Below, one piece after another: positions 1-64,000 of a stretch of 64,000 nucleotides of DNA. The stretch lies in NCBI GenBank assembly GCA_014802435.1, contig JAAVCG010000031.1, forward strand, positions 55,849 through 119,848, read 5' to 3'. This stretch comes from Bacteroides sp. (lineage in GTDB: Bacteria; Bacteroidota; Bacteroidia; Bacteroidales; Muribaculaceae). Numbering within the stretch: the stretch's first letter is position 1; every line of letters begins with the position of its first letter. Below the pieces are notes generated by a model that did not search any database, was not told the DNA's origin, and saw only the letters and a program-made list of their open reading frames with translations. The position numbers and the translations under genes were made by a program.

Positions 1-50
1 CTTTTGCCGCCGTGAGTTGATTTTTTTACTTCTTCGTTTGGATTTTCCAT
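1..50 (-). CDS. N-terminus of a protein truncated by the window edge (MENPNEEVKKSTHGGK...)
   Basis: Minus-strand ATG at 48-50 opens a reading frame to position 1; too short to identify. Confidence 0.35.
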   Translation of the reverse strand, partial: MENPNEEVKKSTHGGK

Positions 51-77
51 AATTATATGTTAATTTTGCAGTGGTTT

Positions 78-250
78 AACCCGAACAAACAAAAGGGCGC
101 CTCCCTGCCAGGAGGTCTTTAAGACTTTAGTCACCCTATTGGATTAGAAAATTGTCAGTGTGATGACCGCAATTTTCAATTTCCAAAGCCTGATTGAGAT
201 TGTAAACTGTATCATAGCTTTGTTTGTTTGGGTTAGGCCTTTCTTTTTTT
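78..250 (+). ncRNA. Candidate structured small RNA or structured leader
   Basis: TAATTTTG -7 box at 62-69, then a 17-bp closing stem 78-94/219-235 (one G.T wobble) enclosing several local hairpins, followed by a T-rich run (241-250). Confidence 0.45.
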
Positions 251-272
251 TCGGCGTCAGGCGTTGTCCCAT
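144..272 (-). CDS. Possible 42-aa small protein (MGQRLTPKKKKGLTQTNKAMIQFTISIRLWKLKIAVITLTIF)
   Basis: ATG 270-272, stop 144-146 on minus; about 15 nt downstream of a start site implied by a minus-strand TAACTTTG box (295-302); basic N-terminus, hydrophobic C-terminus. Confidence 0.25.
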   Translation of the reverse strand: MGQRLTPKKKKGLTQTNKAMIQFTISIRLWKLKIAVITLTIF

Positions 273-294
273 AAATCTCTCTTGATTTACACTG

Positions 295-302
295 CAAAGT
301 TA
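295..302 (-). promoter_or_regulatory. Bacteroidetes-type -7 box (TAACTTTG)
   Basis: CAAAGTTA on + strand; TTG about 20 nt upstream on minus strand. Confidence 0.45.
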
Positions 303-374
303 CGAAAAATTTTGAAAATATCCAAGCGTTTTCAAGATTATTTTTAATAAAAATTGTAACTTTTTTACCTGACA

Positions 375-698
375 ATGAAACGCTTAAAACAACAATTTGA
401 TGAGTTGACCTTCAAGGAAAAACTCTGTTATCTCCTCGCATTTTTATCCATGAGTGCGGCGTTCGTTATGGCTTTCATGGGAATGTTCATGCCCCCTGAG
501 GGCGAAATTCATAACTCAGTGCTCTATGCTTTCGCCCTGGTGTTATTATTCGTCGGCGCACTACTCGGAATAGACATGAAATATGAAGCCTTGCGCGACA
601 AATTCAAACGCGATATCCTCGACTATATCCAAAACCTTAACCTCCCCAATCCAAATGAAAGCAAGCACCAAAGCCCGGAATCTGATTCAACAATTTGA
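375..698 (+). CDS. Holin-like small membrane protein
   Basis: 107 aa with two hydrophobic segments and charged tail; directly upstream of and overlapping a GH24 lysozyme. Confidence 0.55.
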   Translation: MKRLKQQFDELTFKEKLCYLLAFLSMSAAFVMAFMGMFMPPEGEIHNSVLYAFALVLLFVGALLGIDMKYEALRDKFKRDILDYIQNLNLPNPNESKHQSPESDSTI

Positions 699-1107
699 GG
701 GCCTCAGACTCCAATCGTATCTATGTCCGGCCCGTCGCTGGACTATCGGCTACGGCCACACCGGCCCCGACGTAACCCCCGCAATGACCATCACCGCCGC
801 CCGCGCCGCCTCGCTCTTTGACGCCGACCTCGCCCCCATAGAAGACCGACTCAACGCATGGCTCACCGCCGACGGCCTGACCCTCACCCAAGGCCAATTT
901 GACGCGCTATGCTCCTTCACCTTCAATCTCGGCCTCTCGGCCCTCCGCGGCTCAACCCTATGGCGCAAAATCATCGCCAACCCCGCCGACCCCTCAATCC
1001 CCGCCGAGTTCGCCCGATGGGTCTACGCCACCCAAGGAGGCAAGAAAATCAAACTCCCCGGCCTCGTCAACCGCCGCCAAGCCGAAGCTAAACTATGGCA
1101 AAGCTAA
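655..1107 (+). CDS. Phage-type lysozyme/endolysin (GH24)
   Basis: FEGLRLQSYLCPARRWTIGYGHT catalytic-type motif; internal ATG at 655 preferred over 583. Confidence 0.85.
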   Translation: MKASTKARNLIQQFEGLRLQSYLCPARRWTIGYGHTGPDVTPAMTITAARAASLFDADLAPIEDRLNAWLTADGLTLTQGQFDALCSFTFNLGLSALRGSTLWRKIIANPADPSIPAEFARWVYATQGGKKIKLPGLVNRRQAEAKLWQS

Positions 1108-1610
1108 ACCCCGCCGCGGCCCTCATCATCGGGCTCTTCACCGGATGTTGCCTCGGACGCCTGCGCTACGCCTCTGAGGAAACATCCCCTCCTGCCCCGC
1201 GGGTCATTACGGACACCATCACCATCACCGATACGCTCCTGATAACTCAACCCGCCCCAAAGGCCCAAACCATCATCCGCTACGTTGACGCCCGACTTCC
1301 CATCGCTCCCGTCGACTCCGCAAGTAACACTCCCGCCCCCGCCGCCTCCGCCAACGTTACCATCCCCATCACTCAAGCCACCTTCACCGACTCCACTACT
1401 TACACGGCATGGGTCAGCGGCTACAATCCCCGCCTTGACTCGCTCCGCCTCTACCCGCAAACCCACACAATCCACTCCCTGCAAACCATCGCCGCCCCCA
1501 AACCCTCACGCTGGGCCCTGAGCATCGGCGCCGGCATTGCCGCCACACCCGCCGCCGGCATCCAACCCGCCATCTTCATCGGCGCCACTTATACGCTCCA
1601 TCCCCTATAA
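1095..1610 (+). CDS. Spanin/Rz-like protein with N-terminal membrane anchor
   Basis: Starts inside the lysozyme 3' end; hydrophobic N-terminus then Pro/Thr-rich region; position in lysis cassette. Confidence 0.45.
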   Translation: MAKLNPAAALIIGLFTGCCLGRLRYASEETSPPAPRVITDTITITDTLLITQPAPKAQTIIRYVDARLPIAPVDSASNTPAPAASANVTIPITQATFTDSTTYTAWVSGYNPRLDSLRLYPQTHTIHSLQTIAAPKPSRWALSIGAGIAATPAAGIQPAIFIGATYTLHPL

Positions 1611-1640
1611 AATCCATCCATTTGATTACGTTAAATATAG

Positions 1641-1672
1641 AAAATAGCCCCGTTGTGAAACGCGGCTATTTT
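1641..1672 (+). terminator. Terminator-like hairpin after lysis cassette
   Basis: AAAATAGCCCCG-TTGTGAAA-CGCGGCTATTTT then TATTGTTT. Confidence 0.55.
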
Positions 1673-1794
1673 ATTGTTTGGAGTGAATATTTACGAGGTA
1701 CGGTTTGTAATCCTTTCCGGAACGCCGGTGATGATGTTTTATTGTGATGATGTGTTAAGGCGTTCCTTCGGGTCGCTGTGATGGGCGGCCCTTT

Positions 1795-2067
1795 TTATGG
1801 TCGCATACCAAGAGAGAGGCCGAGGCGCTCAAGAATACGCTCGATTTCATCCACTGACTTGGCGCCGAGCCTGCTAATCTTGAACAAATCCTCACGGGTG
1901 AGCCTCACTAAATCCCTCAGTCGGCTTATGCCCGCATCATCAAGAGGGATAGCTATCCGCATCGGCATATCAACTTCAATGATATGTGCCGAAAGAAGCT
2001 GCTCCATGTGGAGCCTCACCTCATCATATTTATCAAAAGAATTATCAGGAGTAGGTCTTTCGTACAT
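1795..2067 (-). CDS. Free-standing RNA polymerase alpha-subunit C-terminal-domain-like protein
   Basis: IPLDDAGISRLRDLVRLTREDLFKISRLGAKSVDEIERILERLGLSLGM resembles RpoA CTD (LRDL..LT..DL..I...G.KS..EI...L..LGL.LG). Confidence 0.75.
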   Translation of the reverse strand: MYERPTPDNSFDKYDEVRLHMEQLLSAHIIEVDMPMRIAIPLDDAGISRLRDLVRLTREDLFKISRLGAKSVDEIERILERLGLSLGMRP

Positions 2068-2085
2068 AATATTTTAAGAAGAAAT

Positions 2086-2109
2086 GGAGAGAGGAACCAC
2101 CCTCTCTCC
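2086..2109 (-). terminator. Hairpin between integrase and alpha-CTD genes
   Basis: GGAGAGAGG/CCTCTCTCC perfect 9-bp stem, 6-nt loop. Confidence 0.4.
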
Positions 2110-2171
2110 CAAGTCAAACCAATAAGCCACCGGTCTATGGTAGAACTTACTGACGCTGCAAAGATAACACT

Positions 2172-3344
2172 TTATTTTAAATTATCCAAAACCTGACGTA
2201 CGGCCTGTGTCGCCATTTCAGGAGTTACGGAAATATAAGCGTAGAGCGAGGTGCCTCCCTTGTTCACCTTATGACCGAGAATATAGTCTATTACACTGGT
2301 CCCGATTCCAAGATTAAAAGCGTGTTGCGAGAATGATTTTCGGGCTGAATAATAGATTAGCTGATTGATACCCGTAGCGTTCGCAATGTTTCGCAGGTGG
2401 TTTTTGACGAAGTTATGATGGCTCCGCAATGATTTACTATGCGCAACGCATATATGGCCGTCGCTATCTTTGTATCGGCCTATAATATCCTTCGCTTCAT
2501 CAGGGATATCAAACTCCACATATTTGTTAAATTTTGGCTTGAGTTCCGTCTTCTTCCTTATGTAACGAATTGTATCCGTCTGCTTATTGAAATCGATTTC
2601 CAGCAGGTCCGCGAGATTAATACCTCCGAGATAGTAGGAAAGCATGAAGATATCACGGGCTTTTGCTTGCCACTTGTTAGTTATCTCCATATCCCTGAGT
2701 TGCTTTACCTCGTCAACTGAAAGCCAGGATTGGCGTATCTCAGTCGGCGGCAACTCGTACCTGAAAAACGGATCAACTCGAAATTGAACATAGCCACAGC
2801 CCTTCGCGTAGTTAAGCAGGGTTCTCAAGAAAGTAATAATGATACGAACCGTCGAGGGCTTTGCCCTACTGCGAAGTTGCTTGTCAAGGCTGAGAATAGT
2901 CGCATGCGTAACATTTTCGGCAAGCATAGACCCGTTTATACAACGTGATATGCAATTCCACTGTGTTCTATAACATTTTGCAGTACTCGGCTTGATTCGA
3001 GCATAGGTTATATACTCATCAAATATAGATTGAAGAGTGCGATGCTTGGAGTTGCCGGCGTTCAGGAGTTGATAAACCAGTTCCGGACAAGTCAGGCCGC
3101 TGGTATATTCAAGCCCATCAAGCACTGACTGATAGTATTGGAGATACTTGCGGACCTTGACGTTGAGCATAGCCGCATCAGGTCGTTTGACGACATGGCC
3201 GTTCTTAAACTCGCTGTTGGAGTTAAGAACGATGTCAGTGACTATGTAACGGGTTTGTCCGTTATGAGCAACGGAGATTCTGACTTTGTTTTTGCCGCCC
3301 TTAACCGCCTTAGAGGAAATGACGACCGCATTTAATGTTGCCAT
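2172..3344 (-). CDS. Tyrosine recombinase/phage integrase family protein
   Basis: SAM-like core-binding region; C-terminal YSARKSFSQHAFNLGIGTSVIDYILGH...YAYISVTPEM. Start at MATLNAV chosen. Confidence 0.85.
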   Translation of the reverse strand: MATLNAVVISSKAVKGGKNKVRISVAHNGQTRYIVTDIVLNSNSEFKNGHVVKRPDAAMLNVKVRKYLQYYQSVLDGLEYTSGLTCPELVYQLLNAGNSKHRTLQSIFDEYITYARIKPSTAKCYRTQWNCISRCINGSMLAENVTHATILSLDKQLRSRAKPSTVRIIITFLRTLLNYAKGCGYVQFRVDPFFRYELPPTEIRQSWLSVDEVKQLRDMEITNKWQAKARDIFMLSYYLGGINLADLLEIDFNKQTDTIRYIRKKTELKPKFNKYVEFDIPDEAKDIIGRYKDSDGHICVAHSKSLRSHHNFVKNHLRNIANATGINQLIYYSARKSFSQHAFNLGIGTSVIDYILGHKVNKGGTSLYAYISVTPEMATQAVRQVLDNLK

Positions 3345-3545
3345 AATTATTATTTTTTTAGTGATATTTTGGATTATTTTCGGACAATTTTGAGGAAATG
3401 TTTTAGGCAAAAATGGCTGTTTTTGAGGCTTTTTGCGCACACCATATATGGTCTCTTTTCTCCGAATATACAAATATAACCCCTCTGATATTCAGTAAAT
3501 TCTATTAGTTAGCATAATTGCTTTTGAATTGTTACTGAAAATTAC

Positions 3546-3553
3546 TATCTTTG
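3546..3553 (+). promoter_or_regulatory. Bacteroidetes -7 box TATCTTTG
   Basis: TATCTTTG just upstream of CDS at 3565. Confidence 0.55.
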
Positions 3554-3564
3554 CACCAAAAAAT

Positions 3565-3855
3565 ATGAATAATAAGCTGATAACTCCTCCGGATTTCACC
3601 CCCTCAGAGGATGAAATTAAGGTTATGAGCGGCCCTGACGCGGGGCTGCATGACTCTATCTATGAACTGCCGGTTGGCCCGGAACTTCCGGATGCCGTAA
3701 GGGAGCTTTATGAGTTGGCCCGGGAATGGGACCAGACCACTTTTTATATCACTCCGCTTCAGGGGGTTAGTCCCGCCGAGGGTCAGCGCCTGTTTGCGCC
3801 ATTCCGGAAGCTCTATAATGTCAGGTTTCCGAAAGAATATCTCGCCGATGAATAA
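3565..3855 (+). CDS. Hypothetical protein upstream of crcB
   Basis: ORF after promoter box; stop overlaps crcB start. Confidence 0.6.
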   Translation: MNNKLITPPDFTPSEDEIKVMSGPDAGLHDSIYELPVGPELPDAVRELYELAREWDQTTFYITPLQGVSPAEGQRLFAPFRKLYNVRFPKEYLADE

Positions 3856-4195
3856 TCAATTACTGAATTTTTTGACAGTAGGGGCGGGTGGCGCCGTCGG
3901 GGCTATGATGCGTTATGGCCTCAGCATGCTCTTAGTGGGTCAGCCGTTGATTGCAACTATGGCGGCCAATGTTGCCGGTTCGTTCCTAATAGGCCTCGCC
4001 ATGGCGACGGCCCGGGGGCGGGTGTTGCTTTTTCTGACCGTAGGTCTTTGCGGTGGATTCACCACTTTTTCCACCTTTTCCGCTCAGACTTTAGGGCTGA
4101 TTCAAGGCGGGAATTATCAGTCGGCCTTAGGGTATGCCCTGCTGAGTGTTATTCTCTGCCTTGGGGCAACGTATTCAGCCCTGCGACTCACTTGA
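3848..4195 (+). CDS. crcB: Fluoride efflux channel CrcB/FluC
   Basis: GAGGAVGAMMRYGLS..., ANVAGSFLIGL, GLCGGFTTFSTFSAQ motifs. Confidence 0.92.
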   Translation: MNNQLLNFLTVGAGGAVGAMMRYGLSMLLVGQPLIATMAANVAGSFLIGLAMATARGRVLLFLTVGLCGGFTTFSTFSAQTLGLIQGGNYQSALGYALLSVILCLGATYSALRLT

Positions 4196-4211
4196 GCGGA
4201 ATCGCAGGGCT
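4177..4211 (+). terminator. Hairpin spanning crcB stop codon
   Basis: AGCCCTGCGA/TCGCAGGGCT perfect 10-bp stem. Confidence 0.4.
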
Positions 4212-4221
4212 GATTTAACGG

Positions 4222-4518
4222 TTATTTATGGTGGTGGTGCTGTTGATGATGATGGTGCTGCTGTTTGGCGAACTTCTTGGCCTGTTTTTGCTGCTTCTTG
4301 ACCATCTTTTTGTAGCGTTTGATTTCCTTCTTGGAGGGTTTGTGATGGTGATGATGGCAGGGGGGAGGCGGCGGAGGCAGCGGAACAGCCGGGCCGGCCG
4401 TAGAAACGTAGACGGAGTTTCCCTGCGGGGTCAGGACAACCTGATAGTTGACCTTGGCGGCAATTGGAGCGGAAGCGAAGATAATCGCTGCGGCAGCCAG
4501 GAGAATTGAGCGTTTCAT
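4222..4518 (-). CDS. Secreted His-rich protein (putative metal-binding)
   Basis: Signal peptide; PPPPPPPCHHHHHKP and terminal HHHHQQHHHHK clusters. Confidence 0.7.
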   Translation of the reverse strand: MKRSILLAAAAIIFASAPIAAKVNYQVVLTPQGNSVYVSTAGPAVPLPPPPPPCHHHHHKPSKKEIKRYKKMVKKQQKQAKKFAKQQHHHHQQHHHHK

Positions 4519-4573
4519 ATCGTTTAGTTTTTTAGGGGTTATGTTTGTTAGACACGTAAAGCCCCTAAAAAGT

Positions 4574-5755
4574 TTAACGCAGCTCGATTTTTAATTCGGA
4601 GAGGGCACGCTCGGCCTTTTGGCGGGCAAGGTCAACGGAGCTGTCAGTAGCGAGGATAACCGCCATGCGTCGATGGCCATTGACCTCGGGTTTGCCAAAC
4701 ACTCTCATTGCGGTTCCCGGCTCGGCAAGCACCCGGTCAAGATTGCTGAGGATAATCTCCTTTGATGAGCCTTCAACGACGACGGCGGCGGAGGCCGACG
4801 GTCCGTAAAAGCGGATTTCCGGGACGGGAAGGCCCAAGATTGCACGCGCATGGAGGGCAAATTCGCTCAGGTCCTGTGAAATCATAGTGACCATGCCGGT
4901 GTCGTGGGGTCGGGGAGAGACTTCTGAGAAGATAACCTCATCGCCCTTAACGAAGAGTTCAACGCCGAAAATGCCGTAACCGCCCAGAGCATCAGTGACT
5001 TTGCGGGCAATCTCACGCGCCTTTTCCATGGCGGGGGCCGACATGGGTTGCGGCTGCCATGAGAATCGGTAGTCGCCGTTTTCCTGATAGTGGCCAACGG
5101 GTTCGCAGAATGTCGTTCCGGAGATGGAGCGGACAGTGAGCAGGGTTATTTCATAGTCGAAGTCAACAAAACCTTCAACGATGACTCTTCCGGCATCGGC
5201 GCGGGCACCTTCGCGAGCTTCCTTCCATGCGGCATCGACCTGCTCAGGGGTGCGCACGGTTGATTGGCCGTGGCCGCTGCTGCTCATGACGGGTTTGACC
5301 ACACAGGGAAGGCCTATCTCGTCAATGGCCCGGTGAAATTCCTCAAGCGATGAAGCGAAGCGATAAGGGGAGGTCTTGATTCCTAACTCCTCGGCGGCGA
5401 GGCGGCGGATTCCTTCGCGATTCATAGTCAGGAGGGTGGCGGCAGCCGTCGGAGTGACGTTAAAACCTTCTTTTTCAAGCTTCACCAGCTCGGGAGTGGC
5501 AATGGCTTCCACCTCGGGGATAATATGGTCCGGCTTTTCTTCCAAAACCACTTGGCGCAGGGCCTCGGCATTAGTCATGTCAAATACTCGGGCGCGGTTA
5601 GCCACTTGCATAGCCGGCGCATCAGCATACTTATCACAGGCAATGACCTCGACGCCATAGCGCTGGAGTTCGATTGCCACTTCTTTGCCTAATTCGCCGC
5701 TGCCCAGGAGCAGGGCCTTCGTTCCGGAGGGAGTGAATGGGGTTCCGATTTTCAT
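4574..5755 (-). CDS. purT: Formate-dependent phosphoribosylglycinamide formyltransferase
   Basis: ATP-grasp family; full-length PurT-like sequence ([37 protein letters not shown]). Confidence 0.93.
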
Positions 5756-5783
5756 GTCAGAGTGGAATTGGGGGATGGGTGGA

Positions 5784-6482
5784 TTAGCCTAATCGGCTGA
5801 TGTTATGGAGTTGGGGCTCGTCGAGAATACGGATTCGGCGGCCGTCGACAGTAATCAGGTGCTCATTGACAAAGGCGGAGAGAGTGCGGATTGCATTAGC
5901 CGTTGTCATGTTTGAGAGGTTGGCAAGGTCCTCGCGGCTCATGTAGATTCGGAGGGTTGACTTATCATCCTCGTAGCCGTAATTTTCAGCGAGTACAATC
6001 AGCGCCTCGGCCAATCGGCCGCGGATATGCTTTTGGGTTAGATTGACAATCTTGGTGTCAGAGGAGCCGAGGTTAGTCGCCAACTCCTTGATAAAGAAGC
6101 GGGCAACGGCATTGTTTTGCTCAATGAGCTCTTCAACCACCGCCAGCGGGAGAGTGCCGATAGTACACTGCTCAAATGCCGAAGCGGAGCTGACATAAGT
6201 CTCTCCGGCAAAGAAAGCACGATATCCGAAATATTGCACCGGACGAATCAAACGAATAATCTGTGACCTACCGCCGACACCCTCTTTCCATTTCTTCACC
6301 TTGCCGGAAATGAGACACCAAAGGTATTCCGGGGTATCCTTCTCGGAATAGATGGTCTCATTCTTTTTATAATGATGCAGGGTAAAGTTTTCCGTTACCA
6401 GCCGCTTTTCGTCGGCCGACAACACAGACCAGAGTTCGGACAAATCCTCACTAATAACTTGTTCAAGAACTTCGCGTATCAT
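5784..6482 (-). CDS. Crp/Fnr family transcriptional regulator
   Basis: Cyclic-nucleotide-binding-like fold plus C-terminal HTH ([24 protein letters not shown]). Confidence 0.85.
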
Positions 6483-6568
6483 CTTAATATATGAACCTAT
6501 AGGGGACTGCAAAGTTACGAAAAATAATTCAAACTCCCAAATTTAGACGATAGCACCCTTTTATTTTT

Positions 6569-6698
6569 AGACCAGAGCCCCATAGCAACTATAGCATTGC
6601 GGGCCCGGCTTTTATTTTTTTTAAGGAGGGGAGCAATCCCTCCTTAAAAAAAATCAGGGGCAACAAATAAAACTATAGTTGCTATGGGGCTCTGGTCT
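6569..6698. repeat. Nested perfect inverted repeat
   Basis: Outer arms 6569-6594/6673-6698 (26 bp perfect: AGACCAGAGCCCCATAGCAACTATAG); inner arms 6615-6630/6638-6653 (16 bp perfect, 7-nt loop). Confidence 0.95.
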
Positions 6699-6768
6699 TA
6701 AAAAAAGGGGGGCGCTTTGAGGTTTCAAGAAAAATTCGTAAATTTGAGGCGGTTTTTTTTAGAAAATT

Positions 6769-7401
6769 ATGGAACGTAAAGGCAAATTATACTTCAGATA
6801 TGGGACTATGGGGTCGGCAAAAACGGCCCTGCTCCTGACTACGGCTTATAACTTTGAAGAGCGCGGCATGCGTTATATCTGCATGAAGCCGGTAATTGAT
6901 ACTCGCGACCGGAAGAACGTTATCCGTTCCCGAATAGGCATAGAGCGTGAATGTCAATGGATTATGGCGGATACAGACTTGTATCTGACGGCGACGAAGC
7001 TATGTGAGGAGGCCGGCTGCCTGATCGAGTGGTTCTTGATTGATGAGGCACAGTTTCTGACGGCGGAGCAGGTTGATCAGTTGGCCCAGTTGGTTGATGA
7101 CTACGGGATCAACGTGATATGCTACGGCTTGCGTACAGATTTCCGGACTCATGCTTTTGAGGGCTCGATGAGGCTGTTTGAGATAGCTGATACGATTGAT
7201 GAAATCAAGAGCACCTGTTCATGCGGGCGCAAAACGATTGTTAACGCGCGCATTGACTCTCATGGCGACATTGTCCAGGAGGGCGCGCAGGTTGAAATCG
7301 GCGGCGACGAAAAGTATATAGCCATTTGCCGTAACTGCTGGCGCAATAAGCGCATAGAGCAGGCTACAAAAAACTCTCTTCCTTTTGATTCATATGATTA
7401 A
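6769..7401 (+). CDS. tdk: Thymidine kinase
   Basis: GTMGSAKTALLL P-loop variant, LIDEAQFL, C-terminal Cys Zn site (CSCGRK...CRNC). Confidence 0.93.
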   Translation: MERKGKLYFRYGTMGSAKTALLLTTAYNFEERGMRYICMKPVIDTRDRKNVIRSRIGIERECQWIMADTDLYLTATKLCEEAGCLIEWFLIDEAQFLTAEQVDQLAQLVDDYGINVICYGLRTDFRTHAFEGSMRLFEIADTIDEIKSTCSCGRKTIVNARIDSHGDIVQEGAQVEIGGDEKYIAICRNCWRNKRIEQATKNSLPFDSYD

Positions 7402-8158
7402 ACGACTGTTTATTATAATCCTGCTTATTGGTGCCGGGCTTGGAGTCCGGGCCGGTGAGCTGACCTTTGGCAATGAGGACCTTTCATTCAGGGTCACTTA
7501 TAAATGGGGCCTCATACATAAGGTTGCAGGCTCGGCCGACATTAAGCTGACCAAGAAAAGTGACGGTTATCATGCAATATTGACGGCGCGGACTCAGCCC
7601 TGGGCCGACAAAATCTTCATGGTCCGCGACACTCTGACGGGCATCATGCGCCTGGATGATATGTCGCCGCTGCTCTATGACAAGTCGACTCATGAAGACA
7701 AGCAATACCGCCACGACATTATCCATTACACCTATCATGGCAATCGCGCCATCGCTAAGGTTGAGCGCTTCAAGCGCCTGAAAAACGGACGGACGGAGAC
7801 GGCAGATACGCTGATGTCGGCGCTGCTTCCGGCCGTTGATATGCTCAGCGTGTATTATTACGTGCGCAGGCTCCCGTTTGAAAACATGAAGAAGGGGACA
7901 ATCAGCAAGGCCAATATTTTTTCAGGCAAGAAAATCGAGAAGCTCTCCATTACTTATGATGGCGACGAGCAGCTTGAACTCAACGGCAAGAAATATGACT
8001 GTTACCGCATTCATTTCATGTTCAGCTCCGAGCGCATCAAGAACTCATCCAAGCCGATGAAGGCCTGGATAGTCAAGACCGGAAGCCGAATTCCGGTCAA
8101 GCTCGAGGGCGAACTTCCCATAGGAAAAATTCAAATACTCTATAACGAACCACAATGA
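7394..8158 (+). CDS. DUF3108-like secreted protein
   Basis: Signal peptide; DUF3108-like pattern. Confidence 0.6.
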   Translation: MIKRLFIIILLIGAGLGVRAGELTFGNEDLSFRVTYKWGLIHKVAGSADIKLTKKSDGYHAILTARTQPWADKIFMVRDTLTGIMRLDDMSPLLYDKSTHEDKQYRHDIIHYTYHGNRAIAKVERFKRLKNGRTETADTLMSALLPAVDMLSVYYYVRRLPFENMKKGTISKANIFSGKKIEKLSITYDGDEQLELNGKKYDCYRIHFMFSSERIKNSSKPMKAWIVKTGSRIPVKLEGELPIGKIQILYNEPQ

Positions 8159-9363
8159 AAAAATTGATTCCCGCAGCCGCGTTGCTCCTCGCTTTCGGGG
8201 CAACGGCTCAGACCGAACCGACCGATTCGGTAGCCACTGATTCAATCAAGGGCTTCGTGTTTACTGATGTTATATCCTTGCCGACCACTTCGGTCAAGGA
8301 CCAGAACAAATCCGGCACTTGCTGGTGTTTCTCCGGCACTTCAGCCATTGAGGAGGAAGTTCTGCGCCAGGGGGGAGACTCTCTGGATTTGAGCGAGATG
8401 TATACCGTTCGCCAATGTTATCTTGACAAGGCCAAGCGCTATGTCCGTCTGGGCGGAGTCGGCAACTTCTCTCAGGGCGGCTCAATCATTGATGTGGCCT
8501 ACGTGATGGACCGCTATGGCGCGATTCCTGAAAGCGTCTATGCCGGCCTGAACTATGGCGAGAGCGCTCATGACCATTCAGAAGTTGAAAAGGCGCTGAC
8601 TTCTTATATCACCTCCATTGCCGGCAGCCGCAAGCTCAGCCCCGCATGGCTCAAGGGCTTCGAGGGAATTCTCGACGCATACTTCGGCCCCGTTCCCGAA
8701 ACTTTTGAAGTCAACGGAAAGACTTATACTCCCAAGTCGTATGCCGAGAGCCTCGGAGTAAACTTCAATGACTTCGTACCGTTCACTTCATTTACCCATC
8801 AGCCGATGTACAGCACCTTCCCTCTGGAAGTTTGTGATAACTGGCTCTGGGCGGATTACTATAACGTTCCGCTGGATGACTTCAAGCGCATTGTTGATGA
8901 AGCCTTGAAGGCCGGCTATACGGTAAACTGGGCCGCCGACGTTTCAGAGAAGGGTTTCAAGTGGAACGACGGTTATGCAGTTCTTCCCGAGAAGAAGACT
9001 GAGGCCGACATGCAGGGCACTGAATTGAGCCGCTGGGTGAAGCTGAGTGATGCCGATAAGGAGAAGGAAGCCTATCAGTTTACTTCGCCTGCTGACCTCA
9101 AGGAGGTTAACGTGACGGCCGAACTGCGTCAGCAGATGTTTGATAATCACGAGACTACTGACGATCACGGCATGGTCATCGTCGGCACCGCAACGGACCA
9201 GCTCGGCAATCGCTACTATAAGGTTAAGAACTCATGGAACACCAATCAGGTTTATGACGGTTACTTCTATGTTTCAGAACCTTACTTCCTTGCCAAGACC
9301 ATGAGCTTCAGCGTCAATAAGAACGCCGTGCCCAAGGATATCCGCAAAAAACTGAATCTCTGA
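8155..9363 (+). CDS. Secreted C1B-type cysteine peptidase (bleomycin hydrolase/aminopeptidase C-like)
   Basis: NKSGTCWCFSGTSAIEEE catalytic Cys; DDHGMVIVG His; YKVKNSWN Asn. Confidence 0.88.
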   Translation: MKKLIPAAALLLAFGATAQTEPTDSVATDSIKGFVFTDVISLPTTSVKDQNKSGTCWCFSGTSAIEEEVLRQGGDSLDLSEMYTVRQCYLDKAKRYVRLGGVGNFSQGGSIIDVAYVMDRYGAIPESVYAGLNYGESAHDHSEVEKALTSYITSIAGSRKLSPAWLKGFEGILDAYFGPVPETFEVNGKTYTPKSYAESLGVNFNDFVPFTSFTHQPMYSTFPLEVCDNWLWADYYNVPLDDFKRIVDEALKAGYTVNWAADVSEKGFKWNDGYAVLPEKKTEADMQGTELSRWVKLSDADKEKEAYQFTSPADLKEVNVTAELRQQMFDNHETTDDHGMVIVGTATDQLGNRYYKVKNSWNTNQVYDGYFYVSEPYFLAKTMSFSVNKNAVPKDIRKKLNL

Positions 9364-9884
9364 TGCGCAAATCACTGACTATATTCGCTCTGGGAGCCAT
9401 CATGATGGCTCTCGGAGCGTGTCATACGACGGAGGCCAACTATCGTGCGGCCTACGACGTAGCCAAGGCCAAGGCCGTAGCCGACCGCGAGGAGATAGAC
9501 CCGGAAGTGCAGGCTCAGATAGAGCGCGCCAAGAAGCGCCGCCAGCAGATTTACATTGTCGGCACGGACACTGTTACGGTCACTTCGCGGTTTGTGTCGC
9601 GCGAGGATGAGCCGGACGGAGAGGTTCCGGAATTTCTTGTCGTGGTCAATGAGTTTGAGCAGCGCTTTAATGCGCTGGCCATGATGCGGCGGCTAAGGGA
9701 AAACGGGATTCCGGCGGCAATGGTGGTGCGCAATTCTGACCCTACCTATTATGTCATTGCGGAGTCAGCTGACTCAGTGGCGGCAGTTCCCGCCCTGATG
9801 GAGAAAGCCGCCAAGGAGACCGCTAAGTTGGGTCTCGCTGACGGCTATCCGATGGTTTTGCGTAATCCTAACCGGAAGAAGTGA
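9363..9884 (+). CDS. Lipoprotein, probable SPOR-like C-terminal domain
   Basis: Lipobox LGAC; FLVVVNEFEQRFNALAMMRRLRENGIPAAMVVRN..YYVI resembles SPOR repeat. Confidence 0.6.
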   Translation: MRKSLTIFALGAIMMALGACHTTEANYRAAYDVAKAKAVADREEIDPEVQAQIERAKKRRQQIYIVGTDTVTVTSRFVSREDEPDGEVPEFLVVVNEFEQRFNALAMMRRLRENGIPAAMVVRNSDPTYYVIAESADSVAAVPALMEKAAKETAKLGLADGYPMVLRNPNRKK

Positions 9885-10204
9885 AATCGCGTGTCATAGT
9901 GACAAGATTTGCACCCAAAGGGTTGGTTCTCAACCTCTTTGGGTTTTATCTTACCCGCGATGATTCATGGGTTGACGCCCGAATAATCAATCATGAGCGG
10001 ATTCATGACGCGCAACAGCGCGAACTGCTCTACATTCCGTTTTATCTGCTCTATCTATTGGAATACCTGGTCAGGCTGATTCAGTTTCGCAATCATGATA
10101 AGGCTTACCGCAACATATCATTTGAGCGTGAGGCCTATGCCAACGACAAGGATTTCAACTATTTAAAGAGACGGAAGCTGTTTTCTTTCCGGCGGTATCT
10201 CTGA
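9881..10204 (+). CDS. Small membrane protein with HExxH metallopeptidase-like motif
   Basis: GTG start; NHERIHDAQQREL...hydrophobic segment...FEREAYAND. Confidence 0.6.
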   Translation: MKSRVIVTRFAPKGLVLNLFGFYLTRDDSWVDARIINHERIHDAQQRELLYIPFYLLYLLEYLVRLIQFRNHDKAYRNISFEREAYANDKDFNYLKRRKLFSFRRYL

Positions 10205-10209
10205 GCGGT

Positions 10210-12252
10210 TCAGAGCCAGTTTTTCCAATTATCGCATGAGGTTTTCAGAGTGAGGGCCAGTGCGGTAGTTGGATATTTTTTTGCGATTGTCTTGAGATTT
10301 CCGAAGGCATATTCGGCACGGGCGCGAGTCTCATCAGACTTCATCATCTTCATTGCCTCGGCAACTTCCTTGCGGAATACTCGCTCGGTCTCCTTGGCCA
10401 TTTCCGGGGTGTAGTCATAGAGGAATCCATAGTTTTGTTTATGGAATTCTTCTTCACTGCTGCGGAGTTGGGCAAGGAATCTCCATTCAATCCATCCGCG
10501 CCAATACTGAGTCAGGGCCCAGCACTGTTCCAATGAGTTGCGGCGTCCGAGGGCAAACATCAGTCGGGCCCAGGCGCGTTCGTCGGCAGTAGGGGCGGAG
10601 GTCATTTGCTTTTGATAATCAAGCATTTGGCGAGCAAACAGGAGTTTTGCATTATCGGGGCTTGTTCCGGGATTTTTCGCCACACTGTTTTCATATGAGT
10701 AATCATAATCCGGATTTCCGCTCTTGTTCCATCGTTCGGGATAATAAATGAAGGGGTCATATCCGAGGTAACCTTGGCGATTAACCTTCATTGAGCGCTG
10801 ATAATCGATGCCCACCTGCACGAGATAATCAATTGCACGGGCATAGTTGCCTTCACGCAGGGCGAGGGTTCCAATCAGGTCGTTGAACACGTTGGGGTTC
10901 TGCAAGTCGGGCTGACGCAGATAGTCAAACAAGGGCGATGATTTCATTATTTTCTTATGAGCGTCGGCCAAGCGGTCAGAGCGCATGCTTGCCATCAACT
11001 GGAATGTCAGCGAGCCTCGGTCAATATCTCCGGGGATGACATCATATTCCCGGGGATTTTTAGAGTCGGCATAATCGGCTAAGAGGATGGCGGTTGCATA
11101 GTCGCCGCGCTTCCAGAGCTGCGGAATCCAATCGGAGTAAATAATGTTGCGGCGCCGGCGATTCCAGGTGTAAGCATCAGGATTTTCAGGATTACACTGA
11201 GCATCGAGCCATTTGAGCTGAGCCAACATGGATGCTTCATTGCCTGATTTGCCGTCCACCTTCATTTTATAAGCAATCGCTTGATTTTTCAGGTCCTCAG
11301 ACGAGAATTTAGAGGCGAGCGCCTGACTTAAGTATTTATTGGCCTCAGAGGGGTTATTTACAAAGTTATTATAGAAATAGGCGAGGAAAAGAGCCCAGTC
11401 GCCCTTGTAGGTGACATCCTTTTTCAGCAGAGCCTTCTTAGCCAGGGGGATTGATTGGGCCATTCGGGCGGAGTCATTTGCGACGTTTCGGCGCAGATAA
11501 TCCATAATCTGCGGAGCGTCAGGGTTATGTTCCAGCAAAAATTCCATGGGGTTTTCAACCTTTAGGGAATTGATGTCGGCTCCGCGGGCAAAGAGGACGT
11601 TAGCCCTGACGGTGTCGCCAAGATGGAGGAGACTTCCTCCGACATAGTTACCGGCCATGCGTTTCATGAGGCTTTCGGGGGCCACGTCGGCAAAAGCGGA
11701 GTCATAAACCTCAACGCAGCGGGCAAACTGGTTAGAGGCAAAGAGGGCACGGCAAGCCTGCATTGCGTAGCGCTCCTTGAGGTTTGAGCCATTATAACTG
11801 AGGGCTTTGGTGATGAAGTTCTCCAGGCTCGGGTCAACGTCATTTTTGCTTGATGGATAATACCATGGGGAGTTCCGCCTGTTTTCGCGTCGGGTTTCTT
11901 CAATCCCTTTTGCGAGCTCAAGGAATTCAATTGCCTCATGATTAGAATCATTGAGGAAAGAGTACATACGGTTAGCGTTTGATTTTTTTGCGAAAGGCCC
12001 GGTTTTATACTGAAAAGCGGCCTTAGAGTCGCGATAGACCACCTCCTCAATATCGGCCAAGGGGATTTCAGCGGAGGTCTGACTCTGCCAGAGGCGGATG
12101 TTTTCGCCGCGATGGAAATCAATGGCGGGTTCATTACGGGGGATTACGAAGTAGGGCGGGGTGGGAATCATAGGGTTCCAAGGGCCACACGCCTCGGCCA
12201 CGGCGGGGAGCATCAGATTAGCGGCCAGAAGCAAAAATACTTTTGATTTCAT
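10210..12252 (-). CDS. Secreted helical/TPR-like hypothetical protein
   Basis: 680 aa, signal peptide, helical repeat character. Confidence 0.6.
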   Translation of the reverse strand: MKSKVFLLLAANLMLPAVAEACGPWNPMIPTPPYFVIPRNEPAIDFHRGENIRLWQSQTSAEIPLADIEEVVYRDSKAAFQYKTGPFAKKSNANRMYSFLNDSNHEAIEFLELAKGIEETRRENRRNSPWYYPSSKNDVDPSLENFITKALSYNGSNLKERYAMQACRALFASNQFARCVEVYDSAFADVAPESLMKRMAGNYVGGSLLHLGDTVRANVLFARGADINSLKVENPMEFLLEHNPDAPQIMDYLRRNVANDSARMAQSIPLAKKALLKKDVTYKGDWALFLAYFYNNFVNNPSEANKYLSQALASKFSSEDLKNQAIAYKMKVDGKSGNEASMLAQLKWLDAQCNPENPDAYTWNRRRRNIIYSDWIPQLWKRGDYATAILLADYADSKNPREYDVIPGDIDRGSLTFQLMASMRSDRLADAHKKIMKSSPLFDYLRQPDLQNPNVFNDLIGTLALREGNYARAIDYLVQVGIDYQRSMKVNRQGYLGYDPFIYYPERWNKSGNPDYDYSYENSVAKNPGTSPDNAKLLFARQMLDYQKQMTSAPTADERAWARLMFALGRRNSLEQCWALTQYWRGWIEWRFLAQLRSSEEEFHKQNYGFLYDYTPEMAKETERVFRKEVAEAMKMMKSDETRARAEYAFGNLKTIAKKYPTTALALTLKTSCDNWKNWL

Positions 12253-13279
12253 CGGAGCTATAATTTTTCAGGTTTTTGGGGTCGAGATGATAAATGATGT
12301 TAGAATGTTTTCGGGAGGAGAGTCGCTGCTCAATTTCGCGCTTGACGGCTTCAATCTCGTTGAAGTCAGAGATTTCGCGGCGAATGATGTCGCCCCGGTG
12401 GATGATTGTCCGGTTATAAGGGACGTCAGTCCTTGCAATGAAGATGTTTTCTGAGCGGGGCTCAAACAGAGAGCGGTCATCAAGATCGAGGTCAGCGGCA
12501 ATTCCGGCGAATTTTCCGGCACTGAACACCAGTTGCCAGGAGTAAGTGGGGTAAGCAATATCCAGATGGAGCGGATAATCAGGGAGTTTTTTGAGGTAAG
12601 GCATTATGTCCTCGCGGTCAATTATGGAATTTTTGGTTTCCGGACTGTCAAATGAGCCGGTGTTATAGACCATCAGGACTCCGGCATCAACGGGAGGAGC
12701 CTTTTTTGCCAGCTGATGGAGTCTGACAGTGGAGCTCAATCGCCAGGGGAGGTTCAGCTCGCTGAAAGAGCTCCGAATGGAGTCACAAAGCGTGAAGAAG
12801 AGCTTTTCAGTTGAGGGAGTCCAGTCACAATCAAGCTGCAGCTCGCTGACGTTAGGGAGCTTATGAAATTGACACATATTGGCCACTCTTTCAGTGATGT
12901 TACGGGCAAGTTCGCCTTCATCGTCAGCCATTTGCCGGAGGGCATCGAGGGTTATGTAGACCACCGGGACAATCTCCATGGTGTCTAATCCGGAGTTGAG
13001 GATTTTCTGCGTGGAGGCGGGAATCCGGATGGTTGCATTGGGGATGGCTTTCCATTCGCCGTCGTCGGCCGTAACGTCAAACATCCGCAAGTAAATGCGG
13101 CGGACGTCATGATTGGCCATGAAAGCGAGCTCGGCGCTATCCAGTTGCAGAACGGTTTTCCAATAATAAACGGAGTTTACTTCCTGATGCTCCGGAGGCG
13201 CGGATTGGGCACTCCTGGAATTGCAGGAGGCGGCGGCCATCGCCAGGATGATTGAGAGTATGGGGATTAACTTTTTCAT
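12218..13279 (-). CDS. Hypothetical lipoprotein
   Basis: Lipobox AAASC; 353 aa; overlaps 5' end of downstream gene by 35 bp. Confidence 0.6.
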   Translation of the reverse strand: MKKLIPILSIILAMAAASCNSRSAQSAPPEHQEVNSVYYWKTVLQLDSAELAFMANHDVRRIYLRMFDVTADDGEWKAIPNATIRIPASTQKILNSGLDTMEIVPVVYITLDALRQMADDEGELARNITERVANMCQFHKLPNVSELQLDCDWTPSTEKLFFTLCDSIRSSFSELNLPWRLSSTVRLHQLAKKAPPVDAGVLMVYNTGSFDSPETKNSIIDREDIMPYLKKLPDYPLHLDIAYPTYSWQLVFSAGKFAGIAADLDLDDRSLFEPRSENIFIARTDVPYNRTIIHRGDIIRREISDFNEIEAVKREIEQRLSSRKHSNIIYHLDPKNLKNYSSDEIKSIFASGR

Positions 13280-13378
13280 TGTAAGGGATTATTTATGGTG
13301 CAAAATTATGGAAAAAAAATGACCCGGCAAGGGATATTGCCGGGTGCTGTATGAAATGTCCTCAGGAGTGTATGAAAC

Positions 13379-14248
13379 TCAGCGCCAGATTATGAAACTA
13401 TGATTTGGGGTGATTTCATGTTCATCGACGTTGATTTGTCGGCGTGCGCCTTCCTCGTCAGTATAAAAGCCGAAGGAATCGCCTCCGCAAAGATAGATTG
13501 CATTGCGCACTCCGGCATCGGTCAGCAGCTGCGCAAACTCATTGAACGAGAGCTTTTCGCGGCTGACGATTATGCAGACTTTATTGTCCCATTGGGCCAG
13601 GGCCTTACGGATAGCGGTGTTTTTTGGCTTGTTTTCAATTGCCTGACCGCCAACAACCAAGGGGTATTGGCGGAAGAAGTAGCCCCCTTCAGTGAGGGCT
13701 TTTTCCAGCAGGGGAGTGGAATCAGCCACTCCCAGGGAGAGTTCCCCATTGACGATTGCGCAAAATCCGGCCTTTGATTCCCCTTGACTTTTCAGGTCGC
13801 CATTGAGGACGAAAGTGCCCAGGATTTGGCCGTTATCCTCGCGAATATCGGCGGCACGAGTGGCAAGAATAATCGTGGAGTCAGAGATGAAGTCATTGCC
13901 TAAGACCAGGGCGGGAGTAGCATTGCGGGGCTCAAAGATTCGCAATCCTTTGCGGTTAATGACGGTGTCAATCACCGTTACAGAGCGTCCGGGCCCGGTC
14001 AATTCACCGGCCGGCGCGAGGGCTTCCTGAGAGGAGGGCGCCGGTGTTAGCGGTGTTACCACTGTTTCCTCGTCGGATTCAGCATTAAAGAACGCCACAG
14101 CGCCAATAATGGCGGCAATGATGAGGGCTCCCGCCAGGATTGGAATCCAATGCTTTCGCTTCTGATTCTTTTTGGGAGACGGGGAGGCCGGGCGCGGTGA
14201 AATTATACGGATTTCATCATCTTTGATTTCGTCATTCCTAAGGCTCAT
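13379..14248 (-). CDS. Phosphodiester glycosidase (NAGPA/DUF2233)-like membrane-anchored protein
   Basis: N-terminal TM; FVLNGDLKSQG..., RNAIYLCGGDSFGF. Confidence 0.6.
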   Translation of the reverse strand: MSLRNDEIKDDEIRIISPRPASPSPKKNQKRKHWIPILAGALIIAAIIGAVAFFNAESDEETVVTPLTPAPSSQEALAPAGELTGPGRSVTVIDTVINRKGLRIFEPRNATPALVLGNDFISDSTIILATRAADIREDNGQILGTFVLNGDLKSQGESKAGFCAIVNGELSLGVADSTPLLEKALTEGGYFFRQYPLVVGGQAIENKPKNTAIRKALAQWDNKVCIIVSREKLSFNEFAQLLTDAGVRNAIYLCGGDSFGFYTDEEGARRQINVDEHEITPNHSFIIWR

Positions 14249-14609
14249 GAGATTCCTCCTTTTCTAAAAAATCTTTCAGGGCCTTGAGAGCTTCCTTTGA
14301 TGCAGTCACTTCATGGCAGAATGAGAAGCAGTCAGAGAGCAGGAGCTTTTGGCGCTGAGGATGGATATAGGAAATAAAATTACGGTTGACAATCAGGCTT
14401 TTACCGATGCGGATAAAGCAATGATTATCTTTTTCAAGCATTTGAGAGATTCGGCGTTCGATTTGTCCTAACTGCAGGGAGAGCAGATGCACGTCGCCAT
14501 TGGCCAGACGCAAGGATGAGTAATTACCTTCGGCAGCAATATAGACAACCGAATCGGCGGGGACCCGGACAATCTCAGCGGAGGAGGTAAATACTAAACG
14601 CTTTTCCAT
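14238..14609 (-). CDS. Stand-alone LytTR DNA-binding domain protein
   Basis: YIAAEGNYSSLRLANGD...FIRIGKSLIVNRNFISYI. Confidence 0.8.
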   Translation of the reverse strand: MEKRLVFTSSAEIVRVPADSVVYIAAEGNYSSLRLANGDVHLLSLQLGQIERRISQMLEKDNHCFIRIGKSLIVNRNFISYIHPQRQKLLLSDCFSFCHEVTASKEALKALKDFLEKEESHEP

Positions 14610-14664
14610 AAAAGAGAATTATGGTGCAAAGTTACGGAAAAAACTTTGGAGTTGCAAGCGGGGT

Positions 14665-16002
14665 CTAACTCCGTCTGAAGGTCAGGAGAATAGTAATCAG
14701 AGTGAGCAATTCAGCGGCGGGAATAGCGAGCCAGAGTCCGGCATTGCCGATTAGCGACGGGAGGAAGATGAATGACGGGACAAGGAAAATAATGCCCCTG
14801 AGGAGGGTGAAGATAATAGACCTGACGGCGAGTTCCAGGCTCTGATAATAACCTATGAAGGTTATATTTACCGCGAAAATGATTGCGCATAATGAGAAGA
14901 GCGGGAGGCCATTGACGGCAATGTCAAAAGCGGGTTCGGAGGGCGCCAGGAAAGCGGTGACTATCAGCCGGGAGCCTGCGGCGAGGGCTAAAGAGACGCA
15001 AGTGCCGCAAATGAGAGCGGTCAGAATAGCCACCCGGAATGTTTGCTTTACTCTGCGGGGGCTTCCGGCTCCATAGTTGAAGCTGATGATAGGTTGGGCG
15101 GATTGGGCAACGGCATTGGCAATGGAGAAGACAACGGGAAACAGATAGCAGGCAATGGAGAAGGCGGCTACTCCCTGTTCGCCCAGTCGGCTGATAAACA
15201 TATAGTTGCCGGTAATCATCATGATGCTCATTGCAATTTCAGTCAAGAAAGTAGCAAACCCGATTTTGACCATATAAGCGGTGTTTCTCAGGGTTAGGCG
15301 CAGGCTTTTAGATGATGTTTTAAGGCGATAGAACCGCAAATTGTTTGAAAAGCGGACGAAGTAAATCAGGGCCATCAGGCCTCCGATAACGCAGCTGATA
15401 GAAGTGGCGACGGCGGCGCCCTTAACTCCCATTCCCATCGGGAAAATCATCAGATAGTCAAGAATAATGTTAAGGACGGCAGGCACGGCCTGACAATACA
15501 TTGCATACTTTGGCGAGCCATCGAGTCGAATCAGCATCATTCCAATGCAAGAAATCATCACGAACAGCATTGAGGGAGTCAGCGGCAACATATAATTGAG
15601 GGCGTTCTCCTTCAAATCAGGGCTGCAACCGAGAATGTCAAGAGTCCAATCCGGGGCAATGACGATTGTCAGAACCATAATGAGCGCCAGGAGGGTAGAG
15701 ACCAGAAATCCCTGGGTTAGGATGATATTTGCCGCCTTGACGTTGCCTTCCGACAGTTTAATGCTGGCAATCACCGAAGCTCCGATACCGAACATGAGTC
15801 CGATTCCGGTTGCTATCATATACATCGGGGCGACAATGTTGACCGACGCAATACCGTCGGCGCCGACGCCATGGCCGACAAACATTCCGTCAATGACCGT
15901 AATCAATGACGTGAAAACCATTCCGATGAGAGTAGGGAAGAACAGGGCACGGAACAGAGCGCCGATTTTCATCGTAGCAAAGTCGAGTTTATCGCGCTGC
16001 AT
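14665..16002 (-). CDS. MATE family efflux transporter
   Basis: 12-TM MATE pattern; start at MQRDKL adjacent to dnaG stop. Confidence 0.88.
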   Translation of the reverse strand: MQRDKLDFATMKIGALFRALFFPTLIGMVFTSLITVIDGMFVGHGVGADGIASVNIVAPMYMIATGIGLMFGIGASVIASIKLSEGNVKAANIILTQGFLVSTLLALIMVLTIVIAPDWTLDILGCSPDLKENALNYMLPLTPSMLFVMISCIGMMLIRLDGSPKYAMYCQAVPAVLNIILDYLMIFPMGMGVKGAAVATSISCVIGGLMALIYFVRFSNNLRFYRLKTSSKSLRLTLRNTAYMVKIGFATFLTEIAMSIMMITGNYMFISRLGEQGVAAFSIACYLFPVVFSIANAVAQSAQPIISFNYGAGSPRRVKQTFRVAILTALICGTCVSLALAAGSRLIVTAFLAPSEPAFDIAVNGLPLFSLCAIIFAVNITFIGYYQSLELAVRSIIFTLLRGIIFLVPSFIFLPSLIGNAGLWLAIPAAELLTLITILLTFRRS

Positions 16003-16003
16003 A

Positions 16004-18154
16004 TTATTTCGGGAGGATAATACGTTCGCCGAGGAATTTGGCAATCTCGGCAATGATTTTACGCATGTTTTGGAGTGTTTGGAGAATTTCCTGAGTGTCC
16101 ACCTCTCCGCTATTGTTAATCAGTTTATTGCGGAGTTCGCGTTCGTCCCATTGGAGTCGGGCGCTTTTGAGTCCGTAGATAGCGCGGGGCACTCTCGTCG
16201 GTAGGAGGTCACGTTCGGTTTCCACTTTCTGATTGTCCTTGGTGTAGATTTTGCTCAGGACGTATTTTTCACTGATGAGTGTAGTTGCGAGCGAGCGCAC
16301 GGTATTGTCCGGGCTTTGGCTCAGCCGGCGCGCAACGAATTGTTCGGCGGCCTGATTGATGAATTCCGCTTGAATATCAGCGCCTTGCTGTTCGATTTTC
16401 TCACCTTTCTTGGCGAGTTCGGCCATGGAGAGGGCCTGAGAGCGGAGATTGACCATCTCGGCATCAATGAATCGCCGAGCCTCGGCCTGCGCCTGCTCGG
16501 TAATGGCGGGGAGTTCGGCGTCCCATTGGGGCTGGAGGTCAATGATGGCTTGGAAAAGATGGGCGAGGTCAGAGTTGATGAACTCAATTTCGTCGCCCTC
16601 GAGTTCCTGGCGTGCATAATCAATGGCGGAGAGATTGCGTTCAATGCCATCAGAGTCCTGAACAGTGGCCAAAGTTACCATACCGTAGCGCACGAGCAGG
16701 CGGAGGACCTCCATTTCACACGGACGGACAAACGCGGCCTGGTCCTGCGAGCGGGAAGCGCGCACCTGAATTGTGGGGTCCGTTACCGGGGCGGGTTTCT
16801 CTTCCGGGGTCTGTTTGGCTTTAATTCCGTCTTTTTCAAGGGTTTCATTGCGGAATTTGGCCACTTGGAGCGACACTATTTCCTCAGAAGTAGAGAGCAA
16901 CCGGGCACACTCCTTGACGTATTCGCTGCGGATTACGGGGTCCGGAATGACGGAGATGGATTTTGCCATCGAGGAGATTATTCCGGCACGGGCCACGGGG
17001 TCATTCGTATCGGTAGTGGACTGCATGATTCGGGCTTTGAACCGGATAAAGTCCGTTTCATTTTCAGCCATGTATTGCTGAATTTCCTCGAGGGTATGAG
17101 CCTTGGCAAAAGAATCGGGGTCATCGCCCTCAGGGAGGAGCATGACCTTGATGTTCAGCCCCTGGGCCAGGAGCATGTCAATACCTCGGATAGAGGCCTT
17201 GATTCCGGCGGGGTCAGAGTCATAAATTACGGTTACATTGGAGGTGAATCGATGGATGAGGGTTATCTGCCCGTCGGTCAGCGAAGTGCCGGAGGAGGCA
17301 ACGACGTTTTCCACTCCTCGCTGGCTCATTGAGATGACGTCCATGTAACCTTCAACGAGAATACACTTATCGAGGGTTACGATAGCGCGGCGGGCCTGAT
17401 AAAGTCCATAGAGTTCATTCGACTTATGGTAAATTATGCTCTCCGGCGAGTTCATGTACTTGGCAATCCCCTTGTCAGATTTAAGGGTTCGCGCGCCAAA
17501 GCCTAACACCTTGCCGCTGAGGCCGAAAATGGGGTAGATTACTCGGCCGCGGTATTTGTCATAGAGCGTTCCGCGCTCGGATGCGGAGCAGAGTCCGGTA
17601 GACTTGAGCATCTCGGCGCTATAGCCCTTTTTCATGGCCTCCAGGGCGAGAGCGTCGCGCTTTTCAGGCGCGTAGCCCAGTCTGAATTTCTTGATAGATG
17701 CATCAGAGATTCCGCGCTCGCGAAAATAGGCCAGACCAATGTTGCGCCCCTCCTCGGTCTCGGTCAGTGTGCGCTCAAAAAAGCTGAGGGCGAACTCATT
17801 GAGCGCCAGCATGCTTTCGCGCTCAGAGGCGGCGGCGAGCTCATCAGGCGAGAGTTCGCGCTCCTTGATTTCGATATTGTATTTGCGGGCGAGCCATTTG
17901 AGGGCCTCGACATAGCTGAGTTTTTCCAGCTCCATGATGAATCCGACTGGAGAGCCACCCTTACCGCAACTGAAACATTTGCAAATGCCCTTTGCCTTGC
18001 TGACGGAGAAGGAGGGAGTACGTTCATTATGAAACGGGCAGAGGCCCATATATCCGGAGCCGCTGCGGCGGAGCTTGACGAAGTCACTGACAACTTCAAC
18101 AATGTCGGCCGTATCGAGGATTCTTCTTACTGTATCGTTATCAATTCTTTGCAT
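16004..18154 (-). CDS. dnaG: DNA primase
   Basis: CPFHNERTPSFSVSKAKGICKCFSCGKGG zinc finger; Toprim LVEGYMDVISM. Confidence 0.95.
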   Translation of the reverse strand: MQRIDNDTVRRILDTADIVEVVSDFVKLRRSGSGYMGLCPFHNERTPSFSVSKAKGICKCFSCGKGGSPVGFIMELEKLSYVEALKWLARKYNIEIKERELSPDELAAASERESMLALNEFALSFFERTLTETEEGRNIGLAYFRERGISDASIKKFRLGYAPEKRDALALEAMKKGYSAEMLKSTGLCSASERGTLYDKYRGRVIYPIFGLSGKVLGFGARTLKSDKGIAKYMNSPESIIYHKSNELYGLYQARRAIVTLDKCILVEGYMDVISMSQRGVENVVASSGTSLTDGQITLIHRFTSNVTVIYDSDPAGIKASIRGIDMLLAQGLNIKVMLLPEGDDPDSFAKAHTLEEIQQYMAENETDFIRFKARIMQSTTDTNDPVARAGIISSMAKSISVIPDPVIRSEYVKECARLLSTSEEIVSLQVAKFRNETLEKDGIKAKQTPEEKPAPVTDPTIQVRASRSQDQAAFVRPCEMEVLRLLVRYGMVTLATVQDSDGIERNLSAIDYARQELEGDEIEFINSDLAHLFQAIIDLQPQWDAELPAITEQAQAEARRFIDAEMVNLRSQALSMAELAKKGEKIEQQGADIQAEFINQAAEQFVARRLSQSPDNTVRSLATTLISEKYVLSKIYTKDNQKVETERDLLPTRVPRAIYGLKSARLQWDERELRNKLINNSGEVDTQEILQTLQNMRKIIAEIAKFLGERIILPK

Positions 18155-18162
18155 AGAGAGGT

Positions 18163-18516
18163 TCAGAGATAGATGTTACGGACAATCATCCAGCCGATGC
18201 TCAGGGCGACGAATAGGGTCAAAGTGATCGGCGAATGGATGAAACTGCGGATTTTTCCGGGGCGATTGGAGCCAATGAGCGCTAACAGGGCCATAACCAG
18301 CACTATGGGGAGCCAGGGATTGAAGGCCCATGCCTCAGCGAGGCGGCCATGGAGCAGGGCATGAAGGGCTCTGGCGCTTCCGCATCCCGGACAGTCCCAT
18401 CCGGTGAGCCATTTGACCGGACAGCGGGGATAAATTGCCGGGCCCTCCAGAGGGTCAAACATCCATGAGAAACCGAGCAATGCGAGCAAGGCTACAATCC
18501 AAATCCAGCGTTTCAT
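18163..18516 (-). CDS. DUF2752 membrane protein
   Basis: CPVKWLTGWDCPGCGSARALHALLHG. Confidence 0.8.
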   Translation of the reverse strand: MKRWIWIVALLALLGFSWMFDPLEGPAIYPRCPVKWLTGWDCPGCGSARALHALLHGRLAEAWAFNPWLPIVLVMALLALIGSNRPGKIRSFIHSPITLTLFVALSIGWMIVRNIYL

Positions 18517-18540
18517 CTCCGCAAAGTTACGAAAAATCCA

Positions 18541-19875
18541 TTAATTTTTCAATACCTTGCGGGCAACGATGAAATAGGCTGTGAGGACGGCCGTCCCGGT
18601 GATGACCCAGCTCAGGGGGTAGACAATCAAGAGGTCCTTAAATTCGGCATAAGGCCCGGCGCTGACCCAGAACACGCGCAGGATGCAGGTGCCCAAGATG
18701 ACGATGACGGTTGGAGTCATTGAATAACCGAGGGCGCGCATTGATGCTCCGGCAATTTCATAGGAGCAGGCGATGAACTGCATCAGGAGCACATACTCCA
18801 TTCTGACGGCGCCGAAGCTGATGGCCTCCTCAGAGTTGATGAACAGGCTCAGCGCTTCATGGCGGAAGAGACAGAACAGAACGTTGAGCACCGCGCAGCC
18901 AATGACGCTCAGAGTCATGCACCGGCGAAACACCGAGCGGACATTTTCTTTCTTTCCGGCGCCGAAATTCTGGGAGATGAAGGCCGTTGCGGCCTGGGCA
19001 AACGAGGAGATGACAAAGTAACAATAGAGTTCGAAATTAATGGCCGCGGCCGAGCCCGCAATGGCTTCTTTCCCAAAGGAGTTCACGCCGCTCTGAATGA
19101 ATGAGTTGCTCAGGGCGAAGACCATGCCCTGAAGTCCGGCGGGGAGGCCAATCTGAAGGATTTTGCGCAATTCGCCGCGATGGATTTTCATCTCTTTCAG
19201 GTCTAAGCGGAGAGGGCCCTGTTCATGCATCAGAATGATTGTTACACCAATGGCACTCAGATAATTAGAGGCGACAGTGGCGATTGCTACACCTTCAACA
19301 CCCATGCCCATGAAGAGGACGAAAATCAGGTTGAGGGCAACATTGACGGCGCCGCCGATGCAGAGCCAGTAGAATGGGCGGCGGGTATCGCCAACGCTTC
19401 GGAGAATTGCGCTGACAAAGTTATAGACCATCATCGCGGGGAAGCCTAAGGTGAAGATGCGCAGATAGTTAGTGGCATCAGGGAGGATGTCCTCAGGGGT
19501 GGAAAGCAGCGCGAGGATAGGCCCGGCTACGGTCAGTCCGATGGCGAGGAGGCCGATCCCGCTGAGGAGGGCGAGCATTGCGGAGGTTTGGACGGCGCGG
19601 GAGACTCCGCGGGAGTCCTTCTGTCCGAGATAATTGGCAATGATGACGTTAGAGCCGATGGCTATGCCTATGAACAGATTGATAATGAGGCTGATAACCG
19701 GGCCGTTGGTGCCGACTGCGGCTACGGCATGAGACCCGACAAAGCGCCCGACAACAGCCACGTCAATAGCGTTAAACGATTGCTGGACAATGCCGCTGGC
19801 CATAATTGGGAGCGCAAAAGTGATAATCTTACGGGTCATCCCGGCCCGTTCAAGCATGTTAATTTCGAGTGCCAT
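18541..19875 (-). CDS. MATE family efflux transporter
   Basis: 12-TM MATE-like sequence. Confidence 0.88.
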   Translation of the reverse strand: MALEINMLERAGMTRKIITFALPIMASGIVQQSFNAIDVAVVGRFVGSHAVAAVGTNGPVISLIINLFIGIAIGSNVIIANYLGQKDSRGVSRAVQTSAMLALLSGIGLLAIGLTVAGPILALLSTPEDILPDATNYLRIFTLGFPAMMVYNFVSAILRSVGDTRRPFYWLCIGGAVNVALNLIFVLFMGMGVEGVAIATVASNYLSAIGVTIILMHEQGPLRLDLKEMKIHRGELRKILQIGLPAGLQGMVFALSNSFIQSGVNSFGKEAIAGSAAAINFELYCYFVISSFAQAATAFISQNFGAGKKENVRSVFRRCMTLSVIGCAVLNVLFCLFRHEALSLFINSEEAISFGAVRMEYVLLMQFIACSYEIAGASMRALGYSMTPTVIVILGTCILRVFWVSAGPYAEFKDLLIVYPLSWVITGTAVLTAYFIVARKVLKN

Positions 19876-19885
19876 AATCAGGGCG

Positions 19886-19893
19886 CAAAGTTA
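19886..19893 (-). promoter_or_regulatory. -7 box TAACTTTG for MATE gene
   Basis: CAAAGTTA on + strand immediately upstream of minus-strand CDS. Confidence 0.5.
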
Positions 19894-20016
19894 CGAAAAA
19901 AATCAATATGGAGGCAAATATTGGCCAAAATGGCGAAATATTGGCCAAAAAGGTAACAAGGGAGTATGTTATTAAACATAATTTTTTAATTTTGTAATTT
20001 CAAAAACCATCTGCTT

Positions 20017-22230
20017 ATGAAAAAATTTACTTCATTTCTATTCACAATGGCAGCGGCGATGAGCGTTCAGGCCGCATCGACCATCGACTTTACCTATAAC
20101 CGCGCCGGAGGCGAGGTGATGGGTTATGGTTTTAACAAGATTGAGACCATTAACGTAGCAATCCGCATTAATGAGCCGGCCCTTGTCGGCGCGCAGATAA
20201 CCTCCATGTCAGTGCCCGTCACGACTGATTTGGAGCTGAACGTAGTCGGCGAATGTTCGGCCTTCCTGTCAACCAAGCTGGACCGTGCGGGCGCCGCCAA
20301 CGTTGCTGATATATGCACGGAAACCGCCACGATTGATGATAAAGGAGTGCTGACCTGCACTTTTTCCGAACCTTACACCATTACGGAGGAGGGTGTCTAC
20401 GTTGGTTACACGATGCCTTTCTCGGCCCGCAGCGCTGATTTGTATCCCATCGCCGTCGCCGAAGGGGAGAATGCCGACGGGCTTTATATCCTTGCGTCGC
20501 GTTCCTGCATCAGCTGGCAGGCAAAGTCGGAGGCCTTGGGAGCAGTCAGCGCCATGGCTGTTACCATCACCGGCGAGTTCCCTGAAAATGGGGTAGGGGT
20601 GACTCTTGACAGCTCCTATAACCTTGTTGGCGGCGAGGAAAATGAAGTGACCTTCCGCATGTCAAACTACGGCACCAACGCCGTCAGCTCTTTTGACTAT
20701 ACCTATAAGATAGGTTCACTGAGCGGCACCGGCTCCAAGGAGCTTGCGCAGAACATCAACGGAGTAGGCGCATTTGCACAGTGTTCCGTTCCGGTTAATG
20801 TTCCTGCTGAAATCGAGCAGACCACTATGGAATTCACCGTAACCAAGGTTAACGGAGCCGAAATCAGCCCGGTTACGAGCTATGCTGATGTTAACATCAC
20901 TCCGTTTAAGCTCGTCAATCGCCCTGTTGCTGAAGAGTTTACCGGGCTGTGGTGTGGATGGTGTCCGCGCGGCTATGCGGCCATGGAGACCCTGAAGGAG
21001 GCTTATGGAAGTGACTTCACCGGTCTGGCTTATCATGACAGTGACCCGATGGCCACCATTGCCAAGTATCCCATCAGCGTCAGCGGCTACCCGACAGCTA
21101 CGGTAAATCGCGCCAAGCTTATTGATGCCGGAGAAATTCTCACTGCGTGGCCTGCCGCAGCCGCCAAGTCTACGAACTCTAACGTCGAAGTGGAAATTAA
21201 CTGGGCCAACGAAGAAAAGACCATTATCCGCGCAACGGTTAAGGTGCGCTTCCTTGAGGACCAGAAGGGTTCGGACTATCGCATCGGCGCCTGCCTCGTT
21301 GCAGACGAAATGACCAATCCCAAATGGGGCCAGAATAACAGTTATAGCAACCAGGGAATGCAAAGCAATGAGCTTTTGAATGAGCTCTTTGTTGGAAAGG
21401 CATCAATCATCTATGGATTGCCCTTTAATGACGTAGTTATCTCGTTCCCGAATCTTTACGGTATGACTACGGGCATTCCGGCTGAAATCAAGCAGTATGA
21501 AACCGTTACTTACACTGAGGAGTTTGACCTGAATGCCTGCCGCAATCTGGAAACCTTCTTCACTAATCCTATTCAGGATATTGAGAAGCTCCGTGTTGTC
21601 GGCATTCTGTTTGACAAAAACGGCTATCCTCTCAACTCGGCTACGTCGGATTATTCAACGGCCGGCGGCGAGATTGAGCGGCCCAAGGTTGGCGCGCCGG
21701 TAATCACCGGATTGGTTCCCGCCAAGAATGGCCAGCCCGCTGAAATCACCTTTACTTGCCCCACCACTTATGGTGGTCAGGAAGGAATCCTCAAGCCTAA
21801 TGACACTCCCATCGGCAGCAACGGAGCCGTTACTTCTTACTTCCGCGTTGCTCTCTACGTTGACGGCAAGCCTTACACCTTCAAGATGTCGGATTATCTC
21901 GGCCTGAAGAAGAATGAGACCACTCTGGTGTTTGGCAATCGCGAAATTGGCAACACTTCATTTGCCGACAATCAGATGACTATCAAGGTGTTCGTTGATG
22001 AGGCTTCCACTTTCGGCGTTCAGTCATGCTATGTTTATGGCACCACCACGCTTGAATCAGACATTACCTCCATTGACGCCAACGAGGAGCTGGCCATTAT
22101 TGCCGTAGAGTCAACCTCAGATGTTCCGACGACCTATTATGACCTTCAGGGACGCCGCGTCAGTGCTCCGCGCGCCGGCCAGCTGCTGATTGTCAAGAGC
22201 GCCGAGGGCACTAAGAAAATTCGTTATTAA
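20017..22230 (+). CDS. Secreted Omp28-like protein with thioredoxin-like CxxC and C-terminal sorting-like motif
   Basis: FTGLWCGWCPRGYAAMETL; C-term YYDLQGRRVSAPRAGQLLIVKSAEGTKKIRY. Confidence 0.75.
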   Translation: MKKFTSFLFTMAAAMSVQAASTIDFTYNRAGGEVMGYGFNKIETINVAIRINEPALVGAQITSMSVPVTTDLELNVVGECSAFLSTKLDRAGAANVADICTETATIDDKGVLTCTFSEPYTITEEGVYVGYTMPFSARSADLYPIAVAEGENADGLYILASRSCISWQAKSEALGAVSAMAVTITGEFPENGVGVTLDSSYNLVGGEENEVTFRMSNYGTNAVSSFDYTYKIGSLSGTGSKELAQNINGVGAFAQCSVPVNVPAEIEQTTMEFTVTKVNGAEISPVTSYADVNITPFKLVNRPVAEEFTGLWCGWCPRGYAAMETLKEAYGSDFTGLAYHDSDPMATIAKYPISVSGYPTATVNRAKLIDAGEILTAWPAAAAKSTNSNVEVEINWANEEKTIIRATVKVRFLEDQKGSDYRIGACLVADEMTNPKWGQNNSYSNQGMQSNELLNELFVGKASIIYGLPFNDVVISFPNLYGMTTGIPAEIKQYETVTYTEEFDLNACRNLETFFTNPIQDIEKLRVVGILFDKNGYPLNSATSDYSTAGGEIERPKVGAPVITGLVPAKNGQPAEITFTCPTTYGGQEGILKPNDTPIGSNGAVTSYFRVALYVDGKPYTFKMSDYLGLKKNETTLVFGNREIGNTSFADNQMTIKVFVDEASTFGVQSCYVYGTTTLESDITSIDANEELAIIAVESTSDVPTTYYDLQGRRVSAPRAGQLLIVKSAEGTKKIRY

Positions 22231-22263
22231 TCGTTATAACTATTTCAAATTTACAAACTAACA

Positions 22264-24060
22264 ATGAAAAGATTTACTCTTTTGGCTGCTGCTTCACTGA
22301 TGATTGGAGCATCAGCGCAGGCCGCGCCTTCCATGCCGAGGATTCGTCCGCAGGCTCAGGGTGTGCTCACTTCGGTCAAGGCCTCCAAGAATGAGGCGAC
22401 CGGGCGCAAACATGCTCCCGCCGCCAAGAAAAAGGCCATGAGCCGCGTTCCCTCACTGAACGTCCCCGGCCCCACTGCCGCTCAACAGCATGTAATCACC
22501 GAGGCTCCTGCCGGAACCCGCGGCTATTATGCCAAGGAAGGCGTGTCTTTCGGCAACGAATACGGCGTTATCCCTTACGAAAGCACTTCTGACGGCTACG
22601 CCGCTGATATTGTCCTGACTGAGGACAATAAGATCTATATGGCTCCCGCCTTTACCGAAGGAGTTGAAACGTATGGCACGAGCTATATCGTTGGTGATGT
22701 GAAGGATGGAGTTGCTACTTTCACTTTCCCTCAGGCCATTTATTACGGCATGTTCTATGATGAGGATTATAACACTTTCATGGACTATGACTATGCCCTG
22801 ATGATGGAATATTATGAGGATGAGGATGGTAACTGGGACCTCGTTCCTTCATCAGAACAGACCATCAGCTTCAATATTGCCGCCGACGGCACTCTGACCC
22901 CCGCCGTTAACAACCCCTACAGCTTCATTGCCGCTGCATGGTGGTTCCCTGAAGATGCAGAAACTTCTGAATACACTTACGGCGGATGGTATTGGGCTTT
23001 GCTCGGCGATAATTACACTTCACTGACTCCGATTAAGGATACTCCGGCCGCTCTGCCCGCGGGAGTGACTCCGGAACAATGGAACGTAATCAATGGCAAG
23101 CAGGGCTATGCTGCCGGAGTTGCCATCTCAGGCTCAGATATTTATCTTACCGGTCTTTATCAGGGTATGCCTGACGGCGTAATGGCCGGCACGATTGAAG
23201 GCGACAAGGCTGTGTTCCCTGCAGTTAACTTCCTTGGTGTTGACCCGGTCTCTTATGAAGTGGTTTATGCTCAGGGCGCTGAATGGAAGCAATATCAAGA
23301 CCCTGATAACGGTATGATGGAAGGTCTTCAGGCCAACGGTGAGGAGATTGTCTTCACTTATGATGCCGCAGCCGGCAAACTCACCGGCGAGGGTGCAATC
23401 GCTTTCTCAATGGTTGCCGATAAGACTATCGCCCTCAATGCCGGTTTGCAGAACCCCGTAATCTGCAAGTCCAGCGGCAAGGAAATCACTGAAATCAACA
23501 AGCCCGTAATCATGATGTACCAGCCCTATGACGACGAGGAAGGATTTGGCATGATTGCTTTCTCTATTGATAATGTCATTAACGAAACGGATGTTATCCC
23601 GGCCGACAAGCTCTATTTCTCAATCTACATGAATGAAGAAGTGTTTGCTTTCGATCCCGAAGATTACTACTGCTTCAATAAACCCGAGACTGAAATTCCT
23701 TATGGCTTCGTTGACGAGAGCGAATCCGGTGCCATTGAGTTTTATGACTATTATAACATGGAATTGGTAGGCTTCATGGTTGACGGAATCAGCACCATCG
23801 GCGTTCAGGCCATCTATAAGGACGGCGACAAGGTCGTTAAGTCAGAAATCGTTACCATCAACGGCGAAGAGCCTTTTGAAGGCGATGACGAGGATGGAGA
23901 CGGCGATGACGATGGCGACGACGAAGATGCCATCACTGAAATCACGTCAGATTCAGCCGCTACTTACTTTGACCTCCAGGGCCGTCGCGTTGCCGCTCCC
24001 GCCGCCGGTCAGCTCCTTGTCAAGAAGACCGCAGCCGGAGCTGTTAAGGTTAGATTTTAA
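22264..24060 (+). CDS. Secreted hypothetical protein with acidic linker and C-terminal sorting-like motif
   Basis: Signal peptide; EGDDEDGDGDDDGDDED; C-term YFDLQGRRVAAPAAGQLLVKKTAAGAVKVRF. Confidence 0.7.
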   Translation: MKRFTLLAAASLMIGASAQAAPSMPRIRPQAQGVLTSVKASKNEATGRKHAPAAKKKAMSRVPSLNVPGPTAAQQHVITEAPAGTRGYYAKEGVSFGNEYGVIPYESTSDGYAADIVLTEDNKIYMAPAFTEGVETYGTSYIVGDVKDGVATFTFPQAIYYGMFYDEDYNTFMDYDYALMMEYYEDEDGNWDLVPSSEQTISFNIAADGTLTPAVNNPYSFIAAAWWFPEDAETSEYTYGGWYWALLGDNYTSLTPIKDTPAALPAGVTPEQWNVINGKQGYAAGVAISGSDIYLTGLYQGMPDGVMAGTIEGDKAVFPAVNFLGVDPVSYEVVYAQGAEWKQYQDPDNGMMEGLQANGEEIVFTYDAAAGKLTGEGAIAFSMVADKTIALNAGLQNPVICKSSGKEITEINKPVIMMYQPYDDEEGFGMIAFSIDNVINETDVIPADKLYFSIYMNEEVFAFDPEDYYCFNKPETEIPYGFVDESESGAIEFYDYYNMELVGFMVDGISTIGVQAIYKDGDKVVKSEIVTINGEEPFEGDDEDGDGDDDGDDEDAITEITSDSAATYFDLQGRRVAAPAAGQLLVKKTAAGAVKVRF

Positions 24061-24110
24061 GGTTTAAGGTTTAAGGTTTAAAGTTTATATATCGAGGTTT
24101 AAGGTATGGA
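24055..24110. repeat. Short heptamer repeats (GGTTTAA)n
   Basis: TTTTAAGGTTTAAGGTTTAAGGTTTAAAG ... GAGGTTTAAGG. Confidence 0.8.
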
Positions 24111-24177
24111 TGGGTGGACTTCAATCTGCCGCCTGCCTTAAACCTTTCTTTTTCGGCCTTGGGCCCGGGATGGATTA

Positions 24178-24310
24178 ACCGGGCTTCGTGGCGCCCTCGC
24201 CACGATGGAGCGTAAGCTCCACGAGTTTCGCTCAATAAATTAGTATTCAGCCTTATATGAAATTTATGGCGCTGACGCGCCACCGTGGCGAGGGCGCCAC
24301 GGAGCCCGGT
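24178..24310. repeat. 31-bp inverted repeat
   Basis: ACCGGGCTTCGTGGCGCCCTCGCCACGATGG (24178-24208) versus reverse complement at 24280-24310; 29/31 identical. Confidence 0.95.
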
Positions 24311-24388
24311 CATGTACTCGCCCTGAGTTTTTAGCACCCATGTGCGGCTGGATGGCCTTTGGCGGCGGATCGGAATCCGCCTTTCCAT

Positions 24389-24427
24389 AGTAAACACTAA
24401 ACACTAAACACTAAACCATAAACCATA
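24389..24427. repeat. Short heptamer repeats (AAACACT)n
   Basis: GTAAACACTAAACACTAAACACTAAACCATAAACCAT. Confidence 0.85.
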
Positions 24428-24477
24428 GCGGTGGATGATTTGTTATAAAGTAGAAAAGTAAAAAAATTATCTGCATT

Positions 24478-25626
24478 ATGACTGTAATACCTCAACACAA
24501 AATTGCCTCGTGGCTCGTGAACGCTATTAATGATTGCCTTCAGTGGTTCGGGATTTCTCATTCCGAGACGGCTGAAGCGATAATCTATTTTATTATCGTC
24601 TTAGGCATAGCCTTAGGTGTCGGCTGGTTGCTTCAAACCGTCGTTGTCGGTGCGCTGCGTCGTATCGTCAGGCGAAAGAATAGCGAATGGGGCAACGAAC
24701 TGCTCAGGGAGCGCACTCTGAGCAAGTGTGCGCGAGTAATTCCTCCGCTGGTATTGTTAGGGTTCCTTCCTTTTGCCTTTGATAATGATGCCGCATGGCA
24801 TACGTGGGCCACACGCATAGTTGCCGTATGGTTTGTTATCTGCTTTGGCTATGGCGTATGTGCCGTGTTGCGTTTTATCTGGATCAGATATGACACTGCG
24901 GCCAACACCCGTCGCCTCCCGATGCGCGGGATTTATGACCTCGGCTTGGGCTTGACCTGGCTCATCGTGGCCATCATCTCGGTCAGCATCCTGATTGACA
25001 AGTCGCCGGCCATGCTCCTGACGGGATTGGGTGCCGTCGCTGCGGCAATGATGTTCGTGTTTAAGGATACGATTCTGGGATTCGTTGCCGGGATTCAGCT
25101 GAGCAATAACGATATGGTTAGAGTAGGGGACTGGATTACGGTTCCTAACACTCCGGCCGACGGCGTTGTTGAGGATGTGAATATCTCAGTTGTGAAGGTT
25201 CGTAATTTTGATAATACGATGGTTTATCTGCCGCCTTATTCGCTGGTTGACAATGCCTTTAAGAACTGGCGAGGAATGTCGGAATTCGGTATACGACTGA
25301 TTTCGCGTAACATTCTGATTGACGCCTCGACCATCAAGGCCGACGAAAAAGACCCGTCAACGACTAATCTGACGCTGTTCCGTAAATGGTGTCTGGACTA
25401 TCTGAATAATAATCCCCATCTTGACCATTCGGGCCAGGGCAACTCGCTGATTATGGTCCGATTGATGGCTCAGGAGGCTTCCGGAGTGCCCATGCAGCTT
25501 TATTGCTTCACTAACACTACCGTATGGCCTGACTATGAGGCAATTCAGAGCGAAGTGATGGAACACGTCATTGCCGCCGCCAATCAATTCGGTTTGACCG
25601 TATATAATTATCCAACAAAATTGTAA
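24478..25626 (+). CDS. Mechanosensitive ion channel (MscS family)
   Basis: TM helices, FKDTILGFVAGIQLSNNDMVRVGDWITVP. Confidence 0.9.
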   Translation: MTVIPQHKIASWLVNAINDCLQWFGISHSETAEAIIYFIIVLGIALGVGWLLQTVVVGALRRIVRRKNSEWGNELLRERTLSKCARVIPPLVLLGFLPFAFDNDAAWHTWATRIVAVWFVICFGYGVCAVLRFIWIRYDTAANTRRLPMRGIYDLGLGLTWLIVAIISVSILIDKSPAMLLTGLGAVAAAMMFVFKDTILGFVAGIQLSNNDMVRVGDWITVPNTPADGVVEDVNISVVKVRNFDNTMVYLPPYSLVDNAFKNWRGMSEFGIRLISRNILIDASTIKADEKDPSTTNLTLFRKWCLDYLNNNPHLDHSGQGNSLIMVRLMAQEASGVPMQLYCFTNTTVWPDYEAIQSEVMEHVIAAANQFGLTVYNYPTKL

Positions 25627-25636
25627 AATAAATTAA

Positions 25637-26800
25637 ATGTCGCTACCAGAAAATATAACGTTCATCGGAGCTGATGATGATGACCTCGACCTCTTTGAGG
25701 GTCAATATCCGCTTTCAGCCGGAATATCTTATAACTCTTATCTGATTAATGATGATAAGATTGCCATAATCGATGCCGTTGACCGCAGAAAGACTGAGGT
25801 TTGGCTTGAATCAGTCAAGCAGGGACTCAATGGTCGCAACCCAGACTATATAATTATCCAACATATGGAGCCGGATCATTCCGGCTCTCTTCTTGATTTT
25901 CTGAAGGTCTATCCCGAGGCGAAAGTTGTCTGCACGGTTCCGGCACGAGCCATGCTGACAAACTATTTTGACGAATTTGATTTCTCAGGAAAGATTCTGA
26001 CGGTAAAGGATGGGGATACGCTGAACTTGGGGCGGGTTACATTGCGCTTTCTGACCGCCCCGATGGTCCACTGGCCGGAAGTGATGTTGACATTTGACGA
26101 GACGGACGGCGTCCTGTTCTCGGCCGATGCTTTCGGGTCATTTGCCCTGAGCGGCGCCGGGATTGAAAGCGCCTGGCCAATGGAGGCGCGCCGATATTAC
26201 ACTAACATCGTTGGCCGCTTCGGAGGGAATGTCCAGTCACTGATGGCGAAAATCAAAGGGCTGAAATTCAGCACTATTGCGCCGCTCCATGGCCCGGTGT
26301 TGAGCGGAGATTTGTCGCCCTACTGGGTGCTTTATGACAAATGGAGCCGCTATGAACCGGAGTCGGAGGGAGTACTCGTTGCCTACGCCTCAATTTACGG
26401 AGGCACGGCTCATGCTGCCGATATGATTGCTGCGGAGCTTCGCCGGCGGGGAGTTACGGACGTAGTGCTGATGGACTTGTGTCGCCATGACGTTTCATAT
26501 GCCGTTGCCGAGGCTTTCCGTTTGCGCCGCTTGGTTGCCTGCTCGGTTACTTATGATGCGGGCATTTTCCCCTCGATGCATAATTTCATCCATCATCTTC
26601 AAGCCAAGAAGCTGAAGAACAGGAAGGTGGCCCTGGTTGAAAACGGCTCGTGGGCTCCGATAGCCGCCAAACTTATGGCCGAAGAATTTGCCAAGATGGA
26701 GGGAATGGAAGTAATTCCGGAAGTGCTGACCCTGAAGGCCCGCCTTCACCAGTCTGATTTAACGCAGATTCAGACCATAGCCGACTCGCTCCTAAAATGA
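25637..26800 (+). CDS. FprA-family A-type flavoprotein (flavodiiron protein)
   Basis: HMEPDHSGSL metallo-beta-lactamase-like di-iron site plus flavodoxin domain (YASIYGGTAHAA). Confidence 0.92.
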   Translation: MSLPENITFIGADDDDLDLFEGQYPLSAGISYNSYLINDDKIAIIDAVDRRKTEVWLESVKQGLNGRNPDYIIIQHMEPDHSGSLLDFLKVYPEAKVVCTVPARAMLTNYFDEFDFSGKILTVKDGDTLNLGRVTLRFLTAPMVHWPEVMLTFDETDGVLFSADAFGSFALSGAGIESAWPMEARRYYTNIVGRFGGNVQSLMAKIKGLKFSTIAPLHGPVLSGDLSPYWVLYDKWSRYEPESEGVLVAYASIYGGTAHAADMIAAELRRRGVTDVVLMDLCRHDVSYAVAEAFRLRRLVACSVTYDAGIFPSMHNFIHHLQAKKLKNRKVALVENGSWAPIAAKLMAEEFAKMEGMEVIPEVLTLKARLHQSDLTQIQTIADSLLK

Positions 26801-27427
26801 TTTTTTACGGATGTAAATAAGGAGGCCGCTGACCGGGAGGGTGCCGCCGATGATGGCGGCGCCTAACCAGAGGAGGCGGGAGAATGTGCCGGCAAAGGAG
26901 CCAACGTGGAGGGCATGGATTGTGTGGAATGTGTTGACCTGTCCGGTCGGGTCAAAAATGAGGTAAATCAGGTCATTCCACCATTGGAAGCTCCAGGTGA
27001 GCCCCGTTATAGCCATGAGCAGCAGGGGGATTCCGGCCCAGATTCCGGGGCCGACGTGAAGGCCATGGCAGAGATTTGGTCGAGTCCAGCTCAGGCTGAG
27101 TCGGAGACCATGGAGGGCGCTTGCTCCGCGCATTAGCGAGGAGTGGATGAGGGCCTTGGCGATGTCATACCAGAGGATATATCCGGTAATGATTTCAATG
27201 ATGAGCAGCAGGGCGGCGGAGCCTACAATCAGGCGGCCGGAACTTCCCAGGAAAAGAGAGCGATGGAGCGTCTTCATTGTTCCGAAGAAGGGGGCATTGG
27301 AGCCGACAAGTTTGCCGATGATAAGCATGGCGCCTGAAAGGCACGAAATCAGGAGAAAAAGGCCGATAATCAGGCCAATCCATCTATGAAGGAAAAGAAT
27401 TTGGCGATGAAGAGCCGAATTTTTCAT
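26792..27427 (-). CDS. PepSY-associated TM protein
   Basis: LHRQILFLHRWIGLIIGLFLLISCLSGAMLI. Confidence 0.8.
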   Translation of the reverse strand: MKNSALHRQILFLHRWIGLIIGLFLLISCLSGAMLIIGKLVGSNAPFFGTMKTLHRSLFLGSSGRLIVGSAALLLIIEIITGYILWYDIAKALIHSSLMRGASALHGLRLSLSWTRPNLCHGLHVGPGIWAGIPLLLMAITGLTWSFQWWNDLIYLIFDPTGQVNTFHTIHALHVGSFAGTFSRLLWLGAAIIGGTLPVSGLLIYIRKKSF

Positions 27428-27546
27428 GGTTTGTAGGTAAAAAATGTGGAATAAGATTGCAATGCAAAGGTACGAAAAAAAACGAGATAGCGGTTAGTTT
27501 TAACGGATATTAACGCTGAAAAATTCCATTTTTGACCGGAAATGCG

Positions 27547-27554
27547 TATCTTTG
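27547..27554 (+). promoter_or_regulatory. -7 box TATCTTTG upstream of hppA
   Basis: TATCTTTGCACC about 47 nt before ATG. Confidence 0.55.
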
Positions 27555-27600
27555 CACCAAATTTTTTAAACCAAAATCACGTTAATTCACAGTAAAAAAA

Positions 27601-29829
27601 ATGGAGCAAACTCTATTTTGGCTGGTGCCGATTTCATCGGTGTTGGCATTGATTCTGGCCTGGTATTTTTACAGCCAGATGAAGAAAGAAAGTGAGGGCA
27701 CGGAGCTTATGGCCAAGATTGCCTCACATGTGCGCCAGGGCGCAATGTCTTATTTGAAACAGCAGTATAAGATTGTTTCAATCGTGTTTGTTTGTCTGGT
27801 AATCATTTTTGCCATCATGGCTTATGGTTTCGGTCTTCAGAATCCTTGGGTCCCGGTAGCGTTCCTGACGGGCGGATTCTTCTCCGGCCTCAGCGGCTTC
27901 CTGGGCATGAAGACAGCCACTTATGCAAGCGCCCGCACGGCCAATGCCGCCCGCGAATCACTGAACTCCGGACTTAAGGTCGCTTTCCGTTCAGGTGCGG
28001 TTATGGGTCTGGTCGTTGTCGGCCTGGGTCTTCTCGACATTTCTTTCTGGTATTTGCTCCTCAATGCTTTGGTTGACCTTGAAGGCACCGCCAAGCTGAC
28101 GATGATTACCACCACGATGCTTACCTTCGGCATGGGTGCTTCAACTCAGGCCCTGTTTGCGCGAGTAGGCGGCGGCATTTACACCAAGGCTGCTGACGTT
28201 GGCGCAGACCTCGTAGGCAAGGTTGAGGCCGGTATTCCTGAAGATGACCCCCGCAACCCGGCTACTATCGCTGATAACGTGGGTGATAACGTCGGCGACG
28301 TTGCCGGCATGGGTGCTGACCTCTATGAGAGCTATTGCGGCTCTATTCTGGCCACTGCCGCCCTCGGCGCGGCTGCCGGAGCTTCCGTCAGCATGTGTGG
28401 CCAGGGCGCCGGTGAGGCTCTCCAGCTCAAGGCCGTCATGGCTCCCATGCTGATTGCCGCTGTTGGTATCGTCCTCTCAATCATCGGTATCTTCACTGTG
28501 AAGACCAAGGAGAACGCAACGATGAAGGACCTGCTGAACTCGCTTGCCGTCGGCACCAACATCAGCTCACTGCTCATTGTCGGCGCTACTTTCCTGATTC
28601 TTTGGGCTCTTGAAATTCCTAACTGGATTAATCTGAGCCTGGCCGTAGTTGTTGGCCTCTTAGTAGGTATCGTCATTGGCCGTGCAACTGAATATTATAC
28701 CTCTCAGAGCTATAAACCCACCAAAAAACTTGCTGAAAGCGGCCAAACCGGCCCTGCCACGGTGATTATCTCCGGTGTAGGCCTGGGAATGGTTTCAACG
28801 GCTATCCCCGTGATTGCCGTAGTCTTCGGTATCATTATGAGCTACTGCCTGGCTGCAAACTTTGAGATGGCCAACATCTCCTGGGGTCTCTATGGTATCG
28901 GCCTCGCTGCAGTAGGTATGCTTTCAACTCTGGGTATCACTCTCGCAACTGATGCTTACGGACCTATCGCCGATAATGCCGGCGGTAACGCTGAAATGTC
29001 AGGTCTGGGCGAAGAAGTGCGCAAGCGCACGGATGCTCTTGACTCTCTGGGCAACACCACTGCCGCTACCGGTAAGGGCTTCGCCATCGGTTCAGCCGCA
29101 TTGACCGGACTTGCGCTGCTTGCCTCCTATATTGAGGAAATCCGCATCGGCCTTGACCGCATCGGCCAAAAGACCATTCAGTTGGGCACCGGCATCAGCG
29201 ATAAGTTTACTGAAATACCTCTTGAAACGGCAACATTCACTGACTTCATGAATTATTATGACGTCAACCTGATGAACCCGCTGGTACTGAGCGGCATGTT
29301 CATCGGCGCAATGATGGCGTTCCTGTTCTGCGGCCTGACGATGAATGCCGTAGGTCGTGCCGCCGGCCACATGGTTGAAGAAGTTCGCCGCCAGTTCCGC
29401 ACCATCAAGGGTATTCTTACCGGCGAGGCAGAACCTGACTATGCACGCTGCGTTCAGATTTCAACCAAGGGCGCACAGCGCGAAATGGTGTTCCCGTCAC
29501 TGCTCGCCATCGCCGTGCCTATCATCGTAGGCCTCGTGTTTGGTGTTCCCGGTGTGATTGGTCTGCTTTGCGGCGGTCTGAGCGCCGGATTCGTGCTCGC
29601 CGTGTTCATGAGTAATGCCGGCGGCGCCTGGGATAACGCCAAGAAATACATTGAAGAAGGCAACTTTGGCGGCAAGGGCTCTGAAGTTCATAAGGCAACC
29701 GTCGTTGGTGACACCGTCGGCGACCCGTTCAAGGATACGTCCGGCCCGTCGCTCAACATTCTTATCAAGCTGATGTCGATGGTGGCCATCGTGATGGCCG
29801 GATTGACCGTCAGCTGGAGCCTCCTTTAA
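27601..29829 (+). CDS. hppA: Membrane-bound ion-pumping pyrophosphatase
   Basis: [44 protein letters not shown]. Confidence 0.96.
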
Positions 29830-29855
29830 TAGAATTAAATCAAATTTCTAAATAT

Positions 29856-29889
29856 ATGGAGGATAACGGGCGTTTCCGCTATCCTCCAT
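29856..29889 (+). terminator. hppA terminator
   Basis: ATGGAGGATA/TATCCTCCAT stem then CTTTTAA. Confidence 0.65.
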
Positions 29890-29905
29890 CTTTTAATAAC
29901 AAGTG

Positions 29906-32038
29906 ATGAAAACAGAAAAAATTTTGCTTATGTCTGTAATCGCGATTGCCTCAGGCTGCGCCTCCAAGGGACCTAAAGCGCCTGCCGAATATCCGCAGGC
30001 TCCCACGGACTCAACCGTTACCGACACTTATTTTGACCTGACAGTGGCCGACCCTTTTCGTCCGCTTGAAAATGACACCGCTGCCGCCACTCTGGCATGG
30101 GTTGCCGCTGAAAATCAGGTGACGGATGCTTATCTCAATGCCATTCCCTTCAAGAACAAGGTCAGGGAGCGCATGGGGCAGCTGGTCAATTACAAGAAAA
30201 CCGGGCTCACCTGGCGCGAAAAAGATGGAAAATATTACTATTATGAGAATTCCGGCACTCAGAATCAGTCAGTGCTCTATGTTAAGGACTGCCTTGACGG
30301 TGAAGGCCGCGTGCTCCTTGACCCGAACACTCTGAGCGAGGATGGCACCGTTGCGCTCAACGACGTGTTTTTCTCTCCTGACATGAAATATATGGCCTAT
30401 ACCATCAACCGTAACGGCTCAGACTGGACGGAAATCTATGTTCTTGACCTCGCTACGGGCAAGCTGACCGAGGACCATATTGAATGGGCCAAGTTTACCC
30501 CGGTTGCATGGCAGGGCGACGGATTCTATTATTCCGCTTATCCCGCTCCGGAAAAGGGCAAGGAATTCAGCAACGCCAATGAAACGCAAACGGTTTATTT
30601 CCACCAACTTGGCACTGAACAGTCGGCTGACCGTATTGCCTATCAGGACCTTGAGCATCCGCTCTATTTCCATTCAGCGCAGGTTGATGACAAGGAAACG
30701 GCCCTGATGCTCTATATTTCCGGTAACGGTGCCGGCAATGGTTTGAAAATCAAGGACCTGCGCAAGTCTGACAGCCAGTGGATAACGATGGAAGGCTCTC
30801 AGGATGAGTCAATCTCGATTTTCGACGTTGAAGGCGACACTCTCTACATCGAGACCTCATGGGGCGCACCGAAGACCCGCATCATGACGGCCAATATCAA
30901 TGCGCCTCAGCGTAAAAACTGGAAAGAACTCGTGCCGGAACAGGACGGTGTGCTCGTAGGGGCTCAGCGCGCCGGTGAAAACTTCATTTTCACCTATGAG
31001 CAGGATGCCGTCAATCGCGCCTATCTCTATACTCCCGGGGGTGAACTGATTCGCGAAATCGAGCTGCCCGGACTCGGCTCCGTAGCGTTCTCAACTAATG
31101 ATGAGACTCCGGAAGTTTACTATGCGTTCACTTCCTTCACCTCGCCGAGCAATCACTATTCTTATGACCAGGCAACCGGCAAGTCAGAGCTGATTCATGC
31201 CACTGAGGTCAAGGGCTTCAACCCGGATGATTATGTGACGGAGCAGAAGTTCTTCAAGTCAGCAGACGGGACAGAAGTGCCGATGTTTATCACCTATAAG
31301 AAGGGCACGGAACTTAACGGACAGAATCCCACGCTGCTTTATGGTTATGGCGGTTTCAGCGTATCGCTTAACCCCGGATTCAGCCCGATGCGCCTTGTTT
31401 GGCTTGAAAACGGCGGCGTTTACGTAAGTGTTAACCTCCGCGGCGGCTCCGAATATGGTGAAGAATGGCATAAGGCAGGCACTAAGATGCAGAAGCTCAA
31501 TGTGTTTAACGACTTCATCGGCGCAGCGGAATATCTGATTGAAAATAAATGGACATCGCCTGACAAGCTCGCAATCATGGGCGGCAGTAACGGCGGCCTG
31601 CTCGTTGGTGCCGTAACGAATATGCGCCCCGAGCTGTTTGCCGTAGCTATTCCTCAGGTGGGCGTTATGGACATGATGCGTTATCATAAGTTCACCATCG
31701 GCTGGAACTGGGCAAGTGATTACGGTACCAGCGATGACTCCGCCGAAATGGCCAAGTATCTTCTTGACTATTCACCGATTCACAACATCAAGAATGACGG
31801 AACTCCTTATCCGGCAATCCTCGTCACTACGGCTGACCATGACGACCGAGTAGTGCCCGCTCACTCATTCAAGTATGCGGCCACTCTGCAGGCTGCCAAT
31901 ACGGGCGACAAGCCGAAGCTGATTCGCATTGAGAGCAATGCCGGACATGGCGCCGGCAAGCCCCTGAGCAAGAGCCTCGATGAGTATTCCGACATTTATT
32001 CGTTCATTTTCTATAATCTCGGAGTAGAACCTAAATGA
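29906..32038 (+). CDS. Prolyl oligopeptidase family serine peptidase (S9)
   Basis: GGSNGGLLVGA nucleophile, DHDDRVVPAHSFKYAA, GHGAGK; lipobox SGCAS. Confidence 0.92.
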   Translation: MKTEKILLMSVIAIASGCASKGPKAPAEYPQAPTDSTVTDTYFDLTVADPFRPLENDTAAATLAWVAAENQVTDAYLNAIPFKNKVRERMGQLVNYKKTGLTWREKDGKYYYYENSGTQNQSVLYVKDCLDGEGRVLLDPNTLSEDGTVALNDVFFSPDMKYMAYTINRNGSDWTEIYVLDLATGKLTEDHIEWAKFTPVAWQGDGFYYSAYPAPEKGKEFSNANETQTVYFHQLGTEQSADRIAYQDLEHPLYFHSAQVDDKETALMLYISGNGAGNGLKIKDLRKSDSQWITMEGSQDESISIFDVEGDTLYIETSWGAPKTRIMTANINAPQRKNWKELVPEQDGVLVGAQRAGENFIFTYEQDAVNRAYLYTPGGELIREIELPGLGSVAFSTNDETPEVYYAFTSFTSPSNHYSYDQATGKSELIHATEVKGFNPDDYVTEQKFFKSADGTEVPMFITYKKGTELNGQNPTLLYGYGGFSVSLNPGFSPMRLVWLENGGVYVSVNLRGGSEYGEEWHKAGTKMQKLNVFNDFIGAAEYLIENKWTSPDKLAIMGGSNGGLLVGAVTNMRPELFAVAIPQVGVMDMMRYHKFTIGWNWASDYGTSDDSAEMAKYLLDYSPIHNIKNDGTPYPAILVTTADHDDRVVPAHSFKYAATLQAANTGDKPKLIRIESNAGHGAGKPLSKSLDEYSDIYSFIFYNLGVEPK

Positions 32039-32928
32039 GAATCTGCCTGTTTGCCGTCGCAGTCTTCATTGCCCTGACCGGATGTCAGACGGGAGTTGAA
32101 AGCACTCCGCGGATTACTGACAAGCAGGTTAGTCGGCATGTCGGCGCGGCGTCGGCTGAAACCGCATTGCTGAGCACCATTCAGGGGGAAAAACCCTCTG
32201 AATGGCGCCCGGGCAAGGTTTTTACGCTGACGGGCGGCAAAGTTTCTGTGGCATACACTCCCTCCTCCGTCTCCTCAGAATTGCAACCGGGCGATACGCT
32301 GCGGTTTGAGTCAATGACTCCCTCCAAGACCATCACTGGGGCGCAGATGACCGATTTTCATTTTCTTACGCCTGCGGGCCAAACGGTTACTTACCGCATG
32401 GAGACGTCGGTCGACCGCCTTGGTGATTCCGTAACGCTGCCTTTCCTTGTCGAGGCCTCGGTTATTGATTCCGTCAGGACCCTGCTGAAAGGGCGCCGGG
32501 TCTGGACCACCACACTGCAACGTTATGACCTCAACGGAGAGGCTATCAGCGGGCGGAAATTCCAGCCCGTGGAGATTACGGATGTCAGGGCCGGAAGGGG
32601 AGAATATCCCGTAGAAGTGTTGATGGGTAATGAGATGATTTATCTGACTGTTGACCCCTCAAGCCGCGTGAATCGGCGGTTTGCCAATCTGTTTTCGCTA
32701 ACTGACCCGCGCCGAAATTATAAGCAAATCACTGACCGGACCTGGGAGCGCATCTGTCGCGGCGAAGTTGCCGACGGCATGACCATGGAGGAATGCAGGC
32801 TCGCCCTCGGCTCTCCCCGCGAAGTTGAGCGCGACGCCACCTACGGCGCCCTCATTGAACGCTGGACCTACGAAAACGGCATCTACCTCCTCTTCTCCGA
32901 CGGCATCCTAACCCGCTTCCGCCGGTAA
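32035..32928 (+). CDS. Hypothetical lipoprotein
   Basis: Lipobox LTGC; overlaps upstream stop. Confidence 0.6.
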   Translation: MRICLFAVAVFIALTGCQTGVESTPRITDKQVSRHVGAASAETALLSTIQGEKPSEWRPGKVFTLTGGKVSVAYTPSSVSSELQPGDTLRFESMTPSKTITGAQMTDFHFLTPAGQTVTYRMETSVDRLGDSVTLPFLVEASVIDSVRTLLKGRRVWTTTLQRYDLNGEAISGRKFQPVEITDVRAGRGEYPVEVLMGNEMIYLTVDPSSRVNRRFANLFSLTDPRRNYKQITDRTWERICRGEVADGMTMEECRLALGSPREVERDATYGALIERWTYENGIYLLFSDGILTRFRR

Positions 32929-33027
32929 GTGCGCCTCATTTTCCGCTCACTGCGTTCGCTTAACAGTAACATGGGAATATATGCTTTTAATATGCTCATT
33001 AGGAGCGGTGAATTCAAAATAATTCCG

Positions 33028-33035
33028 TAACTTTG
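33028..33035 (+). promoter_or_regulatory. -7 box TAACTTTG
   Basis: CGTAACTTTGCACTATG: box nearly abuts start codon at 33040. Confidence 0.5.
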
Positions 33036-33039
33036 CACT

Positions 33040-34422
33040 ATGTTAACAGCCGCGCAAATATTAGAACTTGTAAAAGGTGGCGAAGGCTACAATGTAGACT
33101 TCAAGCGCAGTGTGCCCTCTAAGGTAAAGGAAATCTCTGATGAAGTTGCCGGCTTTGCTAATGCCGCTGGTGGTTATGTCCTCATTGGAGTAGACAATAA
33201 TAATCATATTATCGGTGCTGAGATAGACAACAATAAGCGTTCGGCACTTCAGGATACTATCGGTGAGATTTCTCCGGCATTGAAATGTGAAATCTATCCC
33301 GTAGATGTTGAGGGTAAGACTGTCTGGGTCATTGATGTGCCAAGTGGCAAAGACAAGCCTTACATAACCGGAGGTGTCATATATGTCAGGGAAGGTGCAA
33401 ATTGTCAGAAACTTCGTTCGGCTGAAGAGATACGTGCTTTTTTTGCCGAATGTGCAAAGATTTTCTATGATGCAATCCCTTGCCGATGGTTTGATATTGA
33501 TAAAGATATTGAGCTGAACAATTTCCGCACCTTTATGGAAATGGCCAATCTTTCCAATACCTTACCCATCAAAAGGCTATTTGATAGTCTTGAGCTTTTG
33601 ACAGACGGATGCGTTGCGAAAAATGCTTTGGCACTGTTCTTTGGTTGTGAGCCGGAACGCAAATTTCCTCATGCTGTCATTAGATGCCTGCGGTTCAAAG
33701 GACTTGATAAGGTTCATATTATAGATGACAAGACATTCGGAGGACCTCTATATCAGCAATATCTTAATGCTCTTTCATGGATAGAGAGTAAACTTGAGGT
33801 TGAGTATATCATCAAGGGAACAGGCCCAAGGCAGGAAATATGGGAGATTCCTCTCGATGTATTCAAGGAGTCCATTATGAACGCTATTTGTCACCGTGAT
33901 CTATATGAAGAAGGCGGTACAATCATGGTGGAGGTTTATGATGACCGGGTTGAAATATCTAATCCCGGTGGTCTGTTGCCAGTTGTGGCAGCAGAATTCG
34001 GGCATAAGAGCATGAGCCGCAATCCTCTCATCTTCGGCCTCTTTACAAGAATGCATGTTGTTGAGAAAGTTGGTTCGGGCATTCCTCGTATGCGCAGACT
34101 AATGAAAGAAGCCGAGTTGCCAGAACCACAATTTAATACTCGAGGCTTCTTCACGGTTACGTTTATGAAACGTGCTAAGACAAATAGTGCCACCAATGGC
34201 ACATTAAATGGCACATTAAATGGCACATTAAATGGCACAGAACAATTAGTGCTGGAACAAATTAGGACTACTCCCGGCATATCAGCGAATGAGTTAATTC
34301 AACGCACAAACAAAAGCATTAGAACCATACGTAGAGCAGTAAAATGCCTTATAGATAATGGCTTGATGGAATATCGTGGTTCTAAGAAAACCGGAGGGTA
34401 TTATATTTTAGATAAGGATTAA
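33040..34422 (+). CDS. AlbA_2/Schlafen-like ATP-binding transcriptional regulator-like protein
   Basis: E/D-x-K-rich N-term (GEGYNVDFKRSVPSKVKEISDEVAGFANAAGGYVLIGVDN), C-terminal wHTH. Confidence 0.85.
   Translation: MLTAAQILELVKGGEGYNVDFKRSVPSKVKEISDEVAGFANAAGGYVLIGVDNNNHIIGAEIDNNKRSALQDTIGEISPALKCEIYPVDVEGKTVWVIDVPSGKDKPYITGGVIYVREGANCQKLRSAEEIRAFFAECAKIFYDAIPCRWFDIDKDIELNNFRTFMEMANLSNTLPIKRLFDSLELLTDGCVAKNALALFFGCEPERKFPHAVIRCLRFKGLDKVHIIDDKTFGGPLYQQYLNALSWIESKLEVEYIIKGTGPRQEIWEIPLDVFKESIMNAICHRDLYEEGGTIMVEVYDDRVEISNPGGLLPVVAAEFGHKSMSRNPLIFGLFTRMHVVEKVGSGIPRMRRLMKEAELPEPQFNTRGFFTVTFMKRAKTNSATNGTLNGTLNGTLNGTEQLVLEQIRTTPGISANELIQRTNKSIRTIRRAVKCLIDNGLMEYRGSKKTGGYYILDKD
34195..34239 (+). repeat. 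12-bp coding tandem repeat (AATGGCACATTA)
   Basis: Three full units plus partial fourth, encoding NGTLNGTLNGTLNGT. Confidence 0.95.
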
Positions 34423-34462
34423 AGAGTGTAATTGTTCTCATTGCATAGTACCTTAAATAAGC

Positions 34463-34500
34463 AAGGAGGGTGCATCGTTTTGACGCACCCTCCTTTTTTT
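34463..34500 (+). terminator. Rho-independent terminator
   Basis: AAGGAGGGTGC/GCACCCTCCTT perfect 11-bp stem followed by TTTTT. Confidence 0.85.
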
Positions 34501-34501
34501 A

Positions 34502-35659
34502 TTATTCGGTGAGGAGTTGGTGGGATTTGATTAGCATGCGGGGGATGTGGAAGGGGCCTTTGAAGATGTTTCCTTTTGCGGGTTGGGCTACGGAGCCGTC
34601 GCGATGGAGATAGCCGAACCATTCGGGGTATTCGGGGTCGGGGAGATGGGCCATCATCCAGTCGTGGGCCATTTGGTGCATCTGGAGGTATTTTTCGTCG
34701 CCTGAGGCCTGGTAGGCGTAGAGAGTGGCGATGACGGCTTCAGTCTGGGGCCACCAGAATTTCATGTCTTGGGAATAGTCCTGGCAGGGGAAACCTTTGC
34801 AGTCACGGAAGTTGATTATTCCGCCAAATTCGGGGTCCCATCCCCAGTCCCATGACCAGTCGAGGATTTGCAGCGCCATCTTTGTCAGTTCGGGGTCCCA
34901 TCCGCGATATTTGGATTCTTCGAGGAGGAACCATGCCGTTTCGATGCAGTGGCCGGGATTAATGATGCGTCCGGCGCAGGTGTCGATGAGTTCGCCCGTG
35001 GGGGTGACCGTTTCAAGGAGGGCCTTGAATTCGGGGTGGATGAACAGGCGGAGTCGCTCGATGGATTCAGCGATTTGCTCGTCGAGCACGGGGTCAGGAA
35101 TGGCTTCGCGGATGCGTGAGGCGGTGTTGATGAGAATCATCGTGATGGAGTGGCCGATGGCGGGCTGAGTCTCCATATACTTGGGTTCGAGGATTCCGGG
35201 GGTGGAGATGAACCGGCGGATGTCCTTGAAGAGGCGGAGGGCTTTTTCGGCGTAAGTCTTGTCGCCGGAAGCGAGGGAATATTCGCTCATGGCGATGGCG
35301 GCGAAACATTCGCTGAATACGTAGCGGCGCTTGCGCAGGGGGCGTCCGTCGGCGGTCACTTCAAAGTACATTCGTCCGTCGGCGGGGTCAAAGCAGTGAG
35401 CTTCAATGAAGTCAATGCAGCTTTTAGATGCGGCGAGCCATTCGGGGTTAGGCTCAATGAATCGATAAGCGGCGGCGGTAACATATCCGAAACGGCCCTG
35501 GAACCATACGGATTTTGTAGAGTCCATCAGCGCGCCGTCGCGGTCAAGGCAGGTGTAGACGCCGCCATTGACCGGGTCGAGGCCATATTTGAGCCAGAAG
35601 GGCATGATGTTTTCAGTCAGAATCCGACGGTAGAGGTCGGCATAATGCTTTGCATCCAT
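34502..35659 (-). CDS. AGE family epimerase (probable N-acylglucosamine 2-epimerase)
   Basis: AGE-type (alpha/alpha)6 sequence; adjacent NAL-type lyase. Confidence 0.87.
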   Translation of the reverse strand: MDAKHYADLYRRILTENIMPFWLKYGLDPVNGGVYTCLDRDGALMDSTKSVWFQGRFGYVTAAAYRFIEPNPEWLAASKSCIDFIEAHCFDPADGRMYFEVTADGRPLRKRRYVFSECFAAIAMSEYSLASGDKTYAEKALRLFKDIRRFISTPGILEPKYMETQPAIGHSITMILINTASRIREAIPDPVLDEQIAESIERLRLFIHPEFKALLETVTPTGELIDTCAGRIINPGHCIETAWFLLEESKYRGWDPELTKMALQILDWSWDWGWDPEFGGIINFRDCKGFPCQDYSQDMKFWWPQTEAVIATLYAYQASGDEKYLQMHQMAHDWMMAHLPDPEYPEWFGYLHRDGSVAQPAKGNIFKGPFHIPRMLIKSHQLLTE

Positions 35660-35664
35660 GGGAG

Positions 35665-36582
35665 TTAGAATTTGTTGCAGCGATTGAAGAAGTTGATTTT
35701 TTCGAGTTCGGCCTTCATTGAGGCTTCTTCCTCGTCGGTCATGTTACGGAAGGGGACGCGGTTAGGTCCAAGGTCGAGGCCGATGAGTTTCATGATGCGC
35801 TTTCCGCCGACGATGTTACCGCGATAGTTGCAGATGACGTTGATAACTTCCTGGCTGAAGTTTTGTTTTTCGCGAGCGGTTTCGAGGTCGCCGCGGTCCC
35901 ATGCTTCGATGATTCCGGTCAGTTCGCGGCCGTTATAGTTAGTGGTTCCGCCGATGCCACCGCGAGCGCCACCTTGGGCGAGCGATGCGAGGATTGTTTC
36001 GTCCTGGCCGTGGAGCATATCGAATTTGCCGTTTTTGTAGAGTCGGCACTGATTGTATTCATAGAGGCTTTCGTAGGTGTACTTAATGCCGGCAAAGTTG
36101 GGGATTCTGCCGTCGACGGCCTTGAGGAAGTCAATCATCGGGAGGAAAGCGCCATTGAAGGCGGGGATATGATAGAAATAGAAGGGGAGTTCGGGGGCTT
36201 CGGCGGCGATTTCTTCGCAGTATTTCACGAGTTCTTCCACTCGGCCAATCTTGGGGAAGGGGGGAGCCATTGCTCCGATACCCCAGGCGCCGATTTCAGC
36301 GGCATGGCGTGCGAGTTCGCGGGCTTCACGCAGGCAGCAGGAGCCAACGTGGACAATGACTTTGAAGTCAGCGGGGACGGCCTTGATCCAAGCTTCGGCC
36401 AGGCGCTTGCGTTCATCAGTGGTCAGCATATAGCCTTCGCCGGAAGAGCCGTTGATGAAAACGCCTTTGAGGCCGTTTTTGGCGAGCATTGCGGCATAGG
36501 CGGGGATGGGTTCGAGGTTGATGTCTCCGTTAGGGAGCATCGGAGTGAAAGGGGCGTCGATAAGACCGTTGATTTTTTCCAT
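35665..36582 (-). CDS. Dihydrodipicolinate synthase/N-acetylneuraminate lyase family
   Basis: GVFINGSSGEGYMLT; FAGIKYTYE Schiff-base Lys region; PFYFYHIP. Confidence 0.88.
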   Translation of the reverse strand: MEKINGLIDAPFTPMLPNGDINLEPIPAYAAMLAKNGLKGVFINGSSGEGYMLTTDERKRLAEAWIKAVPADFKVIVHVGSCCLREARELARHAAEIGAWGIGAMAPPFPKIGRVEELVKYCEEIAAEAPELPFYFYHIPAFNGAFLPMIDFLKAVDGRIPNFAGIKYTYESLYEYNQCRLYKNGKFDMLHGQDETILASLAQGGARGGIGGTTNYNGRELTGIIEAWDRGDLETAREKQNFSQEVINVICNYRGNIVGGKRIMKLIGLDLGPNRVPFRNMTDEEEASMKAELEKINFFNRCNKF

Positions 36583-36583
36583 A

Positions 36584-37843
36584 TTATTCCATATTTAGAG
36601 TTTTCGGTTTGAGTACAGTCAGCTGAAGGAGGATTGCGAGGACGAGAGCACCGGCCATGATTACGAATCCGAGGCCCATCTGTCCGTCCTGAGCCAGGGA
36701 GCCGAGGACGTTAGTGGCCATAGCGCCGATGAAGAGTCCGCTCATGTTCATGATTCCATAAGCAGTTGCGCGGCGACGGTCGTTGACAAACTGACAGAGG
36801 ATAGGCATCGTGTTTGAGTCAAAGAGACCGTAGCCGAATCCGAAGATAATGCCGGCAGAGATTGCGGAGAATAGCGATGAGCCGAATCCCATGAGAATCA
36901 GTGCGGGAATCATCAGGGTCATGCCGATAGCGGAGGTGAAGATGCGGCCTTTGAGGTTACGTTGGGCCCAACGGTCGGCCATCGGTCCGCCCACCATCAC
37001 GCCGAGAAATGATGAGGCGGCAATGGTAATAGTGGCAACCGGACCGGCCCAGACCATGTCGATGCCCAGGGAGGAGGCAAAGAGCTCAGGGAGCCAGTTT
37101 TTAGTTGACCATCCGGGGATGGAGCATGAGGCAAAGAAGAAGAGAATGGTCCAGAAGGCGCCATTTGCAAGGAGGGCACCGATGCTTGAGCCGACGGAGC
37201 CGAACGCCTTGCGGAAGGAGAAGGGCTCGAAGGATTCAGTCTTGATGTTTCGGGGGGCGGATTCGTCTTCATAGAGGAATGCGATGAGAATCAGCGCATA
37301 GACAATGCCGACGAGGCCGAACCAATGGAAAGTCTGCTGCCAGGAGAGCTGAGCGGCCACGAAAGCGCCGAATCCGCCTATGGCCTGGCCCATATAAAGT
37401 CCGGTCATGTGAATGCCGATTGCCAAAGAGAGCTGCTTGCCGGTGAAATAGTCGGCAATGAGGGAGAGTGCGGCGGGAATATAAAGGGCTTCAGAGATTC
37501 CCATTGCCGCGCGGAGCCAGTAGACCTGATTGTAGGTTTCAGCATATCCCATGAGGAGGGTAACGGTAGACCATACGGCGAGGGAGCCAACGATGAGCCA
37601 TTTGCGGTTAACGCGGTCAGCGACAATACCGCTGACGGGGCTCATGAAACCGTAAATCCACATGAATACGGCCATGATTTTGCCGAAGTTGACGGTGCTT
37701 TCCAGGGCGGTGATGTCAACGGCCATGGATGCGCGCATGGTGCTGAGCATCTGGCGGTCCATATAATTGAGGAGGGCGACGACCCAGAGGAGGGCGACGA
37801 CGAGCCATGGATACCACTGTTTTGAGGTAAGGAGTTTTTTCAT
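36584..37843 (-). CDS. MFS transporter (probable sialic acid transporter by context)
   Basis: 12-TM MFS with LLNYMDRQMLS; adjacent lyase and epimerase. Confidence 0.85.
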   Translation of the reverse strand: MKKLLTSKQWYPWLVVALLWVVALLNYMDRQMLSTMRASMAVDITALESTVNFGKIMAVFMWIYGFMSPVSGIVADRVNRKWLIVGSLAVWSTVTLLMGYAETYNQVYWLRAAMGISEALYIPAALSLIADYFTGKQLSLAIGIHMTGLYMGQAIGGFGAFVAAQLSWQQTFHWFGLVGIVYALILIAFLYEDESAPRNIKTESFEPFSFRKAFGSVGSSIGALLANGAFWTILFFFASCSIPGWSTKNWLPELFASSLGIDMVWAGPVATITIAASSFLGVMVGGPMADRWAQRNLKGRIFTSAIGMTLMIPALILMGFGSSLFSAISAGIIFGFGYGLFDSNTMPILCQFVNDRRRATAYGIMNMSGLFIGAMATNVLGSLAQDGQMGLGFVIMAGALVLAILLQLTVLKPKTLNME

Positions 37844-37986
37844 TGGTTATCAGGTTTATTTTTGAGTGGACAAGAGGAAGAATCGCAGCAGCTGCATCCG
37901 CCGTTTTTTTTACGGCAGAAGAGTTTGCGGATAATCCAAAGGAGGCATGCCGCAAGAATCACGGCGACTATAATCCATTGAGTCAT
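37840..37986 (-). CDS. Small Cys-rich single-TM protein (FeoB-associated Cys-rich-like), absent from ORF track
   Basis: MTQWIIVAVILAACLLWIIRKLFCRKKNGGCSCCDSSSCPLKNKPDNQ*; ATGA-type overlaps with both neighbours. Confidence 0.75.
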   Translation of the reverse strand: MTQWIIVAVILAACLLWIIRKLFCRKKNGGCSCCDSSSCPLKNKPDNQ

Positions 37987-40022
37987 TTCTTTTTAGTTAA
38001 GAGGTTACGAAGCTTTGCGGGAGTAAGGTCGGCGGGATATTGTTCAAATGGGAGCCTCAGGGAGCAACCTTCGCGGAATCGGGAGCACCCATAGGCGGTA
38101 TGGCCCTTGATCAGGTGTCCGCCGCCGCAGACGGGACATTGGATTTCCTCGATTGACTTCAAGCGGGGCGCGCGGGGTTTCTTTTCTTTGGGCGCGGCTG
38201 AGGATGAGGATGCTTTTTTTGCCTTTGGCTGTTCGTCAACGATGTTGATTCGGCGATTGGTGTTATCGCTCAACACCTTGACTACAATTTCGTTAATCAT
38301 AGCCTTAAGCTCGTCCATAAACTCCGTTGGGGAGTATTGGCCGCGCTCAATCCGGCGGAGTTTGTTTTCCCAAATACCGGTCAGTTTGGCGCTTTTGAGG
38401 AGTTCCTCGTGAATCAGGTCAATCAGAGCCTCCCCGGCCTCAGTGGCGACAATGTTTTTGCGTTCGCGCGCAATGTAATGTCGACGGAAAAGTGTCTCAA
38501 TGATAGCAGCACGGGTTGAAGGACGGCCAATACCGTTTTCTTTCATTGCCTCGCGCAGATTTTCATCATCGACGGTTTTTCCGGCACTTTCCATTGCGCG
38601 GAGCAAGGTCCCCTCCGTGTAAGGCTTCGGAGGGGAAGTTTGTCCCTTTTGCAGGGATGGCTCATGGGGGCCTGATTCGCCCTCTACAAAGGGAGGGAGA
38701 ATTTTGTCAGTCTCAGATTTTTCGTCTTTGTCAGACCGGAAAAGTTCGCGCCAACCGAGTTTGGTAATGACCTTTCCTGTGGCTTTAAATTCATAGGGGC
38801 CGACGGAGGCAATTACCGTGGTCGTTTCAAAGAGACAATCAGGATAAAAAGCGGCAATGAAACGGAGCGCAATGAGATGATACATCAGTTTTTCATCGCC
38901 ATCAAGCATTCGAGGCGACTCTCCGGTCGGTATAATAGCGTGGTGGTCAGTGACCTTGGAGTTATCAAAAACGTTTTTTGATTTCGGGATTTTCGCGCCG
39001 GGCGCCAGCAGGGGGGCTGTTTGAGGCGCGTAAGGGGTCATTTTTCTGAGAATGTCAGGAATCTTGGGGTAGACATCGTCAGGGAGATATGTAGTGTCGA
39101 CGCGCGGATAGGTAGTGACCTTCTTCTCATAGAGCGATTGGATGAGTTGAAGGGTTCTTTCAGCGGTCCACCCCCAGCGTTTGTTACATTCCACCTGGAG
39201 TGAGGTGAGGTCAAACAGGCGCTGAGGAGCTTCTTTTCCGGACTTTTTCTGAACGGAGGTGACGTTAAGCGGCAAGCTGCTGATTTCGTCAAGAATCTTG
39301 GCGGCCTCGGCCTCAGTGGAGAATCGCCCTTTAGTTGATGAGAAAGTGACGTCGCGGTAAACCGTTTTGAGTTCCCAAAAATCCTCGGGTTTGAAGTCGC
39401 GAATTTCCCGCTGACGTTTAACGACGAGGGCGAGAGTAGGGGTCTGGACACGCCCGATGCTCAGGACTTTTCCCGGTTCGGAATATTTAAGAGAGTAAAG
39501 GCGGGTGGCGTTCATTCCCAGGAGCCAGTCGCCGGCGGCGCGGCTGAGTCCGGCAAGGTAGAGATTGTTGAAGTCAGCTGCCGGCTTGATTGTGTTGAAT
39601 CCCTGGCGGATAGCATCATCAGTCAGCGATGAAATCCAAAGGCGTTTAACGGGGACTTTACAGTCAGCCAGCTGGAGTACCCAACGCTGAATGAGTTCGC
39701 CTTCCTGTCCGGCATCACCGCAGTTTATGACCTCAGATGCTTCACTAACAAGCTGTTTGATTATTGCGAACTGATGTTCAATTCCTTTGTCCTTTTTGAG
39801 CTTAATGCTGAACCGGGGTGGAATCATCGGCAATGCGCCGAGACTCCAGCGCTTCCATCGTTCGGTATAGTCATGCGGTTCCTTCAGTTCACAGAGATGA
39901 CCGTATGTCCAGGTAATCTTATAGTTATTGCCTTCCCAGAAGCCGTCACGCCGAGTGGAGGCTCCAAGGATAGCGGCAATATCTTGTGCCACACTGGGTT
40001 TCTCCGTGATGCACAGAATCAT
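37983..40022 (-). CDS. topB: DNA topoisomerase III
   Basis: Toprim N-term (CITEKPSVAQDIAAILGA), GRVQTPTLALVVKRQREI, C-terminal Cys motif. Confidence 0.93.
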   Translation of the reverse strand: MILCITEKPSVAQDIAAILGASTRRDGFWEGNNYKITWTYGHLCELKEPHDYTERWKRWSLGALPMIPPRFSIKLKKDKGIEHQFAIIKQLVSEASEVINCGDAGQEGELIQRWVLQLADCKVPVKRLWISSLTDDAIRQGFNTIKPAADFNNLYLAGLSRAAGDWLLGMNATRLYSLKYSEPGKVLSIGRVQTPTLALVVKRQREIRDFKPEDFWELKTVYRDVTFSSTKGRFSTEAEAAKILDEISSLPLNVTSVQKKSGKEAPQRLFDLTSLQVECNKRWGWTAERTLQLIQSLYEKKVTTYPRVDTTYLPDDVYPKIPDILRKMTPYAPQTAPLLAPGAKIPKSKNVFDNSKVTDHHAIIPTGESPRMLDGDEKLMYHLIALRFIAAFYPDCLFETTTVIASVGPYEFKATGKVITKLGWRELFRSDKDEKSETDKILPPFVEGESGPHEPSLQKGQTSPPKPYTEGTLLRAMESAGKTVDDENLREAMKENGIGRPSTRAAIIETLFRRHYIARERKNIVATEAGEALIDLIHEELLKSAKLTGIWENKLRRIERGQYSPTEFMDELKAMINEIVVKVLSDNTNRRINIVDEQPKAKKASSSSAAPKEKKPRAPRLKSIEEIQCPVCGGGHLIKGHTAYGCSRFREGCSLRLPFEQYPADLTPAKLRNLLTKKK

Positions 40023-40414
40023 TTCTTAGGGGCATGGAACGTTCCGCGGACCGTTCCGTAAGGGGTTTTGAAATCGAGGGAGAAGGAGGCGGGTTTTGAT
40101 TTGAGGGCGGGGAAGTCCACCTCAAGGAGGATAACACCTTCGTCTTCAAACTGGAAAGCGCGCTCAAAGTAGATGGGGTCAATGTCAGTAGCGGCGATTT
40201 TGCCGTCAAGCATGACTCCGTCAATACGGTTAGAGGTGTGGGGGCGGCCGAGCGCTTTGCAGTAAACGCGGCTGACGTCTTCGCGACACATGATGCTGTC
40301 AATATGGATGGACATCTGATGGTCCTGCGCCTTGCGCCGGACGTCAAGGTTATTTTGAGCGATGGCCACTCCGAAGAGCATCAGCAGGGCAACGAAGAAG
40401 ATACCGTTACGCAT
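40019..40414 (-). CDS. Secreted hypothetical protein
   Basis: Signal peptide MRNGIFFVALLMLFGVAIAQ; overlaps mazG and topB ends. Confidence 0.55.
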   Translation of the reverse strand: MRNGIFFVALLMLFGVAIAQNNLDVRRKAQDHQMSIHIDSIMCREDVSRVYCKALGRPHTSNRIDGVMLDGKIAATDIDPIYFERAFQFEDEGVILLEVDFPALKSKPASFSLDFKTPYGTVRGTFHAPKK

Positions 40415-41207
40415 CGGCCTCTCCTTTCTCAAGCCGTTTGGCTTCATTCCAGAATTTGTCCATCTGAGCGAGGGTCATGTCTTTGAGGCTGAGACCCTGC
40501 TCCTTTGCGCGGCTTTCAACATGGTTGAATCTGGAGATGAATTTGCGATTAGTGCGTTCCAGGGCGTTTTCCGGATTGATGTCGTAGAGGCGGGCGGCAT
40601 TGATGAGAGCGAAGAAAATATCGCCCATTTCTGCCTCCATGGCGTCCTTGTCGCCGCAGATTGCTTCGGCGCGGAATTCGGCGAGCTCTTCAAGGAGCTT
40701 GTCCCAGACGTCTTCACGGTTTTCCCAGTCAAAGCCGACGTGGGCGGCCTTTTCCTGGATTCGGAAGGCCTTGATGAGGGCGGGGAGCGACGAGGGAACT
40801 CCGCCAAGGACGGTTTTATTGCCGTCTTTTTCCTTGAGTTTTAGGGCCTCCCAATTGTTCATCACGGTTTCGGCATCCTCGGCCTTGACTTCACCGAAGA
40901 CGTGGGGATGGCGATAAATGAGCTTGGCATTGAGGGCGTCGCAGACGTCGACAATATCGAATGCTTCCTTTTCTTCGCCGATTTTGGAGTAGAAAAGGAC
41001 GTGGAGCAGGACGTCGCCAAGCTCCTTGCGGATGTTGGCGTCATCTTCAGCAATGAGAGCGTCGGCTAACTCGTAGACTTCCTCAATGGTGTTAGGGCGG
41101 AGTGAGAGATTTGTTTGCACGCGGTCCCAGGGGCAGTCGGTACGCAGGCGTTCAAGAACGTCGATAACGCGGCCGAGGGCTTCTATTTTTTCTTGTCTGG
41201 AGTGCAT
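40407..41207 (-). CDS. mazG: Nucleoside triphosphate pyrophosphohydrolase
   Basis: CPWDRVQTNLSLRPNTIEEVYELADA, EExxE motifs. Confidence 0.93.
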   Translation of the reverse strand: MHSRQEKIEALGRVIDVLERLRTDCPWDRVQTNLSLRPNTIEEVYELADALIAEDDANIRKELGDVLLHVLFYSKIGEEKEAFDIVDVCDALNAKLIYRHPHVFGEVKAEDAETVMNNWEALKLKEKDGNKTVLGGVPSSLPALIKAFRIQEKAAHVGFDWENREDVWDKLLEELAEFRAEAICGDKDAMEAEMGDIFFALINAARLYDINPENALERTNRKFISRFNHVESRAKEQGLSLKDMTLAQMDKFWNEAKRLEKGEADA

Positions 41208-41210
41208 AAA

Positions 41211-42059
41211 TTAGTTGAATTTGAGTTTAAGGCATGTCCAATCGTTAAGGACGGAATGGCTTACTTCTGTAAGGCCTAAGGGGGCGGCAACTTCCATGAT
41301 AACGGGGATGTCGGCTTCATAGAATCCGCTGAGGAGCATCGTGGCTCCGGGTTTCAGGGAGCTGACATAGGCGGCTAAGTCGCCGGTAATGATGTTGCGG
41401 TTGATATTGGCGATGAAGAGGTCGGCCCGGGGCATTGAGTGGAGCAGAGAGGCGTCGCCGCAATGGAGGCGCACGCGGTCAGCTTGGCCGTTGAGGCTGA
41501 CGTTTTCCAGGGCGTTTTCATAGGCTCCGGGGTCAATTTCAATGCCGTTGACTTGGGCGGCGCCGCGCATGGCGCAGAGAATGGCGAGGATTCCGGTTCC
41601 GGTTCCCATGTCAATGACGGAGAGGCCGGATTCATCAATGTCGAGCAGAGCGCTGATAACCTGAGAGGTAGTGGCATGATGTCCGGTTCCGAAGGCCATT
41701 TTCGGGTCAATGACAATGTCATAATCAGCAGCGGGAACGTCAGTATGGAAAGAGGAGTGAATCACGCAGCGCTCGCCGACGACGATTGGCTTGAAATAAT
41801 TCTTCTCCCATTCGGAATTCCAGTCCTGTCCTTCAACGAGGGATACGCTTCGGCTGATTTCCGCCTCGAAGGGAAACGCTGAGAGGGCCTCATTGAGGGC
41901 ATCTTCATTGAAGAGTTCGTCCTTGATATAGGCAGTCAGGCCTTGCCGGTCAGGGACGAAAGATTCATAACCGGCATCCGCAAGGAGGGCAGCGAGGACG
42001 TCAGTGGCGTCCTCGCTGCAGGGTTTGAGGTTCAGGCGCAGTTCGCGATAATCGTTCAT
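41211..42059 (-). CDS. prmA: Ribosomal protein L11 methyltransferase
   Basis: AFGTGHHATTSQVI, VIDMGTGTGILAI. Confidence 0.92.
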   Translation of the reverse strand: MNDYRELRLNLKPCSEDATDVLAALLADAGYESFVPDRQGLTAYIKDELFNEDALNEALSAFPFEAEISRSVSLVEGQDWNSEWEKNYFKPIVVGERCVIHSSFHTDVPAADYDIVIDPKMAFGTGHHATTSQVISALLDIDESGLSVIDMGTGTGILAILCAMRGAAQVNGIEIDPGAYENALENVSLNGQADRVRLHCGDASLLHSMPRADLFIANINRNIITGDLAAYVSSLKPGATMLLSGFYEADIPVIMEVAAPLGLTEVSHSVLNDWTCLKLKFN

Positions 42060-43252
42060 TTGACGATTTTAAAACCGGCCTCCTTGAGTGCCTTTTTGAT
42101 TTCGGCGATATGTTCGTGGTTACGAGTTTCAATCTCGACATGGAGCATGCAGGCGTTGACGTCGGTATCCTCGGCGTTACGTTCATGGACCACTGAGACA
42201 ACGTTGCCTCCGCGTTCGGCGATGATGTTGAGCACACCGCTGAGCTGTCCGGGCTTATCGGGGAGGTCAATGATCAGAGAGCAGTCACGTCCGCTCTTGA
42301 CGAGACCGCGGCGCACTGCGCGGTTATGGGCCGTAACGTCAATGTTACCACCGGAAACGACGCAGACAACGTTTTTGCCCTTGATGGGCACCTTATTGAA
42401 CATAGCGGCGGCCACGCTGACAGCGCCGGCTCCTTCGCTGACGAGCTTTTTCTGCTCCATGAGGGTCAGAATAGCTGCGGCAATTTCGTCTTCGCTGACG
42501 GTTACGATTTCGTCAACGTATTGGCTGATAAGGTTGAAGGTGTTTTCACCGGGTTCCTTTACGGCGATGCCGTCAGCAATGGTTTTGACGGAGTCAAGAT
42601 GAACGCGCTTGCCTTCCTTGATTGAGTTATACATTGAGGGAGCGCCTTCAGACTGCACGCCATAGACCTTCACGTCAGGGCGCAGAGACTTGATGGCAAA
42701 AGCTACACCGGCAATGAGGCCGCCGCCACCGATGGGGACGATTACGGCTTCCACTTCGGGGTAATCCTCAATGATTTCCAGTCCGATTGTTCCCTGACCG
42801 GCAATAACTTTTTCATCATCAAAGGGGTGGACAAAGGTGTAGCCCTTTTCTTCTTTGAGCTCGACGGCCTTTGCATAGGCATCATCATAAACGCCGGGCA
42901 CGAGGCAAACTTCAGCGCCATAGCCCTTGGTGGCTTCCACCTTGCTGATGGGGGCACCGGCGGGGAGGCAGATGATTGATTTGATGCCGTTGCGGGAAGC
43001 GCCGAGGGCAACACCCTGGGCATGGTTACCTGCGGAGCAGGCAATTACGCCGCGAGATTTTTCTTCTTCAGAGAGTTGCGAAATCTTGTAGTAAGCGCCG
43101 CGCAGCTTAAAGGAGCCGGTGTTTTGCAGGTTCTCGCATTTCAGATGCACTTTAGCCTCCGGATTGATGCGGGAGGCAAACATAATCGGGGTGCGGCGGG
43201 CAACGCCCTTCAGCACACGCGAAGCTTTGAAGACTTCACTAAGTTCAAGCAT
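42056..43252 (-). CDS. ilvA: Threonine ammonia-lyase with ACT domain
   Basis: NTGSFKLRGAYYKI PLP Lys; SAGNHAQGVA; C-terminal ACT domain. Confidence 0.9.
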   Translation of the reverse strand: MLELSEVFKASRVLKGVARRTPIMFASRINPEAKVHLKCENLQNTGSFKLRGAYYKISQLSEEEKSRGVIACSAGNHAQGVALGASRNGIKSIICLPAGAPISKVEATKGYGAEVCLVPGVYDDAYAKAVELKEEKGYTFVHPFDDEKVIAGQGTIGLEIIEDYPEVEAVIVPIGGGGLIAGVAFAIKSLRPDVKVYGVQSEGAPSMYNSIKEGKRVHLDSVKTIADGIAVKEPGENTFNLISQYVDEIVTVSEDEIAAAILTLMEQKKLVSEGAGAVSVAAAMFNKVPIKGKNVVCVVSGGNIDVTAHNRAVRRGLVKSGRDCSLIIDLPDKPGQLSGVLNIIAERGGNVVSVVHERNAEDTDVNACMLHVEIETRNHEHIAEIKKALKEAGFKIVK

Positions 43253-43350
43253 AACAAACTGTTTTGAATGAATGGATATTATTTTAACACTGCAAATTTA
43301 CTAAAACATAGTGGAAATTGCAAATTTTTTGTGATTTGGCGAAAAAATGT

Positions 43351-43358
43351 TATCTTTG
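43351..43358 (+). promoter_or_regulatory. -7 box TATCTTTG
   Basis: Upstream of CDS 43391. Confidence 0.55.
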
Positions 43359-43390
43359 CAGGTGATTAGTTAACATTAAATCATCAAATT

Positions 43391-44239
43391 ATGAAAAAAC
43401 ATCTGATTCTTTCGCTCGTGATTGCTTTCGCCGGCAGTCTGATTAATTGCATGGCTTCCGAACCGAATTACCCGCGCGAGTATGACGGGCAGATTAACAC
43501 GTTCGTTATCAATAACGCACAGTTGACCCCTGAGCTTGCGGAGAAGTTTAATTTCATTATGGTGGGCGATTTTTCCATGACTTCGCAGCCTGATTCTTAT
43601 TATTCAGCAGGGATTTTACCCGGCATCGGAGTCATCATTGCTGCTGATAACGCTCTTGTCAAGGCTCTTTTTCCTGATGCGAAGTCTTTTGAGATGAATG
43701 GAAAGGCCGCCACCGAGGAGGAATTTTACTCCGTTCCCGGTCAGAAGCTGGCCTCCGTGAAATTTGAAGACGGAGTTTTGAAGGCCCGCACCCTTGATAG
43801 TATCAGAGATCCTAAGGTTTATAAGGACTTGGCAAAGAAGGAATGGGAGGTATGGTTTTATGAAACCGAGAATACTCCGCTTCCCGGCGAGATTGCTTTG
43901 AATGATCCGGCGACATACTTTGAGAATCCTAACACGATAGTTACTCTGGATTACGTCATAACCAGCCCGGCAAAGGTTAAGGAGAAGCAGGCTGACGTTA
44001 AAGGCTATGTCCTGAGAATGGTGGGCTTGAACCCGCAAATCTATGCGCTGACTAATGCGCGCGACCTGGAATATTTCATCACTTGTGGCGGTGAACGTCA
44101 AAAGGCTGATGTTTCAGCTATCGGAGGACCGTTGACAGTAAAAAATATAGCGGCTTACTTCCATCGCCCGATTGAGGATATTTTCCTCATCAAAACCGAC
44201 GGCAAAACTGTCGAAACCATTTTTAAAGAAAAAGAGTAA
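43391..44239 (+). CDS. Secreted hypothetical protein
   Basis: Signal peptide; intact 282-aa ORF with promoter. Confidence 0.6.
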   Translation: MKKHLILSLVIAFAGSLINCMASEPNYPREYDGQINTFVINNAQLTPELAEKFNFIMVGDFSMTSQPDSYYSAGILPGIGVIIAADNALVKALFPDAKSFEMNGKAATEEEFYSVPGQKLASVKFEDGVLKARTLDSIRDPKVYKDLAKKEWEVWFYETENTPLPGEIALNDPATYFENPNTIVTLDYVITSPAKVKEKQADVKGYVLRMVGLNPQIYALTNARDLEYFITCGGERQKADVSAIGGPLTVKNIAAYFHRPIEDIFLIKTDGKTVETIFKEKE

Positions 44240-44270
44240 TTAAGGCTTAAAGGGCCGCTCGGATTTTTAG

Positions 44271-44325
44271 CCGCTCACTGCGTTCGCTGAACTGCTTTTG
44301 CGGGCGGGGTGAGCGGTTTTGTTTT
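44271..44325 (+). terminator. Terminator-like hairpin containing CGCTCACTGCGTTCGCT motif
   Basis: CCGCTCAC (44271-44278)/GTGAGCGG (44309-44316) then TTTTGTTTT. Confidence 0.55.
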
Positions 44326-46960
44326 AGTACCAGTCGATGGCGTCGTTGTAGGATGAGCGTTTGTCGTATTTTAGGTCGGAGAGGAGTGAGGATTTGACGG
44401 CAATGTGGAAGTTATAGCTCTTGTATGGGCCGAGGGGGACAAAGCTGGCTGTCATCGTGAAGCAGTGGAGGTCACGGCTGATGTTGCAGTTCATATAGGC
44501 TATCTTCTTGAGGTCAAAGTTATAAGAGGCGGAGAAGGAGAAGTTCCAGTTGGGGGTGGGGTTTATGCTTCCGCTGAAGCTGAGGTTCTGAGTCCACTTT
44601 CCGTCATATTCCATCTTCTTTTTGTTAAATTTTCCGTAGCCATATGATACGGAGTAGCTGACGTTAAGGTTCCAGGGGAATTGCCAGTGGAGATATCCGT
44701 CGGGGTCAAATTCTCCGGCGGATGTTTTCTTTTTGTCTGATTTTTTGTCAGAGCCGTCGGATGAAGATGAATCGTCTGATTTTCTTTTTCTGCCGAAGAG
44801 CTTTTTGAAGGTGTCGTTATTGAAGTTATAGCTGAAGCTCGTTCCGGTAGAAGAGAGTCGGCCCCAACCTTTGCCGGAGGTCAGGCGGAGGGTGTTGGAG
44901 CGATAGGGTGTGCCGTACTGGTTGAGTTTGTAGGTGTAGACGTCCCAAACGGCGGAGAGGTTGAGGTTGAATCCCTTTGTTATTCGCAGGAGGATGGATG
45001 TATTGAGGTTTGACCAGTTGAGCGAGTCGGCGGCAAAGTTATAGCTTTGGCTGAGCGAGAGGTTTTCAATCAGTGAGATTTTTCGTTCACCGGTAGAGTC
45101 ATTGTCGCTCTTGACTTTCATTTCAAGGTTGTTGGATAGGGAGAAATTGACAGTTCCCTGTTTTCCGGTCGAGGCGGAGCCGTAAGGACCGTTTTGGAAG
45201 TATGAGTATTGGCGGCGTTGGAGCTGCCCGTTGTTGTCAGTGTATTGGTATTCACCGTAGTAGCCCCAGAAGGGGGTGCCGAAGTCGGGGGCTCCGGAGA
45301 GTGAGATTGTCGGGGTCATCACATGGCGAATCATCTTGATTTTCTTCCCGAAGATGCCCAGAGGCTGCCAGAAACCATAGAGTTTGGTTGAAACGCCGAT
45401 AGATGCGGAGAAGTCAAAGACGTTGTAGAAGTTATATGTGGTGTCGGCCACTTCGGCGGCAGCGTTTGGGTCCCATTGACGGCGCACTTTCTGGAAGTAC
45501 ATTCGGTCAGTCAACTGGACGCTGGGGGTGATGTTGATGTATTTCAGCAGCTGGAAAGTGGCGGAAATGGGGACAGAGTGGCGCAGGCCGTTTTTCCAGT
45601 CCTTGACGATTGATTTTTTGAAAAATTCGTTTTGTTTTGCCGTCAGGGAGTTTTGGAGCTGTCCGGAATAGGATAGTTTGATTTTTTCATACCATTTTTC
45701 AGCGCCAACGGGCCGTTTCCGCTTGAACGGGGCGGTTTGAGCCATTGTGACTGTCAGATTTGGGAAAGAGACATTGAGCATCTCGTCAGATGAGCGCTGA
45801 GTGATGTTCATTGACGTTGACAGGGACCATTTGGTTCCGGGGAACCGATAGGTCATGTTGACGGTCGAACTCTTGGTGTTCTCCGTGAAATTGTTTGAAT
45901 AATAGGAAGCTACGTCTTTTCGGGAGTATCCGCTTGTTGCGAAGTTGACGGAGGCCGAGAATGTCATGTTAGGGTTGAACTTGGAGTCTTGCTGATGATT
46001 CCAGATGACCTGAAAGTTAGTGGCCTTGGAATAGTCGGGGGAGCCTTTTTCGCCGTCGACAGTGCGGAGATAGCTGACGGAGACATTGCCGGCATATTTA
46101 TATCGCTTGACATAGGCTGAGCGGGCGTTGATTCCCCATGTTCCTTTGGTGTAAAGCTGTCCGGTCAGTGCGAGGTCAACATTGTCATTGATAGCGAAAT
46201 AGTAACCGCCGTTTGAGAGGTAGAATCCCCGGCGGTAATCATCGCCGACGGTGGGGAAAATTATGCCTGAGGAATATTTTTTAGTAAAGGGGAAGTAGCC
46301 GAAGGGCACAGCGATAGGGAGCGGGAGTCCGGCTAAGACCATGTAGGCGGGTCCGGTTACGATGTTGCTTCCGGGTTTTACTTTACCCTTGGTGATTTGG
46401 AGGTGGAAGTGAGGGTGTTCGTGGTCATCACAGGTGGTGTAACGGCCGTCTTTAATGTAAAATTCGCCGTTTTCAATTCTCTTTGCTTGTCCGCCGGTAA
46501 GATAGCCTTCGCCTTGCTGAGTGATTACGTTAGTGATGTATCCTCGCTCGGTTTTGAAGTTATAACTCATTGATTCAGAGTCATAAGATTCGCCGCCTTG
46601 GGAGAAGTTTGGAGTTCCTTTCCTGACTCCTAAAGAGTCCGTCACCCCTGAAGCATTGACATTACTGGTTTTGAGGTCGAGGTCAATGTTTTCAGCCGTC
46701 AGCTGAAGGTCGCCGTAGGTCACCTTGCTGTTGCCATACATGTAAGAATGGTTGCGGCCGATGACAATCATAGAGTCGGAGGAGGTGAAATTTACAGTGT
46801 TGTCAAGGTCAACTTTATCGCGGATAATGCGTTTTTTGGGGCCTGCCGGAACCGAATCAGCCTGCTGGGGAGCGACCGAAATAGAGTCAACCGGCTCGGA
46901 CGCGAACCCGAGCAGGCAAGTCATTATGCTGATTATAAGATATATAAATCGTCGACTCAC
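44324..46960 (-). CDS. LptD/OstA-like outer-membrane LPS assembly protein
   Basis: N-terminal OstA-like repeats (NSKVTYGDLQLTAENIDLDLKT), large beta-barrel C-term. Confidence 0.82.
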   Translation of the reverse strand: MSRRFIYLIISIMTCLLGFASEPVDSISVAPQQADSVPAGPKKRIIRDKVDLDNTVNFTSSDSMIVIGRNHSYMYGNSKVTYGDLQLTAENIDLDLKTSNVNASGVTDSLGVRKGTPNFSQGGESYDSESMSYNFKTERGYITNVITQQGEGYLTGGQAKRIENGEFYIKDGRYTTCDDHEHPHFHLQITKGKVKPGSNIVTGPAYMVLAGLPLPIAVPFGYFPFTKKYSSGIIFPTVGDDYRRGFYLSNGGYYFAINDNVDLALTGQLYTKGTWGINARSAYVKRYKYAGNVSVSYLRTVDGEKGSPDYSKATNFQVIWNHQQDSKFNPNMTFSASVNFATSGYSRKDVASYYSNNFTENTKSSTVNMTYRFPGTKWSLSTSMNITQRSSDEMLNVSFPNLTVTMAQTAPFKRKRPVGAEKWYEKIKLSYSGQLQNSLTAKQNEFFKKSIVKDWKNGLRHSVPISATFQLLKYINITPSVQLTDRMYFQKVRRQWDPNAAAEVADTTYNFYNVFDFSASIGVSTKLYGFWQPLGIFGKKIKMIRHVMTPTISLSGAPDFGTPFWGYYGEYQYTDNNGQLQRRQYSYFQNGPYGSASTGKQGTVNFSLSNNLEMKVKSDNDSTGERKISLIENLSLSQSYNFAADSLNWSNLNTSILLRITKGFNLNLSAVWDVYTYKLNQYGTPYRSNTLRLTSGKGWGRLSSTGTSFSYNFNNDTFKKLFGRKRKSDDSSSSDGSDKKSDKKKTSAGEFDPDGYLHWQFPWNLNVSYSVSYGYGKFNKKKMEYDGKWTQNLSFSGSINPTPNWNFSFSASYNFDLKKIAYMNCNISRDLHCFTMTASFVPLGPYKSYNFHIAVKSSLLSDLKYDKRSSYNDAIDWY

Positions 46961-47065
46961 GACTCTATTTCATTTGAAAAACACCCGCAAAGTTACAAAT
47001 AATATTTGAGAAAATCAAGCCATCATTTGATTGAATATTATGAAAAAAATCATTATCTTTGCCAA

Positions 47066-47617
47066 ATGAAAGAAGCTCAATTAACGCCAATCAGCATTGT
47101 TCGCACCCTGGATAATTGCTATCCGGGAAGCCGCGCCGTTCTTGACAGCATTACCGAGGAGTTGAATCCGCGCCTTCAGGCGGAGTTGCTTCCGGGGAAA
47201 TATGGTGATGACCTGCTGCGGCAAATTGAAATCAACACCGCAATGAGTTTTTATGACGACTTCCATTGCAAGACGAATTATATTATTCCGGATGAGGGGG
47301 TAAAGCTGCGCAGTTCAGAATACTATGGAGCGTTGCTGGAAATGTTTACCGAGGAGGAGATTGAACGCGAGGGCCTATATCTGAGGCCGCGATGGCAGAT
47401 TGGCCCCTTGAATAAGCGCACGGGGCTAATTTACGTCACCATAGTGTTTGAAAAATCATTCAGCTTTCTGCCACCGAAGGAGCAAAAGCGGTTAATGAAA
47501 GATTATTTCATGACGGCTGTCAGGCGGATTGCCGTGCGCAAAAAGGGCCTTAACTATAACTTCTCCTTGCTGATGGAGGATTTTGAGCGGGTGTTGGACT
47601 GGTGGGTGGCGATTTAG
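47066..47617 (+). CDS. Hypothetical protein
   Basis: TATCTTTG box at 47054-47061 sits between annotated start 47006 and internal ATG 47066, so 47066 preferred. Confidence 0.65.
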   Translation: MKEAQLTPISIVRTLDNCYPGSRAVLDSITEELNPRLQAELLPGKYGDDLLRQIEINTAMSFYDDFHCKTNYIIPDEGVKLRSSEYYGALLEMFTEEEIEREGLYLRPRWQIGPLNKRTGLIYVTIVFEKSFSFLPPKEQKRLMKDYFMTAVRRIAVRKKGLNYNFSLLMEDFERVLDWWVAI

Positions 47618-48035
47618 ACCCCGTTCCCCAATATTTGTTAAAGCTGAGGCCGCATATCTCCGAGTGATTTTTGTGATGGAACGAAGGAGCGATGGGGTTC
47701 CATCGTGACTGAGCGACAACACAAAAAGCACCGAAGAGATGCGATGGTAAGCTAACTTTTTTACATCACAACACAATAAAGTGTGCCCAAATAGACTGTT
47801 GAAGGCAGATAATGGCTACCGTGGCCCATTGATAAAAAACTTGAGGGGGGAAACTGAATGTGAAATTAGAGAGTGTATGAAATCAAATTAGTTACTATCG
47901 CCTCGGCCAATCGTCACGCATCTGCGTCCGCTTGTTTCGGTCACGATGGAACCCCATCGCTCCCTCACTGCGCGAACACAGCTGCATAACGCTTGACCGC
48001 CTCAGCTTTAACAAATATTGGGGAACGGGGTCTAA
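47614..48035. repeat. 422-bp element bounded by 37-bp perfect inverted repeats, with inner 24-bp perfect inverted repeat
   Basis: TTAGACCCCGTTCCCCAATATTTGTTAAAGCTGAGGC (47614-47650) / reverse complement 47999-48035; inner GGAGCGATGGGGTTCCATCGTGAC (47686-47709)/47940-47963. Confidence 0.95.
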
Positions 48036-48038
48036 GTC

Positions 48039-48815
48039 TTATCTGACGCAGAAGGCAATATGGTCCGGGCGGTCAGGTGTGCCCATGGGTAGCAGCAGGG
48101 AAGTGGAAAGGGTTTTCAGCTGAGACGCATCGCTGATGTTCTGCTCGCAAATTTCGCGTAGCAGGTGTCCGCGCAGGGTCTTGAGCCGCCCGGCATGAGG
48201 AGTGGTGAACTTTCCGCCCTCTTTCAATTCCTTTATGTCAACAGTGAGAACCTCCGCATGGGGTTTGACCTCCTTCCAGTCAACGCATTTTGCGGCATCG
48301 GCGGGCAGGAGGTTAAGCACGGAGCCTGTTTTGCTTTCCTGAATCTCGCGGATGAGGTTTAGAGTAACCGTTTCGCGCCAAAAAGAATAGAGGCTGTTGC
48401 CGTCGGGCGAGAGAGGGGAAGTGTAATCCATGCGGTAGGCCTTGATTATATCGTCGGGTCTGAGCCAGCCATAGAGCGAGGAGATTATTCTCAGATGCTG
48501 ATTAAGATAATCACCGGCCTGAGAGGATAGCGACGCAACGTCAAGAGCCTTGAAAACGACTCCGGTAAAGGCCTGAATGGCGGCTTGGCCAACGCCCTTG
48601 TAAGGGAAGTCGACCGCCAGCATATGGAGTTTGGTGGCCATGGCGAAACTCAGGTGGGTCAGGTCAGTCAGCTCGCGGGGCGTTATGCCGGCAATGCGGT
48701 CCATGATGGCTGCGGCTTTTTCTTCGTCAGCGGGGCGATGTCTATTGTATAATTTAGGAGACACAGCCTGATTGCAGGCCGTCATGGTTTTGGATTCAGC
48801 AATAAGCGTCAGCAT
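48039..48815 (-). CDS. yaaA: Peroxide stress protein YaaA
   Basis: LYGWLRPDDIIKAYRMDYTSPL; LLPADAAKCVDW. Confidence 0.88.
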   Translation of the reverse strand: MLTLIAESKTMTACNQAVSPKLYNRHRPADEEKAAAIMDRIAGITPRELTDLTHLSFAMATKLHMLAVDFPYKGVGQAAIQAFTGVVFKALDVASLSSQAGDYLNQHLRIISSLYGWLRPDDIIKAYRMDYTSPLSPDGNSLYSFWRETVTLNLIREIQESKTGSVLNLLPADAAKCVDWKEVKPHAEVLTVDIKELKEGGKFTTPHAGRLKTLRGHLLREICEQNISDASQLKTLSTSLLLPMGTPDRPDHIAFCVR

Positions 48816-48924
48816 GATTCGTTGTTATAATGATGATGTATAAAGATTGAACGTTTGAATTTCAGAATAAGTTCAACTTTTTTCGGTGGCCGATTGTTTT
48901 TAGGGTAAAAACACTATAAATAAG

Positions 48925-49674
48925 ATGGAAAAAACAGTAGAAACAACACTCTTAGACCGGCGCAGTATTCGTCGATATGAACGGGAGGCCATTTCAGAAG
49001 CCGACCTTGAATTCATCCGTGAAGCTATGAGGAATACTCCAACGAGTTATAACGGTCAGCAATACTCGGTTATTGAAGTCGCTGACCAGGAAATGAAGGA
49101 AAAACTGGAGGCTATAGTCGGCCAAAAGCAACTCAAGACCTGCAATCGCGCCTTTATTTTCCTTTCGGATTATAACAAGATAGCCGTAGCGGCTAAGGCT
49201 AAGGGCCTGGAGAATCCCGGATTTGAAAACACAGCCGACGGGCTCATCGTCGGGGTTGTTGATGCCTCACTGGCGATGATGAGCGCCATAGTTGCGGCAA
49301 ATTCCCGCGGGCTTGGCACCTGTCCCATCGGATATGCCCGCACGGCCAATCCCAAGGCCATTTCGGAGCTTTTAGGGCTGCCGGAAGGGGTTTTCGTTGT
49401 TTGCGCCCTCACCGTTGGAGTGCCGAGAGAAATGCCTGATTTGAAGCCGAAGCAGAGCGAAGACCTGCTGATTTTCAAGGACAAATACGGCACAGACAAT
49501 ATGGCTGAAAAACTCCTCAGCTATGACCGCGAATTTACGGAATATCACGCCAACCGCTCCGGAAACACCTCAGATGAAGACTGGATAGGAGAAATCCTCG
49601 GCTATTATCGCGAAGCAATGGGTTACAGTATGCTCGACTCGCTCAAAGAGCGGGGCTACGGCATGAAGAAGTAA
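48925..49674 (+). CDS. Nitroreductase family protein
   Basis: LLDRRSIRRYEREAISEADLEFIREAMRNTPTSYNGQQYS. Confidence 0.9.
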   Translation: MEKTVETTLLDRRSIRRYEREAISEADLEFIREAMRNTPTSYNGQQYSVIEVADQEMKEKLEAIVGQKQLKTCNRAFIFLSDYNKIAVAAKAKGLENPGFENTADGLIVGVVDASLAMMSAIVAANSRGLGTCPIGYARTANPKAISELLGLPEGVFVVCALTVGVPREMPDLKPKQSEDLLIFKDKYGTDNMAEKLLSYDREFTEYHANRSGNTSDEDWIGEILGYYREAMGYSMLDSLKERGYGMKK

Positions 49675-49725
49675 TTAACAATCACAGTAATAGCGCTTTT
49701 TTAGCTGCATGGTTCTGTTTTGAGA

Positions 49726-51621
49726 TTAAAGGGTTGTCTCAAGCAAGGTGTTGCCTTGAGTGTCAATGACCTTTAATCTCATTTCAGAGCCTTTTCGGCT
49801 TAAAATCATAACGGTTGCGCTATCCATCTGATAGCCGCCGCCAATGATGACGGGAAAGTTATTGCCTCTGGTTCCCCGCGGATGATAAGCAAACTCATGG
49901 GTATGGGCATTGAGCGAGACATTGAAGGGCGCTTTTTCTAAAATCGGACCCCAGATTTCCAGACACGGGTTATAATCCGTATAGTCCACGTCAAGTCCAT
50001 AGATTGGAGCATGATGCACGAGCACTTTCTTACCCGCCTTCTTGAAATCCTTAGACTTTAATTCGCTTTTGAGGAATTGAGCCTGCTCGCGGCGCAGACT
50101 GGTGAAGTCGTTCATGCCATAGTAGACGTAAGTGTCATCCGGCTTGTCCTCGCCGCAGTCAAGAATCACAAAACGAGTGTCGCCCCAGTTGAATGCCGAG
50201 TAAGCCTTATCGCCGGGACGGTCAAAGAGATTCCGGAGGCCTACGGAATAAGCGCCGCGAATTTCATGGTTCCCTCGGATATAGAACACCGGCACACTGT
50301 CGGCGCCTATGCCTTCGTTAAGTTCCTTCAGGAAATGAGAGGCCTGAGCATGGCTATAAGGGTCATCAATACAGTCGCCGTTGAACACAACGAAGTCATA
50401 ATCAATACCTTTAATCTGATTGCACAGGGCCTCAAAAGTTTTGGATTGCTGATGGAGATCATTGAAGACGATTGCCGTGAAATCCGTTGACGAGGGCGAT
50501 GGCAGAGTGAACGACCGGAGTTCACTAACGGCTGAGTCGCCAAAGGTTTTACGGTAGGCGCCATAGTCAAGTATTTCGCGTGAAATCACGCGGTAATAGT
50601 ATTTTTGACCGGGTTCTATTCCCGTAAGGCGCACTTTATGCAGTGTGCCCCAGTCAGCTTGTCCGTCAAGGAGAGTGCGTTCGCGCTTCATATCGTCAGG
50701 CGAAGTTCCATACTCAACGAATCCCGTGGCGGGCACGCTCGTCTGCCACATTACGGTAATGCCGCCGTCGGTGGGGTTCTGGAGATAGGGCTTGACGCTG
50801 ATAATTTTAGCGGGACTTTGTTTCAGAGTCACGTCGGCATAAATCGGTCGATGGTCTGAGGCCAGAGGTTCATCAATAACTTTACTCCGCTTGGTTCCGG
50901 CAATTTCGCTGGCGCCCTTCTTGACGGCAATGTAGTCAATGAGCTCGGCGGGATTATCAGCCGGGAATGTTTTTGCCTCAACAGAAGAAAGAATATCAAA
51001 TTGCTTGGTAAACTGCTCCATGAAGCGGTCGCCGGGCTGAGAGTTGAGGTCACCGGCAATGAAAAACGGCTTGTCAAACAGGGCTGCGACGCTGTCAATC
51101 TTTGCCAGCGACTTCAGGCGGTCAGCCTCAGTCAGAGAGAGATGGGTGCAGGCAAAGACGTAATCTTTGAATTCAACCGCAAGCAGAGTGCGCTTTTCCT
51201 CGCTTCCGGGGAGGGAAACCTGAATTTCTTTAATCGGTTTTTCCTTGCAGAGAATCCCTATGCCATATTTGCCGCCGTCGAAGTCAATGGCCGGGGCAAA
51301 AAGATGACGCATACCGGCATATCCGGCAATTTCAGCGAGAAGATTCCGTCCATGGCTTCGGCCCGTAATGCTGTCAATTTCCTGAATGGCGACTACCTCG
51401 GGCGATACATTGTCAATTACCGAGGCAATTCTTTTAGTGTCCAAGCGTCCGTCAAGACCGATGCTATTATGAATATTGTAACTCATCAGTCTGATGTCGC
51501 GAGCCCGGAGCTGTTGCGACATGGTAAACAATAAGACGGCGGCAACGGAGATAATAAGCGCCGAGATTGAATTTCGCGGTTGCATAAGTCTTTGTGAGAT
51601 ATTATTATTTAAGGTTGACAA
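49726..51621 (-). CDS. Bidomain phosphohydrolase: EEP family + purple-acid-phosphatase-like metallophosphoesterase
   Basis: EEP motifs (MSYNIHNSIGLDGRLD, VVAIQEID, FIAGDLNSQPGD, ASDHRPIYAD) then FN3-like linker and NDLHQ...NGDCIDD...RGNHE...HTHEF. Confidence 0.88.
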   Translation of the reverse strand: MSTLNNNISQRLMQPRNSISALIISVAAVLLFTMSQQLRARDIRLMSYNIHNSIGLDGRLDTKRIASVIDNVSPEVVAIQEIDSITGRSHGRNLLAEIAGYAGMRHLFAPAIDFDGGKYGIGILCKEKPIKEIQVSLPGSEEKRTLLAVEFKDYVFACTHLSLTEADRLKSLAKIDSVAALFDKPFFIAGDLNSQPGDRFMEQFTKQFDILSSVEAKTFPADNPAELIDYIAVKKGASEIAGTKRSKVIDEPLASDHRPIYADVTLKQSPAKIISVKPYLQNPTDGGITVMWQTSVPATGFVEYGTSPDDMKRERTLLDGQADWGTLHKVRLTGIEPGQKYYYRVISREILDYGAYRKTFGDSAVSELRSFTLPSPSSTDFTAIVFNDLHQQSKTFEALCNQIKGIDYDFVVFNGDCIDDPYSHAQASHFLKELNEGIGADSVPVFYIRGNHEIRGAYSVGLRNLFDRPGDKAYSAFNWGDTRFVILDCGEDKPDDTYVYYGMNDFTSLRREQAQFLKSELKSKDFKKAGKKVLVHHAPIYGLDVDYTDYNPCLEIWGPILEKAPFNVSLNAHTHEFAYHPRGTRGNNFPVIIGGGYQMDSATVMILSRKGSEMRLKVIDTQGNTLLETTL

Positions 51622-51724
51622 CTTATCGGAATTACGAATTCCATTACAAAGTTAGGCATAATTTCCCAAAAAGACAAACCAAATTCAAGAAATTCACCGT
51701 CTTTTTTGGGTTAGAAGCGCATTA

Positions 51725-51769
51725 CCCCCGGACAGCGGCTTTTACGCCTGCTGCCCGGGGGAATTTTTT
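51725..51769 (+). terminator. Strong GC-rich hairpin with T-run
   Basis: CCCCCGGACAGCGG...CCTGCTGCCCGGGGG AATTTTTTT. Confidence 0.5.
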
Positions 51770-51789
51770 TGAAGGGAGGGGTGAAGGAT

Positions 51790-53226
51790 TTATTTTCCGG
51801 TGTGGTTGAATCTTTTAGAGGTAAACGGCACATTTTTCTCCATCTCTATTCGAGTTGGGGTGGGGTATTCGAGCCGGTTAAGTTCGTTGACGGCAAATCG
51901 GATATCGTTCAGCAGTTGGTCAGCCATATCGCGGCTGAATCCCTGCTTACACAGTGCGCGCATAACTACCATGCTCTCAATGTTTGCCGGCATAGAATAG
52001 GCCGGAATCATCCATCCCTTTTGAGCGAGCTTGTCCTGAAGGTCATAAAGAGTCCAGTTGGCGTTTTTCTGGAATTCGGGTCTCATCCGCCATACGTAGA
52101 TGGGGTTGGGGACATCTTTAGAATAAGGCTGGAATTCAGGCATTTCGCCGACTTTCTCGTGGAGATACTTGGCGATTTCCAGAGAATTATACTGCACGTT
52201 CTTGTAGCCCTGGAATCCGAGGCGGATGAACTGGTAATACTGTCCGAGAATCTGTGCTGCAGGACGCGAATAGTTCAAGCCCACCTGAGTTACTTCCGCT
52301 CCGAGATAGTTGACAGTAAAAGACATATCTTCAGGCAGATACTTCTTGTCTTTCCAGACTACCCATCCCAAGCCCGGGTAAACGAGACCGAATTTATGTC
52401 CTGAAACAGAGATGGAGAGAACCCATTTGAGGCGGAAGTCCCATTTCTTTTCAGGGAACAGGAAAGGAAGGATAAATCCGCCGCTGGCGGCATCAACATG
52501 AATACACACTTCATTTCCGGTTTCGGCATTGAATTTTTCAAGAGCGGCATCAAGGGCCTCTACATCGTCGTTAAGACCGGTCCAGGTAACACCCTGAATG
52601 GGGACAACGCAAATGGTGTTTTCGTCACACATCTTGATGGCGGCATCGATATCAAGAGTGGGGTGTTCAGCCGATAGAGGCACCTGGCGCATCTCTATGT
52701 TCCAAAAAGTGGCGAATTTCTCCCAAACTACCTGGTAGCCGGCAGAAATGACGAAATTGGGCTTGTCGTAAGGTTTTCCGGCTTTCTTGCGGCGGTCGAC
52801 CCATCTTTTCAGGGCGGCAATACCTCCAAGCATACAAGCCTCCGACGACCCGATAGCCAGGGCTCCGGATTTCCATTTATTTGTTTCCGGCGTATTCCAT
52901 AGGTTGGCAACTATGTTGATACACTTCTGACACATGACAGCTACACGCGGATATTCGGTTTCATCAATGTAGTTCATGTCGATGGCTTCGTTCATCAGGC
53001 GAGTGGCATATTCATCCATGTAAGTTGTAACGAATGTGGCGAGATTCAGGCGTGGCTGAGTCTGTGCATACGTTTCATCTTTTACCATTTGATAGGCAAT
53101 CTGTGGAGCGGTTGGGCCTTCAGGAATTTTGTCTACGGGCGAAGGCTGGAGCATTGCGTTAGAACCAAATACATCGGTGTTCACATCGCCGGCACGAAAG
53201 TTGGGGTCGTTTTTAGGGTCAAGCAT
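51790..53226 (-). CDS. gadB: Glutamate decarboxylase
   Basis: IGSSEACMLGGIAALKRW; VHVDAASGGFILPF; VSISVSGHKFGLVYPG (PLP Lys). Confidence 0.93.
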   Translation of the reverse strand: MLDPKNDPNFRAGDVNTDVFGSNAMLQPSPVDKIPEGPTAPQIAYQMVKDETYAQTQPRLNLATFVTTYMDEYATRLMNEAIDMNYIDETEYPRVAVMCQKCINIVANLWNTPETNKWKSGALAIGSSEACMLGGIAALKRWVDRRKKAGKPYDKPNFVISAGYQVVWEKFATFWNIEMRQVPLSAEHPTLDIDAAIKMCDENTICVVPIQGVTWTGLNDDVEALDAALEKFNAETGNEVCIHVDAASGGFILPFLFPEKKWDFRLKWVLSISVSGHKFGLVYPGLGWVVWKDKKYLPEDMSFTVNYLGAEVTQVGLNYSRPAAQILGQYYQFIRLGFQGYKNVQYNSLEIAKYLHEKVGEMPEFQPYSKDVPNPIYVWRMRPEFQKNANWTLYDLQDKLAQKGWMIPAYSMPANIESMVVMRALCKQGFSRDMADQLLNDIRFAVNELNRLEYPTPTRIEMEKNVPFTSKRFNHTGK

Positions 53227-53382
53227 GGCTTTTTTGAGGGGGATGTAGTTAAAAAAACAGGTTGTTTATACATCCGCATATTGCGGAATATGTTATTATA
53301 ACATTATCCCTGAGTATTTGTTCAAATCAATCAAAGATTTACGGTGTCTCCATCGGCGGGAATGATGAGCCGCTCCGGGTTA

Positions 53383-53520
53383 CTATTTTTCGTAAAATTC
53401 AATAGGGAGGCCATCAGGGTCCCGGAAGTTTAGCTCCCACGTCACGGATGGCTGCGTCGAAATCATCAACCTCAAAGGCCAGATGCCGCAATCCGACAGC
53501 TTCGGAATTGCGATAGGGTA
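53383..53520 (-). pseudogene. Degraded VOC/glyoxalase-family gene remnant
   Basis: Two frames: EAVGLRHLAFEVDDFDAAIRDVGAKLPGP* and WELNFRDPDGLPIEFYEK*; segment between the two conserved blocks missing. Confidence 0.8.
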
Positions 53521-53618
53521 GATTGGAATATGGCTATTTCGGTGGGATTTTTTGTGATTTGGTAAAATTGTGAAAGTTCTGCCCTGTTTTGTGAAACATT
53601 GATGTTAGATATTGTGGT

Positions 53619-53626
53619 TAACTTTG
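53619..53626 (+). promoter_or_regulatory. -7 box TAACTTTG upstream of flavodoxin
   Basis: GGTTAACTTTGCAG. Confidence 0.5.
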
Positions 53627-53666
53627 CAGTTGAAATAAGAGATGAAATAAAAAAACAAATACGGAA

Positions 53667-54209
53667 ATGAAAACAGACGAAAAAAAATTGGTAGTGTTCT
53701 TCTCCCATGCCGGAGAGAACTATAATGTAGGCCACATTGAAAAGTGTAATACCCACATCATTGCCGACATGATTGTCGACGAGACCGGAGCCGACATTTT
53801 TGAAATCGTCCCCGAGAAGGGCTATCCCGTGGATGATTATAACGAGTGTATAGAAATAGCAAAAAAGGAACTTCAGGCCGGTTCACGTCCGGCAGTGAAG
53901 GGTGATGTCAAGATTGAAGATTATGATGTTATCTTCCTTGGTTATCCTAACTGGTGGGGTAATCCTCCGATGTGTGTCTACACGTTTATTGAGAAGCACG
54001 ATTGGAGCGGCAAGACCGTCATTCCTTTCATCACTCATGAAGGTAGCGGTATGGGCGGAACGGACCGCAAGATTGCCTCAGCCTGTGAGGGGGCAAACAC
54101 TCTGACCGGCAAAGGCCTCGCCATACAGGGTAGGGTGGCTCAGGAAGATCAGTCATCAGCCCGGAAAAATGTTGAAAACTGGCTTGAACAAATAATTGAC
54201 AATAAGTAA
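53667..54209 (+). CDS. Flavodoxin
   Basis: VVFFSHAGENYNVG; FLGYPNWWGNPPMCVYTF. Confidence 0.9.
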   Translation: MKTDEKKLVVFFSHAGENYNVGHIEKCNTHIIADMIVDETGADIFEIVPEKGYPVDDYNECIEIAKKELQAGSRPAVKGDVKIEDYDVIFLGYPNWWGNPPMCVYTFIEKHDWSGKTVIPFITHEGSGMGGTDRKIASACEGANTLTGKGLAIQGRVAQEDQSSARKNVENWLEQIIDNK

Positions 54210-54223
54210 AATAATTAATAACT

Positions 54224-55063
54224 ATGGAAACAATAGAACTTAGAAATGGCGTAAAGATGCCGATTATTGGTTACGGAGTCTATCAGGTAGACCCGGCCGA
54301 ATGTGAAAGATGTGTAAGCGATGCCCTCAAAGTTGGCTATCGCATGATAGATACCGCCCAGGCCTATCATAACGAGGATGGCGTCGGCGCCGCCATAGCC
54401 AAGAGCGGAATTCCTCGTGAGGAGCTCTTCATCGTATCGAAAATATGGATTTCAAACTATGGCTATGAAAAGGCCAAGGCGTCAATTGACGAGAGCCTGC
54501 GCAAGCTCGGCACTGACTATATCGACCTGATGCTTCTCCATCAGCCTTTCTGCGACCGATATGGCGCATACCGCGCACTTGAGGAGGCACACAAGGAGGG
54601 TAAACTCCGTGCAATCGGTGTCAGCAACTTCTATCCCGACCATTTCATTGACTTGGCAAGCAACGTTGAGATTCCGCCGATGGTCAATCAAGTTGAGACT
54701 CACGTGTTTGACCAGCAGATTGAAGCTCAGAAATATATGGAGGAATATGGCTGTCAGATTATGTCATGGGGACCGCTTGCCGAGGGCCGCAACAATTTCT
54801 TCACCAACCCCGTGCTTGAATCCATCGGCAAGAAATATGGCAAGAGCGTAGCTCAAGTGGCTCTCCGCTGGCTTACACAGCGCGGCGTCATCATCATTCC
54901 GAAGTCAGTTCACGTAGAGCGCATGGAGCAGAACCTCAACATCCTCGACTTCACTCTAAGCGATGAGGATATGGCCGAAATTGCCCGACTTGACACCGGA
55001 AAGAGCCTCTTCTTTGACCATCACGACGGCGAAGTGACCAAGATGTTCATGGGCTGGCGCTAA
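54224..55063 (+). CDS. Aldo/keto reductase
   Basis: GYRMIDTAQAYHNEDGVGAAI; LMLLHQPF; IGVSNFYP; VIIIPKSVH. Confidence 0.93.
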   Translation: METIELRNGVKMPIIGYGVYQVDPAECERCVSDALKVGYRMIDTAQAYHNEDGVGAAIAKSGIPREELFIVSKIWISNYGYEKAKASIDESLRKLGTDYIDLMLLHQPFCDRYGAYRALEEAHKEGKLRAIGVSNFYPDHFIDLASNVEIPPMVNQVETHVFDQQIEAQKYMEEYGCQIMSWGPLAEGRNNFFTNPVLESIGKKYGKSVAQVALRWLTQRGVIIIPKSVHVERMEQNLNILDFTLSDEDMAEIARLDTGKSLFFDHHDGEVTKMFMGWR

Positions 55064-55081
55064 CCCGGGCGGAATGCAGCG

Positions 55082-55909
55082 TTAGTCCTTGGCGCCGGCG
55101 GTACGGAATTTCACCGGCGACACCCCGATATGCTTCACGCAAAAGCGACTGAAATAGCTCAGAAATGAGAAATTCATCTCATCGGCAATCTGAGAGATTG
55201 ACATACTGTCATCTTTAAGATACCCCAGAGCTATTGAAGTCGCTGCGTTATTGATATGAGTGGAAACGCTTGAACCTGTCACTCGTTTAATCGTGTCAGA
55301 GAGATACTTGGACGTTACATTCAGCTGCGCGGCGTAATATGACACTTCCCTCTGCGTCTTCGGTCGGCCCGCCTCAATCAGAGTGAAAAACTGTCGGGTA
55401 ATATAGCCTACACGGTCGGTTGTCAGGATATTGACGTTTGTCTTGGCATGAAAGTCAAACAAGTCATAGACCATGGTCTGCAACAGACTCCCCATCAGCT
55501 CCTGATAGAACTGATGGTCCGCATTATCGATTCTGGCCCGGATATTGGCGATATCTGCTTGAAACCGCCGGGCATCTATCTCGGAGACATTGATAATAGG
55601 ATTGTCAAACAGACTAACGCAGCCCTGAATAGAATAATTGTTGGCCGGGAGGAGGTTATGAAGAAACCGGTCAGGAGCGGCAACGTAAACGCATCTGAAA
55701 CCCTCATCTGATTCTATCCGGCTCACTAACTGCGGTTTGGAAATCACGGCAATGTCATTCTCTGAAAGCGAGAACAAGCGGTCATTATAAAAAAAAGAGC
55801 CGGAGCCGGACGTGCATATCAGATGGACGATACAGTCATAAAACGCCGGAGAATTTATCAGCTCAAACTCCTCGGCGCAAACGATTAACTCATGAAGATT
55901 CTTTCCCAT
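55082..55909 (-). CDS. AraC family transcriptional regulator
   Basis: C-terminal AraC HTH (SISQIADEMNFSFLSYFSRFCVKHIGVSPVKFR). Confidence 0.9.
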   Translation of the reverse strand: MGKNLHELIVCAEEFELINSPAFYDCIVHLICTSGSGSFFYNDRLFSLSENDIAVISKPQLVSRIESDEGFRCVYVAAPDRFLHNLLPANNYSIQGCVSLFDNPIINVSEIDARRFQADIANIRARIDNADHQFYQELMGSLLQTMVYDLFDFHAKTNVNILTTDRVGYITRQFFTLIEAGRPKTQREVSYYAAQLNVTSKYLSDTIKRVTGSSVSTHINNAATSIALGYLKDDSMSISQIADEMNFSFLSYFSRFCVKHIGVSPVKFRTAGAKD

Positions 55910-56149
55910 ACCGCAAAAATAACACTTTCCCCGTAAATACACAAATCCAACCGCTGCCTGTTAACTCTAAAATAGTGTCTTATAGGTGAATAGTGTTTTG
56001 ATTGTCTCAGTTCGGGATTTTCGCAGATGCGATAACGTCAATGAAGATATTAAAATTTACCCGATTCGTACTGAACCGGGTAAGGGAGATCATTCCTGTT
56101 CTCTGACATCAATATCTTCCGTAATTGATTGTTTTAAATCATCAGACTA

Positions 56150-59059
56150 TTAATTGGCCGGTTCTTCCGGAGCGTTGCCGGCTTTGAGGCGTTCGGCCTC
56201 GCGTTTACTTCTGACGTAGATCATCTCCTTCTGGACCTTTTTGGGCAGTTGCCCCGGTTCCTCAATCTCAACACGTCGGAGTATTCGGCGCCCTGAAGTG
56301 TGGAACTCCTCCGGATTCAGGCAATCGATATAATCACAGGTAAAGCAGAAGGCCTTGAGCATCTTTGAAAATTTGTGCGCGCTCGTGCTCTTGAGGCCCG
56401 ATGACCGGATATAATCATTGTAGGCCCATTCGCGGACAATCTCCTTATCGAGGTTGCCGGAATCTTCAGAGAAATAATTTTCGGCCCAGTCGCGGAAGTT
56501 GTCAGAGACGTCGCGCTGATGCTTTCTGAAAATAATATTATCCACAGAGGGCTCAATCTTTGCCGTGGTATCCTGGAGCGATAGATAAAACTTGCAACAC
56601 TGCATCATGAAGTTCAGATCCTGTTCCCAGTTCTTTTCCGGGTAAGTGGAATCAAGGAGTACGCGGCCTCCGAAGTCGGTTGAAATTTGTCGGGTCTCCA
56701 GGTAGTCATTCTCTTCGGTTGCTTCATGGTAATAATCAGAGAACACACAGAAGAGCTGACGTCCGCGGCTTGAGGGATCAAATTCGCGTGGGACGTAATT
56801 CGTCGTAAACGCGAATTTCGGAGCATCTTCATACTTCAAGGCGTAGGACTTGATATTTTTTGCATTGATGGTCATGTCGCTTGAGGTCGTATCATAGAGA
56901 ACTTTAAAGGGGAAATACTCATCGCAATCATCAACGACAACTATGTCCGTGTATTTATCAATCATCTCAAATACGAAATTATTCTCGAGTAGTCGGTTAT
57001 TACGCCCGCTTAACTTGACCCAATTAGTCAAGCAATTGAGCGCCTTAACCATAAACGACTTGCCACTGCGTCCGTTACACTGGTCGTTAGTGCCGATAAT
57101 GTTATCCATTAAAAACGGGCTCCAGGGGCGGTCAAATCTCTTGTATCGATGGAGAAGATAACCGATGCTGAAAATCTTACTTATCAAGCAGCGTTTCTGT
57201 TCCCGGATTTCATCCTCAGAGAGGCGCGGCCCGGCGATGTTAAATTTATGAGCTTTCTTGTATTCTTCCGTTTCTGCGGGCGTATATGTCCCGGCTTCCG
57301 GCTCTAACTCTTTTCGCCAAAAAAGGCGTGACGAATTGATCAGGTATCTGAAGAAATTCGAGTTATGCTCTTTGATTTCAATATCAAAATCCTCGCTATG
57401 GACTGACCCTTCAGGATGGGTTATCTCAAACATATCCGGCAAAATATTCACCTCATGAGGGACCACGCGGTCAGCCCATACATAGCGCCCCTGCAGAGGA
57501 TTGCGGGCATTGTATTGGGTAAGTTTGTCGCTGGTAATTTCAACCATGCAATTCTGGAAGTAAAAAAATTGAGATTTCGGGGTATAATTACAGAAATCCA
57601 GGTCAATTTCCTTCAGTGCATCAAGCACCTGGATTGACAGGTTCGGGGTGGTCAGTATCATGACTCGAAGCTCTTCCGGCAATCCTTGTTCATCGGCCCA
57701 TTCGCGGACAAATGCGCGAATATCTTGTGTTGTAATTTCTTGAACAACGTTATCCTTAATTCGGATAAATATCGGGTCTTTGGAATGTTTTTGTTTGAGC
57801 TTGTAAAAGCCATGCAACTTTAAAAACTCTTGTAGGCGTAACGGGTTAATTGAGTATTTACGGGAAATCTTAACGGACTCCCCGCGTTTCTTTTCGGTAA
57901 TCTCCTCCTCCCAGAACTTGACGCAAATGCCCAACTCGAGGAGTTTTTTAAAGTCGGAGTTACTCTTCCAAATATCCATATAGTCGCGAAAATCCTTGCG
58001 CGGGCGTCCTCGGTTATCCCGGTAGGTGCTGAGCTTCTCCGGCAACCAGATGGTGTGCAGGTCAATGTAGTGAAGGGCTAACAGGCGCCCGCGGCTTATG
58101 CCCGTGCTGTCAATATCCGGAATATTGTAAACCTTATTAACGTAGCGGGTAATTTCCCGCCATTCCTCCTCACTGACGTTGTAGGTCTCGGAGTTAAACC
58201 AAAGGGGGAAGTAACCCAAAGAGCGGACGCAAAGCGCATCCCGTTCCCCGGAGCAGATAATGGCTTCCGGCAATTTCTCAAACGAAAACGGTTTATCCTC
58301 ATTTCCGGCCTCGGAGTAAAACTGTTTTTTGCTCCTCTCGTTATTGTCAGTGTAGATTTTTCGGAGCTCATGGAGCCCGTTGATATACTTAGCCGGCTTT
58401 TTCCCTTTGGGCTGATACTGGAAACGCCACTGCTTGTCAACGTTCAGAGGCTCATAGATTTTATAAAACTTATCAGGCTTGCCGGCTTCGTCAGTAAACC
58501 AGCACTCACGCATAAAAATCGGGTAGTGCTCATTTGAGAACTTATAGGTCGCCTCTCGGTTCTTGACGCTTATCAGGCATTTCACACGGTACCAGTGGAG
58601 CGCTTTCATGTGTTCGGCAGTGACTCGCGGACCCATGACGGCCAGTTCCTCCTTGGTGAATTCCTGATCGATTTCCCAATAGGTCTGACCATCCACCTGA
58701 GACTCCGTTGCCGGTTGCTTCCTGATGTCGGGGCGATTTATCGATCGGTTGAGCTCATCTGTAACGTTGAAGCGCACCGCAAGGTCTGCAATTGCTTCAG
58801 CGAACCCGATGCGACATTCCTCCATGTGAATCTCGATAGGGTTCTTCATTCGGCCATCAGCCCCAAAGTCGGTCATTTTCCAGACGGGATTGCCATCCTT
58901 ATCCTGACAGAGCTTGACTGATGCGCTTGGGGTTCTTTCACTCGAGCGACACTTAAAGAGTCGGTTATTTTTCGCGGCTTCAGCGGCATCCGGATAGTGC
59001 ATGGAAATAATCTGAAGGCCGTTATCGGTCGCGTCGTATATTTGGCGGGGTTTAATCAT
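56150..59059 (-). CDS. Phage/mobile-element primase-helicase (Toprim-like + SF3-type/DUF5906 helicase)
   Basis: EAIICSGERDALCVRSLGY; NGRSGKSFMVKAL Walker A; DIVVVDDCDEYF Walker B; start at MIKPRQ. Confidence 0.8.
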   Translation of the reverse strand: MIKPRQIYDATDNGLQIISMHYPDAAEAAKNNRLFKCRSSERTPSASVKLCQDKDGNPVWKMTDFGADGRMKNPIEIHMEECRIGFAEAIADLAVRFNVTDELNRSINRPDIRKQPATESQVDGQTYWEIDQEFTKEELAVMGPRVTAEHMKALHWYRVKCLISVKNREATYKFSNEHYPIFMRECWFTDEAGKPDKFYKIYEPLNVDKQWRFQYQPKGKKPAKYINGLHELRKIYTDNNERSKKQFYSEAGNEDKPFSFEKLPEAIICSGERDALCVRSLGYFPLWFNSETYNVSEEEWREITRYVNKVYNIPDIDSTGISRGRLLALHYIDLHTIWLPEKLSTYRDNRGRPRKDFRDYMDIWKSNSDFKKLLELGICVKFWEEEITEKKRGESVKISRKYSINPLRLQEFLKLHGFYKLKQKHSKDPIFIRIKDNVVQEITTQDIRAFVREWADEQGLPEELRVMILTTPNLSIQVLDALKEIDLDFCNYTPKSQFFYFQNCMVEITSDKLTQYNARNPLQGRYVWADRVVPHEVNILPDMFEITHPEGSVHSEDFDIEIKEHNSNFFRYLINSSRLFWRKELEPEAGTYTPAETEEYKKAHKFNIAGPRLSEDEIREQKRCLISKIFSIGYLLHRYKRFDRPWSPFLMDNIIGTNDQCNGRSGKSFMVKALNCLTNWVKLSGRNNRLLENNFVFEMIDKYTDIVVVDDCDEYFPFKVLYDTTSSDMTINAKNIKSYALKYEDAPKFAFTTNYVPREFDPSSRGRQLFCVFSDYYHEATEENDYLETRQISTDFGGRVLLDSTYPEKNWEQDLNFMMQCCKFYLSLQDTTAKIEPSVDNIIFRKHQRDVSDNFRDWAENYFSEDSGNLDKEIVREWAYNDYIRSSGLKSTSAHKFSKMLKAFCFTCDYIDCLNPEEFHTSGRRILRRVEIEEPGQLPKKVQKEMIYVRSKREAERLKAGNAPEEPAN

Positions 59060-59080
59060 TGTGATAATAACATATGTGAC

Positions 59081-59133
59081 AAAAAAAATGCGCTGCGGTG
59101 CTGCCCTTGCGCTGCGCTCGCTCAGGCGGCACC
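59081..59133 (-). terminator. Terminator/attenuator-like hairpin upstream of primase gene
   Basis: Minus strand GGTGCCGCC (59133-59125) ... GGCAGCACC (59105-59097) then T8 (59088-59081). Confidence 0.55.
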
Positions 59134-59150
59134 ATTGCAACGCTAAATCT

Positions 59151-59345
59151 TTATTTCATGCGGGTAACGTATTGGATACCATCAGCGACACGTGTTGTGA
59201 ACCAGTACCCCTTTTTCTTTAACGCCCAGGTGGCTCGTTTAACCTGGTTAACGGTCATATTGTCCGGCGATACGCAAGTTTCGCCGACAGACATGCCGGT
59301 TAATGCCTCGTAAATAGAAATTGTTTTAAGTTTTCTTGTTTCCAT
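59151..59345 (-). CDS. Small winged-helix-like protein
   Basis: METRKLKTISIYEALTGMSVGETCVSPDNMTVNQVKRATWALKKKGYWFTTRVADGIQYVTRMK. Confidence 0.6.
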   Translation of the reverse strand: METRKLKTISIYEALTGMSVGETCVSPDNMTVNQVKRATWALKKKGYWFTTRVADGIQYVTRMK

Positions 59346-59368
59346 TTTTGCAATTCAAGTTTTTTTCG

Positions 59369-59376
59369 TAACTTTG
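59369..59376 (+). promoter_or_regulatory. -7 box TAACTTTG for XRE-like regulator
   Basis: TCGTAACTTTGCGCAAAGTTAAG; box overlaps its own inverted copy (CAAAGTTA). Confidence 0.5.
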
Positions 59377-59449
59377 CGCAAAGTTAAGACAATTAACGCA
59401 ATTATACAACCCAATAGAGTAATGACTTAGGTAATTAACAAATATTAAC

Positions 59450-59860
59450 ATGGTAAATATGTCTGAAGAAACCATCATTGACCGACTGCAACTCATTGTT
59501 GACAAGAAATTTAAAGGTAATAAGTCGGCCTTCGCCAGAGCTGCTCAGTTAAGCACTAACAGCCTCAGTAATTATCTCGGAGCTCGTCAAAGCAAACCGG
59601 GGCTCTCAATGTTGGAGAAAATAATTTCTAACATTGATGTTGATGCCCGGTGGCTGATTACGGGACAGGAGACGCACGCTTCTAAAGAAGTAACCACGCG
59701 CGGAGACTATTCCCCGTCATCCATGAGCGGCGATATCTCGATGGTTGTCGGTGATGCCGTTCTGATAGAACGCGTTAAAGCCTTAGAAGCGATTATCGCG
59801 GAGAAGGATGAGAGAATTGCCGTGCTCAAAGAACTTATAACAGAACTTAGGGCACGATAA
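59450..59860 (+). CDS. XRE/CI-like HTH regulator
   Basis: NKSAFARAAQLSTNSLSNYLGARQSKPGLSMLEKIISNIDVDARWLITG, C-terminal coiled coil. Confidence 0.8.
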   Translation: MVNMSEETIIDRLQLIVDKKFKGNKSAFARAAQLSTNSLSNYLGARQSKPGLSMLEKIISNIDVDARWLITGQETHASKEVTTRGDYSPSSMSGDISMVVGDAVLIERVKALEAIIAEKDERIAVLKELITELRAR

Positions 59861-59874
59861 CATGGTAAATCTTG

Positions 59875-60168
59875 CTATGACCCCTCTTTCGAACAGGCTA
59901 TTTTAATACGTACGTTTGCTAAAAAGTTATTTGGTGCTCCTGTATACTTTGTTTGTATTGCCAAGTGAAAACGCTCTCTTTCTCCTTCACGTTTTGAGTG
60001 ATTTATTAAGTCAAGAATATAGGCAATCGTTGCGTCTGTGGTCACTTTGTCGGCTTTATGTCTGGTTATTTACTCAATAGAGTGATTTTCATATAACGAA
60101 CGTGCAGCTTCAATGAAAGATTGAAAATCCGAATTATATTGGCATCTATCTGTCCTTGTAATAGCCAT
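59875..60168 (-). pseudogene. 97-codon ORF interrupted by one in-frame TAA (60070-60072)
   Basis: MAITRTDRCQYNSDFQSFIEAARSLYENHSIE*ITRHKADKVTTDATIAYILDLINHSKREGERERFHLAIQTKYTGAPNNFLANVRIKIACSKEGS*. Confidence 0.5.
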
Positions 60169-60271
60169 TATAACTGCAATGAATTATTGCAAATTAACAA
60201 AGAAAAGCCCATATAGCAATGAAATATCCTGATTAACATAGGATAAGGCCGGACATGGACTCCTTTTTTTA

Positions 60272-61156
60272 CTATATCTTATGTAGGCCTAATTTGAATG
60301 AGAAAATCATTGAAAGTAGGTCGGTCTTTTTATATTCATCTTCAAATGGGGGACCAACTTGCTTGTTGAGTCTTTGTTCAACTATTCCAAGCCAATAGAA
60401 CAGACGGCTAAGTACGCGGGTTTCATAGGCATCGTAATTGCCCGGAAAGTGAAAGGCTTTTTCATACAGATGCCAGTAGAAGTCTCCAAAATGCCATTCT
60501 GAACCATACTTATTGAGGAGCCAAACGCTATACGTCATCCCTAAGTTGCCGATGCGGTCTTCATCGTATCCGTCAAACGTATGCAGATTTGTTCCTGTAA
60601 GGGAGCAACGTAGAATCTCATTGGCCGCCATATCGATGTCTGACAGCGCCTTTTTACCCTTTGCCGTAAGGGAGAGCATCCCTTTTCGGGTCTTTATCCA
60701 TCTTAGAAGCTCAAGTATACTTCTTGCCATCCAAACTGAATGGATATCATATTCAAAGATACGTTTTGCGCCGTATTCCTCAACTATCCATTCTGGCTGT
60801 CCCAGGCGGTATGTTTCGGCAACAATCTTTGAGGGTAGCCATCCAAGCGAAGTGAGCTTAAGTTCTTTTTCGCTAAGTGTTTTAAGTAGAAAAAGAGTTT
60901 GTCTTACGAGGGGAATCCTCTCATATTGCTCCTTCTCCAATTGATTGAGTTCAACCAAGCATTGGCTGCTGAAAGGATGGTACATGATATTATACATTTC
61001 CTCGGGGCTCAATCCGTTGAATTCATCGCGAGGAGTGCTGTTATGCCGTTTTGCCAATTGCTGGATATACTGGTGCAGGCGGTTTTCATCAATGCTTCGC
61101 CCGGCTATGGTCTCAGCGTTAATCCATGTCTGAATTTCCTTTTGTATGTCGCTCAT
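60272..61156 (-). CDS. Hypothetical protein of unknown function
   Basis: Intact 294-aa ORF; no family recognised. Confidence 0.65.
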   Translation of the reverse strand: MSDIQKEIQTWINAETIAGRSIDENRLHQYIQQLAKRHNSTPRDEFNGLSPEEMYNIMYHPFSSQCLVELNQLEKEQYERIPLVRQTLFLLKTLSEKELKLTSLGWLPSKIVAETYRLGQPEWIVEEYGAKRIFEYDIHSVWMARSILELLRWIKTRKGMLSLTAKGKKALSDIDMAANEILRCSLTGTNLHTFDGYDEDRIGNLGMTYSVWLLNKYGSEWHFGDFYWHLYEKAFHFPGNYDAYETRVLSRLFYWLGIVEQRLNKQVGPPFEDEYKKTDLLSMIFSFKLGLHKI

Positions 61157-61224
61157 ACTAAATATGATAGGTTTACCGCAAGGAAGGATAACTATAATAT
61201 TTAAGACAATCTCAAGCAGTTTGA

Positions 61225-62163
61225 TTATCGGAGGAGGATAAGGGTTGATTTTGTGGCGGTGCGGCGGATTTGGAGGCCGCGGGTTGAGGGGGTGATTCGG
61301 CGGCCGAGAAGGTCGTAGGTGGCGGCGGTTGTTGCGTCGGCAGATTGCGGGGCAATTGCTGATGTCGGGGGCTCGGAAACGTAGGAAACCTTCATGTGGC
61401 GGATGGCCGGCGTGAAGTTTTCCGGGCCTGTGACGTAGACCATGTAGTCGCCGTCTGGCTTGCCCTTGAGAGTGATTCCTTCGTCCGGGACTGGCTCTAA
61501 TTTGTCATCAAGTTCCTCCGGGTCATCGATGATATTATCGGTATCGTCGCTGACAAAGTATCTGTAATTGACGTTGTTACTTTGCTTTTGAAAAGGAACG
61601 ATATCGTCAGCGTAAACCTTTACCGGCTCAGAGGGGACCAGGGGAGTCACATCAAGAACCATTTTCATCTCGGAAACGCCGACGTAAATGTTAGAGGTGA
61701 ATGTGACCTCTGACAATCGGACTCCGCTGCCGAAATCAAATCGGCATATCCCGGTCTTAGCATCCAGTTCAACGTTGTTATATTCTGTGAAATTGGAAGT
61801 TAAATTGCAATTTAAATCCTGAAGGCTTTCAATACCCTCACCTTTGGCCGAAACGATTGTGAGCGAAGCCTTTTCGGGTGAAAGATAAGACCATTCGTTT
61901 TCAACGATGACCGTCAACGCGCAAATATTCTTAAACTCATTCGCGCTAACCGTAATCTGCTGAGAAGGCTCCAGCCCGACGGCAGAATACTCCCAAGCGC
62001 CTGTAGTAGAATAACTAACGCCATCCGCCTCAGCCACTGCATTACCGACCAATCCGTCATCACCCGCCTCAAAAGCCGCCGTCAAAGAATTCACCGGCGT
62101 CTCAGCCAGGCAGCCCCCTGCGCCCAAAAGCAACGAAATCATCAGAAGTGTATCTTTCTTCAT
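61225..62163 (-). CDS. Secreted hypothetical protein with C-terminal sorting-like motif
   Basis: Signal peptide; C-term ATYDLLGRRITPSTRGLQIRRTATKSTLILLR. Confidence 0.65.
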   Translation of the reverse strand: MKKDTLLMISLLLGAGGCLAETPVNSLTAAFEAGDDGLVGNAVAEADGVSYSTTGAWEYSAVGLEPSQQITVSANEFKNICALTVIVENEWSYLSPEKASLTIVSAKGEGIESLQDLNCNLTSNFTEYNNVELDAKTGICRFDFGSGVRLSEVTFTSNIYVGVSEMKMVLDVTPLVPSEPVKVYADDIVPFQKQSNNVNYRYFVSDDTDNIIDDPEELDDKLEPVPDEGITLKGKPDGDYMVYVTGPENFTPAIRHMKVSYVSEPPTSAIAPQSADATTAATYDLLGRRITPSTRGLQIRRTATKSTLILLR

Positions 62164-62597
62164 ATGAGTGTAATTTGGTTATGTTTATTTTATTTATTTT
62201 GTTTATTTACCCGCAAAGTTAACCAAACTCCCTGACATACACAACAATTCCCCTCAAAAATTTACAAAAAAATTTCTTACGACGCTCACTTCGTTCGCTA
62301 AACAGTTCCTATGTGCCGCTTCACTTGCCTATGCAGAAGCGGTTAATATCTTGACTTACAAAAGAATAGAAATTAAATCCGTACAAGCATCGTACATTTT
62401 CTATGTTTGTAAGTTGTTAACCCACTGCGATTTAATACATTACAAGTCGCATTTGCCAAACTGACAACAGAAACTCAATGCAAAGATAACGATAATCTCC
62501 CGATTATCAAAGCAATATCCAAATTTTAACATTCCCGTCTATACGCTGCGCCGTACAAAACCAACGAAAATTGAGAAAAAACGATTCTCTACAATAA

Positions 62598-63602
62598 TCA
62601 CTTCGATTCTCTGATAAATCGAGTTATTCGTTCGTTGACGATACGGGTATAGTTGCGTTTCGCTTTGTCGGGGAGGAAGCTTTTGGCAATGAGTTTTATT
62701 GCGCCATCGGGTAGGGAGGCGTACTTGTTGAGGATTTTATCCATACGTCTTTTTACCAAGCCGATTTTATGGCCGAATCTTTCAAAGTCAAGACGGCAGG
62801 GATGACCCGTTCGGTCAAAGACATCGCTTTTCCCAATATCGGGTGATAGTCCTCCGTCAAGTCCAAGATCATCTCCATTTACATGGAGGCTGGTATTCAG
62901 AAGATCGTATGCCGGAGCTAAGCGGTAATCTTGCCCGATAAGAATCAGAGAGAAATTTTTAAGGTGAGCATCGCCGTTTGCATAGATATAGTTGAATACG
63001 ACTAATTCAAAGAATCGTTCCATATCAACCATCCATGCGGCGACGTTTGCACGCATTGCCTTGGCAATATCCTCGTAGCTACCATTATATTTGAAATGAA
63101 GGCCGGCGGTCTGTTCATTTTTACCGACTAACGAAGCAAAATCTTCCATCGGCAGTTTTGAGCTGTCGGGCAGAATATCGAAACGGCGAGTGATATATAC
63201 TGGCTGTCCTTTGGATGTGAAACACAATCCATTAGCTGCTGTATGTATGCCATAGACTTGCGATGCTATCTGCATGGTCAGATGCTCATTGGCCGGAATC
63301 AGTTTACGATCACGAAGCGTTTTATCCCAAGGTGCAGGTTTCAGGATATGAGTAGAGCGTTCATCGTCCCCCGCAATTCTGATTTCGCCCGAATTAATTA
63401 TTGCAGGGAATTTTTCTTGCACACCGGAGACCGAAATACGGTGCATCGCATCGGCAATCTCACCGGCATTTCTAAATTCATCAATATCAAAATTGAGAAT
63501 AGGAGTTATCTTTACTCCGTTAAAGAGCATTTTTGTCGCTTTGGGGCTATATGTATTAAAGCCATCTAAAAGTAGTGATGGACAGTTTTTTATTTCAGTC
63601 AT
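62598..63602 (-). CDS. HipA kinase-domain toxin (HipT-like)
   Basis: MHRISVSGVQEKFPAI, THILKP, NEHLTMQIASQVYG, NYIYANGDAHLKNFSLI, LAPAYDLLNT. Confidence 0.88.
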   Translation of the reverse strand: MTEIKNCPSLLLDGFNTYSPKATKMLFNGVKITPILNFDIDEFRNAGEIADAMHRISVSGVQEKFPAIINSGEIRIAGDDERSTHILKPAPWDKTLRDRKLIPANEHLTMQIASQVYGIHTAANGLCFTSKGQPVYITRRFDILPDSSKLPMEDFASLVGKNEQTAGLHFKYNGSYEDIAKAMRANVAAWMVDMERFFELVVFNYIYANGDAHLKNFSLILIGQDYRLAPAYDLLNTSLHVNGDDLGLDGGLSPDIGKSDVFDRTGHPCRLDFERFGHKIGLVKRRMDKILNKYASLPDGAIKLIAKSFLPDKAKRNYTRIVNERITRFIRESK

Positions 63603-63924
63603 TGTTGATCCTCCTTACATTTACAGCTCCTATGAAGTCTTTGTCTGCCATTGCTTCAAGCAGTCCGAAAAAATCATTCTCATCAATTTTCAGCGAACGG
63701 CATATAACCCGTCGATTGGCTCCTTCAGGAACCATATTAGAAAAAAATGGGAAAAGATGCTCGGAATTGAATGCGGTGCTTTGCTTGGGTAAAGTCGCTG
63801 AAATCGGAGGGAATGCGGAATTTATATAGTCTTCTTTGTACTGGAACGTATAGTCTGCACCGGGATATTTCTCAGTAAGTATTCCGGCTTCTGTATCATT
63901 GTAATATACTGCTAATTCTCTCAT
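63595..63924 (-). CDS. HipA N-terminal-domain-only protein (HipS-like)
   Basis: AGILTEKYPGADYTFQYKEDYI...PPISATLPKQSTAFNSEHLFPFFSNMVPEGANR; overlaps HipT ORF by 8 bp. Confidence 0.85.
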   Translation of the reverse strand: MRELAVYYNDTEAGILTEKYPGADYTFQYKEDYINSAFPPISATLPKQSTAFNSEHLFPFFSNMVPEGANRRVICRSLKIDENDFFGLLEAMADKDFIGAVNVRRINND

Positions 63925-63937
63925 CTGTCAACGGTAA

Positions 63938-64000
63938 TTATATAGTCTGTCGTACCTTATAATCTATCTCAATACCAAGCACTTCAAGAATCTTCTTTAC
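63938..64000 (-). CDS. C-terminus of probable HipB-like HTH antitoxin (truncated by window end)
   Basis: ...VKKILEVLGIEIDYKVRQTI*, ends 13 nt upstream of HipS ORF. Confidence 0.55.
   Translation of the reverse strand, partial: VKKILEVLGIEIDYKVRQTI

What the first reader, a model, noticed from the sequence alone, without database searches (positions are those of the whole stretch)
37..302. Compact structured non-coding locus with opposed promoters at the edge of the lysis/integrase element
Seen: a TTTG...TAATTTTG promoter (37-69, + strand) leads into a 17-bp closing stem 78-94/219-235. It encloses hairpins CCTCC/GGAGG, GTCT/AGAC, AAAATTGTCA/TGAC..CAATTTT and AGCcTGAT/ATCAtAGCT, followed by a T-rich stretch. 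The one non-Watson-Crick position in the closing stem is a G.U in + strand RNA but C.A on the minus strand, which favours a + strand RNA of about 170 nt. An opposing minus-strand promoter (TTG-N20-TAACTTTG, 295-302) would transcribe the same DNA in antisense. It could yield a 42-aa basic/hydrophobic ORF (144-272) or a long leader for the gene starting at position 50. Inference: a small RNA, retron-like/ncRNA component, or a type-I-TA-like antisense pair. The companion gene may lie left of the window.
Basis: partly seen in the sequence, partly recalled or inferred. Interest (0 to 1): 0.62.

Follow-up and report, generated by a model that had tools for sequence, protein, structure and literature searches.

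The report
Phage antisense-RNA and mini-peptide pair
At the end of a gut-bacterium prophage sits a small folded RNA whose opposite DNA strand encodes a conserved peptide of about 23 amino acids, a pair built like a toxin and its RNA antidote, of a family found in none of the databases searched here.

Summary
A covariance model built from this locus found a family of 31 distinct members in Bacteroidales genomes and viral contigs, absent from Rfam. (1) The + strand RNA (about 73-245) is under structural selection: 49 of 51 pairs show double changes, and in the closing stem G.U outnumbers A.C 42 to 4. It has its own TAnnTTTG promoter (30/31) and a following T-run. (2) The opposite strand encodes a conserved 16-25-aa cationic, beta-amphipathic peptide (window 144-215, MIQFTISIRLWKLKIAVITLTIF). 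All 31 members have this ORF; 13 of 14 members not used to build the model match a strict pattern found in 0.6% of background windows. (3) A minus-strand promoter (295-302; 23/31) would transcribe the peptide ORF and, usually (25/31), a small ribbon-helix-helix-like gene starting at position 50. The peptide start is predicted sequestered in that mRNA. Best reading: a prophage-borne type I toxin-antitoxin-like module with a DNA-binding co-regulator. Toxicity, transcription and RNA-RNA repression are untested. A leader-peptide/antisense control of the RHH gene is the main rival.

The parts
37..68 (+). P+ promoter (TTTG-N20-TAATTTTG, Bacteroidetes type) for the structured RNA
   Evidence: Sequence; TAnnTTTG at this place in 30 of 31 distinct members against 2.2% of background windows; consensus TAnnTTTG/-33 TTTG as cited in PMC7366714
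73..245 (+). Structured small RNA, about 170 nt, proposed RNA antitoxin: closing stem, inner hairpins, T-run about 240-251 as likely terminator
   Evidence: CM family of 31 distinct members; 49/51 pairs with double changes, 87% of cells paired, 0/500 shuffles; z -5.3; G.U:A.C asymmetry. No Rfam match. Exact ends inferred
73..92 (+). 5' arm of closing stem (partner about 220-239)
   Evidence: 16/16 modelled pairs covary, 94% paired
94..136 (+). Inner hairpin P2 (GGGCGCC..GG, AAGACTTTAGTC)
   Evidence: helices 2-4
139..186 (+). Inner hairpin P3, overlapping the 3' half of the peptide ORF on the other strand
   Evidence: helices 5-6, all pairs covary
144..215 (-). Peptide ORF MIQFTISIRLWKLKIAVITLTIF* (proposed toxin)
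   Evidence: frame conserved in 31/31, conservative codon changes only in this frame
295..302 (-). P- promoter -7 box (TAACTTTG; TTG 20 nt upstream at about 323-325) for the peptide mRNA
   Evidence: TAnnTTTG here in 23/31 against 3.9% of background windows
271..288 (-). 5' leader hairpin/palindrome with purine-rich loop (AAATCAAGAGAGATTT; GTAATCA-AGGAG-TGATTAC in relatives)
   Evidence: Conserved by eye in most members; same promoter plus hairpin precedes a ParB-family gene in a B. uniformis plasmid
1..50 (-). 5' end of a 72-aa ribbon-helix-helix-like gene (GG-R-GAGRP N-terminus), continuing left of the window (L003:9681-9899); proposed co-transcribed regulator
   Evidence: adjacent in 25/31 members; 15/15 close RHH relatives found by protein search carry the RNA; RHH by weak Pfam hits and topology

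Best explanation
A prophage-borne type I toxin-antitoxin-like module. The minus-strand promoter at 295-302 makes an mRNA with a 5' hairpin leader, a self-closed structure that hides the start of a 23-aa cationic, beta-amphipathic peptide (144-215), and then a small RHH-like DNA-binding protein. The + strand promoter at 37-68 makes a stable ~170-nt folded RNA that is perfectly antisense to the leader and the whole peptide ORF and blocks peptide production by duplex formation. Shown here: both conserved promoter boxes, selection on the + RNA structure, selection on the peptide sequence, the antisense overlap, linkage to the RHH gene and to phages. Inferred: that both strands are transcribed, that pairing represses the peptide, that the peptide is harmful to the cell, and that the RHH protein regulates the two promoters.
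For: Covariation 49/51 pairs, 0/500 shuffles. + strand favoured by G.U:A.C 42:4 in the closing stem. Coding test: only the ORF frame gives conservative changes (mean BLOSUM62 of changed codons +1.29 in 10 close members against -0.4 to -1.6 in the other five frames; nonsyn/syn 2.7 against 3.6-13.6; no stops). Blind test: the RNA model knows nothing of coding, yet 13/14 members outside its training set match the strict peptide pattern on the antisense strand, 0/14 on the sense strand, background 0.6%; the 14th (L059) differs by a WW. Conserved opposed promoters 30/31 and 23/31. Peptide start region predicted paired (P unpaired 0.24; transcript mean 0.44; RHH start 0.58), as in locked toxin mRNAs. 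Short cationic hydrophobic peptide, charge +2 to +5. Viral contigs and phage neighbours: lysozyme, amidases, integrases, P22 antirepressor domain.
Against: No expression, toxicity or repression data. The peptide alternates hydrophobic and polar residues like a beta strand, whereas the characterised type I toxins reviewed in PMC8309996 are mostly transmembrane alpha-helices. The RHH gene is not a usual type I component. Four identical viral contigs (L039-L042) carry Trp to Gly, and two other members (L054, L060) also have Gly there. Eight members lack an exact minus -7 box at the expected place.
Confidence: 0.62

Rival explanations
1. Antisense-RNA control of the RHH gene, with the peptide ORF as a translated leader whose translation opens the RHH start, as in the tap/repA/CopA control of plasmid R1. 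The peptide itself has no target.
For: The RHH gene lies downstream on the same strand with no recognisable TAnnTTTG promoter of its own in the 50-144 interval; 25/31 linkage; RHH plus antisense RNA jointly control plasmid genes such as pMV158 repB (papers; own knowledge).
Against: The amino-acid sequence, not just an open frame, is conserved, which a mere leader does not need. Six of 31 members have no adjacent intact RHH gene yet keep RNA and peptide, including a tandem copy. The RHH start is predicted accessible without leader translation.
Confidence: 0.18
2. Antisense-controlled phage effector peptide that is not a self-toxin in the TA sense: for example a lysis aid, superinfection-exclusion or host-inhibitor peptide made late and silenced in the lysogen.
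For: Window, L016, L021, L023 and L024 lie beside lysis genes; cationic amphipathic peptide.
Against: Other members lie beside DUF5906, IstB-like or antirepressor genes, so position is not tied to lysis. The same RNA/peptide evidence fits both readings.
Confidence: 0.13
3. The + RNA acts in trans as a free-standing sRNA (or protein-binding RNA) and the antisense ORF is secondary.
For: Strong + strand structure with own promoter and T-run.
Against: The antisense peptide is conserved in 31/31 members, and the minus promoter in 23/31.
Confidence: 0.05
4. Retron or other RT-associated ncRNA.
For: Long closing inverted repeat.
Against: Neighbour is an RHH-like gene, no reverse transcriptase noticed in the loci read; conserved antisense coding is not a retron feature.
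Confidence: 0.01

Closest known systems
Type I toxin-antitoxin systems (hok/Sok, aapA/IsoA, bsrG/SR4, Fst, TisB/IstR)
   Same: Tiny peptide gene overlapped by an oppositely transcribed structured RNA; toxin start predicted locked in the full-length mRNA; carried on mobile elements
   Different: Peptide beta-amphipathic rather than an alpha-helical membrane span; RHH-like gene in the same minus-strand unit; Bacteroidales hosts; toxicity not shown
Seven putative type-I-TA-like antisense pairs of Bacteroides thetaiotaomicron (PMC7366714)
   Same: Bacteroidota; opposed transcripts with a candidate small ORF
   Different: No homology could be tested here (their sequences are in supplements not readable); the R2 model found no match outside two families in 393 sampled genomes of the order
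pMV158 CopG/RNAII and R1 tap/CopA plasmid control circuits
   Same: RHH regulator and/or leader peptide combined with an antisense RNA on a short locus
   Different: No replication gene; the peptide sequence itself is conserved
Retron ncRNA (msr-msd)
   Same: Long terminal inverted repeat closing a structured RNA
   Different: No reverse transcriptase; antisense strand is coding

Membership tests
Type I toxin-antitoxin | Small toxin ORF under protein-level selection | tested here: met
   ORF in 31/31, conservative codon changes only in its frame
Type I toxin-antitoxin | Non-coding RNA antisense to the toxin mRNA, with its own promoter | tested here: met
   Sequence-level only: covarying + RNA overlapping the whole ORF, P+ box 30/31; transcription not shown
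Type I toxin-antitoxin | Toxin over-expression arrests or kills cells | not testable with these tools
   Needs induction in a laboratory strain
Type I toxin-antitoxin | The RNA prevents toxin synthesis by base pairing | not testable with these tools
   Complementarity follows from overlap; repression needs experiment
Type I toxin-antitoxin | Homology to a described toxin family (not required: type I toxin families are mutually unrelated) | tested here: not met
   No match for the peptides in Pfam, PHROGs, NCBIfam or PDB sequences; no dedicated type I toxin database was available
Type I toxin-antitoxin | Locked toxin mRNA start (common, not universal) | tested here: met
   Prediction only: P unpaired 0.24 at the peptide start against 0.44 transcript mean
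Retron | Reverse transcriptase next to the ncRNA | tested here: not met
   RHH-like gene there instead
Described Rfam families | Covariance-model score above gathering cut-off | tested here: not met
   only tRNAs in flanks
Ribbon-helix-helix proteins (downstream gene) | Sequence match to an RHH profile above cut-off | tested here: inconclusive
   RHH_10 E 9.5e-5 (23 bits, cut-off 27) for L016's protein, RHH_1 weak for others, none for the window's own
Ribbon-helix-helix proteins (downstream gene) | Strand-helix-helix fold | tested here: inconclusive
   AlphaFold: helices 38-46 and 50-69 at pLDDT about 92 after a short extended segment; no Foldseek match for the monomer

The most novel reading that the evidence does not exclude
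A new class of RNA-controlled phage peptide systems in Bacteroidota: a beta-strand-forming cationic mini-toxin, a covarying antisense RNA antitoxin and an RHH co-regulator encoded in about 550 bp, so that one module combines RNA and protein regulators. It could be the first experimentally tractable type I-like system of the phylum.
Probability: 0.4. Interest if true: 0.82.

Novelty: new variant of a known kind. Interest (0 to 1): 0.72.

Why it matters
[quoted passage not shown] in Bacteroides only putative pairs have been listed (PMC7366714). A covarying RNA family with a conserved antisense peptide in Bacteroidales prophages would extend the principle to a dominant gut phylum, add a beta-type peptide to a field dominated by alpha-helical toxins, and give gut phages a mini-toxin and RNA switch that can be tested in a laboratory strain. 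It also supplies a covariance model and a peptide motif to look for further cases that annotation pipelines may miss.

Tried and rejected
Rfam with gathering and permissive thresholds: nothing. BLASTN of the locus in phage records: nothing; in plasmids only a shared promoter/leader fragment and a chance hit. A 22-bp exact match in G135 (L007) lies inside a 478-aa protein-coding gene and the model gives no credible hit there: chance. Plain MAFFT alignment of 16 members gave no RNAalifold consensus; model-based alignment did, with the caveat that it is fitted to the structure. An exact 20-base pattern in viral contigs found nothing. Retron idea rejected for lack of an RT. The RHH gene alone is not the unit: the host genome has an RHH paralogue without the RNA at G000:C5.

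Full report
What is there. The window begins inside a Bacteroidales genome contig (G000:C31). To its left lie long genes read as a phage tail region and a 72-aa gene on the minus strand whose ATG is at window 48-50; to its right follow a small membrane protein read as a holin, a phage lysozyme (Pfam E 4.9e-39), an Rz-like protein and a tyrosine integrase. The flagged 37-302 segment is the intergenic region between the 72-aa gene and the lysis genes. The + strand of 70-245 folds at -60.8 kcal/mol with z = -5.3.

A family. A BLASTN search of 148 relatives found two tandem copies in G040, next to a homologue of the 72-aa gene. A covariance model from these three sequences (R1) found 17 members in 16 of 397 genomes of the same family. 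A second model from the 17 (R2) found further members (23 of 397 genomes), one in another family of the order, and none beyond the window's own in 297 genomes sampled over the phylum. These genome tallies are lower bounds, since only a few candidates per genome were scored. Searching instead with the neighbouring protein found 10 loci in viral contigs and 5 in genome contigs; all 15 carry the RNA. After removing identical copies there are 31 distinct members. None matches Rfam among those scanned.

The + strand RNA is selected for its structure. On 31 members, 49 of 51 pairs show changes on both sides, 87% of cells pair, and no shuffle of 500 reaches this; sliding the partners by 1-3 columns destroys it. 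The alignment was fitted to the structure, but the closing stem is also found in nearly all of the first 17 members by a symmetric rule that allows G.U and A.C equally. In the closing stem G.U outnumbers A.C 42 to 4, while column shuffling would give 57 to 31. A TAnnTTTG box stands just before the RNA in 30 of 31 members and a T-run follows the closing stem in most.

The minus strand encodes a peptide. Every member has an ATG-started ORF, usually of 16-25 codons, antisense to the RNA, with a consensus like M-x-(L/F)-x-(I/V)-x-(I/F)-(K/R)-(I/V)-W-K-(L/I)-(K/R)-(I/V)-x5-8-(F/L/I). L014 is divergent, L021 and L022 run longer at the C-terminus, L039, L054 and L060 have Gly in place of the Trp. In ten close members, changed codons in this frame are conservative (mean BLOSUM62 +1.29) and in no other frame (-0.4 to -1.6); the frame has no stops while four of the five others have 9 to 29 and one has 2. 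The RNA models know nothing of coding, so the 14 members outside the training set are a fair test: 13 match the strict peptide pattern on the antisense strand, none on the sense strand, and 0.6% of background windows do; the 14th, L059, differs by a WW. The pattern itself was written after seeing the sequences, so the 0.6% is a guide rather than a formal probability. The peptides carry charge +2 to +5 and alternate hydrophobic and polar residues: the beta hydrophobic moment is high for many and the alpha moment is not.

The minus transcript. The same promoter-plus-hairpin stands before a ParB-family gene in a Bacteroides uniformis plasmid, which supports reading it as a promoter and 5' leader. 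From there a transcript would run through a 65-76-nt leader and the peptide ORF into the 72-aa gene, whose start in relatives lies only 16-42 nt from the RNA's 5' end. The peptide start region is predicted to be paired (mean unpaired probability 0.24, transcript mean 0.44) while the downstream start is open (0.58).

The neighbour gene. It is a small protein with a GG-R-GAGRP basic arm followed by a short extended segment and two confident helices; weak Pfam hits to RHH_10, RHH_1 and FitA-like RHH make it a probable ribbon-helix-helix DNA-binding protein, below the curated cut-offs and without a Foldseek match. It is adjacent in 25 of 31 members. L006a, L019, L020, L022, L024 and L060 keep RNA and peptide without an intact adjacent copy, and the host genome has a paralogue without the RNA. 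So RNA plus peptide is the core and the RHH gene a frequent partner.

How it most likely works. I read it as a type I toxin-antitoxin-like module: the minus mRNA is made in a locked form, the + RNA pairs with it over the whole leader and ORF and prevents peptide synthesis, and the RHH protein adjusts the two promoters. Shown: promoter motifs, structural and coding selection, antisense overlap, phage linkage. Inferred: transcription, repression, toxicity, the RHH role. The main rival is antisense control of the RHH gene with the peptide as translated leader, as in plasmid R1; conserved amino acids and RHH-less members argue against it but do not exclude it.

Known or new. The literature searched says type I systems were known from Proteobacteria, Firmicutes and Tenericutes until a cyanobacterial case in 2025 (PMC12390103), with seven unvalidated candidates in B. 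thetaiotaomicron (PMC7366714). Reviewed membrane toxins are mostly alpha-helical (PMC8309996). The peptide matches nothing in Pfam, PHROGs, NCBIfam or PDB sequences. I therefore rate it a new variant of a known kind: it works like a type I TA locus at the level of anatomy, but membership is not claimed until toxicity and repression are shown.

Noticed in passing
L006:1091-1275 and 1444-1624 (G040): Two tandem, diverged copies of the module, each with its own two promoters and peptide; only one has the adjacent RHH gene.
   Followed up: partly
L039:2721-2903 (identical in L040-L042): Four viral contigs share a peptide with the conserved Trp changed to Gly; L054 and L060 also have Gly there. Possibly an attenuated variant.
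   Followed up: no
L004:3530-3741 (G000:C5): A paralogue of the RHH-like gene in the same genome, near tRNAs, keeps its first bases and the -7 box region (82% over 57 nt) but has no RNA or peptide.
   Followed up: partly
L049:2501-2533 (B. uniformis plasmid pBuniCL06T06-1): The same promoter plus GTAATC..GATTAC hairpin leader precedes a ParB-family gene, so this leader hairpin looks like a wider mobile-element 5' UTR element in Bacteroidales.
   Followed up: partly
L019 and L024, upstream of the RNA: Members without the RHH gene share instead a G+C-rich inverted repeat around GGGAACCACCC beside the module.
   Followed up: no
L020, just upstream of the RNA: A short MEN-start frame with an early stop (MENHHRNVKFI*) where the RHH gene would begin, possibly a decayed copy.
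   Followed up: no
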